Positions 1-38,508 of a stretch of 38,508 nt of DNA are shown here, one piece after another (position 1 is the stretch's first letter; every line of letters begins with the position of its first letter). The DNA comes from a virus. Location of the stretch: the IMG/VR virus record IMGVR_UViG_3300021962_000266, positions 1 to 38,508 of that record; one strand, written 5' to 3'. The notes beneath the pieces are model-generated. The model had not been told where the DNA came from, did not search any database, and was given only the letters and a program-made list of their open reading frames with translations. Both the position numbers and the translations under genes were made by a program.

Positions 1-52
1 CTATGGTGCACACATAACAGGTGATGGGGAACAAACCATCGGTAAAATCTAA
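1..52 (+). CDS. 3' end of an unidentified protein gene (partial)
   Basis: Reading from base 2, the window opens with 16 sense codons ending ITGDGEQTIGKI, then TAA at 50-52. The gene continues off the left edge. A short inverted repeat (CTACG/CGTAG, about 55-75) follows the stop and could be a weak terminator. The fragment is too short to name, and the frame could be coincidental. Confidence 0.35.
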   Translation, partial: YGAHITGDGEQTIGKI

Positions 53-89
53 ACCTACGGTGAGCGTAGAAGGAAAGTTTCTTTTAATT

Positions 90-161
90 GCGAGAGTAGT
101 ATAACGGTTATTACATCGGCTTGCCAAGCCGAGGACGGCGGTTCGATTCCGCCTTCTCGCT
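90..161 (+). tRNA. tRNA-Gly (GCC)
   Basis: A full cloverleaf can be drawn. The acceptor stem is GCGAGAG paired with TTCTCGC, the anticodon stem-loop is TCGGC-TTGCCAA-GCCGA with anticodon GCC, and the T-arm has GGTTCGATTCC. The discriminator base is U, as expected for glycine. CCA is not encoded. It is the first of six phage tRNAs in the first 2.4 kb. Confidence 0.95.
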
Positions 162-187
162 CAAGTTGATTTTTTTTTGGACAACCA

Positions 188-197
188 TATATTTATA
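188..197 (+). promoter_or_regulatory. late-type TATATTTATA element upstream of the HNH gene
   Basis: TATATTTATA lies 19 nt before the ATG at 217. It matches the element repeated before many genes in this window, though the spacing is longer than the usual 4-5 nt. Confidence 0.45.
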
Positions 198-216
198 TAA
201 TAAAGTGGTCGTCCAT

Positions 217-618
217 ATGAGAAATAGAGAAAAAAAAGAAAAAATTTGTTTGAACTGTGGGTTAGATATTCCTAACAGAAATGTTTATTGTGATAATAAA
301 TGTCAGTTAGAATACCAACTTAAAGGTAAATTTCTTCTATTGGAAGAAGGAAAATTTGAAACATTAGGTAGAGAAGATAATATAGATGTTTTAACTAAAA
401 AATATCTTATTATAAAACATGGTGAAAAGTGTATGAGTTGTGGGTGGTCAAAAACTAACAAATGGACCAAAAAAATACCAATACAATTAAACCATATAGA
501 TGGAAACCCACACAACCACACAATTTCAAACACAGAATTATTGTGTCCAAATTGCCATTCTTTAACCGAGTTTTTTGGTAGACGAGGTAAAGGGAGAAAA
601 TGGAGATATGATGAATAA
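217..618 (+). CDS. HNH homing-type endonuclease with N-terminal zinc finger
   Basis: A 133-residue protein predicted to nick or cut DNA, probably as a free-standing homing endonuclease in the tRNA cluster. Residues 11-29 hold a CxxC...CxxxC zinc-finger-like unit (CLNC, CDNKC). The C-terminal half holds CMSC (about 72-75), then the HNH core LNHIDGNPHN (His93) and LLCPNCHS (about 109-115), giving the metal-binding Cys pairs of phage HNH enzymes. The frame is open further upstream through the tRNA-Gly, but the ATG at 217 is preferred because it excludes the tRNA, begins right at the conserved domain and has a late-type promoter motif before it. It sits between tRNA-Gly and tRNA-Asp, a common place for such selfish genes. 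Confidence 0.85.
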   Translation: MRNREKKEKICLNCGLDIPNRNVYCDNKCQLEYQLKGKFLLLEEGKFETLGREDNIDVLTKKYLIIKHGEKCMSCGWSKTNKWTKKIPIQLNHIDGNPHNHTISNTELLCPNCHSLTEFFGRRGKGRKWRYDE

Positions 619-622
619 ATAT

Positions 623-699
623 GGCTCGTTAGTAGAGATGGTTACAATGTCGCCCTGTCACGGCGAAGGTCACGGGTTCGAGTCCCGTACGAGCCGCCA
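623..699 (+). tRNA. tRNA-Asp (GTC), CCA encoded
   Basis: Acceptor stem GGCTCGT/ACGAGCC, anticodon loop CTGTCAC with anticodon GTC, T-loop GTTCGAGTC, discriminator G as expected for Asp. This is the only tRNA of the set with a genomically encoded CCA (697-699). It starts 4 nt after the HNH stop codon. Confidence 0.95.
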
Positions 700-803
700 T
701 GTATTTTATAAGAATGTTTAATAAAATAGTTAAATTTCTTGTTTCCTTAGATACTCACAGAATCAATTCTATGATTCATTGTGGTAAATCGTTTTTTTAA
801 TAA

Positions 804-878
804 GGGCTGTCATGTACCAAGGCTTGGCGTTTCTCCCTTGCAAGGAGAGAGTGGTGGGTTCGATTCCCACACGGTCCA
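804..878 (+). tRNA. tRNA-Ala (TGC)
   Basis: Acceptor GGGCTGT/ACGGTCC includes a G3-U70 wobble, the alanine identity element. The anticodon stem-loop is TCTCC-CTTGCAA-GGAGA with anticodon TGC. The T-arm is GTGGG-TTCGATT-CCCAC. No encoded CCA. Confidence 0.93.
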
Positions 879-900
879 CAAGTCCGTGACTTATTATTTT

Positions 901-974
901 CGGGATGTAGCGCAGTCCGGTAGCGCACCTGGTTTGGGACCAGGGAGTCCCAGGTTCGAATCCTGGTATCCCGA
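901..974 (+). tRNA. tRNA-Pro (TGG)
   Basis: Acceptor CGGGATG/TATCCCG, anticodon stem-loop CCTGG-TTTGGGA-CCAGG with anticodon TGG, T-arm CCAGG-TTCGAAT-CCTGG, discriminator A. No encoded CCA. Confidence 0.95.
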
Positions 975-1005
975 CAAAAAATTTTCCAATATCAAAAATA
1001 TTTCT

Positions 1006-1013
1006 TATCTTTG
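1006..1013 (+). promoter_or_regulatory. Bacteroidota-type -7 box TATCTTTG
   Basis: TATCTTTG matches the Bacteroidota -7 consensus TAnnTTTG and ends 4 nt before the ATG at 1018. No clear -33 TTG is visible, only a T-rich stretch near 982-986. The spacing implies an mRNA with almost no 5' leader. Confidence 0.6.
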
Positions 1014-1017
1014 TACC

Positions 1018-1308
1018 ATGAGCGATAAACAAAGAATCAAAGGAATGATGATAGGGCTAGTATTATGGGCCTTTTTAGTAATCTTCGTAGTTATTTTTAT
1101 GTCAAGTTGTGGAAAATCAAAACCTATGGTTGAACCTGGTGACGTTGTTAAAAAAATTGTGGTGGATTCTGTGGAAATTCTACCCCCACATTCAACGATA
1201 GAACCTGACAATCGTTATAGGTATTTTACCTCAGATAGTTCTGAGTTTATTTCATCAACAAAATACAGGGTTGGTGACACCATAACTTGTGTCTACAAAA
1301 AACTTTAG
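1018..1308 (+). CDS. small membrane lipoprotein-like protein
   Basis: A 96-residue protein with a short basic N-terminus, one hydrophobic helix (about 11-28) and a lipobox-like FMSSC with Cys31, followed by a hydrophilic tail ending YRVGDTITCVYKKL. This suggests an inner-membrane anchor or a lipidated envelope protein. The ATG at 1018 is chosen because a TATCTTTG promoter box ends 4 nt upstream; the longer open frame would run through tRNA-Ala and tRNA-Pro. It converges with the minus-strand gene ending at 1305 and overlaps it by 4 nt. No family was recognised. A host-type promoter suggests early or constitutive expression, which would fit a role in altering the host envelope, but that is inference. 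Confidence 0.7.
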   Translation: MSDKQRIKGMMIGLVLWAFLVIFVVIFMSSCGKSKPMVEPGDVVKKIVVDSVEILPPHSTIEPDNRYRYFTSDSSEFISSTKYRVGDTITCVYKKL

Positions 1309-1970
1309 TAGTCGGAAAAATTGATAAGGGTTTTGATTCTATCAAACTGTTCTGATAGATTTGAATCTTTTGGAAATTGTTCTTCTTTACCATTTTCCAT
1401 AACAAGATAGTCAATCTCCGCCCCATAAGGTTTGGTAATCATATTGCTCAAATCGGATAATATTCTATCTTCCAAAGACTCAACAAAACCATTATCACCA
1501 TCAAAAAAATCTCTGTCTAATTCGTAGGACATTTCATCGTATTGTGGGGAATCTTTTTCTACTTGAGGATAATATTTGTCCAAAAATTCAAAACTGTCAT
1601 TACAATCGTAAATCTCTTTTATAGTTAAGGTAATGGGGTCATACTGGGAATGGTCAATTGTTACTTTTCCGTTTGGGTCTATCGCAACTTCAACCCTATC
1701 AATATCATCAAGTCCATATTGTTCAATATCCGTAATTAAATAATCAATGTCGTAATGTGGGGTTTTTAATTTATATTTTTTACCAATAAAACTTTCTATA
1801 AGTCTAACCCAATTTCTTTCACCGTAATATCTTTTTGCTAACTGAAGTATATCATTTCGTTCTCTTGGAATATTGAACATACGAAATGGTGTCCTATCAA
1901 AAAAGTTTGGACCACCCTGTTTTTCCCAATATTTTGAGATGGCTTTATATTGTTGTCTAGTTATTCCCAC
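1305..1970 (-). CDS. hypothetical acidic protein, GTG start
   Basis: A 221-residue protein, rich in Asp, Glu and Tyr, starting VGITRQQYKAISKYWEKQGG and not recognised as a known family. An upstream TTG (2021) would add 17 residues. GTG at 1970-1968 is preferred because the minus strand carries TATTTAT (1981-1975) just 4 nt before it, the same geometry as other late-type starts here. No signal peptide, membrane segment or catalytic motif is obvious. It ends convergently with the lipoprotein gene on the plus strand. Confidence 0.6.
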   Translation of the reverse strand: MGITRQQYKAISKYWEKQGGPNFFDRTPFRMFNIPRERNDILQLAKRYYGERNWVRLIESFIGKKYKLKTPHYDIDYLITDIEQYGLDDIDRVEVAIDPNGKVTIDHSQYDPITLTIKEIYDCNDSFEFLDKYYPQVEKDSPQYDEMSYELDRDFFDGDNGFVESLEDRILSDLSNMITKPYGAEIDYLVMENGKEEQFPKDSNLSEQFDRIKTLINFSDY

Positions 1971-1974
1971 GATA

Positions 1975-1981
1975 ATAAATA
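1975..1981 (-). promoter_or_regulatory. late-type TATTTAT element, 4 nt before a GTG start
   Basis: On the minus strand TATTTAT is followed by TATC and then GTG. This supports the GTG start and shows that the element also works on the minus strand. Confidence 0.6.
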
Positions 1982-2013
1982 TTTGTTTTTTTGGTTTAGA
2001 TGATATATATTTG
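1982..2013 (+). promoter_or_regulatory. Bacteroidota-type promoter TTTG-N20-TATATTTG
   Basis: TTTG at 1982-1985 and TATATTTG at 2006-2013 are separated by 20 nt, a full match to the Bacteroidota vegetative promoter. It drives the small gene at 2038 and probably the tRNA pair downstream. It overlaps the minus-strand late-type element at 1975-1981 region, so the two divergent promoters abut. Confidence 0.7.
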
Positions 2014-2037
2014 TATAACAATTAAATAACCACAGTT

Positions 2038-2235
2038 ATGACTTTCCCAAAAGATAAAAAACCAATCAATCTTGACAAGTTGATTGAAGTATCAAACGAC
2101 AATGAGGTTCAAATCAATGTTGAAAACATGGTATATAAAATGGGCGAAGTTATAGAAATACAAAAATCAAAACAACCTGTTTACATTGAAGATGAGTGGG
2201 ATAACATTCACGGAGACGTAACTCACTTCAGATAA
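2038..2235 (+). CDS. small hypothetical acidic protein
   Basis: A 65-residue hydrophilic protein (MTFPKDKKPINLDKL at the start, GDVTHFR at the end), without recognised domain, membrane segment or cysteine. It follows a well-formed host-type promoter by 24 nt and precedes tRNA-Ile and tRNA-Met, so it may be co-transcribed with them. Small early phage proteins of this type often bind host factors, but nothing in the sequence shows a target. Confidence 0.6.
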   Translation: MTFPKDKKPINLDKLIEVSNDNEVQINVENMVYKMGEVIEIQKSKQPVYIEDEWDNIHGDVTHFR

Positions 2236-2241
2236 TTTAAT

Positions 2242-2315
2242 AGACGGGTGGCGCAATTGGTTAGCGCAGGATTCTTATACAATCAAGGTTACGGGTTCAA
2301 GTCCCGTCTCGTCTA
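2242..2315 (+). tRNA. tRNA-Ile (TAT)
   Basis: Acceptor AGACGGG/CTCGTCT, D-stem GCGC/GCGC, T-arm ACGGG-TTCAAGT-CCCGT, discriminator A. The anticodon loop CTTATAC gives anticodon TAT, reading AUA. The top pair of the anticodon stem is a G27-A43 mismatch. Bacteria usually read AUA with a lysidine-modified CAT tRNA, so TAT is noteworthy. Confidence 0.85.
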
Positions 2316-2322
2316 CAATAAA

Positions 2323-2396
2323 GGGCCCTTAGCTCAGTCGGTCAGAGCAGGACACTCATAATGTCAAGGTCGTAGGTTCGAACCCTACAGGGCCCA
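2323..2396 (+). tRNA. tRNA-Met (CAT)
   Basis: Acceptor GGGCCCT/AGGGCCC, D-stem GCTC/GAGC, anticodon loop CTCATAA (CAT), T-arm GTAGG-TTCGAAC-CCTAC, discriminator A. The anticodon stem has the same G27-A43 mismatch as the neighbouring tRNA-Ile. It could be elongator Met or lysidine-type Ile; the paired first base argues against initiator Met. Confidence 0.88.
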
Positions 2397-2435
2397 CAAA
2401 ATTATTGTCATAACGACATTTATTTGGGAACTTCC

Positions 2436-2447
2436 ATATTTATTTAT
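2436..2447 (+). promoter_or_regulatory. late-type ATATTTATTTAT element
   Basis: Two overlapping TATTTAT copies end directly before the ATG at 2449. Confidence 0.5.
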
Positions 2448-2448
2448 T

Positions 2449-3075
2449 ATGGATTTTACTCAAATTATTATAACATTATTAACTTCCGTATCATCAGTTG
2501 TTGTTGCATTGATTACTGCGGGATATATCCGTAGAAAAGATGACAAGTCAAAAGAAGCAAAATCTAAAAAATTACTCGTTGACCAAATACAAAAAGACGA
2601 ACTTATTCATGCGAGTTTAAGGGAAATTAGAAGGAAATATAATGCAGACAGAGTCTTCATTACACAGTTTCACAACGGTGGGACTTTTTATACAAATTCA
2701 CCGATGCAAAAAGCATCCATAACTTACGAAAGATGTTCTGATGGATTACAAAGAATTGCCGACAAATTTCAAAATTATTTGGTTAGCAATTTAACATGGT
2801 ATGCAACAAAGACATTAAAGTATGAGGCATTCTTTTATGATGTTGAAGAAGTTGTTGACGATATTATAATGAAGAGTTTATTTAAACAATATTCTACTTG
2901 GGCACACGCTGCGGTTCCAATCTTTGATAATGACCAACATCCGATTGCGGTTTTGGCTATGGATTGGGTTATTTCTGAACTTCCTGTTCAATATGTGGAT
3001 GACGAAGATTTTAATGAAGAAATGATTGATGATTTTAAACGAGACGCAAACTCACTTAAGGGATATTTAATGTAA
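2449..3075 (+). CDS. membrane-anchored GAF-like domain protein
   Basis: A 208-residue protein with an N-terminal transmembrane segment (about residues 5-26) followed by a basic stretch (RRKDDKSKEAKSKK), which predicts a cytoplasmic C-terminal domain. That domain starts near residue 55 and has ADRVFITQFHNGG followed by AHAAVPIFDNDQHPIAVLAM, which resembles the core of GAF-type small-molecule sensor domains. This assignment rests on fold-like pattern only. It starts 52 nt after tRNA-Met behind a late-type element and is followed 8 nt later by the M23-like gene, so the two are probably one transcript. A role at the cell membrane late in infection is plausible; the ligand is unknown. Confidence 0.55.
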   Translation: MDFTQIIITLLTSVSSVVVALITAGYIRRKDDKSKEAKSKKLLVDQIQKDELIHASLREIRRKYNADRVFITQFHNGGTFYTNSPMQKASITYERCSDGLQRIADKFQNYLVSNLTWYATKTLKYEAFFYDVEEVVDDIIMKSLFKQYSTWAHAAVPIFDNDQHPIAVLAMDWVISELPVQYVDDEDFNEEMIDDFKRDANSLKGYLM

Positions 3076-3083
3076 TAGAGATT

Positions 3084-3692
3084 ATGAATATTTTAGGAAA
3101 TACTTTCACTTGGGGATTAGGTGGTTATGATAATGGACCATTTGGGCATAAAGGTTCAAATTGGAAAACAGAAAATGCTTGGGACCTAAATACACAATCA
3201 GATACTGATGTATATTCTATAACTGACGGTACTGTAAGTAAAATTAAAACTTTAAAATCCGGTAACAATCATTTGTTCGGAACATCAATTGAAATTATAG
3301 GTAAGGGAGATTACCCAACTATTTTTTATTGTAATTTATCAAGTGTAAAAGTTAGGGTTGGAAACAAAGTATATGTTGGTGAAAAAATTGGTAAAGTATC
3401 TCCATCACTTGGTGGTGTACAAAGTTATCTACACGTTGCACTCCCTTACGGTAAATATATTTCTTCATTAATTAATTCTGATGGTTCAATCAAAGGTTCT
3501 GAGTCAGAAACACCAATTGTAAAAGACAAAGAAAAGAAAGAAAAGAATGTTGAACCAAAATCTAAAACAAGTTCTGACGGTGAAGACATTGGTACAAAAA
3601 TTACAAAAGCAGTTGTTGGAGCAATCAGTCCTTTAGGAATCGCTACCGGTCTTTTTGAAGAAATTGAAAGAATCAAAAAACTTATAAAATAA
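3084..3692 (+). CDS. M23-peptidase-like fold protein with altered zinc-site residues
   Basis: A 202-residue protein. Residues about 30-130 follow the order of an M23 (LytM) domain: ENAWDLNTQ, a TDGTVSKI strand, IFYCNLS, VRVGNKVYVGEKIGKV and SYLHVALPYGKYI. In active M23 enzymes the first motif is HxxxD and the last is HxH. Here the first His is replaced (Glu at the equivalent place) and HxH reads YLH, so peptidoglycan hydrolysis may be lost. A Lys/Glu-rich linker leads to a C-terminal segment ending EEIERIKKLIK. It may be a structural or wall-binding virion part, or a lysis helper. It has no own promoter and ends at a terminator hairpin. Confidence 0.5.
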   Translation: MNILGNTFTWGLGGYDNGPFGHKGSNWKTENAWDLNTQSDTDVYSITDGTVSKIKTLKSGNNHLFGTSIEIIGKGDYPTIFYCNLSSVKVRVGNKVYVGEKIGKVSPSLGGVQSYLHVALPYGKYISSLINSDGSIKGSESETPIVKDKEKKEKNVEPKSKTSSDGEDIGTKITKAVVGAISPLGIATGLFEEIERIKKLIK

Positions 3693-3693
3693 A

Positions 3694-3718
3694 AAACCCC
3701 CATCTTAGATGAGGGTTT
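3694..3718. terminator. bidirectional terminator hairpin
   Basis: AAACCCCCATC pairs with GATGAGGGTTT around a TTA loop with one C-A mismatch. It lies between the convergent M23-like and lipoprotein genes; A- and T-rich flanks would serve both directions. Confidence 0.65.
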
Positions 3719-3742
3719 GATAAAGGTCAATGTAACTTCTTA

Positions 3743-3943
3743 TTATTTTGCACCAACGGTCTTAACTTCTTTAACTTCTGTCTCCTTAGAGCAAGAATCT
3801 TTACAAGTTGAGTCCTTAGCACAAGTGTCTACTAACACACTATCCATGATAGTTGTGTCGTCAACAGTAGTTTCAGTTGAGTTAGAGCATGAAGCAAATG
3901 CCATCATAGTTACAATTCCGAATGCGATAAATAAATTTTTCAT
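3743..3943 (-). CDS. small Cys-rich lipoprotein
   Basis: A 66-residue protein with a classical lipoprotein signal: MKNL, a hydrophobic core, then lipobox AFASC with Cys19. The mature part is about 48 residues, rich in Thr, Asp and Lys, and carries further cysteines (DTCAKDSTCKDSCSK). It probably sits in the cell envelope, perhaps excluding superinfecting phage or altering the surface, though the sequence does not say which. It is transcribed leftward away from the gene at 4035 and ends at the shared terminator. No homologue was recognised. Confidence 0.7.
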   Translation of the reverse strand: MKNLFIAFGIVTMMAFASCSNSTETTVDDTTIMDSVLVDTCAKDSTCKDSCSKETEVKEVKTVGAK

Positions 3944-3998
3944 AGTGTCTGTTTAACAATTATACAAAATTAAATATTAAAGAAAAAGCGTAAGTTCA

Positions 3999-4029
3999 AT
4001 ATATTTATAAAGAAATTAAAGATATTTAT
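3999..4029 (+). promoter_or_regulatory. two late-type elements (ATATATTTATA and TATTTAT)
   Basis: ATATATTTATA at 3999-4009 and TATTTAT at 4023-4029; the second ends 5 nt before the ATG at 4035. Confidence 0.55.
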
Positions 4030-4034
4030 CAATT

Positions 4035-4397
4035 ATGAAAGATTTGAAAAAAATTATACATGAAAGTTTGGGTAGAGTTCTTGAAAACCAAATGGCGAGT
4101 CCTGTTGGGATGCAAGGAATGAGCGAAGCACCAAAACCTGACGCTAAATCAACTAATGAAAAAAAGGCTGATGTTAAAGTTCCTGAAACTTGTTTCGGTG
4201 GTCCTAAAAAACAAGCCGGTGGATTGGTGGCTTTGATTCAAGTCTTGATGAAAGACCACGACAGAAATGGTGAAAGAGCTGTTGAGGAAATTAAAAGATT
4301 CTCTGAAGGTAAATCAAAACCAGACCCAAAAGAAGTGGTTCAGATTTTAGAAAAATACAACAAACACAAATACTTGGGATACGCAGGTTGTTTCTAA
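4035..4397 (+). CDS. small basic protein, candidate packaged virion protein
   Basis: A 120-residue protein starting MKDLKKIIHESLGRVLENQ. The N-terminus resembles a short amphipathic targeting peptide and contains IHE-S, close to the (L/I)xE-(A/S/G) sites cut by T4-type prohead proteases. A Lys/Pro-rich linker is followed by a helical segment (GGLVALIQVLMKDHDRNGER) and the C-terminus YLGYAGCF. It follows a late-type promoter and ends at a strong terminator. Packaging in the head is inferred from the N-terminus and from similar starts in the genes at 4896 and 29508; function is unknown. Confidence 0.6.
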   Translation: MKDLKKIIHESLGRVLENQMASPVGMQGMSEAPKPDAKSTNEKKADVKVPETCFGGPKKQAGGLVALIQVLMKDHDRNGERAVEEIKRFSEGKSKPDPKEVVQILEKYNKHKYLGYAGCF

Positions 4398-4416
4398 GTT
4401 AAAAGATATTAAAAAG

Positions 4417-4446
4417 AAAAGGTGGTCAATGACCACCTTTTTTTGT
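4417..4446. terminator. bidirectional terminator between the 4035 gene and tmRNA
   Basis: GGTGGTCA (4421-4428) pairs with TGACCACC (4430-4437), flanked by A-rich and T-rich runs. On the plus strand it ends the gene at 4035; on the minus strand it lies just past the tmRNA 3' end at 4450. Confidence 0.85.
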
Positions 4447-4449
4447 TTG

Positions 4450-4830
4450 TGGAGGTGGAGGGTATCGAACCCTCGTCCAGTCTACCTTGACCGAAAGGTA
4501 CTACACGTTTAGGTCAACATTTGCTAATGTTCCGAACTTCACAATTCCCTTATTTTATAGTGGTTCGGTTTACTGAGAACTAATCCTCCACTTGTTTCTT
4601 TTAAGATAGAAACCACACCTCTAAAGACTTCTGTTCCTAGGTTGTATGTCTCCCGACCTGAGTGTTATAGCGATTAGGCTACAACTGAAGCTTCTTCACG
4701 GAACAAACCGCAAGCCGCCATGTTATTTAAAACGTCGCCGTCTAATTTTTTTAAATCAGTTTTTAATGAGTTAATTCAGCTCATACGTGCACCTGTCAAC
4801 CAACAATACCTGTCGATTCCAGTCACCCCC
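4450..4830 (-). ncRNA. ssrA: tmRNA (ssrA), phage-encoded
   Basis: A complete one-piece tmRNA of about 381 nt, which rescues stalled ribosomes and tags the unfinished protein for degradation. The 5' end GGGGGTGACTGGAATCGACA and the 3' end GAGGGTTCGATACCCTC then CACCTCC form the tRNA-like domain. The 7-bp acceptor GGGGGUG/CACCUCC contains G3-U70, the alanyl-tRNA synthetase identity pair. CCA is not encoded. The resume codon is inferred as GGC at 4739-4737, after UUAGAC, as in other tmRNAs. The tag reading frame (4739-4674, stop TAA) gives 21 residues starting GDVLNNMAACG and ending REEASVVA. It has a Bacteroidota promoter upstream and a terminator downstream, so it is an independent unit. Confidence 0.95.
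4674..4739 (-). other. tmRNA tag-peptide reading frame
   Basis: Twenty-one sense codons plus TAA. The tag starts GDVLNN and ends FREEASVVA. It is longer than the GENNYALAA-type tag known from Bacteroides and ends VVA rather than LAA. The start is inferred from the conserved sequence before the resume codon. Confidence 0.75.
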
Positions 4831-4848
4831 ATATTTCAAAGAACACTA

Positions 4849-4879
4849 CAAATATAGTACAACTATAAATATATTCCAA
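4849..4879 (-). promoter_or_regulatory. Bacteroidota-type promoter of the tmRNA gene
   Basis: On the minus strand TTG (4879-4877) and TATATTTG (4856-4849) are separated by 20 nt. Transcription should start near 4842, so a short 5' leader would be removed by RNase P. Confidence 0.7.
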
Positions 4880-4880
4880 G

Positions 4881-4888
4881 TATTTATA
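4881..4888 (+). promoter_or_regulatory. late-type TATTTATA element
   Basis: TATTTATA ends 7 nt before the ATG at 4896. It is immediately next to the -33 region of the divergent tmRNA promoter. Confidence 0.55.
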
Positions 4889-4895
4889 ATAAATT

Positions 4896-6743
4896 ATGAA
4901 ATTGGTTCAAATTTTATCAGAGGCAAAGAAAGACGATGTCAAAAAGGAATTACTAAGCAAGTTCCCTGATGCCGAAACATATATTGATGCTGCAATCAGG
5001 TCCGATTCAACTGGATACAAATATATGGATTATATCAAAAAAAGTTTTGAGGATTTGTATCCTAAACTTAAATCTTGGGATAATGCCGATAAAATTTTTG
5101 AATATTTTGACAACATAACTTGGTGGGAAAAAAACTACAACAAAATTTCCGTTGATGATTTAGATTCAATTTATGAAGATGCAAAAGCGGATGGTTCAAC
5201 AGGAACATTACTCTCCACAATATCAAGTATTAAACCTGAATCAGTAAAAGATATAAATTCTTGGGACATTAGATTATTAAAATATGTCAGAGACTTTATC
5301 AATCAGAAAAAAACAAGAAAAGAGTTGGAAAAAGAAGCCAAGTCAGGTGCTGAGTTAGTTTTCCAATCCCCAAACAAAACCGTATTGGTTTTCAAAGTCA
5401 ATACACATGCGGCATCTTGTTTCTATGGTGCCAACACCAGATGGTGTACAACATCAAAAACAGGTCCGGGTCATTTCCAAAGAGAAACTCAAAACTATGT
5501 TTTATATTATGTTATTGACAGAACGAGAAATAGGGGTAAGATAGCCGTTCAGGTCCCAAGAACTAAAAGGGGTTCAATTATCACTTGGAGGGAAGATGAC
5601 CAAAAAAAAGATTTACAATACTTGATTGAAACTTACCCTGAAGTTGAGGAATTTTTTGGTGAAATGATAGGTAAGTCACCATCAATCAATTTTTTGAAAT
5701 CTTATGACCCTGACAAAGAAGAATTTTCTTGGAGAGCCGCCGAATATCCCGATGAACTTATTTCTTCAATTAAGAATGTTAAAGACCCAAAAACGGAAGA
5801 AGTAAAAACCATTGTAAATATTAGATTTCAAGGAGATGAGAGTTTTTGGGACTTATTTTCTGAAGATGAGTCTGAGTATGACCGAGCAATAATTGACACA
5901 ATAATGAGTTCTTATGGCTCATCATGGGATTTTTATGATAGATATTCAATGGATGATGAATGGAATGAAGGTTACATATGGCGATACGCCACTGAAGAAC
6001 AGAAAGAAAAATTTTCTGAGTTGTCTAAAAAGTTATTTCCAAACTATATTGAGTATTTGACTCAAAACGATTTGGAGGGAATGCCAAAAGATTTTAATGA
6101 GGCAATTGAAGTCGCATTTTCATCTGAGGTTAGTGATATTATTGATGAATACACATTCTCGTTAAACAATAGAGCAGAGGCAAGTGTTAAAGAATATTTG
6201 TTTGATGAATATTGTGAAATATTTAAACCGTATGGTGCCGAAACTGTAAGTTGTTTTTATTCATATTTGTTTCCAAAAGAAGGTTTAATCCAATTGTTAT
6301 CTGAATATCCGTCAACGGACATCTTTAATTCAATGAAAAGATACGTTACAGAAAAAATCAGTGGACCATATGAGTTACAAGATGTAGGATATCAACAATA
6401 TGGTGATGACTCGGAAGACCATTTTACGTATTTTAGACAAAAAATTGATAATTTAATAGATTCTATGGAAACGGCTTTGGAAAGTGATGATACTGACTTT
6501 GCAAAAAAAGAAGAAGAGTATAATAACTTCATGAAGAATTTGAAAAAATTTAATGTTGGTCCAGGTAGTTGGTATAAATTACCCGCAGATAAAAACTACG
6601 AATTTAAAATTAGAAGTGTTGATTTTAAAGAAGGTACCGTAGATACTATAGTTAGGTCTGTAAAAACAAATACAGTGACAGAACACAATCCAACTTACGA
6701 AGAATTTATAACTTTATTGTATAATTACCAACTTTTTAGATAA
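4896..6743 (+). CDS. large unknown protein with RWCT motif and capsid-targeting-like N-terminus
   Basis: A 615-residue acidic protein of unknown function. Its start MKLVQILSE-AKK looks like the capsid-targeting sequence of T4 internal proteins and ends in a perfect (L/I)xE-A prohead-protease site (cut predicted after Glu9). Around residues 170-215 lies a conserved-looking block, ASCFYGANTRWCTTSK followed by YVLYYVIDR and GKIAVQV, with Cys-x(9)-Cys and an invariant-looking RWCT. The remaining two thirds are Asp/Glu/Tyr-rich without membrane segments. By analogy with T4 Alt and the internal proteins it may be packaged and injected with the DNA. No catalytic family was recognised. It lies divergently from tmRNA and just before the M20 peptidase. 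Confidence 0.6.
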   Translation: MKLVQILSEAKKDDVKKELLSKFPDAETYIDAAIRSDSTGYKYMDYIKKSFEDLYPKLKSWDNADKIFEYFDNITWWEKNYNKISVDDLDSIYEDAKADGSTGTLLSTISSIKPESVKDINSWDIRLLKYVRDFINQKKTRKELEKEAKSGAELVFQSPNKTVLVFKVNTHAASCFYGANTRWCTTSKTGPGHFQRETQNYVLYYVIDRTRNRGKIAVQVPRTKRGSIITWREDDQKKDLQYLIETYPEVEEFFGEMIGKSPSINFLKSYDPDKEEFSWRAAEYPDELISSIKNVKDPKTEEVKTIVNIRFQGDESFWDLFSEDESEYDRAIIDTIMSSYGSSWDFYDRYSMDDEWNEGYIWRYATEEQKEKFSELSKKLFPNYIEYLTQNDLEGMPKDFNEAIEVAFSSEVSDIIDEYTFSLNNRAEASVKEYLFDEYCEIFKPYGAETVSCFYSYLFPKEGLIQLLSEYPSTDIFNSMKRYVTEKISGPYELQDVGYQQYGDDSEDHFTYFRQKIDNLIDSMETALESDDTDFAKKEEEYNNFMKNLKKFNVGPGSWYKLPADKNYEFKIRSVDFKEGTVDTIVRSVKTNTVTEHNPTYEEFITLLYNYQLFR

Positions 6744-6751
6744 TTTTTTTG

Positions 6752-6759
6752 TATCTTTG
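6752..6759 (+). promoter_or_regulatory. Bacteroidota-type -7 box TATCTTTG
   Basis: TATCTTTG ends 7 nt before the ATG at 6767; the -33 element is not clear. It begins 9 nt after the preceding stop codon, giving the peptidase its own host-type promoter. Confidence 0.6.
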
Positions 6760-6766
6760 CATACAA

Positions 6767-7600
6767 ATGGAAAGATTGCAATTATTAAAGGACGTATTAT
6801 CCGTTCCAACCTGTACTTACAAGGAAGATAAAATGGTTGAGTTTTTGAAAAACTACTTAACAGAAAAAAACTATGACTTTTTTGTTGATGAACACAATAA
6901 TGTTTATGTCGCCAAAACTTCACCTGAATTTGAGGGTCAACCTTTTCCATGTGTGGTTGCTCATACCGATACCGTGCATTGGGGTATGAAACCAATTAAC
7001 ATTAAAGAGGAAATTAAGAGAGATTTCCAACTCAAAGAAAAATTAGCGTTAAAAGGTTATGATGATGATGGTCATCCGTCAGGGATTGGTGGAGACGACA
7101 AGGCTGGTGTCTTTGGTTGTTTAGTTTGTTTGGAAGATTTACCTCACATTAAAGTGGCGTTGTTTGTTTCTGAAGAAACGGGTTGTCACGGCTCAAAAAA
7201 AGCGGATGAAAATTTCTTTTCCAATGTTGGTTACACCATCCAATTTGACGGACCTGAAAATTATATGATTACCGAAGTGTGTCACGGTGTTAGATTGTTT
7301 GACCGTGATAGTGAATTTTTCAATGTGATTGATTCCGTATTCAAAGAGAAGATGGAATATCACGAATATATGATTCACCCCTACACTGACGTGGCTATGT
7401 TAAAAAAGAAGTTTGACTTTGCCTGTGTGAATATCTCCATCGGTTATTACAACTACCATACACCACATGAATATGTTGTCTTAGATGACGTAGAAAGAGG
7501 TATTGACGTGTGTAAGACAATCATTGAACGTCTTGGTAATACCAAACAAGAATATGTATATAAACCTATTAGGATGGATTATAATTCTTGGACTTACTAA
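6767..7600 (+). CDS. M20-family metallopeptidase (aminopeptidase or tripeptidase-like)
   Basis: A 277-residue cytoplasmic enzyme predicted to hydrolyse small peptides with a two-zinc centre. The metal-site residues of the M20 clan can be followed in order: VVAHTDT (His66, Asp68), GGDDKAG (Asp110), SEETG (Glu136/137, the catalytic base and a ligand), QFDG (Asp161) and YNYHTPHE (His231/His234). The protein is shorter than typical PepT, suggesting a reduced lid domain. ATG at 6767 is chosen because the TATCTTTG promoter box lies just upstream and would overlap a longer reading. It sits between the RWCT-motif gene and ClpC, near tmRNA, so it could finish degradation of unfoldase products and recycle amino acids for phage synthesis; that link is inference. 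Confidence 0.85.
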   Translation: MERLQLLKDVLSVPTCTYKEDKMVEFLKNYLTEKNYDFFVDEHNNVYVAKTSPEFEGQPFPCVVAHTDTVHWGMKPINIKEEIKRDFQLKEKLALKGYDDDGHPSGIGGDDKAGVFGCLVCLEDLPHIKVALFVSEETGCHGSKKADENFFSNVGYTIQFDGPENYMITEVCHGVRLFDRDSEFFNVIDSVFKEKMEYHEYMIHPYTDVAMLKKKFDFACVNISIGYYNYHTPHEYVVLDDVERGIDVCKTIIERLGNTKQEYVYKPIRMDYNSWTY

Positions 7601-7604
7601 ATAG

Positions 7605-7630
7605 AAAAGGGGACATTGTCCCCTTTTTTT
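7605..7630 (+). terminator. intrinsic terminator after the M20 peptidase
   Basis: AAAAGGGGA pairs with TCCCCTTTT around CATTG and runs into a T tract, 5 nt after the stop codon. Confidence 0.85.
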
Positions 7631-7637
7631 ATACCCA

Positions 7638-7646
7638 TATATTTAT
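7638..7646 (+). promoter_or_regulatory. late-type TATATTTAT element
   Basis: TATATTTAT ends 5 nt before the ATG at 7652 and directly follows the peptidase terminator. Confidence 0.65.
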
Positions 7647-7651
7647 GATGT

Positions 7652-8164
7652 ATGGGAAAACTAATTCTTACAGAAGAAGAAAAGAAATCAATTCTAAAAT
7701 TGTATTTGAATGAGGATGATTATCTTTCCCAATTAAAAAATTTTTTTAGACCAAATAAAAAACAACAAACATTTAGGTTAGAGGATATTGTTTCCCCAAA
7801 TACTTGGACTCACGCAACTTTGTCTGATGAGTTAATGAACACCTTAAAACAAGGTAATAGTTTTATTGGTAAAAAAGAAGATTTAAGAAAATTTAACATT
7901 CCACATAAAGGAACGTTCGCCACATTTGTAAATCAACATTCACCAAATTTTTTAAAGGGGGGGTTATTTCACGGTTTCAAACAACATCCTTATTTAATAA
8001 CAACTGAATTACCTGACGAAGCCTTCCAACCTAATTGGAATAGTAAAAACTATAGCTCTTTTGAGGAAAGTTCAAATGTTGGTGTGTTAAAACCCGACTA
8101 CAGAAACGCAAGTAATTTTAAATTATGGAAAAATGTTGGTGATAATGAATATATTGAATACTAA
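7652..8164 (+). CDS. hypothetical protein with TEEEKKSIL N-terminus
   Basis: A 170-residue protein starting MGKLILTEEEKKSILKLYLNE. The N-terminal helix resembles those of the genes at 4035 and 29508 and may be a short targeting or binding peptide. The rest is mixed, rich in Asn, Phe and Pro (HKGTFATFVNQHSPNFLKGG), with no cysteine, signal or membrane segment and no recognised family. It is a single-gene unit between two terminators, with a late-type promoter 5 nt from the start. Confidence 0.6.
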   Translation: MGKLILTEEEKKSILKLYLNEDDYLSQLKNFFRPNKKQQTFRLEDIVSPNTWTHATLSDELMNTLKQGNSFIGKKEDLRKFNIPHKGTFATFVNQHSPNFLKGGLFHGFKQHPYLITTELPDEAFQPNWNSKNYSSFEESSNVGVLKPDYRNASNFKLWKNVGDNEYIEY

Positions 8165-8192
8165 AAAAAAAGGGTCTTACGACCCTTTTTCT
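8165..8192. terminator. bidirectional terminator between convergent genes
   Basis: AAAAAGGGTC and GACCCTTTTT form the stem around TTAC. The clpC stop codon (8179-8177) lies in this loop, so the hairpin overlaps the end of that gene while also ending the gene at 7652. Confidence 0.85.
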
Positions 8193-10186
8193 ATTTTGAT
8201 TGATTCATCATACATGAGGATGTAATGTTCGTTTTCCACTACATTACCCACCAAGTATTCTTCTGAGATAAAATCTTCTACTTCATCCTGAATTGCTCTT
8301 TTGATTGGTCGTGCACCAAATGCCTCGTCAAATCCTACCTTGGCAATGTGTTGAATCATTGACTCGTCACAAACGAAGTGTAATTTCAACTCCTCCAAAC
8401 GAGTAATCAATTTTGACATTTCAAGACGAACAATTTGTTCAATTTCAGGTTGTTTCAAAGAGTTGAATACAATAACTTCGTCAATACGGTTCAAGAACTC
8501 AGGAGAAAAATAGTTCTTCATCTCTTTTTGGAGAATCTGACGTTTGTATTCTTCTTGAGTTGATGAACTTGATAAAGTATTGAATCCAATACCGTTTCCA
8601 AAATCTTGAAGTTTTTTTACACCCAAGTTTGAGGTCATAATAATCAAACAATTTTTGAAGTTAATTTTTCTACCCAAAGAATCGGTCAAGTGACCTTCGT
8701 CCAACATCTGTAACAATGTATTGAAGATTTCTTTGTTTGCCTTTTCAACCTCATCAAAAAGGATTACTGAATAGGGTTTGTTTTTAACCTGTTCGGTCAA
8801 CTGTCCACCTTCATCATAACCAACGTAACCTGGAGGGGCTCCAATCAATTTAGAAATGGTGTGTTTTTCTTGGAACTCTGACATATCCACACGGATAAGG
8901 TTGTTTTCACTACCAAAAATTTGTTTTGCCAGTTGTTTTGCCAAGTGAGTTTTACCTACACCTGTTGAACCCAAGAAAATGAATGAACCGATGGGTTTAT
9001 TTGGGTCTTTAATTCCCAATCGGTTTCTACGGATTGATTTTGCGATTTTGGTAACCGCTTCTTCTTGTCCGATAACTTTATCCATCAGTGATTTATCCAA
9101 ACCAATAAGACTTGTTTTATCATCAACGGAAATTTTTGATACCGGAATTTTAGTCATTGACGATACTACATCTAAAACAAGTTCCAACGAGATTTCTCTT
9201 TTCTTTTCAGAGATTTCTTGTTCATACTTTTCTTTCTCCGCCTCCAATTTTGCGGAAATTTTCTTTTCCTTGTTCCTCAATTCTGCCGCTTCTTCATACT
9301 TCTGTTTCTTCACCACTTCTTTTTTCTTCTCACCAATTTCACGAAGAGCCGCAGTTAATTTTTCAATACTTTCAGGAACTTTTGCCTCAACTTGAGCACG
9401 GGCACCAACTTCATCCATAATGTCGAACGCTTTGTCGGGAAACTCACGGTCTGTGATGTAACGGTCAGCAAGGTTTACACATAGTTCAAGTACTTCATCA
9501 GAATAACTTACTTTGTGATAAGACTCATACTTACCTCTCAAGTTTTCAAGGATGATGAGTGTTTCTTTTTTGGATGGAGAATCTACTACGACTTTTTGGA
9601 ATCGACGTTCCAAAGCCCCATCTTTTTCAAAGTTAGTACGATACTCGTCTAATGTTGTTGCTCCGATACATTGAATCTCTCCACGAGCAAGTGCGGGTTT
9701 GAAGATGTTGGATGCGTCCATAGAACCTGAAGCATTACCGGCTCCAACGATGGTATGAATCTCATCGATGAAAACTACAATGTCAGGATTTTTAGAAAGT
9801 TCGTCAATAATAACTTTCAAACGTTCTTCAAACTGTCCACGGTATTTTGTACCCGCAACAATAGAAGTCATGTCTAACAAAACGATTCGTTTGTTCAAAA
9901 GGTTTCGTGGACAATCTCCGTTGAAGATTTTCATTGCTAATCCTTCTACGATTGCAGTTTTACCACAACCCGGCTCACCAATGATAATAGGGTTGTTTTT
10001 CTTTCTACGAGAAAGAATTTGTGCAATTCGTTGAATTTCTTGTTCTCTACCAACTACAGGGTCCAACTTACCTTCAGACGATAGTTTAATAAGGTCTTTA
10101 GAAAAATTGTCCAATACTGGTGTTGATGAACCTCCACGTTTTGTGGACGGTTTGATGTTGTCGTTATCGTCAATAGAATCAATCAT
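8177..10186 (-). CDS. clpC: ClpC/ClpA-type AAA+ unfoldase lacking the Clp N-domain
   Basis: A 669-residue two-ring ATPase that unfolds proteins for a ClpP-type protease. D1 has Walker A GEPGCGKT (about 70-77) and Walker B VVFIDE (about 137-142). A middle domain (about 275-330) carries a UVR-like KYEEAAELRNKEK, typical of ClpC. D2 has GSTGVGKT (about 406-413), VILFDE, pore GYVGYDEG and the C-terminal FLNRIDEV. The tripeptide IGF at about 533-535 matches the ClpP-binding loop, so it could dock to host ClpP; no clpP is visible here. The N-terminal adaptor-binding domain is replaced by a 20-residue tail. A TATCTTTG box lies 4 nt before the ATG. Confidence 0.95.
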   Translation of the reverse strand: MIDSIDDNDNIKPSTKRGGSSTPVLDNFSKDLIKLSSEGKLDPVVGREQEIQRIAQILSRRKKNNPIIIGEPGCGKTAIVEGLAMKIFNGDCPRNLLNKRIVLLDMTSIVAGTKYRGQFEERLKVIIDELSKNPDIVVFIDEIHTIVGAGNASGSMDASNIFKPALARGEIQCIGATTLDEYRTNFEKDGALERRFQKVVVDSPSKKETLIILENLRGKYESYHKVSYSDEVLELCVNLADRYITDREFPDKAFDIMDEVGARAQVEAKVPESIEKLTAALREIGEKKKEVVKKQKYEEAAELRNKEKKISAKLEAEKEKYEQEISEKKREISLELVLDVVSSMTKIPVSKISVDDKTSLIGLDKSLMDKVIGQEEAVTKIAKSIRRNRLGIKDPNKPIGSFIFLGSTGVGKTHLAKQLAKQIFGSENNLIRVDMSEFQEKHTISKLIGAPPGYVGYDEGGQLTEQVKNKPYSVILFDEVEKANKEIFNTLLQMLDEGHLTDSLGRKINFKNCLIIMTSNLGVKKLQDFGNGIGFNTLSSSSTQEEYKRQILQKEMKNYFSPEFLNRIDEVIVFNSLKQPEIEQIVRLEMSKLITRLEELKLHFVCDESMIQHIAKVGFDEAFGARPIKRAIQDEVEDFISEEYLVGNVVENEHYILMYDESIKIEKGS

Positions 10187-10190
10187 GTTA

Positions 10191-10220
10191 CAAAGATAAT
10201 AGTTTTATTTGATAATTCAA
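10191..10220 (-). promoter_or_regulatory. Bacteroidota-type promoter of clpC
   Basis: On the minus strand TTG (10220-10218) and TATCTTTG (10198-10191) are separated by 19 nt; the box ends 4 nt before the ATG. The first operator-like palindrome begins 3 nt upstream of the -33 element. Confidence 0.75.
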
Positions 10221-10223
10221 CTA

Positions 10224-10236
10224 TGACAATTTGTCA
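10224..10236. promoter_or_regulatory. operator-like palindrome 1, TGACA-ATT-TGTCA
   Basis: A 13-bp dyad lying between the divergent clpC and UVR-protein promoters, immediately upstream of the clpC -33 element. Its centre is 21 bp from that of palindrome 2. Confidence 0.65.
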
Positions 10237-10243
10237 AACTAAA

Positions 10244-10258
10244 CTGACAAAATGTCAG
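10244..10258. promoter_or_regulatory. operator-like palindrome 2, CTGACA-AAA-TGTCAG
   Basis: A 15-bp dyad with the same TGACA-N3-TGTCA core as palindrome 1 and two helical turns away. It directly adjoins the presumed -33 of the plus-strand promoter, so the arrangement mirrors palindrome 1 and clpC. Confidence 0.65.
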
Positions 10259-10259
10259 G

Positions 10260-10290
10260 TTTACTTGTTTGGCATAGTTTTGTATATTTA
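10260..10290 (+). promoter_or_regulatory. promoter of the UVR-protein gene, TTTA-N19-TATATTTA
   Basis: A weaker match: TTTA 10260-10263 and TATATTTA 10283-10290, 19 nt apart. The ATG at 10329 follows a 38-nt A-rich leader. Confidence 0.45.
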
Positions 10291-10328
10291 CAGATACAAA
10301 GATAAAAAATAAAAATTAGAAAAAAAAT

Positions 10329-10793
10329 ATGTTTAATTTATTTGGAAGAAATCACGGAAAATCTCTTAAAGAGATGATGCAGGAACTTGATGAAATGATG
10401 GAATCTTTAAATTGGGAAGAAACCACTAAACCTAGTGACGAAATTACTGAAAAGACTGAAAAGGGTAGTGATGATAATGGTGATTGGATTAAAACCACAT
10501 ATATATCACCTAGTGGTGTTAGATACTCCATGACCACAACCTATTATGATGGTACACCCAAAAGTTTTAATAAACCAAAGAACGAGTTATCAGTTTTGAA
10601 ACGTCAGTTAGAAAAAGCTGTTGAAGAACAAGACTTTGAAAAAGCGGTTGAACTCAGAGATAAAATTAAAAACTTTGAGACCAATAAACAAGAAATTGAA
10701 AAATTGGAGACCGAGTTAAAGACTGCGGTTGACAGTCAGGACTTTGAAACGGCAATCAAAATACGAGACCAGATTAAAAAAATGAAATCCTAA
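10329..10793 (+). CDS. two-UVR-motif protein, candidate ClpC partner
   Basis: A 154-residue protein. Two tandem UVR motifs occupy the C-terminal half: LKRQLEKAVEEQDFEKAVEL (about 90-109, continuing RDKIK) and LETELKTAVDSQDFETAIKI (about 126-145, continuing RDQIKK). UVR motifs occur in UvrB, UvrC, McsA and in the ClpC middle domain; McsA-type proteins act on ClpC. No zinc-binding CxxC units as in McsA are present. The N-terminal 75 residues contain an amphipathic helix (KSLKEMMQELDEMMESLNW) and a Tyr/Thr-rich strand. Divergent from phage clpC with shared palindromes between them, it is probably an adaptor or regulator of that unfoldase. This role is inferred from motif and location. Confidence 0.8.
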   Translation: MFNLFGRNHGKSLKEMMQELDEMMESLNWEETTKPSDEITEKTEKGSDDNGDWIKTTYISPSGVRYSMTTTYYDGTPKSFNKPKNELSVLKRQLEKAVEEQDFEKAVELRDKIKNFETNKQEIEKLETELKTAVDSQDFETAIKIRDQIKKMKS

Positions 10794-10799
10794 AGTAAG

Positions 10800-10824
10800 A
10801 CCCTCAACTAAAGTTGGGGGTTTT
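10800..10824 (+). terminator. intrinsic terminator after the UVR gene
   Basis: ACCCTCAAC pairs with GTTGGGGGT across TAAA, followed by TTTT; it lies a few nt after the stop codon. Confidence 0.85.
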
Positions 10825-10832
10825 ATATTTAT
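10824..10832 (+). promoter_or_regulatory. late-type TATATTTAT element
   Basis: TATATTTAT ends 5 nt before the ATG at 10838 and starts in the T tract of the terminator before it. Confidence 0.65.
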
Positions 10833-10837
10833 ATACT

Positions 10838-11170
10838 ATGAAGCCTTGGGAATCGTATATTGAGAAGTTGAATGCCGACAAAGATGTTCTTGATTTATAC
10901 GAAAAATTCAGAAAATCTTTACAGGATTTTAATATTCACGAATGGCAATTAAAAAAAGGTTATAGAATACCAGGTACTATATACACAATTAGAGGTGAGG
11001 TAATTAATGGAAGATATAAATTGGAAGAAAAGTTAAAAAACTATGGTATACTACCAAGTGAGGAAATTCCAATGTTTAATAATCATATTTTAAATAAATT
11101 TAGAGAAATTGATGATAAATATCCTTTACAAAAAGGAGATGAACCTGATTATTTGAATGACGAGGATTAA
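10838..11170 (+). CDS. small hypothetical protein
   Basis: A 110-residue soluble protein starting MKPWESYIEKLNADKDVLDL. It is rich in Lys, Glu and Tyr, helical in the first 60 residues, ends PLQKGDEPDYLNDED, and matches no known family. An in-frame upstream ATG (10814) lies inside the terminator and promoter element, so ATG 10838 is chosen; it is 5 nt after TATATTTAT. It is followed 3 nt later by the KTSC gene, so these two are likely co-expressed. Confidence 0.6.
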   Translation: MKPWESYIEKLNADKDVLDLYEKFRKSLQDFNIHEWQLKKGYRIPGTIYTIRGEVINGRYKLEEKLKNYGILPSEEIPMFNNHILNKFREIDDKYPLQKGDEPDYLNDED

Positions 11171-11173
11171 ATT

Positions 11174-11416
11174 ATGGGAATCAAAAACCAAACAATAGAA
11201 GGAACTAAAATTATTAACGAGATTGAATCGTCTAATTTAGTAAAAACAATTTATGATACCGCAGATAGTACTTTAATTGCGGAATTTAAAAATGGGTCAC
11301 AGTATAAATACGAAGATGTCCCACACGTAGAATATGTAAAACTTAGAAGTGCCGAATCACAAGGAACATATTTTAACACACAAATAGCCAAAAAATACAA
11401 ATACTCAAAAGTGTAG
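11174..11416 (+). CDS. KTSC-domain protein
   Basis: An 80-residue protein, nearly all of it a KTSC domain. The pattern is SSNLVKTIYDTADSTLIAEF, then NGSQYKYEDVPHVEYVKL, then AESQGTYFNTQIAKKYKY. This small domain is found alone or fused to many bacterial and phage proteins, and its biochemical role is unsettled. Its Lys, Thr, Ser and Cys positions that give the name are only partly kept here (Cys absent). It begins 3 nt after the previous gene and its stop codon is directly followed by the late-type element of the next gene. Confidence 0.8.
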   Translation: MGIKNQTIEGTKIINEIESSNLVKTIYDTADSTLIAEFKNGSQYKYEDVPHVEYVKLRSAESQGTYFNTQIAKKYKYSKV

Positions 11417-11423
11417 TATTTAT
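11417..11423 (+). promoter_or_regulatory. late-type TATTTAT element
   Basis: TATTTAT starts right after the KTSC stop codon and ends 5 nt before the ATG at 11429. Confidence 0.65.
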
Positions 11424-11428
11424 TAAAG

Positions 11429-12181
11429 ATGGCTTCACAAGAAGAAATTATTAGTTCGTTTGAACCTAAGGATAAATTAAATCCAAAAATTTGGTATACA
11501 CCAAAGGGTGAGGACACGCCAAAAATGCAACCTGAAGTCCGTGAAGCACTATTAAAATCTGCTCAGGAATTTATTGAATATGTTAAAGTAGATTTTTTCT
11601 TTTCTGATATTGTAATGCCAGGTTCTTTGGCTAATTACAATTGGTCAAAATTTTCAGATGCCGACGTTCACATAATTGTGGATTTAGACCAATTTGATAA
11701 AGAGGAAATTCCTTTGTACCAAGAACTTTTTAAAATCAAAAAAACTTTATTTAACAACACTCATAATATTAAGGTTAGAGGATATGATGTGGAAATGTAT
11801 ATTGAAGATAGTTCTGTTCCTAGATTTTCACAAGGAACTTATTCCATAATGTTTGATGAGTGGGTATCAATCCCCGATAAAGAAGAGTTCAAAATTGATA
11901 AAGATACCCTGAGAAAAAAGATAAAAGGATGGATGAACCAAATAGATTTAGTCATAGACCAATCTGAAGATGAAGATATTGAGGGAGCAAAAAAACTATT
12001 AAAAGTTATTGATGAGAAATTAAAAAAGTATAGAACTGAAGGGTTAAGAAAAGGGGGAGAACAATCCTACGAGAATTTAGTATTTAAATATTTGAGGAGA
12101 AATGGTTATATTGAGAAGTTAAAAGATTTTGAAACTGAGTTTGTAGATAAAAAGTTATCTGTTGAGCAAACAGAAGAATAA
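11429..12181 (+). CDS. nucleotidyltransferase-fold (Pol beta superfamily) protein
   Basis: A 250-residue protein with the signature of the nucleotidyltransferase fold: MPGSLANYNWSKFSDADVHI gives the Gly-Ser motif (65-66) and the paired acidic residues Asp77/Asp79, and GYDVEMYIED supplies the third acidic position (about 120-122). All metal-binding positions seem intact, so it may transfer a nucleotide to a protein, RNA or small molecule. The C-terminal 100 residues are helical and charged (DQSEDEDIEGAKKLLKVIDE), perhaps a target-recognition part. It is expressed from its own late-type promoter among structural genes. Substrate cannot be read from sequence; toxin-type MNT and tRNA-modifying enzymes share the fold. 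Confidence 0.75.
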   Translation: MASQEEIISSFEPKDKLNPKIWYTPKGEDTPKMQPEVREALLKSAQEFIEYVKVDFFFSDIVMPGSLANYNWSKFSDADVHIIVDLDQFDKEEIPLYQELFKIKKTLFNNTHNIKVRGYDVEMYIEDSSVPRFSQGTYSIMFDEWVSIPDKEEFKIDKDTLRKKIKGWMNQIDLVIDQSEDEDIEGAKKLLKVIDEKLKKYRTEGLRKGGEQSYENLVFKYLRRNGYIEKLKDFETEFVDKKLSVEQTEE

Positions 12182-12202
12182 GTAAATATTCAACATTAAG
12201 CG

Positions 12203-12211
12203 TATATTTAT
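12203..12211 (+). promoter_or_regulatory. late-type TATATTTAT element
   Basis: TATATTTAT followed by ATAG and an A-run, 10 nt before the ATG at 12222. Confidence 0.6.
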
Positions 12212-12221
12212 ATAGAAAAAA

Positions 12222-13475
12222 ATGGCAACAGTTATACAACTTACAGCGTGTACAGGAGGTTCTATCATTAATGTGTTGGACCGATATGATGATTATTTAA
12301 CCGGAGATATAGGATATTTTAATTTTACAGGGGCAACCGAAAGTGGATGTTACGAGGTTGTTGCAATGTCTGGAGGTAGTTCTTCCGATACAATTTTAGC
12401 CGCAAATGTTGGATTTACTGATTGTGCTGAATGTCAAAATAGTGAACTTTGGACCATAAGTTCATGTATTGATGGGCTAACATATACCGTTGATTTTGGT
12501 GTCAATTCATCCGCGGTAACAGGTAATACTGTTTATTATTTAACTTTTGCCGGAGATATACCCGCAGGTTGTTTTACTGTGGAATTAAAACTTCCATCTG
12601 GAGTAGTAGATAGAACTGTTTCTTCCGTTGGATACGATTATAATAATTGTTCAGATTGTATTGCCGGTAATACCGCTAGATACATATTAGCGGCTTGTAG
12701 TGGCGGTACTGCGGTCTACATTGATTTTCCAATAGACAACCTACCAGCGGTAGGTGGTAGTTACTATCTTACATTTACAGGAAGTACTCCTGATGGTTGT
12801 TATGAGGTTGTAAATACCGCAGAACCTGGTGTGGGTAGTGATTTAGTGGTAACTATGTCTGAAGATTTTGGAGATTGTGTATCATGTTTAAATGAACCGA
12901 CACCAACTCCAACACCAAGTGTTACTCCTACAAAAACACCGACACCAACGGTTACTAAGACACCAACAGTAACACCAACTAAGACATCCACACCAACTCC
13001 AAGTGTAACAACAACAAAAACACCGACACCAACTAATACCGTAACACCAACTAATACCGTAACACCAACAAGGACAGTAACACCTACGCCAAGTATTACC
13101 GCAACTAAAACTCCAACACCAACCTTAACTAAAACACCAACTAATACACCAACACCTAGTTTTACACCAACAAATACGGCATCACCAACAGTTACTCCTA
13201 CTGTTACACCAACAAATACGGCATCACCAACAGTTACTCCATCAGTAACTCCAACACAAACTAATACACCATCACCTTCATTCACTCCTTTTTTCACAAT
13301 TGAGGAGGGTACTGAATATTTTATGTGTGTAGTTTGTCCTGAAGAAGGATTAACAGGATTCACATTTACACCGACTACGGTTCCACATCCTGTGGCATCA
13401 AACGCACAAGAAAATATTTCCATTGTACAGATGGGTGCGGTAGCTATTGGAGGACCAAACGGATTAAACAACTAA
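12222..13475 (+). CDS. fibre-like surface protein: three Cys modules plus Thr/Pro-rich stalk
   Basis: A 417-residue protein, probably exposed on the virion. Residues about 1-225 form three repeats of about 72 residues, each with a Cys near the start, a YYLTFxG-type strand, G-C-(Y/F)-(E/T)-V and a closing CxxC (CAEC, CSDC, CVSC). Residues about 226-355 are a Thr/Pro/Ser-rich linker of [12 protein letters not shown] and NTVTPT units, expected to be extended. A C-terminal part (about 360-417) has a CVVC and ends [10 protein letters not shown]. The layout suggests a stalked adhesin or head fibre. Codons in the linker are themselves repeated, including two 35-nt identical copies, so length may vary between strains. 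Confidence 0.65.
12899..13283 (+). repeat. low-complexity Thr/Pro-coding repeat region
   Basis: Tandem, imperfect ACACCAACN units encoding TPT-type peptides. A 35-nt stretch occurs twice without change (13164-13198 and 13206-13240, period 42 nt), and an 18-nt unit near 13033-13068 is also doubled. Confidence 0.85.
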
Positions 13476-13500
13476 AATAATATCAAAAAAATAATATATC

Positions 13501-14778
13501 ATGGCAGATTTAAAACCAATAGGAAGTGAAAAACTTCAAGGACAAGAAAAATTAGCAAGAATCATGGAAATTGCTAGATACAAAGAAACTAGTCCTAGTA
13601 ATATAAACGAAACAGCAAAAGATGAATTTTCAAGAATCTTAGCAGATGGTAATGAATATCATATTGTTAAAGAAAAAGTTGGATATATCATTAAGAAATC
13701 GGTAAACGAATCTTTGGAGTATACTGAACCTATGAAGAATAGAAAGTACTATTCAAGTTATTCTCAGGCACTTAAAAGATTAAATTTGTTAGCAAGAGAA
13801 ATGAATGCAATTCACGAAAGTGAAGAAGAAATTTCATTATTTGGAGAACAAAAAAAGTTTGTGTTAAAAACACCAACACCACCAGCACCTGAACCTGTTG
13901 CAGAACCTGCGGCTGAATTACCTCCACCAGCACCTGAGGCGGCACCTGAGGGTGGTGAAGACATGGGTGACATGGGTGATATGGGTGATATGGGTGCGGA
14001 TATGCCTGAACCATCGGCAGATGAGCCAATGTCAGACATTGACGCGGCAGAACCTGACGACGAAGAAGAAGTTACCATGAAAACCATTCAAAAATTGACA
14101 GGCAAATTAGGTCAAAAAATTAGAGTAATTAATGACTCAGTTGGAATGACTTCAGATGATGTTAAATATGTAATAAATTCTGTGTTGTCCGCATTGAATC
14201 TTTCTTTGTTAGATGAGAACGACAAACAGGATATTATGGATAGATTAGAAGAGGCACCTGAAAGTTCTGAGGAACCAATGGGTGGAGAAGATGAACCAAT
14301 GGGTGACGAAGGTGATTCATTACCTGATTTAACAGATTTAGGTCTTGATGATACTGAGGCACCTGCTGAACCAGCAGGAGAAATGGCTGAATTGGAAGAA
14401 GAAGGTGGTCCTGAGAAAGGTTACAAACCAGGAAGCAACCATCCGTTCACTACCAAAGTATCCAAAATAATGGATTCAGTATTTGCTGAATCTAAAGTTG
14501 ACAAAGTTCTCAAAGGTTATTTTAATATTTCTGAATCAGAAAAGAAATTTAAAAAGAACGTTGAGGTTGAAAAACATATCGATAGACAGAACCACATCAA
14601 GAAAACAATTTCATCAATCAAAAAATTGAGTGAAACCGTTGAACAAGAAATGGCTTCTGAATTTATCATTAAAGAAAACTCAGATTATAGATTGTTGGGT
14701 AAAACAAACAAAAATAATTTGGTGTTTGAAAGTGAAGGAATTCAAATCAAAGTTACTCCAAAAGGTGAAATTCTATGA
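13501..14778 (+). CDS. acidic virion or prohead-core-like protein
   Basis: A 425-residue protein of unknown family with three parts. A basic and hydrophobic N-terminus (1-110) contains YHIVKEKVGYIIKKSV and a YYSSYSQALKRLNLLAREMN helix. A very acidic, Pro/Ala-rich middle (about 125-310) has repeated MGDMGD units and an EEVTMKTIQKLTGKLGQKIR helix pair. A Lys-rich C-terminus (about 320-425) has SNHPFTTKVSKIMDSVF. Several (I/L)xE-S sequences (IHE-S, ISE-S) resemble prohead-protease sites. It is the first gene of a four-gene set leading to terminase (next start overlaps by 4 nt), so a head or DNA-packaging role is likely. Confidence 0.55.
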   Translation: MADLKPIGSEKLQGQEKLARIMEIARYKETSPSNINETAKDEFSRILADGNEYHIVKEKVGYIIKKSVNESLEYTEPMKNRKYYSSYSQALKRLNLLAREMNAIHESEEEISLFGEQKKFVLKTPTPPAPEPVAEPAAELPPPAPEAAPEGGEDMGDMGDMGDMGADMPEPSADEPMSDIDAAEPDDEEEVTMKTIQKLTGKLGQKIRVINDSVGMTSDDVKYVINSVLSALNLSLLDENDKQDIMDRLEEAPESSEEPMGGEDEPMGDEGDSLPDLTDLGLDDTEAPAEPAGEMAELEEEGGPEKGYKPGSNHPFTTKVSKIMDSVFAESKVDKVLKGYFNISESEKKFKKNVEVEKHIDRQNHIKKTISSIKKLSETVEQEMASEFIIKENSDYRLLGKTNKNNLVFESEGIQIKVTPKGEIL

Positions 14779-15173
14779 GTCATCTAATCTATGTAAATAG
14801 TTTAGGACCCAATTATAAGGGTGACAATATATATGAATTTATCTTTAGTGAAGAGTATGATGTTTGGGGGGAGGAATGGGACAAGAAACCAGCTCATGGA
14901 GCACCACAACCCCCTGAATTGCCTTATGTAAAAAATGTCGGAATTTTGAAAAACTCTAATATTACATTAGAATTGGTTCAGAACTCCGACTATTTTGCTG
15001 TTACAGACGCTATGGAAGATGTAATAGCATTAGCGTGGGAAACTGATGAATCATGTGAAAACGAAAAAAGATTAGTTTTCAAATTTGGTGACTCAGAAAA
15101 AATAATAAAAGACAAATTATACGAAAGAGATTTGTTATTACATTTTGACAAAGAAGAAATCTATGAGAACTAA
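14775..15173 (+). CDS. small acidic structural-operon protein
   Basis: A 132-residue protein (MSHLIYVNSLGPNYKGDNIY) beginning in an ATGA overlap with the previous gene, which indicates translational coupling. It is acidic, rich in Trp and Tyr near the middle (WGEEWDKKP), and continues AVTDAMEDVIALAWETDESC. No membrane segment or known domain was seen. Because it lies between two head-region genes and is coupled to both (the next gene starts 11 nt before its stop), it probably helps build or fill the head. Nothing more specific can be supported. Confidence 0.6.
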   Translation: MSHLIYVNSLGPNYKGDNIYEFIFSEEYDVWGEEWDKKPAHGAPQPPELPYVKNVGILKNSNITLELVQNSDYFAVTDAMEDVIALAWETDESCENEKRLVFKFGDSEKIIKDKLYERDLLLHFDKEEIYEN

Positions 15174-16038
15174 AAAAATATCATTTTTGATGGAGAATGG
15201 TTTACCATCAAAATTCTTAATTAACTTATCTGATAAGCAAGTTGATAACTTATATAACAAGTATTTGAGCGAACAACCACAACCGATTGTTAGAACAAAG
15301 ACTGTTAAACAAATAGAAATTCCAACAGGTAGTGAAACTTCTGTGGGTGGCGTTTCTGTCGCTAATAAAGCCGGTAAAACTGTTGTAACAACGACTGCCG
15401 AGGGTGAAATGAAGGAGGATGATACAATTGAAAAAGACCCATTCCAAACAGTGTCCACTCAAGACAAAAGACAAGTAGGTCCAAGTGATTATGGTAACAA
15501 CCCAACAAAAGACGCTGAAATGGATGCGGATGATGCTGATGGTATGGACATTTTGGAGGCTAAGAAGAAGAAAAAATCTAAATACAATCCTTGGGCGGTT
15601 TGTACATCACAAATGGGTAAAGAGTTTGGAACGACAGAAAGAAGTGATTGGTCTAAACCACAAATGGCAAAATACGAAAGATGTGTTAAAGATGTTAAAA
15701 AATCTATCAAAGAAGGTAAAGACCCTTACGAATCTTTATTGGAATCACACATTATGGAGTTAGTTGGTAAACATGTTAATGAAAACATGCAACTTGTTAG
15801 TTTCAAAAAATTGGACAAACCGATTGGAAAGATGTATTCTTCTAAAAAGTCAAATCCTATGGAAGCAGCAGAACCAGCGGTAAAACCAAGAACCGCACCA
15901 CCAAAAACAAAACCTGGTGTAAAACCAAGTAAACCTAATCCTTATCAACCACCAAAGGAAACTCCAAAAGAAAAACCAAGAGCACAAGATTATAAATCAA
16001 TGTTTATTTCGGCTTTGAATCAATTGTTAGGAAAATAA
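15163..16038 (+). CDS. basic protein with NPWAVC module, candidate virion protein
   Basis: A 291-residue protein. The start at 15163 overlaps the upstream stop by 11 nt; an earlier in-frame start would overlap more. The N-terminal third is moderately acidic. At about 131-135 the sequence DILEA fits a prohead-protease site (ILE-A), directly before a basic module KKKKKSKYNPWAVCTSQMG with paired cysteines (NPWAVC and YERC). Cutting there would release a Lys-rich C-terminal piece. The rest has a Pro/Lys-rich linker and an amphipathic C-terminus (SMFISALNQLLGK). It ends 1 nt before the next start. DNA or protein compaction in the head is possible but unproven. Confidence 0.55.
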   Translation: MRTKKISFLMENGLPSKFLINLSDKQVDNLYNKYLSEQPQPIVRTKTVKQIEIPTGSETSVGGVSVANKAGKTVVTTTAEGEMKEDDTIEKDPFQTVSTQDKRQVGPSDYGNNPTKDAEMDADDADGMDILEAKKKKKSKYNPWAVCTSQMGKEFGTTERSDWSKPQMAKYERCVKDVKKSIKEGKDPYESLLESHIMELVGKHVNENMQLVSFKKLDKPIGKMYSSKKSNPMEAAEPAVKPRTAPPKTKPGVKPSKPNPYQPPKETPKEKPRAQDYKSMFISALNQLLGK

Positions 16039-16039
16039 A

Positions 16040-17560
16040 ATGGCAAAGAAATTAAGAACTGAGGCTCCTATGGATTTTGGGGATATGCCCGAAAGACCAT
16101 CATCAGGTATCCAAAGAAGATTGGCTGCCGGTGAAACTATTTTTCAGGGGAATCCAGCTATACCACAGGTTCCTGGCGAATCTTCTTATTTGGAAAAAAA
16201 TGCTAGTCAACGTTTTGCGGAAGTAATTCAAATGGCTCGTAGATTTACCGGAAGACAAAATTTATCTTCTGATTCGGTTATTCGTATGTTGGCCATGGAA
16301 ATGTTAGGAGACGTTCAAAAAGTTATGAGCGTTGAAATGGGAAACCCACAAACTATGGAGAAATTAGTTAACTTTGCCATAGATATTATTCAAAAAGAAT
16401 ACAACATTGATGATTGTTCTTATTTGTTTGACGCTCAGTTTGTTGATTTATATGGAATTCCCGCATCTCAATTTAGAACCAGACCTGAACCACGTCAACA
16501 ACAACCCGACGATGATGAAGATGAGGAAGAAAGTGATGAGGAACAAACGCCCGATTTTTCATTTCCATCTTTTGAAATGGAAAGAACTGATGAAGATTTT
16601 GAATTAGAAAAACATAAGAGACAAATTATTAATGCTTTAGTTCAAGGAAGTGCAAAAAAATTCCATTGGATTATTTTGGACCCGAATGTAAAATCGGCAT
16701 TAGATGACATTGACCCTGACTTACAAAGAACATACGCCAAAATTATGGCAACAAATGATTTGTTATATTGGTCAATGGATGATATGATTCAAGCCATGTC
16801 TTCTTCAGGTCAAGGTGCTGGAGGTTCTGCTGAAGCCAACTTTGATGAAGAAAATTATCCACAATGGCAACCAGGTCAAACTTACAGAAAACGTGATATC
16901 GTAAATTACAACGGTGCTGACTATTTGTGTCAAACACAACAGGTTCAATCCCAAGTAAATCCTGAAGACGATGATACCAATTGGTGTCCAAAACCTCAGG
17001 TAAAACTTACTGTTAGAGCAACTACATTTGTTATTATGGTTCACGAATTAGGTAAGGCGGTAGAATCAGCATTAGCTAAATTTGGTTTACCTGAAGACCC
17101 AGTAATTGCTGCGGATGTTATGGGTCAAACAGACACAATGATGGCAGAACCTGACCAAATAAGAATCGGTGTTGGTATGGTTGGGCAATTGAGAAGTTTG
17201 TTACCTGATGAATTATTCAAAGACGATGTAGGTGATTTACCTAACTGGTTTAAAATGTATTTTTATAGAAAACCTGCTGAAGAATTTTTATTATTAATTA
17301 GAAATGTTTTGTCCGAAAATCCTAGAGATAATGAAAAGGCAAAAAAAGAATTTGAATATATTTTAGCTCAGGCAAAAAAATCACGCGAAAATGCGTCTAA
17401 AAAGGATGGTGATAAAGACTACGGTGATGATGAAGACTACGGTGATGATGAAGACTACGGTGATGATGAAACACCAACATTACCAACAGACGATGGTGAT
17501 GACGGATTTGAGGATTTAGATGATTTCCTGAGTAGTATGGGAATTGGCCCTTCTAAATAA
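16040..17560 (+). CDS. structural protein with an internal CBM5/12-like module
   Basis: A 506-residue protein encoded just before terminase. The N-terminal half (about 55-250) is helical (SQRFAEVIQMARRF, MEKLVNFAIDIIQKEY) and includes an acidic loop. Around residues 272-320 lies a block that reads YPQWQPGQTYRKRDIVNYNG, followed by ADYLCQTQQ and TNWCPK. The Trp, Tyr and Cys spacing resembles chitin-binding CBM5/12 modules. The C-terminus resumes helices (EEFLLLIRNVLSE) and ends in a DYGDDE triple repeat and an acidic tail. It is probably a head or neck protein that also displays a carbohydrate-binding part. It ends at a hairpin that precedes terminase. Confidence 0.6.
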   Translation: MAKKLRTEAPMDFGDMPERPSSGIQRRLAAGETIFQGNPAIPQVPGESSYLEKNASQRFAEVIQMARRFTGRQNLSSDSVIRMLAMEMLGDVQKVMSVEMGNPQTMEKLVNFAIDIIQKEYNIDDCSYLFDAQFVDLYGIPASQFRTRPEPRQQQPDDDEDEEESDEEQTPDFSFPSFEMERTDEDFELEKHKRQIINALVQGSAKKFHWIILDPNVKSALDDIDPDLQRTYAKIMATNDLLYWSMDDMIQAMSSSGQGAGGSAEANFDEENYPQWQPGQTYRKRDIVNYNGADYLCQTQQVQSQVNPEDDDTNWCPKPQVKLTVRATTFVIMVHELGKAVESALAKFGLPEDPVIAADVMGQTDTMMAEPDQIRIGVGMVGQLRSLLPDELFKDDVGDLPNWFKMYFYRKPAEEFLLLIRNVLSENPRDNEKAKKEFEYILAQAKKSRENASKKDGDKDYGDDEDYGDDEDYGDDETPTLPTDDGDDGFEDLDDFLSSMGIGPSK

Positions 17561-17566
17561 CAACAG

Positions 17567-17597
17567 AACCCTATATTTATTGATATAGGGTTTTTTT
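17567..17597 (+). terminator. terminator hairpin fused to a late-type element before terminase
   Basis: AACCCTATAT (17567-17576) pairs perfectly with ATATAGGGTT (17583-17592), loop TTATTG, then five more T and immediately the terminase ATG. The late-type TATATTTAT (17572-17580) lies inside the hairpin, so the same DNA may end one transcript and start the next. Confidence 0.75.
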
Positions 17598-19373
17598 ATG
17601 GCTATAACTAAAGAACAATTACTTTTAGAAACTGCAAGGTGTATTAAGAATACACCATACGCACTAAAGACTTATCTACATACGTACGATAACACACAGT
17701 CAAAATACGTACCTTTAGAGTTATTTCCTGACCAAGTTAGACTTATTCAGGATTATGATTCTCATAATGAAAATATTGCACTAAAGTATCGTCAGGCGGG
17801 AGTATCAACGGTAACCGCCGCTTGGGTTTCAAAACGATTGGTTTTTGCCAACAAAAACAAACCTGAAAAAATATTGATTATTGCCAACAAATTAGACACT
17901 GCGGTAGAAATGGCAAACAAAGTAAGAGAATTTACCGAACAATGGCCAAAATGGGTCAACGTTGGATTCTCACCTGAAAAGAACGCCGCAAGACACTTTA
18001 AACTAACAAACAAATGTGAAGTAAAAGCCGTAGCAACATCAAAAGATGCACTTCGTGGTTATACCCCAACCATACTTATATTTGACGAGGCGGCGTATAT
18101 TGATGCCGATGATGACTTTTGGGCGGCTTGTATGGCATCACTTTCCACAGGTGGTAAAGTGATTGTAATATCAACTCCAAACGGATACGACCCAATTTAT
18201 TATAGTATCTACGAACAGGCCGCAAAAGGTGTTAACGAATTCAAAGTATCTGACATGTATTGGTATCGTGACCCACGTTATACCAAAGATTTATATATGG
18301 TTAAAACAGATAGTTTGGTTGATTTCTTGTTAGACCGAAACAACTACCCTAACACAGAAATACTTGATTTAAGTGGAGACCCATACCAACGTGATATTAA
18401 CGATATCAAAGAATTAATGAACAAAGGTTACAAACCATGTTCCGCTTGGTTTGAGGCGATGGTTAAAAAGTTAAAATATGATAAAAGAAAAATATCTCAG
18501 GAATTAGAGTGTAACTTTTTGGGTTCAGGTGATAACGTATTTGACTCAAACCTACTTCAAAAAATTTCTGAAACCATGATTAAAGAACCATCATCAAAAA
18601 TGATGGCAAATAGTTTGTGGATATGGAAAGAACCTGTTATGGGACACAAATATGTTATGGGTGTGGACGTTTCTCGTGGCGATTCTGAAGACTTTTCATC
18701 CATACAGATTATTGATTTTGATGAAAGAGAACAAGTGTTGGAATATGTTGGTAAAACCCCACCTGATATGTTGGCCGAAATCGCCTACAAGTGGGCGACC
18801 ATGTATTCTGCATATATTGTAATTGATATCACGGGTGGAATGGGTGTTGCCACATCAAGAAAACTTCAAGAACTTGGATATAGAGATTTATATGTAGACG
18901 GTGTTGAGTTGGGTAATAAGTGGAAATATGACCCAAAGACAGCAGACAAAATACCCGGTATTAACTTTAACTCAAAACGTGTCCAAATTATTAGTGCTTT
19001 TGAGGAGGGGATGAGACACGGGTTTAGAATATATTCATCTAGATTATTAAATGAGATGAATACTTTTGTTTATCTTAACGGAAGACCTGACCACATGAAA
19101 GGTCAACATGATGACTTACTGATGAGTTTGGCAATGGCTCTATATGTATGTGAAATATCGTTTACCCAACTGAAAAAAGTTGACGATTTAACAAAAGTTA
19201 TGTTAGAGTCTTGGACGGTTAATTCTCACGACAATTCGGCAATAACAGGGTTTAATCCAAACATTCCGGTCTTTAACGATAGAGAAAGTGATAAAAATGT
19301 TTACAGAAATCAACCAACCAGACAAGATTATCAAGATTATCGTTGGGTCTTTGGTGGAATGGGGTTTAAATAA
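17598..19373 (+). CDS. terminase large subunit (T4 gp17-like)
   Basis: A 591-residue packaging motor. The ATPase half has a Walker A variant KYRQAGVST (about 63-71) and Walker B ILIFDEAAY (about 160-168). The RNase H-like nuclease half has three acidic sites: GVDVSRGD (about 354-361), VIDITGG (about 410-416) and HDDLLMSLA (about 503-511). The protein pumps DNA into the prohead through the portal and cuts the concatemer. ATG at 17598 sits on the T tract of the preceding hairpin with no Shine-Dalgarno. The length is normal for T4-type enzymes. No small terminase subunit was identified nearby. Confidence 0.95.
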   Translation: MAITKEQLLLETARCIKNTPYALKTYLHTYDNTQSKYVPLELFPDQVRLIQDYDSHNENIALKYRQAGVSTVTAAWVSKRLVFANKNKPEKILIIANKLDTAVEMANKVREFTEQWPKWVNVGFSPEKNAARHFKLTNKCEVKAVATSKDALRGYTPTILIFDEAAYIDADDDFWAACMASLSTGGKVIVISTPNGYDPIYYSIYEQAAKGVNEFKVSDMYWYRDPRYTKDLYMVKTDSLVDFLLDRNNYPNTEILDLSGDPYQRDINDIKELMNKGYKPCSAWFEAMVKKLKYDKRKISQELECNFLGSGDNVFDSNLLQKISETMIKEPSSKMMANSLWIWKEPVMGHKYVMGVDVSRGDSEDFSSIQIIDFDEREQVLEYVGKTPPDMLAEIAYKWATMYSAYIVIDITGGMGVATSRKLQELGYRDLYVDGVELGNKWKYDPKTADKIPGINFNSKRVQIISAFEEGMRHGFRIYSSRLLNEMNTFVYLNGRPDHMKGQHDDLLMSLAMALYVCEISFTQLKKVDDLTKVMLESWTVNSHDNSAITGFNPNIPVFNDRESDKNVYRNQPTRQDYQDYRWVFGGMGFK

Positions 19374-19386
19374 ATCAATATCAAAT

Positions 19387-19396
19387 TATATTTAAT
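19387..19396 (+). promoter_or_regulatory. late-type TATATTTAAT element
   Basis: A variant with TTTAAT instead of TTTAT, 3 nt before the portal ATG at 19400. Confidence 0.5.
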
Positions 19397-19399
19397 GAT

Positions 19400-21244
19400 A
19401 TGAGCGAAAATATGACTATATGGCAGAGGTTAACCCAAACCTTTGGACCCGATTCCCTTTTGGGTCAAGATGCCCCTGTCTACAAGTATGATAAAAAAGA
19501 ATTACTTAGAACCACTGACAAAAGACAATATGAGTTAGAAAAACTCCAAGCACAACAAACTGCGTTTCTTTCTAATCAGTGGGCAAAAATAGAAAATAAT
19601 CTTTACCAACAAGCCGTATATTACGAACCAACTAGACTATCCGCATTTTATGATTACGAGAGTATGGAGTACACTCCTGAAATTTCTGCGGCTTTGGATG
19701 CATATGCTGAAGAATCTACAACGGTAGATGAAAACGGATTTATGTTACAGATTTATTCTGAATCAAAAAGAATTAAATCAATTCTAACTGATTTGTTTAA
19801 CAATGTTTTGGACGTTAACACAAACTTACAAATGTGGACAAGAAACGTATGTAAGTATGGTGATAATTTTGTGTATTTAAAACTTGACCCTGAGAAAGGG
19901 GTTGTGGGTTCATTTCAGTTACCAAACATTGAGATGGAACGTATTGAAAGGGGTATGACACCAAATACAGTTTCAACCGCAGAAAACGAACAAAAAGCAT
20001 TAAAATTTGCTTGGAAAAATAAACAAATGGAATACCAATCGTGGGAAATCGCTCACTTCCGTTTGTTAGGTGACGATAGAAGACTTCCTTATGGAACATC
20101 CATGTTGGAAAAAGCTCGTAGAACTTGGAAACAATTAATTTTGGCAGAAGATGCGATGTTAATTTATAGAACATCAAGAGCACCTGAAAGACGTGTATTT
20201 AAAGTTTATGTTGGAAACATGGACGACAAAGACGTTCAACCATATGTTCAAAAATTTGCAAACAACTTTAAAAGAGACCAAGTTACGGATTCAAAAACAG
20301 GTAATGTAGACATGAGATATAATCAGATGGCGGTTGACCAAGATTATTTTGTTCCTGTACGTGACCCATCCTCACCAAGCCCAATTGATACTTTACCAGG
20401 GGCACAAAACTTATCCGAAATTGCTGACATTGAATATATCCAAAAGAAATTGTTAACTGCGTTGAGAATACCAAAAGCATTTTTAGGATTTGAAGAAACT
20501 GTGGGTGATGGTAAGAACTTATCATTATTAGATATTCGTTTTGCCAGAACAATTAATAGAATACAAAAATCTATGATTGCCGAATTGAATAAAGTGGCAA
20601 TTGTTCACTTGTTCTTATTAGGTTTTGAAGACGAATTAGGTAACTTTACTTTAGGATTAACAAACCCGTCAAAACAAGCTGATTTATTGGCTATTGATGT
20701 GTGGAAAGAAAAAATGTTGTTATATAAAGACGCAACTACGACTATTGAAGGTATTGCACCAACATCGCAATCATGGGCTAAGAAACACATACTCGGATTC
20801 TCTGATGAAGAAATTAAGTTGGATTTACAACAACAAAGATTGGAAAGAGCAGTTGCCGCTGAATTGACCAATACCGCAACAGTTATTACCAAAACAGGAT
20901 TGTTTGATAATGTTGATAAACTTTATGGTCAACTTAGTGGTCAAACAGGAGGTGGTGTACCAACACCAGGTGCTGAACTTGGTGGCGGAGGTGACTTTGG
21001 TGGCGGAGGTGACTTCGGGGCACCACCACCACCTCTTCCTGGTGGAGAACTTGGTGGTCCACCACCGGGTGGAGAAGTACCACCTCCTCCTGGCGGAGAA
21101 ACGGTTCCTGAAGGAAGAGGAAATAACTATAACATTTTATTAGAAGGTGATTTCTTAACCCCAAATGATTTTTTAGATTTAGGTAAAGGAAGACAATCTT
21201 TAGGTGATATGGACGATGAATTGGGTAGATTATTAAATTCATAA
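19400..21244 (+). CDS. portal protein (T4 gp20-like)
   Basis: A 614-residue protein forming the dodecameric DNA entry vertex. Segments characteristic of the gp20 family include YYEPTRLSAFYDYESMEYTP, AHFRLLGDDRRLPYGTSMLE, RTSRAPERRVFKVYVGN and LRIPKAFLGFEE with the following SLLDIRFARTINRIQ. The C-terminal 100 residues hold an unusual Gly/Pro-rich extension (GGGGDFGGGGDF, PPPPLPGGELGGPPPGGE) ending GRQSLGDMDDELGRLLNS. This lies after the crown region and might be flexible. It follows terminase by 26 nt; in T4 the sheath and tube genes 18 and 19 lie between these two genes and are missing here. Confidence 0.95.
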   Translation: MSENMTIWQRLTQTFGPDSLLGQDAPVYKYDKKELLRTTDKRQYELEKLQAQQTAFLSNQWAKIENNLYQQAVYYEPTRLSAFYDYESMEYTPEISAALDAYAEESTTVDENGFMLQIYSESKRIKSILTDLFNNVLDVNTNLQMWTRNVCKYGDNFVYLKLDPEKGVVGSFQLPNIEMERIERGMTPNTVSTAENEQKALKFAWKNKQMEYQSWEIAHFRLLGDDRRLPYGTSMLEKARRTWKQLILAEDAMLIYRTSRAPERRVFKVYVGNMDDKDVQPYVQKFANNFKRDQVTDSKTGNVDMRYNQMAVDQDYFVPVRDPSSPSPIDTLPGAQNLSEIADIEYIQKKLLTALRIPKAFLGFEETVGDGKNLSLLDIRFARTINRIQKSMIAELNKVAIVHLFLLGFEDELGNFTLGLTNPSKQADLLAIDVWKEKMLLYKDATTTIEGIAPTSQSWAKKHILGFSDEEIKLDLQQQRLERAVAAELTNTATVITKTGLFDNVDKLYGQLSGQTGGGVPTPGAELGGGGDFGGGGDFGAPPPPLPGGELGGPPPGGEVPPPPGGETVPEGRGNNYNILLEGDFLTPNDFLDLGKGRQSLGDMDDELGRLLNS

Positions 21245-21251
21245 TATTTAT
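21245..21251 (+). promoter_or_regulatory. late-type TATTTAT element
   Basis: TATTTAT begins directly after the portal stop codon and ends 4 nt before the ATG at 21256. Confidence 0.65.
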
Positions 21252-21255
21252 TATC

Positions 21256-21960
21256 ATGAACTTTGGAGAAAAATTTAGTAAAGTAGAATATTTGTTGTCA
21301 GAGTCTTACATTGGTAAGACACTTTCTGATGATATAAAAAAATTCCAAAAATTAGTTTTGGAAAATAAAAATTTATCAAAAATGTATTTCTTGTATTCTG
21401 AATTATCAAAAGAACAAGGATTTGATAAATCATTTGCTGAGGAGTATGTTAATGAATCTATTTCTCAGATTAAAGAATTATCAAAAGTTGTAAAAACAAC
21501 AAATTTTGACAAATGGGTATCTTCTACTGTATGTGAAAACAGATACAGTAAAATTGATGATTTGGTTAATACTGACCCATTAAAGTTAAAAGAAAAGATT
21601 TTAGCTAAGTCTAAAATTGTTGAATCACTAACTAAAAAACCTATCCAAAAAGAAAGTTTAAACATTCCATTATCTTCGGTTGAAATAATTAGAAAGAATG
21701 TTGTTAAAAACTATATTGAGTCTTTAGACGAATCCACCAAAAGTAATTTAAAAGATATTTTGGGAAAAAATGATGAAGAATTAAATGGTTTGTTTGAAGG
21801 TTACAAAGAAAAAACTTTAGACAAATTAAATGTTTTATCTGAAGGTAATCACGATGATTTAACAAGAAATAAAATTAATGAAACAATTTCATCAGTAAAA
21901 CAGGAAGAATATAACAAGTACAACTACGTTAAGTTAAAAAACTTATACGAAGGGTTATAA
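21256..21960 (+). CDS. helical prohead-core candidate (gp67/gp68 position)
   Basis: A 234-residue, Lys/Glu/Ser-rich and largely helical protein starting MNFGEKFSKVEYLLSESYIG. LLSE-S at residues 13-17 fits a prohead-protease cut. It lies between portal and prohead protease, where T4 has the small prohead-core genes 67 and 68, so a core or portal-assembly role is likely from position. No sequence similarity to those small proteins can be claimed. Its stop codon overlaps the end of the bS21 gene on the other strand by 6 nt. Confidence 0.6.
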   Translation: MNFGEKFSKVEYLLSESYIGKTLSDDIKKFQKLVLENKNLSKMYFLYSELSKEQGFDKSFAEEYVNESISQIKELSKVVKTTNFDKWVSSTVCENRYSKIDDLVNTDPLKLKEKILAKSKIVESLTKKPIQKESLNIPLSSVEIIRKNVVKNYIESLDESTKSNLKDILGKNDEELNGLFEGYKEKTLDKLNVLSEGNHDDLTRNKINETISSVKQEEYNKYNYVKLKNLYEGL

Positions 21961-22149
21961 TTCTGTTTTTGATTGGATGGATTGTTTAAATTTTGCCTTT
22001 TTCATTTTCTCTCTTTTTTGAGTTGTTTTCTTTACATACTCAGTACGTTTTCTTAATTCTTCATTTTGTTTGGTTTTAATAACCTTACCTTTGAGAATCT
22101 TTAAGGCTTTTTCCAATCCGGTATTTTTATCAATTTCAACTTTTAACAT
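21955..22149 (-). CDS. rpsU: ribosomal protein bS21 homologue, phage-encoded
   Basis: A 64-residue basic protein starting MLKVEIDKNTGLEKALKILK and continuing with ELRKRTEYVKKTTQKREKMK. This is the bS21 pattern: a short strand, a GLEKAL helix, then a long Arg/Lys-rich second helix with ELR and a KREKMKK tail, as in Bacteroidota bS21. bS21 binds the 30S platform next to the 3' end of 16S rRNA, so the phage copy could replace host bS21 and change start-site choice. An ATG 16 codons upstream is ignored because the family begins with MLKV. It is on the minus strand within the late plus-strand cluster, with a TATTTAA element 5 nt before the start. Confidence 0.85.
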   Translation of the reverse strand: MLKVEIDKNTGLEKALKILKGKVIKTKQNEELRKRTEYVKKTTQKREKMKKAKFKQSIQSKTEL

Positions 22150-22154
22150 ATAAT

Positions 22155-22161
22155 TTAAATA
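22155..22161 (-). promoter_or_regulatory. late-type TATTTAA variant before bS21
   Basis: On the minus strand TATTTAA ends 5 nt before the bS21 ATG, the standard geometry with one base changed. Confidence 0.45.
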
Positions 22162-22181
22162 CACGCATAATTTAAAAAAAG

Positions 22182-22213
22182 TTTGACTGAAATACATTCT
22201 GTTTGTATATTTT
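22182..22213 (+). promoter_or_regulatory. promoter TTTG-N20-TATATTTT
   Basis: TTTG 22182-22185 and TATATTTT 22206-22213 are separated by 20 nt. It drives the gene at 22246 and diverges from bS21. Confidence 0.5.
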
Positions 22214-22245
22214 TATAAAATAAACATTTTATATGTACAAAATTA

Positions 22246-22689
22246 ATGAAAAAAGGAAAAACCTCAAAAATAATAGGATTTGATTCTATTAAAGTGACGT
22301 ATGGTACTGTGGACTCTAAAAATTTGAAATCGGTTTATCTAAATATTCAAACATGGGCAACTCCCCAAATTATAAGTGATAATTGGAATCGTGTGGTTGC
22401 AAACTTAAGTAGAAACATAAAACACAATATATTAGATGTGGTTGATTTAGAAACATTCTTACCAAACTACATTGTTGATTTGGATTTACGAACAAGCGGA
22501 ATTCAAATAAATAAAAAAAGTTTTGTCAATTTGGAAATGACTTTTTTTATGAAAAAAGAAATGGATTTCAAATCAAATGAATTAAAAGACAAATTGAAAA
22601 AAATAGCAAAATTCATTTATCAAGAAAATATGAAAAAAAACCCTTATTTTGATTTTACCGTTTCTAAACTTGAAAAGGAAATTATTTAG
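22246..22689 (+). CDS. conserved-looking hypothetical protein of the head region
   Basis: A 147-residue basic protein starting MKKGKTSKIIGFDSIKVTYG, with alternating strand-like segments (SVYLNIQTWATPQI, FVNLEMTFFMK) and a Lys-rich helical C-terminus (LKDKLKKIAKFIYQENMKKN). No known domain recognised. It lies between portal/core and protease genes and has a promoter closer to the host type than to the late type. A head-assembly or late-regulation role is possible from position only. Confidence 0.55.
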   Translation: MKKGKTSKIIGFDSIKVTYGTVDSKNLKSVYLNIQTWATPQIISDNWNRVVANLSRNIKHNILDVVDLETFLPNYIVDLDLRTSGIQINKKSFVNLEMTFFMKKEMDFKSNELKDKLKKIAKFIYQENMKKNPYFDFTVSKLEKEII

Positions 22690-22699
22690 TGTTCCAACA

Positions 22700-22706
22700 T
22701 ATTTAT
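22700..22706 (+). promoter_or_regulatory. late-type TATTTAT element
   Basis: CATATTTATAAC, 11 nt before the protease ATG at 22718. Confidence 0.55.
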
Positions 22707-22717
22707 AACTAAAAGTT

Positions 22718-23428
22718 ATGAAGATATTAGGACCTAATGATACAGGACGTGGTATATTGATTGAATACGATGCGGGGTACTTATCCCCAAACGAAAAGAG
22801 CAATCTTCATTTGATGGAACAAATGAAAAAAGACATGTTGGACTATTCAAAGCCGTTTGAGTTTTATGCCGTATTACAAAAATATAATACACCAAATAGA
22901 AACGGAAGAATTTATCCTGAAAGAATTTTAAAAAGAGAATCAGACAACTATAAAAAAATGATTCAAAAAGGAACATCTCTTTCTGAATTAAATCACCCTG
23001 AGTCATCATTAATTGATTTGGACCGTGTGTCTCACATAATCACGGATGTTTGGTGGGACGGAATTATTTTAATGGGTAAATTAAAATTATTAACTTCACC
23101 TGGTTTTCATGAAAGAGGTATTGTTTCTACAAAAGGAGACCAAGCGGCTAACTTACTAAGACAAGGGGTTACTTTAGGTATATCTTCTCGTGGAGTGGGT
23201 TCCTTAAAAAAGGTTGGGGATAGAAATGAAGTACAAGACGATTTTGAATTAATTTGTTTTGACTTGGTGTCGTCACCATCAACACCTGGTGCATATTTAT
23301 TCACCGACCCATCTGAAAGAAAAAACTTTGAGGAAAACTTGGAAGAAGAAGCTCAAAGAAAATCTCAAGGGTCAATTGATAAATCGGTTGACTTAATGAA
23401 GAAATTGTCCGATTATTTAACTAAGTAA
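22718..23428 (+). CDS. prohead core protease (T4 gp21-like)
   Basis: A 236-residue serine protease of the herpesvirus assemblin-like fold, which matures the T4-type prohead. The catalytic His lies in SELNHPE (His93) and the nucleophile Ser in GISSRGVGS (Ser156 or Ser157); NRNGRIYPERIL (about 60-71) is a typical gp21 segment. It should cut after Glu in (L/I)xE-(A/S/G) sequences, which appear at the right place in the major capsid protein of this window (LINE-A). It is followed 11 nt later by a small DUF4494-like gene, then by scaffold and capsid, as in T4. Confidence 0.93.
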   Translation: MKILGPNDTGRGILIEYDAGYLSPNEKSNLHLMEQMKKDMLDYSKPFEFYAVLQKYNTPNRNGRIYPERILKRESDNYKKMIQKGTSLSELNHPESSLIDLDRVSHIITDVWWDGIILMGKLKLLTSPGFHERGIVSTKGDQAANLLRQGVTLGISSRGVGSLKKVGDRNEVQDDFELICFDLVSSPSTPGAYLFTDPSERKNFEENLEEEAQRKSQGSIDKSVDLMKKLSDYLTK

Positions 23429-23439
23429 TATTACACAAC

Positions 23440-23652
23440 ATGGACGAAAAATATTTTGTAGCAAAAGTACAGTACGAACTACCCGATGAAAACTCAGGTA
23501 AATTAAAGAAAATCAGAGAAGAAAAATTGGTAAAAGGTTACTCAGTAACCGATGTCGAAGCCAAGGTTACTTCACGATATCAAGGATTTCAACATGATTG
23601 GCGAATCACTTCGGTATCTGAAAGTAAGATTGACGAAGTAATCGAAGATTAA
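23440..23652 (+). CDS. small DUF4494-like protein
   Basis: A 70-residue protein: KYFVAKVQYELPDENSGKLK, then EEKLVKGYSVTDVEAKVTSR, then WRITSVSESKIDEVI. This strand-strand-helix-strand pattern resembles the Bacteroidota DUF4494 family, of unknown function and common in Bacteroidota genomes and their phages. It lies between protease and scaffold genes and ends at a strong terminator. Confidence 0.6.
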   Translation: MDEKYFVAKVQYELPDENSGKLKKIREEKLVKGYSVTDVEAKVTSRYQGFQHDWRITSVSESKIDEVIED

Positions 23653-23656
23653 AATT

Positions 23657-23684
23657 AACCCCTCCAAAATGAGGGGTTTTTTAT
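23657..23684 (+). terminator. intrinsic terminator before the scaffold gene
   Basis: AACCCCTC pairs with GAGGGGTT across CAAAAT, followed by a T tract. Confidence 0.88.
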
Positions 23685-23732
23685 TTTTATTGGGTTATTG
23701 TGCCCAAAAAAATAACTTTTTTCAAGTTGGGG

Positions 23733-23741
23733 TATATTTAT
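23733..23741 (+). promoter_or_regulatory. late-type TATATTTAT element with possible leader peptide
   Basis: TATATTTAT is followed at 23743 by an ATG that opens a six-codon frame (MYQLLT, stop TGA 23761-23763). The scaffold ATG is at 23767. Confidence 0.55.
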
Positions 23742-23766
23742 TATGTATCAATTATTAACTTGAAAA

Positions 23767-25365
23767 ATGACTGAAAAAGATTTAGTCCAAGAAGCATTAC
23801 AACAAATGAAAAATTTGGAAGATGTAGTGCAGGAAAATGCAAAAGGAATACTTGGGGCAACTATGGCTCAAGAAATCTCTGAATTGGTAAAAGAGTCTTT
23901 ATCTAAAGAGACTAAGAACAAACAATTAAACGAACAACCCGAAGTAGATGACGACGATGCAGTGGAAACTGACATTGAAGTTGGTGACATTGCTCCTGAT
24001 ATGTCTAACATGCCTGATTTAGGTCTTGGTGATGATGAGGATGATGATACCAAAGTAATGGGTGATTTGGATTTCACAGATGATGATGATGATGAAGAAG
24101 ACGTTGATGTCTATGACGCTAAGATGTTAGGTGGAGACGAACTTTGGAGTTTATTCAAAAAAATGGACCCTAACAAAGATTCGTTCGTAATTGACAAAGA
24201 TGGTGAAAACATTCACATCAAAGATGATGAAAATGATGTTGAATACATCCTAAAAATGAACGAAGAAATGGAAGAAGATATGAACGAAGAAATGGACGAA
24301 GAGATGTACGAAGAAATGGACGAAGAAATGGATGAGGCTATGGACGATAGCGATGAAGTAGTTTACGAAATCACTATGGACGAAGAAATGGACGAAGAAA
24401 TGGATGAAGAAATGTATGAATCTATGGACGAAGAAATGGATGAAGAAATGTATGAATCTATGGATGAAGAAATGGATGAGTCTATGGACGAAGAAATCTA
24501 CGAATCTGAAGACGACGAAGACGACGACGAAGATGATGATGATGACGACGAAGATGATGATGATGATGAACCTGTGAATGAAGCAAAATACATGATTAAA
24601 CCTGTAATGGGTAAAATGAAGAATAAGGGCGAGACCAAAGAAAATAAAACGGCTAAATCAGCAACTAAAGGTTTGAAAAAAGCAGAATCAAAAGAAGGTA
24701 ATTACATGTCAAAACCTGTAAAACCTACAAAACAAACTAAAGTTGATGGTTATAAAAAAGAAACATTACCTGAAAAAGGTATCTCTAATGTTAAAAAATC
24801 TGAGACCAAAGAGTCATCATTTATCCAAAAACCTAAAGGTGTTGGTATGAAACCAGGTCAAAAGAAATTTGAATATAAAGAGGCGGCCAGAACATACGGT
24901 AATGGTTCTAAAGAAGGTCGTGGTTTAAGAAAAGGAATCACTAATAACAGAAATTACGTTTATGAAAACGAATTGTTAAAGCAAGAAGTTGAAGTTCTTA
25001 AAGAAAAGAACGAAGAGTACAGAAAAGCTTTAAATGTTTTCAGAGAAAAACTTAACGAAGTTGCGGTTTTTAATTCAAATTTGGCATACGCTACAAGATT
25101 GTTCACTGAACATTCTACATCAAAACCAGAAAAAATTAACATTTTGAGAAGATTTGATGATGTTGAGTCGTTAAAAGAGTCAAAATCTCTTTACACATCA
25201 ATTAAAAATGAATTATCACAAAATTCTAACAAAGTTGTAACAGAATCTATTGAAAGAAAAATAGATAAAACTGCATCAACAGGCTCAGCAACTAATTTAA
25301 TTGAGTCTAAAACTTATGAAAATCCACAATTCTTAAGAATGAAAGATTTAATGAGTAAATTATAA
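23767..25365 (+). CDS. prohead scaffold protein (T4 gp22 position), very acidic
   Basis: A 532-residue protein between protease and capsid, the position of the T4 major core protein gp22. Residues about 55-275 are dominated by Asp and Glu, including many DEEMDEEM and YESMDEE units and a pure Asp/Glu run. A basic Lys/Pro middle contains three similar KxxxYMxKPV or FIQKP units, hinting at peptides released by cleavage. The C-terminal 130 residues form a coiled coil (NELLKQEVEVLKEKNEEYRK) and end FLRMKDLMSKL, likely the capsid-binding part. IYE-S and similar sites could be cut by the gp21-like protease. Sequence identity with T4 gp22 is not claimed. Confidence 0.75.
   Translation: MTEKDLVQEALQQMKNLEDVVQENAKGILGATMAQEISELVKESLSKETKNKQLNEQPEVDDDDAVETDIEVGDIAPDMSNMPDLGLGDDEDDDTKVMGDLDFTDDDDDEEDVDVYDAKMLGGDELWSLFKKMDPNKDSFVIDKDGENIHIKDDENDVEYILKMNEEMEEDMNEEMDEEMYEEMDEEMDEAMDDSDEVVYEITMDEEMDEEMDEEMYESMDEEMDEEMYESMDEEMDESMDEEIYESEDDEDDDEDDDDDDEDDDDDEPVNEAKYMIKPVMGKMKNKGETKENKTAKSATKGLKKAESKEGNYMSKPVKPTKQTKVDGYKKETLPEKGISNVKKSETKESSFIQKPKGVGMKPGQKKFEYKEAARTYGNGSKEGRGLRKGITNNRNYVYENELLKQEVEVLKEKNEEYRKALNVFREKLNEVAVFNSNLAYATRLFTEHSTSKPEKINILRRFDDVESLKESKSLYTSIKNELSQNSNKVVTESIERKIDKTASTGSATNLIESKTYENPQFLRMKDLMSKL
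24265..24580 (+). repeat. acidic GAAGAAATG/GACGAAGA tandem repeat
   Basis: Imperfect repeats encoding DEEMDEE(M/I)YE(S/E) units inside the scaffold gene, running into GATGAT/GACGAA repeats. Slippage could change copy number. Confidence 0.85.
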
Positions 25366-25399
25366 AATAAACTAAAATAAAAAAACAAAAAAAAATAAA
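25366..25399 (+). promoter_or_regulatory. A-rich leader of the capsid gene
   Basis: The 34 nt before the capsid ATG consist almost only of A with scattered T, C; there is no Shine-Dalgarno and no late-type element. A-rich leaders favour initiation in Bacteroidota, so this may be a translational enhancer. Confidence 0.5.
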
Positions 25400-27283
25400 A
25401 TGGGAGCATTATTAGAATCAGGTCTAGTAGGTAACATTGGTCTTAAGCACCTTAAAGTTATCAAAGAAGACACTATTAACAAATGGGATAAACTAGGTTT
25501 CTTAGAAGGACTTAAAGGTCACTTGAAGGAGAACGTTGCACAGTTGTATGAGAACCAAGCGTCTCACTTAATCAACGAGGCAGCTTCTACGACTGACTCA
25601 GGTTCATTCGAAACGGTTGTATTCCCAATCGTGAGAAGAGTATTCTCTAAATTGTTAGCTAACGACATCGTATCTGTACAAGCTATGAACTTACCTATCG
25701 GTAAATTGTTCTACTTTGTACCTAAAATTCAAGGTTATTCTGGTGGTTCATTGAACGACGCAGGTTATGGTGATTACTCAGGTCAGCACTACGCACCTGT
25801 AGGTTCTCCAGGAAACTACCCAGGTGACCCAAATCTTGGTTATACTCAAGTAAACGCAGGTTCAGGTGACTACAACCCAATCTACAGAAAGAATCTTTAC
25901 GATTTGTTCTATGAAGGTAATGAAGCACAATTAGACCCTCCAGGTTTATTTGATTATTCTAAAGGAAGATGGTCAGCTATCACAGCAACAACTTATGTTC
26001 AAAGATGGGTTGGTAGTACTTTAGTAAACTGGGGATTGAGTGCAAACACTGAATACAGAAAAGTAATCATCAAGATGAAAGGTTTCGCTAATAGCGGAGC
26101 TGGTAAACTTATTGGACCAAATGGTAACGAAATGGACACTGAAGAATTCTTGTCTGACTTACAAATCAGAACTTTGGCATCAGCAGGTGCATCAGGTACT
26201 GGAGCTTTGTCAGGTTTGACTATGAGTGATTTACCAGGTGTTTCTCAACCATTGTTGTTCAGAGTTGTAACTCAAATTTACGGTAAAGGCATTGTTAACT
26301 ACGGTTCAAACACACAAACAGTTTGGCCTTCAACAGGTAACGGTGGTTCTTACTACAACACTTGTAATACTGACGGAGAAATTATCTTAGAAGTTGATTT
26401 ACAACAACCAGTATGTATTGATTGTGCAACTAACAGTTTGGACGGTTATTCAGGATATACTACAGGTGGTGATGGATTAGAAAGTGCTGAAGCATTCTTC
26501 GGTATCTTCAGAAGATATGAAGAATTGGAATTTGAAGATAAAATTGGTGAAGTTTCTTTTGATTTGGAATCTGTAACAGTTTCTGTAACTGAAAGAAAAT
26601 TGAGAGCACAGTGGTCTCCTGAATTAGCACAGGACGTTGCGGCATTCCATAACATTGACGCTGAAGCTGAATTAACAGCTTTATTGTCAGAACAAATCGC
26701 AGCAGAAATTGATAGAGAAATCTTGAGAGATTTGAGAAAAGGTGCGGCTTGGAACTTGAGATGGGATTACAACGGATGGAAGAGACTTTCTCAAACTACA
26801 TCATACACACAAAAAGACTGGAACCAAACTTTGATTACGGCAATCAACCAAATCTCAGCACAGATTCACAAATCTACTTTGAGAGGTGGAGCTAACTGGA
26901 TTGTTGTATCATCTGAAATCAGTGCAATCTTTGATGACTTGGAGTACTTCCACGTATCAAACGCGGCTCCTGACCAAGACCAATACAACATGGGTATTGA
27001 GAGAGTAGGTACTTTGTCAGGTAGATACCAAGTTTACAGAGACCCTTACTTCCCAGCTAACACAGTATTGTTGGGTCACAAAGGAACGTCTTTGTTAGAC
27101 ACAGGTTACATCTACGCACCATATGTACCTCTACAATTAACTCCAACAATGTACAACCCATTCAACTTCACACCTATCAAGGGTATCATGACAAGATACG
27201 CTAAGAAAATGGTTAACAACCGTTTCTATGGTAGAATCACAGTTGATGGTGTAAGAACATTCGACTTGAGAGAATTGAGATAA
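25400..27283 (+). CDS. major capsid protein (T4 gp23-like)
   Basis: A 627-residue HK97-fold capsid protein of the T4 type. It has an N-terminal propeptide ending HLINE at Glu60 followed by AASTTDSG, which matches gp21-type cleavage and the processing of T4 gp23 after residue 65. The core begins VVFPIVRRVFSKLLANDIVS, followed by VQAMNLPIGKLFYF. The C-terminus ends FYGRITVDGVRTFDLRELR, a typical gp23 ending. Codon use looks more even and polished than in neighbours, as expected for the most expressed gene. Longer than T4 gp23, with an extended loop at about residues 105-160 rich in Gly/Tyr. A strong terminator follows. Confidence 0.95.
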   Translation: MGALLESGLVGNIGLKHLKVIKEDTINKWDKLGFLEGLKGHLKENVAQLYENQASHLINEAASTTDSGSFETVVFPIVRRVFSKLLANDIVSVQAMNLPIGKLFYFVPKIQGYSGGSLNDAGYGDYSGQHYAPVGSPGNYPGDPNLGYTQVNAGSGDYNPIYRKNLYDLFYEGNEAQLDPPGLFDYSKGRWSAITATTYVQRWVGSTLVNWGLSANTEYRKVIIKMKGFANSGAGKLIGPNGNEMDTEEFLSDLQIRTLASAGASGTGALSGLTMSDLPGVSQPLLFRVVTQIYGKGIVNYGSNTQTVWPSTGNGGSYYNTCNTDGEIILEVDLQQPVCIDCATNSLDGYSGYTTGGDGLESAEAFFGIFRRYEELEFEDKIGEVSFDLESVTVSVTERKLRAQWSPELAQDVAAFHNIDAEAELTALLSEQIAAEIDREILRDLRKGAAWNLRWDYNGWKRLSQTTSYTQKDWNQTLITAINQISAQIHKSTLRGGANWIVVSSEISAIFDDLEYFHVSNAAPDQDQYNMGIERVGTLSGRYQVYRDPYFPANTVLLGHKGTSLLDTGYIYAPYVPLQLTPTMYNPFNFTPIKGIMTRYAKKMVNNRFYGRITVDGVRTFDLRELR

Positions 27284-27302
27284 TCAATCTTAACGTAGAT
27301 AA

Positions 27303-27331
27303 AAAAAGGGTCCTTAACAGGACCCTTTTTT
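27303..27331. terminator. strong bidirectional terminator after the capsid gene
   Basis: AAAAAGGGTCCT pairs with AGGACCCTTTTT across TAAC. It also lies at the 3' end of the minus-strand gene at 27330. Confidence 0.9.
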
Positions 27332-27569
27332 ATTTTACAGATTTTTCAGAATTAACTATTGGAATGTATGATGTTTTTCGAATAATTTTTGAAACAATTT
27401 CAGTTTCTATCAGATTAAAGGCTCCTCTATTAAATGCGGATTCTAACGCCTTAATAGTTAAAAAGTTTATCTGAACCTCATCCATAGTATCAATCATACT
27501 ATCAAGTTGAAGTGTAGAATCAAAAGTAATTGTGTCAAAAATGGTTCCGACGGTTTTTTTATTGTCCAT
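27330..27569 (-). CDS. small hypothetical protein
   Basis: A 79-residue protein starting MDNKKTVGTIFDTITFDSTL, with a helical centre (DEVQINFLTIKALESAFNRG) and no known family. It is transcribed leftward toward the capsid terminator from a divergent region shared with the gene at 27598; on the minus strand TATTTAT (27594-27588) lies 18 nt before the ATG. Coding is supported by length, sensible amino-acid use and this promoter geometry; still hypothetical. Confidence 0.5.
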   Translation of the reverse strand: MDNKKTVGTIFDTITFDSTLQLDSMIDTMDEVQINFLTIKALESAFNRGAFNLIETEIVSKIIRKTSYIPIVNSEKSVK

Positions 27570-27576
27570 AAAGAGA

Positions 27577-27594
27577 TATTTATTAATATAAATA
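27577..27594. promoter_or_regulatory. back-to-back late-type elements in a divergent region
   Basis: TATTTAT on the plus strand (27577-27583) and on the minus strand (27594-27588) form an 18-bp near-palindrome in the 28-nt gap between two divergent genes. Confidence 0.6.
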
Positions 27595-27597
27595 AAA

Positions 27598-28572
27598 ATG
27601 AAAAATAAGTCAATTAATGAGGTAACATCCGCATCTAATAGTGGTAATTACAAAAATCCAATAACAATGGCTGCAAAAATTTGGAAAAACTCTAACATGG
27701 GTGCGTATACAATACCAGTTTCAGATTATTTGAGTGCACAATTGGCTTACGATAGTTATGACGGAAATATGGACGATTACACAAAAGAAGAAATTTCCAA
27801 AATAGAAAAAAAAGCCGAAAAACAATCTAAAACCGCTGAAAAGTTTTTTAGTCAAAATGATGAAGATGGTAATCCGTTTAATGGTTATAGTCCTATGGGA
27901 AATCCACTTGCAGGAACACCAAAGTCCGTTTACAAAAAGGCAAATTTACCAAAAAAAGAGAGCGAATCAATTTATAAAAACGAAAAAATTTCAGAGGCAA
28001 CAAGTACTAATTTAACATCCGGACCTTACACAGGTCCTGTTGAGTTAGGTTTAAAAAAATGGTTGAGAAGTCAATTGTCTCCTTATGAAAAATTGTCGAC
28101 ACATGAATCAAATAAAAAAAAGAAACAAAAAACTATGAAAAATAATATTGAAACAGTTGTTGGTGTTTGGGAAAAGGGTAAAGATGGTTCACATAAAATA
28201 CCAACACATGATGTTCATACTTTAAAGGAAGATTTGGGTGTTTGGTTTGGAACTAAAAAAAAACCTAAAGGTACTAAACAACCAAAAGGTCCTTGGGTAA
28301 ATATATGTAGAAAAAAAGAGGGTGGTGGACACCCACCATGTGGTAGACCAGATGCAGACCCTAAAGGTTACCCAAAGTGTAGAGCCGCAGGTGTTGCATC
28401 TAAAATGAGTGATTCACAAAAGAAGGCAGCTTGTGCTCAAAAAAGAAGAGCGGAAAAAAAAGATACTCAAACAGGAAAAGGTCAAAAACCTGTTATGACA
28501 TCATACAAAACAAAAAACGAATCTCTTAGAGAGTTAATTAAAACAGTATTAAGAGAACATAAGTCTACTTAA
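27598..28572 (+). CDS. basic repeat-containing protein with Cys/Lys module, candidate virion protein
   Basis: A 324-residue, strongly basic protein. The N-terminal part holds two similar segments, INEVTSASNSGNYKNPITMA (about 6-25) and ISEATSTNLTSGPYTGPVEL (about 131-150), each followed by KxW and SxY; a weaker third (VVGVWEKGKDGSHKIPTHD) follows. INE-V and ISE-A could be prohead-protease sites. The C-terminus has a Cys-rich basic module, WVNICRKKEGGGHPPCGRPD, then YPKCRAAGVASKM and KAACAQKRRAEKK, and a closing helix NESLRELIKTVLREH. It may bind DNA or be packaged. It overlaps the end of the minus-strand gene by 8 nt. Confidence 0.6.
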   Translation: MKNKSINEVTSASNSGNYKNPITMAAKIWKNSNMGAYTIPVSDYLSAQLAYDSYDGNMDDYTKEEISKIEKKAEKQSKTAEKFFSQNDEDGNPFNGYSPMGNPLAGTPKSVYKKANLPKKESESIYKNEKISEATSTNLTSGPYTGPVELGLKKWLRSQLSPYEKLSTHESNKKKKQKTMKNNIETVVGVWEKGKDGSHKIPTHDVHTLKEDLGVWFGTKKKPKGTKQPKGPWVNICRKKEGGGHPPCGRPDADPKGYPKCRAAGVASKMSDSQKKAACAQKRRAEKKDTQTGKGQKPVMTSYKTKNESLRELIKTVLREHKST

Positions 28573-28975
28573 TATTGTTTGATATAGTTTTTAATGAATG
28601 TTTAATATTTGAAGTTATTTCAGATTCAAATTGTTCCCTACGAGATTCTAATTCATTATTAAACATGTTCATAATTGTTTCCATCCCTTTACCTTCAATT
28701 ACTACAGAGTAACTATATACGTGATTAATTATGTTCACGTGCCTACCTTCAATAATTACATAAATATCCAATTCATCATTTCTAATGTATTTTTTGGGCG
28801 ACAACGGAGTAATGAGAAGTTTTGTTTCTTTTAAAGGTATTAATTTTTTACAAATATCCACACACTCTCTCTCGTGTTGACTTTTCACCAATCGAGTAGG
28901 GTCGGTAATTTTTTGAATTTTTATACCTTGTTTTTGAACAAAACGTTTTAACTTGTGTTGGAATTTTTGTACCAT
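28565..28975 (-). CDS. hypothetical protein, basic N-terminus
   Basis: A 136-residue protein starting MVQKFQHKLKRFVQKQGIKI, with a basic N-terminal helix, then strand-like segments (KLLITPLSPKKYI, LDIYVIIEGRHVNIINHVYS) and a helical C-terminus. No recognised family, cysteine pattern or membrane part. It is the last gene of the long minus-strand block and overlaps convergently by 8 nt with the plus-strand gene ending at 28572. A structural or assembly role is possible from location. Confidence 0.55.
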   Translation of the reverse strand: MVQKFQHKLKRFVQKQGIKIQKITDPTRLVKSQHERECVDICKKLIPLKETKLLITPLSPKKYIRNDELDIYVIIEGRHVNIINHVYSYSVVIEGKGMETIMNMFNNELESRREQFESEITSNIKHSLKTISNNIK

Positions 28976-29016
28976 GTGAGTATTATTTTCTCCAAAATTA
29001 TGGAAAAAAACTTAAA

Positions 29017-29508
29017 TTAACAATAGGCACCTGAACATTTCTTTTTACCATCGTTACCAGGTTGTTTACCCTTACATACTTGGACGGCATAACCATTAGC
29101 ATATGCGGATGGGTAGACATCAAATTTTGCCTTGGCGGCGGCCTTTCCTCTTGCACACAACTTAGTTCCCGTTTTTTTCCTACCTTCCATCATAGTTCCC
29201 ATCATTTGCTCGTCATTCATATCTTCTTCACTGTCGGAACCTTTAGTTTCATTCATTAAGAAATCAAAAACTTGGTCCATGTTATTTTTTGCTTCGGCAA
29301 TATGGTCCTGAGCCCAATCATGTCCATTACTCAATATAGATTCAATTTGTTGTTGGTCCATTTCCAATAACATTTCACACTGTCTTTTCATCTGTTCTAA
29401 ATTAGAAAAGAACATATATCTTTGTGAGTTTTGGTCTCCACCTTCTTTTAGAACTCTGACAACTAAGTCTTTTAAATCAGATTCTGTCAACTTTATAATT
29501 TTTTTCAT
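29017..29508 (-). CDS. small virion-protein candidate with targeting-like N-terminus and Cys/Lys module
   Basis: A 163-residue protein starting MKKIIKLTESDLKDLVVRVL and continuing KEGG. LTE-S (after residue 9) and LKE-G (after residue 22) both fit prohead-protease sites, and the start resembles T4-type capsid-targeting peptides. The middle is helical and acidic with Met-rich parts. The C-terminal 50 residues form a basic Cys module: KLCARGKAAAKAKFDVYPSA, then YANGYAVQVCKG and KKKCSGAYC. Such small basic modules fit packaging with DNA. The start codon overlaps the preceding stop in ATGA, so translation is coupled to the structural gene upstream. Confidence 0.65.
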   Translation of the reverse strand: MKKIIKLTESDLKDLVVRVLKEGGDQNSQRYMFFSNLEQMKRQCEMLLEMDQQQIESILSNGHDWAQDHIAEAKNNMDQVFDFLMNETKGSDSEEDMNDEQMMGTMMEGRKKTGTKLCARGKAAAKAKFDVYPSAYANGYAVQVCKGKQPGNDGKKKCSGAYC

Positions 29509-31025
29509 TTCGAATTTACTATTTGGAATTTTAATTGTTTCTTATAAGTATTCTTATCTCCACTACTATTCACCTGTATATCAATAAAATATTCGTTTGG
29601 AATTTTATCTTGGGTGTCAAAAATGAAGTAATACTCGTTTGGTGTTCTGTTTATATTTGTCCAATCCTGAACTAACACTTCTGTAGTTCCTTCCATTACA
29701 TATACTCTGTATTTGGCGGATATTTTTTGTAGAGTTTCAGCCGCTGAATAAGCTCTCTTTATTACAACACCGACTTTTCTAACATCTGTGTTTAATATTT
29801 TTTCACTTTGTTTGATTCCGTAAAAATCAAAACCATAAAGTGCCGGGTCAATACTCATTGAACTAACACTTACGGTATTGACATATTGTTTAACGGCAAA
29901 TGAGTTTTGAATGTCTCCTAACGAAGCTCCATCCAAATAAACATCTTTCCATATGTCACTAAATAAACAAGGTGTATTATAACCCGTAATTGGTGGTATT
30001 GTAACCTCGTAAACACCCCTTGTTTTTAAACATGTTGTCAATCCACTTAAGAATGCGGGAACCGTACCTGTACTATCTTCAATATCTACTGTAGGATTAT
30101 AATCTAAGTTAGCAAAATCGCCAGCGTTATCATAAACATACAAATACAATTTATTGGTTTTACCTAAGGCGAAATTGTTTCTGTCGTCTTGAATTAAATC
30201 GTCATAAGTAGTTAACAAATAGGGTTCGTAAAATGTTTGTGTGTGTCTTGTAAAAAAACCAACAGAATAAGTGTCAGTTAGTCCTGTGATGTTCTCAAAT
30301 TGAGGTTTGTAGGCGATTACCCAACCAGTAACACCAGTTAAAGAACCATCCAAAATGGAATTAATCTCATTTGACATATCAAACTCAATATCTTCATTAC
30401 CAAATTCAAAATGTTGTTCATCAACAATTGTTAATGACGAATAATTCAAACCACTTAAACCAACTAAAGAATTTGTATTATCGTAAATTCCAAACTGAGA
30501 CCAAGTTTCTATTGTATTTCTTTGGTAAAAGTTTGAAGGTCTATCTGAAAAAGAATCAGTATCAAAGAATGTATTGTTAGTGAAAGAACCTAAATAAGAG
30601 TTCTGTGTTTGAGCCAAATTACTATAATCATATCCAACCCCTTCGTCCCACGTTTGAGGTGAACCAGTGTCCCCAGAAACCTTAGGAATTCTTAACAAAA
30701 CCAAATCAAATGATGTTGCTCTTTGAGAACCGGTTGAAGTGGTGGTATTTAATAACGCCTCATCAAACGAACTTGTGTTTCTCATCTTCAAAGTATGAGT
30801 CATAGATGAGAAAGAAGTACAATCTGTAGATATTTGTCCTGAAGCGATTTTTTCTTCCAATAATGTTAAGTCCAGTGAAAATATGAACCTACTATAACTG
30901 TATGGGGCAAATGAATTTTGGTTTGAACCAAAGTATAACTCCATAACAGGATTTCTACCTGTATTGGCATAACTATTTTCAATAATGGTATTGTTTCTGT
31001 TGAAATATGAATTTAAAATTGACAT
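29505..31025 (-). CDS. large beta-rich structural protein, DNRLRE-like N-terminus
   Basis: A 506-residue protein rich in Ser, Thr, Asn and Tyr, typical of beta-structured virion surface proteins. Residues 1-60 (NTIIENSYANTGRNPVMELY then YSYSRFIFSLDLTLLEEKI) resemble the start of DNRLRE/CBM96-like beta domains found in adhesins. Other Ig-like or jelly-roll segments follow, ending KYRVYVMEGTTEVLVQDWTN and QLKFQIVNSK. It has its own late-type promoter 5 nt before the ATG and is followed by the Cys/Lys gene through an ATGA overlap. It may be a head decoration, neck or tail-surface protein; no T4 counterpart can be named. Confidence 0.6.
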   Translation of the reverse strand: MSILNSYFNRNNTIIENSYANTGRNPVMELYFGSNQNSFAPYSYSRFIFSLDLTLLEEKIASGQISTDCTSFSSMTHTLKMRNTSSFDEALLNTTTSTGSQRATSFDLVLLRIPKVSGDTGSPQTWDEGVGYDYSNLAQTQNSYLGSFTNNTFFDTDSFSDRPSNFYQRNTIETWSQFGIYDNTNSLVGLSGLNYSSLTIVDEQHFEFGNEDIEFDMSNEINSILDGSLTGVTGWVIAYKPQFENITGLTDTYSVGFFTRHTQTFYEPYLLTTYDDLIQDDRNNFALGKTNKLYLYVYDNAGDFANLDYNPTVDIEDSTGTVPAFLSGLTTCLKTRGVYEVTIPPITGYNTPCLFSDIWKDVYLDGASLGDIQNSFAVKQYVNTVSVSSMSIDPALYGFDFYGIKQSEKILNTDVRKVGVVIKRAYSAAETLQKISAKYRVYVMEGTTEVLVQDWTNINRTPNEYYFIFDTQDKIPNEYFIDIQVNSSGDKNTYKKQLKFQIVNSK

Positions 31026-31030
31026 CTATT

Positions 31031-31037
31031 ATAAATA
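31031..31037 (-). promoter_or_regulatory. late-type TATTTAT element
   Basis: On the minus strand GATATTTATAATAG lies before the ATG at 31025; the element ends 5 nt from the start. Confidence 0.65.
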
Positions 31038-32561
31038 TCAATTTAAACGAATATTTTGATTCAATACTTTTTCTGCCGCATTATTTAATTCTTGTAATAA
31101 CTGTGCAGTGGATGTTCCGTCAGTTCCAACAGGAACCGGTGCAAGTCCATGATATGAATGAACGTGTGAAATTAAGAACTTCACAATTATGTTTAGTAAT
31201 TCAAGTAATTCTTCTCCCCTAACCAAAGAACTTGTTTGTGGTAATACCGTATTAATAACTTGGTCTTGGGTTAAACCATATATGGTATTTTCAATATCCA
31301 AACTTTTGGCTAAATGAGATAATAACAATATTTTATCTGCCCCCATAATATTATAGGTGGTTGGATTTGGGTCAACCTCTGTTGGTGTAACCTCAGAAAA
31401 TATTGTTTTAGTTGGTTTTCCTGTGGTATTTTCATTTAAGACAATACCAAAACCATTGTCTTGTTTAGATGGGTCTTCATAGTTAGCATCTAAAAATTGA
31501 ACATTATTATAAAACCTATCGAAGTTATTTTGTGATGTGGTACCTGTTGATGAGTTGATGGTGGTAATATTTGGTTTAAAAATAAATGGAAATCTGTCCC
31601 CTAATATTGGTCCACTTTCATCTGTTTGGGCTATCGTTAAATTATCAAACGCTACGTCAGATATCACCGTATTAATTATTTCTAACGCCTCATCAAAATT
31701 TACGTTTTTAAATTGTTGGGTAAAAACTATTTGAGATAACGCACTCAAATCTGAATTGTATTTAATTGTTTCTGTCGTGGTATCTCTTGACAGTGGAAGT
31801 CTGTATACATTTACAGAACCTGTGAATCTACCAAATAAATTATCTAAATTTTGTATATCCCATTCTACCAAAAATTTAACAAATAGTTCATCTGATTGGA
31901 GTCTAAAGGTTTTTTGTGTATCGGTTTTTCTCAGTGTTTCTTTATAATTTGATAATTGAATAAATGCTCTTCTTGTATACCCAATTGGATATTCGTTAAC
32001 ATCTAATTTTTGTGTCTTACCTGCTCTAAGTAAAAGTTCTTCTTCTTTAACAATAATGTCGGCAGAACCCCTACCTAAAATTCCATAGTCTTCAGGGTTT
32101 GGAAAAACACCTGCGGATTGTGGATTGTTATACTTACCAAACTTATCCCTCAAAGCCAAAGACCCTTTAATCTGAGCACCTTGACCTGTTTGTTGTTTCA
32201 TTGATTGGTAATTCTCAAACGGAATCGCCATCGGGGATGAAAACAATGATGGTATATAATAAGAATCCTGCCAAGGATAAAGTGGGTTTTGATAAAGTAA
32301 GTTTACTCTTTCGTTTTCCAAGATTGGTAAACTTACAAATATGGGTAACAAAGGTTTTACAACAAACGGGTCTATCGGACCATTGTTTGGGTCCGTATTC
32401 CATTTTGATTTTTCTGTTACATTATATGCTTGGGTAACAGCTAATATTGATTTGTCTTCAGGTTCTACGCGAAGTCTACCTAAATTCATTGGGTCTTGGG
32501 CATCAATAATTAACCCTGAATAGAGTATTCTTTGGCTGCTCTTAGTTACATCATTAGCCAT
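31038..32561 (-). CDS. baseplate hub/spike-like protein with OB-fold N-terminus (gp5-like)
   Basis: A 507-residue protein. The N-terminus RILYSGLIIDAQDPMNLGRL followed by RVEPED resembles the OB-fold of T4 gp5 and related spikes (G-x-V-x-D-x-x-DP-x-x-x-GR-V-x-V). The same fold is completed by ENERVNLLYQNP and WQDSYYIPS. No lysozyme catalytic domain is visible in the central part, which instead has NTVISDVAFDNLT-type segments. A His-rich C-terminal motif (FLISHVHSYHGLAPVPVG) is typical of phage baseplate proteins and could bind metal. It overlaps the gene upstream by 8 nt. Assignment to the baseplate is fairly firm, the exact T4 equivalent less so. Confidence 0.7.
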   Translation of the reverse strand: MANDVTKSSQRILYSGLIIDAQDPMNLGRLRVEPEDKSILAVTQAYNVTEKSKWNTDPNNGPIDPFVVKPLLPIFVSLPILENERVNLLYQNPLYPWQDSYYIPSLFSSPMAIPFENYQSMKQQTGQGAQIKGSLALRDKFGKYNNPQSAGVFPNPEDYGILGRGSADIIVKEEELLLRAGKTQKLDVNEYPIGYTRRAFIQLSNYKETLRKTDTQKTFRLQSDELFVKFLVEWDIQNLDNLFGRFTGSVNVYRLPLSRDTTTETIKYNSDLSALSQIVFTQQFKNVNFDEALEIINTVISDVAFDNLTIAQTDESGPILGDRFPFIFKPNITTINSSTGTTSQNNFDRFYNNVQFLDANYEDPSKQDNGFGIVLNENTTGKPTKTIFSEVTPTEVDPNPTTYNIMGADKILLLSHLAKSLDIENTIYGLTQDQVINTVLPQTSSLVRGEELLELLNIIVKFLISHVHSYHGLAPVPVGTDGTSTAQLLQELNNAAEKVLNQNIRLN

Positions 32562-32772
32562 TAGTTCTTCTCTTATATTCGTTATGTACTAAATCGTACA
32601 TTTTTTCAATGTTGTCTAAATGTTTGGTAAGGTCAATAATTAAATCTTTTGTTTCATCGAAATCATCTCTTAAAAAATCCATAACTTTCGTTAAATCTGA
32701 GTTTGATTTTGAGTCAATATTTTGAATAATTTCACCAACCTGGTCAATATTTATTTTACCTAAGTCTATCAT
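32554..32772 (-). CDS. small coiled-coil protein of the baseplate operon
   Basis: A 72-residue, almost entirely helical, acidic protein (MIDLGKINIDQVGEIIQNID ... KMYDLVHNEYKRRTNG). It overlaps both neighbours: ATGA with the gene upstream and 8 nt with the gp5-like gene downstream, which supports a real, coupled gene. It may be a baseplate assembly factor or chaperone. No family recognised. Confidence 0.65.
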   Translation of the reverse strand: MIDLGKINIDQVGEIIQNIDSKSNSDLTKVMDFLRDDFDETKDLIIDLTKHLDNIEKMYDLVHNEYKRRTNG

Positions 32773-34688
32773 AAAACAAGTCCTGATTTTGTTACAAAAC
32801 CGACAGTTGTTATTTGAGCAATATCCGCTGCGGTTATTATTTGTTTAGTTACACCATTAGCATCTCTTTCTCTTTCAACACCAAGTATTTCGGCGTATTT
32901 TGCTAATAATCCAATATTTGGTGACCCGTCGGGCATTGGTCCCGTAGGTATACCAATTTTTTGGTATTCTTCTAACACACTGATGTACGCCCTTACCTCG
33001 TCAAATCCCGCTCTAAATTCGGCTAAAACTAATAATGGTGCTGGTATGTTTATTGGTGAAGTTTTTAATGCTAATTGAATTGCGTTTAAAATGGAATCAA
33101 TTAGGTTTTTACATTTTCGATAATCGTCAACAAAATTTGCGATAATAGATGCCGTGGTGATTAACTGTTCGATTACTCTGTAAACTTTTTGTAGTTTATT
33201 ACCCAAAATATCTTTTGTAATTGATTTTAATAATTTTTTTAAGTCCCCAATTATTAAATCATACATCACTTTAACAAATAAAGCACCTATTCTTGACATT
33301 ACATTTATGACCAATTTTTTGAATTTTTTTGCAAAATCTTTTAATGAGTTAATGTTGTCCGCCAAGTTTTGTCCTAAAGCTTTCATCATAACAAATAGTG
33401 GTAAAAGAACTTTGGGTGACAATAAACTTTTCATTATTGCCTTAGGTACTTCCTTAACAACACTGGTGTTTATTGTTATTTTTAAACTTTCTAATTTTGG
33501 CCAATATGGACTGTTAGGAATATCATCAAAAATTCCATTAACTAATTTATCTAAATTATCGGCAGGAAGACCATCTTGAATTTTTTTCAAATTATTAAAC
33601 AGTCCTTGTTTATTTACAGGTAATTTTACATTAGTACAGTCTTGGAATTCTACAACCCCTTGTCTTGCATTGTTTTCTACTTGGTCAATGTTTCTCAAAT
33701 CAATATCGTTCATTTCAAAAAACGATTCATCAACACCATCCAATTCAGGAACTTTAGAAGTTCCCGCAACATCAATTTCTTGTCTATCATCAAAACATAA
33801 ACCCAAAATTCTTTTTAGAATAATCATAAAAGTTTCTTCGTCTTGTATTTGACCAATTCCTTTGTTTGATAAACTATAATCTATTGTTAAAATATTATTT
33901 AGAACTGAGGTCCAAAGTGCTCTCATGTCTAAAACTTTGATTGTTTGGTAATAATCAGAAATAAAATCGGTAACTAAATTATCACCGCCAACTCTATTTT
34001 TTAAACTAACTCGATATACTTCAGTTGTTGGTATGTATTCAATGTCAAATAAATCTTGACCTGAATATCCCTTATAAAAAGTTCCATGAGTTGTAGAATA
34101 AGGAACTCCTTGAATAATTAAATCAAATAAGTTTCTATTCATTGAAAATGGTGACGATTGTACAACAACTGGTTCAGTTTCATAGTGTACAGTACCTGGT
34201 ACCGATTCGGGACTATCATAAAGTATTTTATATAAATCAATAGACGCTATAGGAATATCTACAACCTGAGGAGCGACATATTTTAATTGTTGGTCACAAC
34301 CTAACAATTTTTTTACCTCTTCCACAAATATGGTCTCAACTTGTGATTGTACTCGGTTTACCGCTTCAACATATTTGCTTCTGAGAAATTTAGTTGTTTC
34401 TAAACTTGTTCCACCACTAATATTTCCTGTACCCGATTGTAACTTTAATAAATCAAAAAGTTTGTCTGTTTGATTTTTAATTTCACGCTCAAATCGTTTT
34501 TTACCTGTTTGTTTTTGTAATTGGCTAAGTTGTGTTACAGTTTTGTTCTTAGCTTCTTGGAATTCTCCTTCAGCCCCATCTGCAAGTTTTTTTGATGCAA
34601 GATAATCTTCCCTTACTTTGTTATAAGTTGTTGTGGCTTTTATTTTTTCCTCAACCTGTTTATATGTTTCATTTAAATCAACCGGCAT
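32769..34688 (-). CDS. large baseplate or tail structural protein
   Basis: A 639-residue protein. The N-terminal 130 residues are coiled coil (YNKVREDYLASKKLADGAEG, KTVTQLSQLQKQTGKKRFER). The middle is mixed. Residues about 430-560 form long amphipathic or hydrophobic helices (KVLLPLFVMMKALGQNLADN, FVKVMYDLIIGDLKKLLKSI), which might insert into a membrane or form an internal tail bundle. The C-terminus has LVLAEFRAGFDEVRAYISVL and IGIPTGPMPDGSPNIG, a motif of T4-like marine phage structural proteins as far as I recall. It is co-transcribed with the baseplate genes. The exact role is unclear. Confidence 0.6.
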   Translation of the reverse strand: MPVDLNETYKQVEEKIKATTTYNKVREDYLASKKLADGAEGEFQEAKNKTVTQLSQLQKQTGKKRFEREIKNQTDKLFDLLKLQSGTGNISGGTSLETTKFLRSKYVEAVNRVQSQVETIFVEEVKKLLGCDQQLKYVAPQVVDIPIASIDLYKILYDSPESVPGTVHYETEPVVVQSSPFSMNRNLFDLIIQGVPYSTTHGTFYKGYSGQDLFDIEYIPTTEVYRVSLKNRVGGDNLVTDFISDYYQTIKVLDMRALWTSVLNNILTIDYSLSNKGIGQIQDEETFMIILKRILGLCFDDRQEIDVAGTSKVPELDGVDESFFEMNDIDLRNIDQVENNARQGVVEFQDCTNVKLPVNKQGLFNNLKKIQDGLPADNLDKLVNGIFDDIPNSPYWPKLESLKITINTSVVKEVPKAIMKSLLSPKVLLPLFVMMKALGQNLADNINSLKDFAKKFKKLVINVMSRIGALFVKVMYDLIIGDLKKLLKSITKDILGNKLQKVYRVIEQLITTASIIANFVDDYRKCKNLIDSILNAIQLALKTSPINIPAPLLVLAEFRAGFDEVRAYISVLEEYQKIGIPTGPMPDGSPNIGLLAKYAEILGVERERDANGVTKQIITAADIAQITTVGFVTKSGLVL

Positions 34689-35056
34689 TATTTCATTTTA
34701 AATGATTGTTGGTTAATTGATTCAATGTCTTTCTGAAGAAGTGCTTGCAACATTTCTTCATCATTTTCATTAAATGAAAGGTCATCTTCTTGTTTAGATG
34801 ATTTTTCCCAAATTGTGGTTTGTAATTTCGCTAAAGTTAATTTTTTCTCAACAACGTCATTGATAATTTTCTGTTGTTTTTCTAACACCGGCCCAATAAG
34901 TGTCATATCTTCAGGGTCTTTTAAAAATGCTAACATTTTGTTTTGTACTCTGAGTGCGGTGTTTCTTTGTTCCACTAACTCATTGTATACTTCCTGTAAA
35001 AGTGATAAAATTGAACTTTTAGAGGTATCTATTTCTTTTTTTTTCGGTCTAGGCAT
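34688..35056 (-). CDS. small coiled-coil protein upstream of the baseplate genes
   Basis: A 122-residue protein starting MPRPKKKEIDTSKSSILSLL, with a basic N-terminus followed by an extended helix (YNELVEQRNTALRVQNKMLA, VLEKQQKIINDVVEKKLTLA) and an acidic C-terminal third. Its stop overlaps the next start by 1 nt (TAATG), showing coupling to the 639-residue structural protein. A late-type element ends 4 nt before its ATG. It could be an assembly chaperone or a small tail protein; a terminase small subunit is possible but there is no real support. Confidence 0.6.
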   Translation of the reverse strand: MPRPKKKEIDTSKSSILSLLQEVYNELVEQRNTALRVQNKMLAFLKDPEDMTLIGPVLEKQQKIINDVVEKKLTLAKLQTTIWEKSSKQEDDLSFNENDEEMLQALLQKDIESINQQSFKMK

Positions 35057-35060
35057 AACT

Positions 35061-35067
35061 ATAAATA
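35061..35067 (-). promoter_or_regulatory. late-type TATTTAT element
   Basis: On the minus strand ATATTTATAGTT precedes the ATG at 35056 with 4 nt between element and start. It opens the late baseplate operon just after the sigma-factor gene. Confidence 0.65.
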
Positions 35068-35083
35068 TTTTTTTATTGTTTTT

Positions 35084-35827
35084 TTATTCCAAAAGACCAT
35101 TAAGTACTACATAATAAAGTTTTTTATATTTTTTAATTGCACTTCTAATTTCCTTTGTTGACAAATTAGTCATCTCTCTTAACGATAATAATATGACATT
35201 TTTGTTAAACTTATTATTTTCATTTCCCAAAAAAATTTCTTTGTAATTTTCAAATAGTTCTTGTAAAGCCAAACCTAATTTTTTTTCGTTATCACTCAAA
35301 TCGTCCCCATCAATCATTGATTTTAACTCTTCCAAAAATTCAGATATTATGTCTTGGGCATCAACGATTTCGTACTCCAAATAATAAACCATGTCGGGTC
35401 TATTTTCTAAATTGGAAGATATATCTTCGTAGGAAACTTTACGATTCATATCTTTTTGGTCTTTAATTATTTGACCCATTAAATAATTTTTACAGATTGT
35501 TCCAAAATAAGAATAAGCCTTCTTTTCTTTAGCTGGCTTAAACTTATCTATTTTCGTCATTAAAAAAGAATGAGTATCAGTATGGATTTCTTTAAAATCC
35601 ATATCTTTTCTGTAAAGTTTGTATCGTCTAATAATCGAGGAAATCATCTTATCCAACGGACCTCTTAGGTATTGGTTATAGATTTCGTTCTTTTCGTTAA
35701 ATGTTGTTGCTGTCAAATACATTCTAACAGCCATTTCTTCTTCTACATCAAAGTAGTTTTGATTTGTGACTTTACGTCCCCTTTTTCTTGAAAGAACTGT
35801 TGTTGTGGTTGTTTCATATACCGACAT
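35084..35827 (-). CDS. late sigma factor, T4 gp55-like
   Basis: A 247-residue protein with a sigma region 2 segment at about 83-121: TDTHSFLMTKIDKFKPAKEK followed by KAYSYFGTICKNYLMGQIIK. The F-x-P-x-K-x-x-x-A-Y-x-Y-F-x-x-I pattern is that of sigma-70 proteins and gp55, where it binds the beta-prime coiled coil and the promoter. A possible small HTH lies near the C-terminus (REMTNLSTKEIRSAIKKYKK). It ends in a hydrophobic tail (YYVVLNGLLE) that may bind a clamp as in T4. It very likely directs RNA polymerase to the TATTTAT elements in this window. Its start overlaps the glycosyltransferase stop by 1 nt. Confidence 0.8.
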   Translation of the reverse strand: MSVYETTTTTVLSRKRGRKVTNQNYFDVEEEMAVRMYLTATTFNEKNEIYNQYLRGPLDKMISSIIRRYKLYRKDMDFKEIHTDTHSFLMTKIDKFKPAKEKKAYSYFGTICKNYLMGQIIKDQKDMNRKVSYEDISSNLENRPDMVYYLEYEIVDAQDIISEFLEELKSMIDGDDLSDNEKKLGLALQELFENYKEIFLGNENNKFNKNVILLSLREMTNLSTKEIRSAIKKYKKLYYVVLNGLLE

Positions 35828-36630
35828 TAATCCATTTGAACTTCATACTTTATTTCACGGTCCTCAACAAAATAATATTCTTTCTTGGCGGTTTCAATCC
35901 AAAATCTTACTTCATTTTCACTCATGACGTGGTTTCCATTTTTGTAATTCCAAAATATTCCACCCTCTCTCATATTCAAGTGTTTGTACCCAAATTTTGG
36001 GATAGTCATAATCCTTAATGAATGGTATGTCATTCTTAAAAAGAATTCATAACCAAAAGTTAATTTCATTGTTGGTTTAAATTTACCTAGCTCAACAAAC
36101 TTATCTTTTTTCATAACCATACCGGCAATTTGAAAATTCTGATACGAATGCAGTATTTCGTTATCTAATATACCTATTTCAGTGGTAAAACTAGATGCAA
36201 AAGTTGCTTCATTAGTAAAACCGGCAAAAGAACCTTTTGTGTCGATGTCAATAACTATTGGTAGAAAAATATCAACATCATTGTAATGACCCATATATTT
36301 TTCAACATTATCAAACCAAATAGGTGAATATTCATCATCAAACTCTAAAATTGAAAACCATTCTGAATTACAATTTTCAACTCCATAATTTACTTGAGAA
36401 CAAAAATTTGGTTCTCCGTTATATTCTAATAAATTTACTGTTACACCTGAAAAATCAAAAGTGTTTAGTTTTTTCACCAAATTTTCTTCAGCGGTATGAA
36501 CGATTACTAATTCTTTAATTTGTCTTTTCTGATTCAAAACAGAAGAAACTGCATTTTGGAAAAATTCGTCAAAGTTTTTTGCCAACGCAGATTTAATGGG
36601 TAATATTACTGATATATCAAAAGTTTTCAT
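35827..36630 (-). CDS. family 2-type glycosyltransferase
   Basis: A 267-residue GT-A-fold enzyme. The N-terminus ISVILPIKSALAKNFDEFFQ and AVSSVLNQKRQIKELVIV is the usual GT2 nucleotide-sugar binding start, followed by the metal-binding acidic motif SILEFDDEYSP (about 94-104). Later FGYEFFLRMTYH matches the acceptor-side region. It transfers a sugar, possibly to phage DNA, a virion protein or host glycan. It lies in an operon with a second glycosyltransferase (3 nt apart) and the sigma factor (1-nt overlap). No signal or membrane segment, so it is cytoplasmic. Confidence 0.85.
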   Translation of the reverse strand: MKTFDISVILPIKSALAKNFDEFFQNAVSSVLNQKRQIKELVIVHTAEENLVKKLNTFDFSGVTVNLLEYNGEPNFCSQVNYGVENCNSEWFSILEFDDEYSPIWFDNVEKYMGHYNDVDIFLPIVIDIDTKGSFAGFTNEATFASSFTTEIGILDNEILHSYQNFQIAGMVMKKDKFVELGKFKPTMKLTFGYEFFLRMTYHSLRIMTIPKFGYKHLNMREGGIFWNYKNGNHVMSENEVRFWIETAKKEYYFVEDREIKYEVQMD

Positions 36631-36633
36631 ATT

Positions 36634-37692
36634 TTAATTTGTTTCTTTTAGTCTATTTAATTGTTCTTCAAAATTGTTGATTCTTACTTCAAAAATATCG
36701 TTAATCAAAGTTTTTACTTTGTTATCAAAATTTTCTCTATTTGAAAATTCTTGTGTTGATTCTTTACCGGACTCAATCAATTTAGGTGTTATGTTATCTT
36801 CTAACCAATTTAAAACAAAATCGGCAATAATGTCTGTTAAATTCATTGGGTTTTCAATCCAAATACCGTTTTCTTCAGTCATCCATTCGTGTTTCAAAAA
36901 AGGTGTTAAACCTATTACAGGAACACCAACTTTCATACTTTCTAAAGGAAACGAACCCCAACTACTTGTAGGGTCAATCCATACGGACAAGAAAGATTCT
37001 TTAATTGATTGTGCAAAATCTTTTTCAGAAACACCTCTCAAATCTCTAAAAGTAATCCAACGATATTGTGGGAATCTCAAATAAAATTCTTTAATCAAAT
37101 TAATACCATCTCTTTGTTCACGAGTATGTACTGAAATAATTGGTTTTGGTGGTAAAACTTGTTCTGTAAATGTTTCAGAAATTAATGGTTCAATTATGTC
37201 AAAAGAAACATTTCTCATGGTTTTCATAACCTTAGTTTTCATAACTTCTGAAGTTGTGATACATTTTAAAAATCCAAAGTCAGACCATGATGCACCAGGT
37301 TGTAATGTTTCCAAGATGTAATCATATCCTTGTGCGATTACAATTTTAGCACAAGGTAAGTTTTTAATCTGTTCCATTACAAATCCAAAAATTTCTGGTA
37401 AGAAAAATAAATCTTCAGGAGCAATTGCCAATGTACCACCTTCAATTGGTTGATGTGGAATTTGACTATATTCACCTGACAACCAAGTATCAATTGGAGT
37501 GAAGTCAGATTTTTCGGTCAACATTATTACGTTATATTTGTCTTTGTAAAGAGCTAGTGCGAAATCGTAAATGTATCTTATTGATGCCTTGGCATTACCT
37601 TTTGTTTCTTGAACAAAAAAGTAAATTCTGGCGTTTTTATTTTTAATCTGTTCAATAGATTTTTCTAATTTTAAAACTAATTCGTTTTCCAT
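36634..37692 (-). CDS. GT-B glycosyltransferase (group 1/GT4-like)
   Basis: A 352-residue protein. The C-terminal half carries the group 1 pattern: PIISVHTREQRDGINLIKEF, then YRWITFRDL, then WIDPTSSWGSFPLESMKVGV and PVIGL, where the Glu in the SFPLESM segment would bind the donor nucleotide sugar. The N-terminal half (NARIYFFVQETKGNAKASIR) is the first Rossmann-like domain. It is next to a GT2 enzyme and likely works with it on the same glycan. The target cannot be read from sequence. Confidence 0.8.
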   Translation of the reverse strand: MENELVLKLEKSIEQIKNKNARIYFFVQETKGNAKASIRYIYDFALALYKDKYNVIMLTEKSDFTPIDTWLSGEYSQIPHQPIEGGTLAIAPEDLFFLPEIFGFVMEQIKNLPCAKIVIAQGYDYILETLQPGASWSDFGFLKCITTSEVMKTKVMKTMRNVSFDIIEPLISETFTEQVLPPKPIISVHTREQRDGINLIKEFYLRFPQYRWITFRDLRGVSEKDFAQSIKESFLSVWIDPTSSWGSFPLESMKVGVPVIGLTPFLKHEWMTEENGIWIENPMNLTDIIADFVLNWLEDNITPKLIESGKESTQEFSNRENFDNKVKTLINDIFEVRINNFEEQLNRLKETN

Positions 37693-37693
37693 A

Positions 37694-37966
37694 TTATAAA
37701 CTTTGTATCATTTTGTGTTTAAGTAGAGTATTCCACGCGATTTTGAAAGGAACTGTAAGATTGTTAGACCCTTTATGACCTAACATTTCGTCAGTTTCTT
37801 CTTGCTCAGTAACAATGATTTCCATCATCATCTTCACCATTTCATATTTCACAACAGAAATATGTTGGTCGGTATCACCAGTTGTAACTTGTTTTGATTC
37901 AATATTGATATAATCATTAATTACGTCCAAATCAAAATAGTAGTTTTCACCCATCAATTGTATCAT
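37694..37966 (-). CDS. small hypothetical protein next to glycosyltransferases
   Basis: A 90-residue acidic protein (MIQLMGENYYFDLDVINDYI ... WNTLLKHKMIQSL), helical in its second half with a Met-rich MVKMMMEIIV. No family recognised. The start may be the ATG at 37966, which overlaps the upstream gene by 20 nt, or the internal ATG four codons later (37954). It ends 1 nt before the glycosyltransferase start, so they are coupled. Confidence 0.6.
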   Translation of the reverse strand: MIQLMGENYYFDLDVINDYINIESKQVTTGDTDQHISVVKYEMVKMMMEIIVTEQEETDEMLGHKGSNNLTVPFKIAWNTLLKHKMIQSL

Positions 37967-38501
37967 GTTCTGTAAATTTTTCTAAAATAATATCCAATTC
38001 TTTCAAATTAGAAATAGTTAATTCCGTATCAATGTCTTTATTAAATGGCATTTCATATTTTACCATAAGTTTTTCATTATTATTAGATAGTAATACCGGA
38101 TTTGTTGTAACAATCATATCAACCTCATCCCAAAATTCGTCTTCATTAAATTTGTTAATAAAAACTATCTTATCACACTGGCACGCAAATTTTGAAATGA
38201 AAAATAATGTTGCGGGTTTTGCCTTTCCAATGTCATCAGAAAACAAAATAAATCTATGTTTAGTTTTATATTTTTGATACATCTCATCATAATCCCAAAA
38301 AGTTGAGTTTTCTGTTGATGGTGCGTGCCCAAATAACTGTATTACAAATTCTTCATACAAAAAATGATAAAACTCATCGTCATCTTTAAATTTAAAATGA
38401 CTACCAAACTCAAAAGATGTTACGGGTAAATTCATTTCATAAACAAATTCAGAATTTTCGTCCATTTCATCTATCAAATATTTTTGATAAACTTGTTCCA
38501 T
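37947..38501 (-). CDS. hypothetical protein at the window edge, HAD-like pattern possible
   Basis: A 184-residue acidic protein starting MEQVYQKYLIDEMDENSEFV, with a Phe/Asp-rich first half and strand-like segments HRFILFSDDIGKAKPATLFF and DMIVTTNPVLLS. The alternation of hydrophobic strands followed by Asp or Thr recalls Rossmann-like HAD proteins, but the DxDx(T/V) motif is not clear. The start ATG (38501-38499) is 7 nt from the window end, so upstream context is missing. It is the first visible gene of the glycosyltransferase/sigma operon. Confidence 0.5.
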   Translation of the reverse strand: MEQVYQKYLIDEMDENSEFVYEMNLPVTSFEFGSHFKFKDDDEFYHFLYEEFVIQLFGHAPSTENSTFWDYDEMYQKYKTKHRFILFSDDIGKAKPATLFFISKFACQCDKIVFINKFNEDEFWDEVDMIVTTNPVLLSNNNEKLMVKYEMPFNKDIDTELTISNLKELDIILEKFTEHDTIDG

Positions 38502-38508
38502 TTTTGTT

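Follow-up and report, generated by a model that had tools for sequence, protein, structure and literature searches.

The window analysed here, a stretch of 38,508 nucleotides, is part of the genome of a large uncultured phage, a virus of Bacteroidota bacteria. Its tmRNA, ClpC and M20 peptidase genes most plausibly constitute a phage module for trans-translation and Clp proteolysis that is transcribed by the host RNA polymerase, a reading to which we assign a probability of about 0.6. The genes are present and conserved, their motifs are intact, the tag encoded by the tmRNA is under selection, the promoter class is shared, and in relatives the genes for SmpB and ClpP are linked to them. The parts of the module are already known and it is their combination that is new. 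Since some relatives add the missing host parts SmpB and ClpP, the virus itself probably carries out a part of the protein quality control of the cell.

The features of the region are listed in Table 1. A sequence-only reading of this DNA had named four parts (a tmRNA, an M20 peptidase, ClpC and a UVR protein), all of which were confirmed by Rfam, Pfam and PDB matches. The ORFs 4896-6743 and 7652-8164 are also found within the interval and lie outside the module on present evidence.

Table 1. Features of the tmRNA-ClpC region, in window coordinates.
Feature	Position	Strand	Basis
Intrinsic terminator directly 3' of the tmRNA, GGTGGTCATTGACCACC and T run	4411..4437	-	read from sequence
tmRNA (ssrA), one-piece, full RF00023 model	4447..4830	-	Rfam RF00023, 100.2 bits, E 3.6e-38, model positions 1-374
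Tag frame of the tmRNA, GDVLNNMAACGLFREEASVVA, 21 aa, stop TAA	4674..4739	-	alignment to relatives
boxA-like element GTTCTTTGAA, between promoter and mature tmRNA	4835..4844	-	conserved in loci of relatives
tmRNA promoter, TTG-N20-TATATTTG, Bacteroidota sigma-ABfr type	4849..4879	-	full consensus in relatives
-7 element of M20, TATCTTTG	6752-6759	+	read upstream of M20
M20 peptidase, PepT-like	6767..7600 (ORF 6749-7600)	+	PF01546 above cut-off, phrog_4191, Peptidase T best in PDB
ClpC-type AAA+ unfoldase without N-domain	8177..10186	-	best PDB relatives B. subtilis and S. aureus ClpC
ClpC promoter, TTG-N19-TATCTTTG	10191..10220	-	conserved in relatives
Two-UVR protein, candidate ClpC partner, McsA-like C-terminus	10329..10793	+	PF02151, E 1.7e-19, two motifs

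The tmRNA and its tag

The Rfam gathering cut-off for RF00023 is 47 bits. ARAGORN misses the window tmRNA; in the relative L035, it independently reads the same tag frame. Among 40 tmRNA sequences, the acceptor, T and H2 stems covary (99% of cells paired, 0/500 shuffles) and 11 stem pairs are changed on both sides. The acceptor stem carries the alanine identity pair G3-U70, which is G-U in 40/40 sequences, and the 3' end is ACAA, with CCA only partly encoded. The tmRNA is genuine and under structural selection.

Across the relatives, the tag is conserved, is 21-22 residues long and mostly ends in -VA. The pN/pS ratio is 0.35 in the tag frame, whereas the alternative frames give 0.75 and 3.2, and the tag peptide is under purifying selection. 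Conservation of the tag as RNA structure alone was considered and rejected, because the pattern of codon changes agrees with the tag frame but with neither alternative. The boxA-like element is exact in 43/99 loci and has a near form in 10/99, and stem-loops with T runs are also found 3' of the tmRNA in many relatives. The tmRNA borders on a tRNA array, which counts against the module, as the gene may belong with the tRNAs.

Promoters and linkage in relatives

Raw promoter counting in the window was uninformative. Because the count of 14 matches was not above the expectation of 10.6, we used positional conservation in the relatives instead. The full promoter consensus is found upstream of the tmRNA in 85/99 loci and in 35/57 of the distinct regions that precede ClpC, and a promoter precedes M20 in 21 of the relatives' 48 regions, whereas four neighbouring genes show no match (o4896 0/43, KTSC 0/54, nucleotidyltransferase 0/55, o13501 0/53); the background rate in random stretches is 2.75%. 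The SmpB genes of relatives are likewise under sigma-ABfr promoters, and the UVR gene shares the promoter class only doubtfully. The earlier claim that the tmRNA, M20 and ClpC have host-type promoters thus stands for the relatives, but is borne out only in part in the window itself, where the M20 gene has the -7 element only and the total of matches is unremarkable.

The sequence-only reading had also proposed looking for the genes together in relatives, where they indeed co-occur: the order tmRNA-M20-ClpC is conserved in nearly all of ~80 related contigs. Of the three outcomes that would have refuted that reading, two were checked, by this co-occurrence and by the host-type promoters common to tmRNA, M20 and ClpC, and neither was borne out. 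However, the KTSC and nucleotidyltransferase genes are equally conserved in the same region, and synteny by itself is weak proof because the structural neighbours are as conserved. Stronger support comes from the shared promoters, the SmpB/ClpP linkage, the tmRNA stems together with tag selection, and the unrelated Cellulophaga phages of another family (Callevirus), in which a tmRNA is located ~1.3 kb upstream of M20. The cultured Cellulophaga phage phi38:1 has the tmRNA and M20 but no ClpC.

Of the relatives, 18 are 200 kb or longer; among these, ClpC was found in 18, ClpP in 17, SmpB in 10 and M20 in 11, and the tmRNA scored above the cut-off in 16 and just below it in one more. SmpB is 108-2,223 bp from the tmRNA (47 loci), ClpP is 21-46 bp before SmpB (8 loci), and ClpC and ClpP are 0.9-1.8 kb apart (10 loci); in other lineages ClpP adjoins SmpB or ClpC. 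Both ClpP and SmpB are absent from the closest relative (a 268-kb contig), in which the neighbours of the ClpP site are kept and ClpP is gone. As the closest relative is without both, the window phage probably uses the ClpP and SmpB of its host.

The complete route from tagging to peptide hydrolysis that had been suggested is partly supported. It gains weight from the SmpB and ClpP genes of relatives, which adjoin the tmRNA, each other or ClpC. Other members fare less well. The UVR gene is present in about half of the ~80 relatives, and M20 and ClpC each occur without the other: some phages have M20 of the same family but no ClpC, and distant phages with ClpC are without M20. The weakest links of the module reading are M20 as the finisher and the UVR protein as the partner.

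The unfoldase, the UVR protein and the peptidase

The PDB ClpC alignment of the window protein begins at ClpC residue 155, and most of the 77 ClpC sequences have 16-22 residues ahead of the AAA1 linker. Because the N-domain is absent, we call the protein ClpC-type and not full ClpC, and the usual N-domain adaptors therefore cannot act on it. This absence went unremarked in the earlier reading. Walker A and B are intact in the protein, which has two AAA+ domains, and the Walker motifs and pore loops are conserved. The ClpP-docking loop is kept, as had been claimed: it is GIGF at residues 532-535, and [IV]GF is found in all eight of the commonest variants, which account for 67 of the 77 sequences.

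The short M-domain is of UVR type (PF02151 at residues 281-312, E 4.5e-4, 20.3 bits, slightly below the cut-off of 21.5), and the region aligns with the ClpC M-domain in the PDB comparison. Its contact aromatic is Y297 in the window protein. The loss of this residue in UVR-less phages was considered and rejected, as it is Y or F in 77/77 sequences. In a ClpC sequence scan with exact peptide patterns, the matches listed were mostly from Opitutales and other Verrucomicrobia, at ~51%; no host assignment was drawn from it.

The UVR protein matches both McsA and the ClpC M-domain in PDB, with which it has in common the UVR helical hairpins and the conserved aromatic and arginine. F103 and F139 match the ClpC M-domain aromatic, and the aromatics and arginines are kept in 32/32. 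It differs from McsA in that a full match was not obtained (NCBIfam McsA, 43 bits with a cut-off of 210). A search for UVR elsewhere in the UVR-less relatives gave weak matches, mostly ClpC itself. The AlphaFold models of the UVR protein (pTM 0.35) and o4896 (pTM 0.40) had no PDB match at E<=0.001.

The true start of the M20 gene is probably the ATG at 6767. The metal and catalytic motifs are kept in the family (HTD, GGDD, EE, D and H). As the NCBIfam PepT score is 38 of the 255 bits of the cut-off, we label the enzyme only as PepT-like.

Proposed pathway and alternatives

In the pathway that we propose, tag recognition by ClpC, docking to ClpP, the action of the UVR protein, the M20 substrate and the timing are inferred. 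Host AlaRS would charge the phage tmRNA, and SmpB, supplied by the host here and phage-encoded in some relatives, would carry it into ribosomes stalled on cleaved or truncated mRNA, which would thus be freed. A phage-specific tag would be added, and the ClpC pore would thread the tagged proteins directly into ClpP, which would be the host's here and the phage's own in most relatives. ClpC without its N-domain would neither require nor be able to use N-domain adaptors; the double-UVR protein, where encoded, probably loosens the M-domain contacts; and the PepT-like M20 enzyme may hydrolyse the peptides to amino acids. A more elaborate version, which we regard as rather doubtful, is an insulated tag-and-destroy pathway, in which the long conserved tag would be preferred by the phage ClpC and the UVR protein would activate ClpC by M-domain mimicry, breaking head-to-head contacts, so that neither rescue nor degradation would be tied to host adaptor control. 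In favour of the module, an S. aureus ClpC that lacks the N-domain and whose M-domain contact has been disrupted degrades GFP-SsrA well, its pore reading the tag; removal of the N-domain alone, however, left ClpC inactive in proteolysis unless the M-domain aromatic was mutated as well (PMC12583610). The phage ClpCs retain this aromatic, which counts against the module.

The genes might instead be unconnected helpers kept as neighbours by a stable genome region, a possibility that is rather unlikely. The tmRNA would belong to a tRNA and translation set, with its tag degraded by host ClpXP, ClpC and ClpP would remove or refold other proteins, such as host regulators or assembly intermediates, and M20 would salvage peptides. 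The adjoining tRNA array (in the closest relative, 28 tRNAs within the adjacent 30 kb) and the equally syntenic structural neighbours fit such an explanation, and the -VA tag ends resemble the LVA tag variant, which is degraded by host Clp proteases. Klebsiella phage KP13-7, in addition, has ClpA and ClpP and no tmRNA. On the other hand, a promoter class common to just these genes, the ClpP-SmpB pairs and the SmpB genes adjoining the tmRNA, and a tmRNA near M20 in an unrelated family speak against this explanation.

It is improbable that ClpC is mainly an unfoldase or disaggregase for virion assembly that works without ClpP. In its favour, ClpA/ClpX-like proteins of jumbo phages have been proposed to act in assembly or translocation (PMC7824862), the gene adjoins structural genes and the closest relative is without ClpP. 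Against it, the ClpP-docking loop is retained, ClpP is common in the large relatives (17/18), and the gene has a host-type promoter in contrast to its structural neighbours. Least probable of all is that the phage tmRNA serves as a decoy or competitor of the host tmRNA, like the tag-less tmRNA-like RNA of phage DS6A, which inhibits endogenous tmRNA (PMC11915505). That many relatives have no SmpB of their own speaks for it, but the complete tag frame under purifying selection and the SmpB co-encoded in some relatives argue against it.

The favoured module agrees with bacterial trans-translation and ClpXP, ClpAP or ClpCP in its one-piece tmRNA with G3-U70, tag frame and H2 and T stems, in SmpB and ClpP (in relatives) and in an AAA+ unfoldase with a ClpP loop. 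It differs in being phage-borne, in its N-domain-less ClpC and in the length and mostly -VA end of its tag, the commonest tag length being 10 aa (PMC11915505). By gene content, the window phage resembles the moraphages, large phages of Bacteroidota hosts whose core genes include T4-type structural genes and those for a prohead protease, a ClpA-like ATPase and a putative peptidase, although their description mentions no tmRNA and describes no pathway (PMC12619734). The huge phages of Al-Shayeb et al. 2020 also have tmRNA and SmpB in their genomes, but Clp protease is unmentioned in the main text (PMC7162821), whereas here the genes are linked by position and promoter class. In the OM43 phage Melnitz and other tmRNA phages, the tmRNA adjoins an early promoter and was suggested to tag proteins for recycling; it differs in being a two-piece tmRNA under riboswitch control, and a protease is not discussed in the text (PMC9004378).

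Previously, the tmRNA, SmpB, ClpP and Clp ATPases of large phages were listed singly, and no pathway was drawn from them. That these genes are linked here and share promoters suggests a protein quality-control module in large Bacteroidota phages, which possibly keeps ribosomes free upon cutting of host or phage mRNA and recycles amino acids. The phages also supply natural N-domain-less ClpCs, which in the laboratory had to be engineered, together with a conserved degron-like tag; which protein reads this tag is directly testable.

Tagging RNA and promoters of the proposed module

The best reading of the tmRNA, M20, ClpC and UVR genes is a phage trans-translation and Clp module, to which we assign a probability of roughly 60%. 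A literature search, with most subscription papers outside its scope, did not find this combination described, which does not prove its absence. The three proteins named by the sequence-only reading are present: M20, ClpC and UVR were recovered by Pfam, and M20 and ClpC also by PHROGs.

Against RF00023 the window tmRNA has a score of 100.2 bits. When 40 distinct tmRNAs are aligned, pairing across the acceptor, T and proximal H2 stems reaches 99.0%, and every one of the 40 retains G3-U70; the cells changed on both sides number 113 versus 32 in shuffles, with none of 500 shuffles reaching 113. The tag is 21-22 residues long and of the type GNVLNKMAAIGLIREDAAVVA (GDVLNNMAACGLFREEASVVA in the window), the commonest known tag length being 10 (PMC11915505). 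Within the tag frame most codon changes leave the residue unaltered (pN/pS of 0.35; 0.75 and 3.2 in the other two frames), and ARAGORN reads the same frame where it detects the gene (L035). A more distant clade carries the tag GNTNFWSLVNESVNAPVTEELLAA. The tag type is variable within these phages: a 348-kb phage (G030, locus L341) has a tmRNA of 464 nt whose tag, EVEYAYAA, is short (ARAGORN), along with a ClpP-SmpB pair.

The proposal that tmRNA, M20 and ClpC share host-type promoters is supported by the relatives. Of 99 tmRNA loci, 85 have the Bacteroidota pattern (TTG, 17-22 bases, TAnnTTTG) upstream; counted over distinct upstream regions, it precedes ClpC in 35/57, M20 in 21/48 and SmpB in 5/10. 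It is absent from four neighbouring comparison genes, namely o4896 (0/43), KTSC (0/54), nucleotidyltransferase (0/55) and o13501 (0/53), and matches 2.75% of random stretches. The promoter class of UVR is uncertain, since the count is 8/26 or, under a different start rule, 2/35. This type of promoter is evidence for a Bacteroidota host and for transcription by its RNA polymerase, and from it we infer early expression of the promoter-bearing genes. A boxA-like element, kept in about half of the relatives, separates the promoter from the 5' end of the tmRNA and resembles the antitermination boxes of rrn leaders.

Coordinates of the features discussed
Feature	Record	Position	Strand	Sequence
ORF	window	4035-4397
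tmRNA	window	4447-4830	-
boxA-like element	window	4835-4844	-	GTTCTTTGAA
o4896	window	4896-6743
M20	window	6767-7600	+
ClpC	window	8177-10186	-
Two adjacent palindromes	window	10224-10257		TGACAATTTGTCA, TGACAAAATGTCA
UVR	window	10329-10793	+
tRNA-rich region (L338, L339)	G001	185000-214500
phi38:1 tmRNA (L350)	NC_021796.1	26803-27164		tag GNNTNAVNAQIEANMEAVNAILNLEVAVGV, 30 aa

Gene order, M20, SmpB and ClpP

A ClpC search of viral contigs found 586 relatives, and the best 80 were retrieved. Gene order, whose conservation the sequence-only reading proposed to check, is kept among these best 80 of 586, with M20 in 76, o4896 in about 69, KTSC in 77, nucleotidyltransferase in 76 and UVR in 39; a few of these counts include fragments of the window itself (L081-L083). 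An iterative profile finds the tmRNA in 63/80, and many contigs lacking a match end short of its position. Because order and surroundings are both conserved, synteny alone is weak evidence of shared function.

The window M20 is a PepT-like enzyme whose motifs are intact. The Cellulophaga phages phi38:1 and Calle_1, of a different family, lend support to a link between tmRNA and M20: their M20, 32% identical to the window's, has a tmRNA about 1.3 kb upstream. No ClpC, ClpP, SmpB or UVR was found in the whole phi38:1 genome, so M20 does not need ClpC. The phi38:1 tmRNA is unannotated (87.6 bits) and overlaps an annotated hypothetical ORF, gp041. Chryseobacterium phage MA9V-3 (L360), a further Bacteroidota phage, also has a Clp unfoldase gene near its tmRNA: it is annotated as ClpX, codes for about 280 aa and is found about 4 kb upstream.

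In two overlapping contig sets, SmpB (PF01668) occurs in 4/24 and 12/21 and ClpP (PF00574) in 4/24 and 18/21; both sets were selected via ClpC, SmpB or ClpP and none via tmRNA, and their members are related, four large contigs being nearly one phage, so that the counts are not independent. Among the 18 contigs that are 200 kb or longer, ClpC is found in 18, ClpP in 17, tmRNA in 16 (plus one just below the cut-off), M20 in 11 and SmpB in 10. At 47 loci the distance between SmpB and the tmRNA is 108-2,223 bp, and at ten that between ClpC and ClpP is 0.9-1.8 kb. ClpP precedes SmpB by 21-46 bp in eight loci and by 893 bp in two (L153 and L178, which overlap on a single contig). Phage contigs with a different arrangement (L139, L141, L175-L178, L185, L190, L191) have SmpB after ClpP on one strand, the gap being mostly 21-46 bp. 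Most phage SmpB sequences retain the GKK.[HY]DKR tail, and nearly all phage ClpPs the Ser and His motifs.

The 268-kb closest relative, G001, has a ClpC 90% identical to that of the window. It was searched for SmpB and ClpP and neither was found, the ClpP site having its conserved neighbours and no ClpP; hence the window phage probably relies on the SmpB and ClpP of its host, though the window stops short of that site.

ClpC and its candidate partner

In the PDB, the window ClpC is closest to the ClpC proteins of B. subtilis and S. aureus. The phage homologues, which at full length have 664-687 aa and lack the N-domain, conserve the Walker motifs, pore loops, sensor 2 and the [IV]GF loop. In S. 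aureus, the N-domain keeps ClpC in a resting state; without it ClpC binds ClpP, yet is inactive through M-domain contacts made by F436, and an additional mutation of F436 lets it degrade GFP-SsrA well, with the tag read by the pore (PMC12583610). Whereas that protein is a construct, the phage ClpC is a natural form without the N-domain; it retains the M-domain aromatic (Y297 in the window; Y or F in 77/77). It follows as a prediction that some factor has to loosen the M-domain contacts. The UVR protein is a candidate, because it resembles the ClpC M-domain and McsA and has the same aromatic in both repeats (32/32), although half of the relatives lack it. There is precedent in M. tuberculosis ClpC1, where an adaptor works through the M-domain and an SsrA-tagged protein is unfolded (PMC6274998). 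That the phage ClpC reads the tag in an insulated manner, with activation by UVR, we consider unlikely. The palindromes between ClpC and UVR are operator-like.

Surroundings of the proposed module

The window, a virus record of 38,508 bases, carries genes for head proteins (terminase, portal, head maturation protease and major head protein), and in its left part six tRNAs are followed by the tmRNA and then the module genes. Next to the tmRNA of G001 there are 28 tRNA genes in 30 kb. The N-termini of ORF 4035-4397, o4896 and their relatives (e.g., MKLVQILSEAKK and MKDLKKIIHES) resemble the targeting sequences of T4-type prohead proteases (hydrophobic-x-E before A/S/G), such a short motif being a weak test; the products may be head-packaged proteins. 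In addition, o4896 has a conserved YYG..T.WCT-like motif.

Follow-up and report, generated by a model that had tools for sequence, protein, structure and literature searches.

The ClpC unfoldases of Bacteroidota, Bacillus subtilis and Staphylococcus aureus have two Clp_N repeats ahead of D1, M and D2 domains in that order, with pore loops, Walker motifs and a ClpP-docking loop. The adaptor ClpS docks on the N domain of ClpC. All characterised ClpC adaptors bind this domain, according to a 2025 paper (PMC12583610). S. aureus dN-ClpC, a laboratory deletion in which the N domain is removed and the M domain kept, assembles into planar rings. These join in head-to-head pairs and yield rods together with ClpP, and no proteolysis takes place unless the M-domain contacts are disrupted (PMC12583610, PMC5699869). 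Residues F436, R443 and D444 of the S. aureus protein make these head-to-head contacts, and the D444A substitution gives adaptor-independent activity (PMC5699869).

Gp53 of phage SPO1 stimulates the ClpC ATPase in an adaptor-like manner; its target is the ClpC of the host, on which its site overlaps with the one used by host adaptors (PMC6873191). Proteins with UVR motifs are linked to ClpC in other systems (McsA, ClpF and plastid UVR-domain proteins), and plastid CLPC1 traps UVR-domain proteins and ClpF (PMC8889267). Large aquatic Bacteroidota phages, the moraphages and the bS21 phages, possess genes for Clp ATPase or protease and for heat-shock proteins (PMC12619734, PMC9723584); the passages of these two papers that were consulted contain no description of N-domain loss, a UVR partner or a shared operator. 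ClpL is an Hsp100 protein that has a ClpC-like M domain and no Clp_N, and its rings form dimers via their M domains. ClpL is not known to have a ClpP loop. It has a small N-terminal domain of its own, which is required for disaggregation (PMC11006417).

The virus record IMGVR_UViG_3300021962_000266, of which positions 1 to 38,508 were analysed (this whole stretch is the window), encodes a ClpC that shares the domain order and motifs listed above but lacks both Clp_N repeats, so that the known adaptor site is gone. It differs from the ClpC of Bacteroidota, B. subtilis and S. aureus also in being phage-encoded and in having a UVR partner whose gene is joined to its own by a common operator-like element. 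S. aureus dN-ClpC is a laboratory product that shows no activity with ClpP, whereas the phage form occurs in nature, is conserved and has a linked UVR partner; unlike ClpL, it keeps the [VIL]GF loop and lacks the ClpL N-terminal domain; and unlike SPO1, which acts on the ClpC of its host, this phage supplies a ClpC of its own without the domain in question.

Architecture and conservation of the phage ClpC

The clpC gene (8177-10186, minus strand) encodes an AAA+ unfoldase of 669 residues from an ATG start, identified by its open reading frame, Pfam and PHROG matches and alignments. Pfam recognises AAA, AAA_lid_9, AAA_2, ClpB_D2-small and, at residues 281-312 (9251-9346, minus strand), a UVR-type match that corresponds to the UVR-like hairpin of a ClpC-type M domain, and gives no Clp_N match in the 669 residues. 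The match to PHROG 4871 begins at position 160 of 764, and the alignment with B. subtilis ClpC, which spans 645 residues, starts at B. subtilis residue 155. Both AAA+ modules have intact Walker A and B motifs and pore loops, as judged from Pfam, the B. subtilis alignment and an alignment of phage sequences (D1 Walker A, GEPGCGKT, residues 70-77, 9956-9979; D2 Walker A, GSTGVGKT, residues 406-413, 8948-8971; both on the minus strand). The M-domain residues align with the M domain of B. subtilis, and in the ClpP-docking loop the tripeptide I-G-F (residues 533-535, 8582-8590, minus strand) aligns with the B. subtilis VGF loop. An earlier note on this DNA had read the protein as a ClpC without its N-terminal adaptor domain, with the M domain and an IGF loop for ClpP retained, and is borne out on each of these points. 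The note had left room for an N domain in a longer frame; the open frame is only 675 residues from stop to stop, and thus no such frame exists. Neither is the domain encoded in a separate ORF in 28 related phage records, since a search found no Clp_N in any of them.

Residues 1-20 (10127-10186, minus strand) form a tail that replaces a Clp N domain of about 150 residues and has the conserved start MI(E/D)S.D. The tail had been described as short and acidic: short it is, but it is acidic at first only (MIDSIDDNDN) and then basic and serine-rich. Viral relatives begin at the same point, some 20 residues ahead of a TPVLDNF motif and in most cases with MIES(M/K)D, which supports M1 as the true start. 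Among other Hsp100 identities, ClpB (803.9 of 1232.1 bits) and ClpA (719.8 of 993.15 bits) were rejected because both NCBIfam equivalog scores fall below the curated cut-offs, and ClpL because of the conserved IGF/VGF loop for ClpP. On sequence grounds, the protein is best filed as a natural, conserved variant of ClpC that lacks the Clp_N feature and has the other ClpC features checked.

The N domain is missing in all 80 of the closest viral relatives. The nearest cellular relatives are ClpC proteins of Bacteroidota (53-58% identity), 71 of which, out of 76, were parsed directly as having room for an N domain; three of the remaining five are full-length by inspection (GDPG motif) and two have contig-truncated frames. 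Within the ClpP loop, G534 and F535 are invariant in an alignment of 21 phage sequences, and every one of the 87 distinct N-less ClpC sequences has [VILM]GF; two of these, with MTTN in place of MTSN, were scored by eye. A dN/dS of about 0.05 against the nearest relative, with dS near saturation, indicates that clpC is under purifying selection.

A tree of 74 sequences places the window's ClpC in a monophyletic, top-support clade of 29 phage sequences, and the N-less ClpCs of LR745206 and LR756502 (634- and 642-kb phages) apart from it among cellular Bacteroidota ClpC. A single origin of the N-domain loss was set aside on account of this split, yet an AU test did not reject a joint clade (p = 0.064), so that repeated, independent loss across phage lineages is suggested by the sequences and not proven. 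Phages of 484-642 kb (L302, L303, L304 and L305) also have an N-less ClpC, and the ClpC of a 735-kb phage (L306) retains an N-terminal region of about 170 residues. The ClpC of L290 and L291 (G040) occupies two overlapping frames of 525 and 169 residues, owing to a frameshift or a sequencing error. The INPHARED "phage" records LM 4-11-1, SA 1306 Kay and MD-2021a, in which ClpC or ClpB is full-length and bacterial, seem to stem from contamination with host DNA; the full-length ClpC of such apparently contaminated INPHARED records of Listeria, Staphylococcus and Acinetobacter phages served as outgroups only.

ClpS is encoded in 14 of 16 Bacteroidota genomes, none of the 16 has MecA, and no ClpS is encoded in the related phage records. 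The phage ClpC is expected to be blind to ClpS because the docking site of this adaptor is the missing N domain. The earlier proposal that the enzyme escapes host adaptors such as ClpS is reasonable and supported, given where the known adaptors bind (PMC12583610), though not proven.

ClpP of the phage and of the host

Pfam detects a phage ClpP in four of 28 ClpC-bearing related records, most of which are fragments. Among 29 ClpP-bearing phage records found by starting from phage ClpP, 25 also carry N-less ClpC; the ClpC frames in these records are 662-694 residues long and all are N-less, except that of G040, in which the gene is split. Every ClpP-bearing record that reaches 180 kb (14 in all, four of them near-identical) pairs ClpP with N-less ClpC. 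This co-occurrence implies that a phage-encoded ClpCP is usual in this phage family, and the phage ClpP has apparent Ser-His-Asp catalytic motifs by inspection. The clpP gene is located about 22 kb from clpC in G038, which is farther than the window reaches on that side, and elsewhere in the genome in G028. No ClpP is visible in the window, the length of which does not suffice to reveal one. In relatives, clpP is flanked by a peptidoglycan-binding-like gene on one side and an HNH gene on the other. The nearest relative of the window (G001, 90% identity in ClpC), a record of 268.7 kb that is collinear with it, has another gene in this place, and no ClpP was found in the 268.7 kb of this probably incomplete record. 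The occupant of the slot (L099:11446-12045) encodes a 199-residue protein with the motif HELEHH, possibly a metalloprotease.

The nearest relative, together with the intact IGF loop, would fit a phage that has no ClpP at all and whose N-less ClpC displaces host ClpC or ClpX on host ClpP. However, most ClpP-bearing relatives pair a ClpP of their own with N-less ClpC, the gene may sit elsewhere in the genome as in G028, and G001 is without long blocks of genes, 65 of the 133 that two other large members have in common, and is therefore judged probably incomplete and weakened as proof of ClpP absence. Hijacking of host ClpP as the whole explanation is accordingly rather unlikely. The redirection of host ClpP proposed in the earlier note is supported only in part and not in the form given there: the loop is intact and host ClpP may be used in the window's own sublineage, but in 25 of 29 ClpP-bearing records N-less ClpC has a phage ClpP at hand. 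The ClpP that would serve the window's ClpC is either phage- or host-encoded.

A second alternative is that the protein acts without ClpP as a stand-alone, ClpL-like unfoldase or disaggregase, for example in virion assembly or in the rescue of aggregates with phage Hsp20 and DnaK. Its N-less architecture with an M domain resembles that of ClpL, the operator-like element described below is common to Hsp20 and DnaK genes, and G001 offers no ClpP in 268.7 kb, but the conservation of the ClpP loop in all N-less sequences, the co-occurrence of ClpP, and the absence from the phage ClpC of the distinct N-terminal domain that ClpL needs for disaggregation (PMC11006417) make this improbable. We prefer to regard the phage ClpC as the putative unfoldase of a ClpCP protease, the ClpP being phage-encoded in most relatives and of phage or host origin here.

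A divergent UVR partner and the M domain

The gene divergent from clpC (10329-10793, plus strand) encodes a protein of 154 residues, characterised by Pfam, NCBIfam, alignment and a structure model, in which the UVR family (PF02151) matches two stretches with 69.4 bits, above the gathering score. Repeat 1 lies at 10578-10679 and repeat 2 at 10686-10787 (both plus strand). The UVR neighbour that the earlier note had mentioned is thus real, and the divergent arrangement is conserved: such a gene is adjacent to clpC at a distance of 55-183 bp in 40 of 87 distinct loci, these being the N-less ClpC loci with enough upstream DNA. The other 47 have no adjacent UVR gene, and some 270-kb relatives (G032-G036) have ClpC and ClpP with no free-standing UVR match, so that the partner is not universally needed and the idea that the enzyme answers to the phage UVR protein only finds no support in that form.

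Invariant residues of the partner in a 26-row alignment include A106 and R110 in repeat 1 and F139, E140, I143 and R146 in repeat 2, and identity with its nearest relative is 44% in the N-terminal part and 67% in the tandem UVR part. By the UVR profile and alignment, Y297, E298, R304 and N305 at the tip of the phage M domain appear equivalent to F436, E437, R443 and D444 of S. aureus ClpC; positions in the Pfam profile likewise would make F139, R146 and D147 of the partner equivalent to Y297, R304 and N305 of the phage ClpC, and to F436, R443 and D444 of S. aureus. The tandem UVR hairpins of the partner therefore seem to share an aromatic-E...R-D tip with the M domain of ClpC. Of the 86 distinct N-less ClpC sequences with a parsed tip, all but two have aspartate at the position of D444; the exceptions, which have asparagine (N305), are those of the window and of its nearest relative (L003).

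McsA was rejected as the identity of the partner, which scores 43.1 of 210 bits, far under the NCBIfam cut-off, and contains no cysteine and hence none of the McsA zinc fingers. It differs from McsA, ClpF and the plastid UVR-domain proteins further in its two tandem UVR repeats and variable N-terminal part. NCBIfam matches extend also to the UVR ends of UvrB and UvrC. The structure model is of moderate quality (pLDDT 72, pTM 0.35) and confident in the UVR helices only, and a fold search with it returned nothing below an E value of 0.001.

The phage ClpC has the composition of the inactive S. aureus dN-ClpC, and a partner that imitates the tip of the M domain would be a fitting release factor for it. 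An opposite role is conceivable, in which the UVR protein inhibits the phage ClpC by keeping it idle, or serves as a decoy that titrates host ClpC or UvrB by pairing of UVR motifs: such motifs do occur in UvrB and UvrC, and roughly every second N-less ClpC is without a neighbouring UVR gene. Where the UVR gene is present, however, it is strictly divergent from clpC and shares the operator-like element with it, which renders this role unlikely.

An operator-like element shared with phage chaperone genes

The 142-bp intergenic region between clpC and the UVR gene (10187-10328) contains two 13-bp palindromes of the pattern TGACA-N3-TGTCA, palindrome A (TGACAATTTGTCA, 10224-10236) and, 21 bp from it, palindrome B (TGACAAAATGTCA, 10245-10257). 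There is no further match in the window, even with one mismatch. That these are chance or promoter-like sequences rather than an operator has some appeal, as promoter-like sequences of host type are seen nearby by inspection and the one-mismatch count within the window alone equals the level expected by chance; the argument for an operator therefore rests on conservation. At least one exact palindrome is present in the intergenic region of 36 of the 40 distinct UVR-adjacent loci (shuffle mean 0.015), amounting to 45 copies in 8.3 kb of intergenic DNA as opposed to none in 277.8 kb of flanking DNA, whereas only two of the 47 loci with no adjacent UVR gene have it. What is new here is this conserved palindromic operator-like element common to clpC and the UVR gene.

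When all viral contigs were searched for the tandem pattern, at least 79 new loci emerged; the reversed control pattern gave no matches. Among the matches listed there are 63 tandem intergenic cases, of which an automatic count finds 48 adjoining ClpC, UVR, Hsp20 or DnaK, with two further Hsp20-like neighbours added by inspection; five of the loci listed have ClpC and Hsp20 (assigned by cluster membership) in divergent orientation, and in two (L412 and L378) ClpC is divergent with DnaK across tandem palindromes. In all 44 distinct cases among those listed beside chaperone genes, the two palindromes are spaced by 21 bp or 30-32 bp, i.e., two or three helical turns, which fits two protein dimers on one face of the DNA. 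With conservation, spacing, chaperone association and the reversed pattern all against it, an origin by chance or as promoter sequence is barely credible. Palindromes in phage clpP loci were discounted as operators, being explained by coding sequence (codons for VNDNMS, by inspection of clpP).

No palindromes were found upstream of host clpC in 80 Bacteroidota loci, and a literature search found no tandem palindrome operator of this kind. The exact tandem (L483:1501-1545) occurs in one of 397 Flavobacteriaceae genomes, 74 bp upstream of a gene that is called Hsp20-like from a reading of its sequence, not from Pfam; a search of 494 kb of this genome showed no further tandem copy and no recognised chaperone gene. 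A cellular heat-shock origin of the element, or transfer in the reverse direction, may be considered on the strength of this single copy.

Other genes in the vicinity of clpC encode, by Pfam, a KTSC-domain protein (11174-11416) and an M20-family peptidase-like protein (6749-7600), and a KTSC-like protein adjoins ClpC in L367 and L401 by eye. Six tRNA genes (Gly, Asp, Ala, Pro, Ile and Met) lie near the left end of the window (90-2397).

The source of the window is probably a large T4-like phage of Bacteroidota in which ClpC would be one arm of a proteostasis module. Such a phage may have taken up a clpC of Bacteroidota type and lost the N domain, retaining the parts for unfolding and ClpP docking. 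With this domain gone, host adaptors such as ClpS would be unable to dock, and the retained M domain would pair rings head to head and leave the enzyme idle; the UVR partner would cap the M domains, split the ring dimers and possibly deliver substrate. A dimeric DNA-binding protein, on two helically phased palindromes, would switch clpC and the UVR gene jointly, and the same element ahead of hsp20 and dnaK in related phages points to a heat-shock-like regulon. An operator-controlled phage ClpCP unfoldase with a UVR partner as regulator of its M domain is the account we favour, the chain as a whole being judged slightly on the probable side. A bolder version is offered tentatively: that the UVR protein, by mimicking the M-domain tip, is the first N-domain-independent activator of ClpC, and that both proteins are members, with Hsp20 and DnaK, of a heat-shock-like regulon of the phage under a helically phased tandem operator, which the phages may have taken from a flavobacterial control element of hsp20 or may have in common with it.

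The control of ClpC is thought to run through the N domain (PMC12583610), and a natural, conserved N-less ClpC thus raises the question of how such an enzyme is switched on, to which the divergently encoded UVR partner is a candidate answer. The N-less form is found in several phage lineages, including phages of 634 and 642 kb. The distribution of the element indicates that large Bacteroidota phages probably co-regulate ClpC, its UVR partner, a small heat-shock protein and DnaK, and the element may offer a way into the question of how protein quality is managed by phages while they infect a cell.
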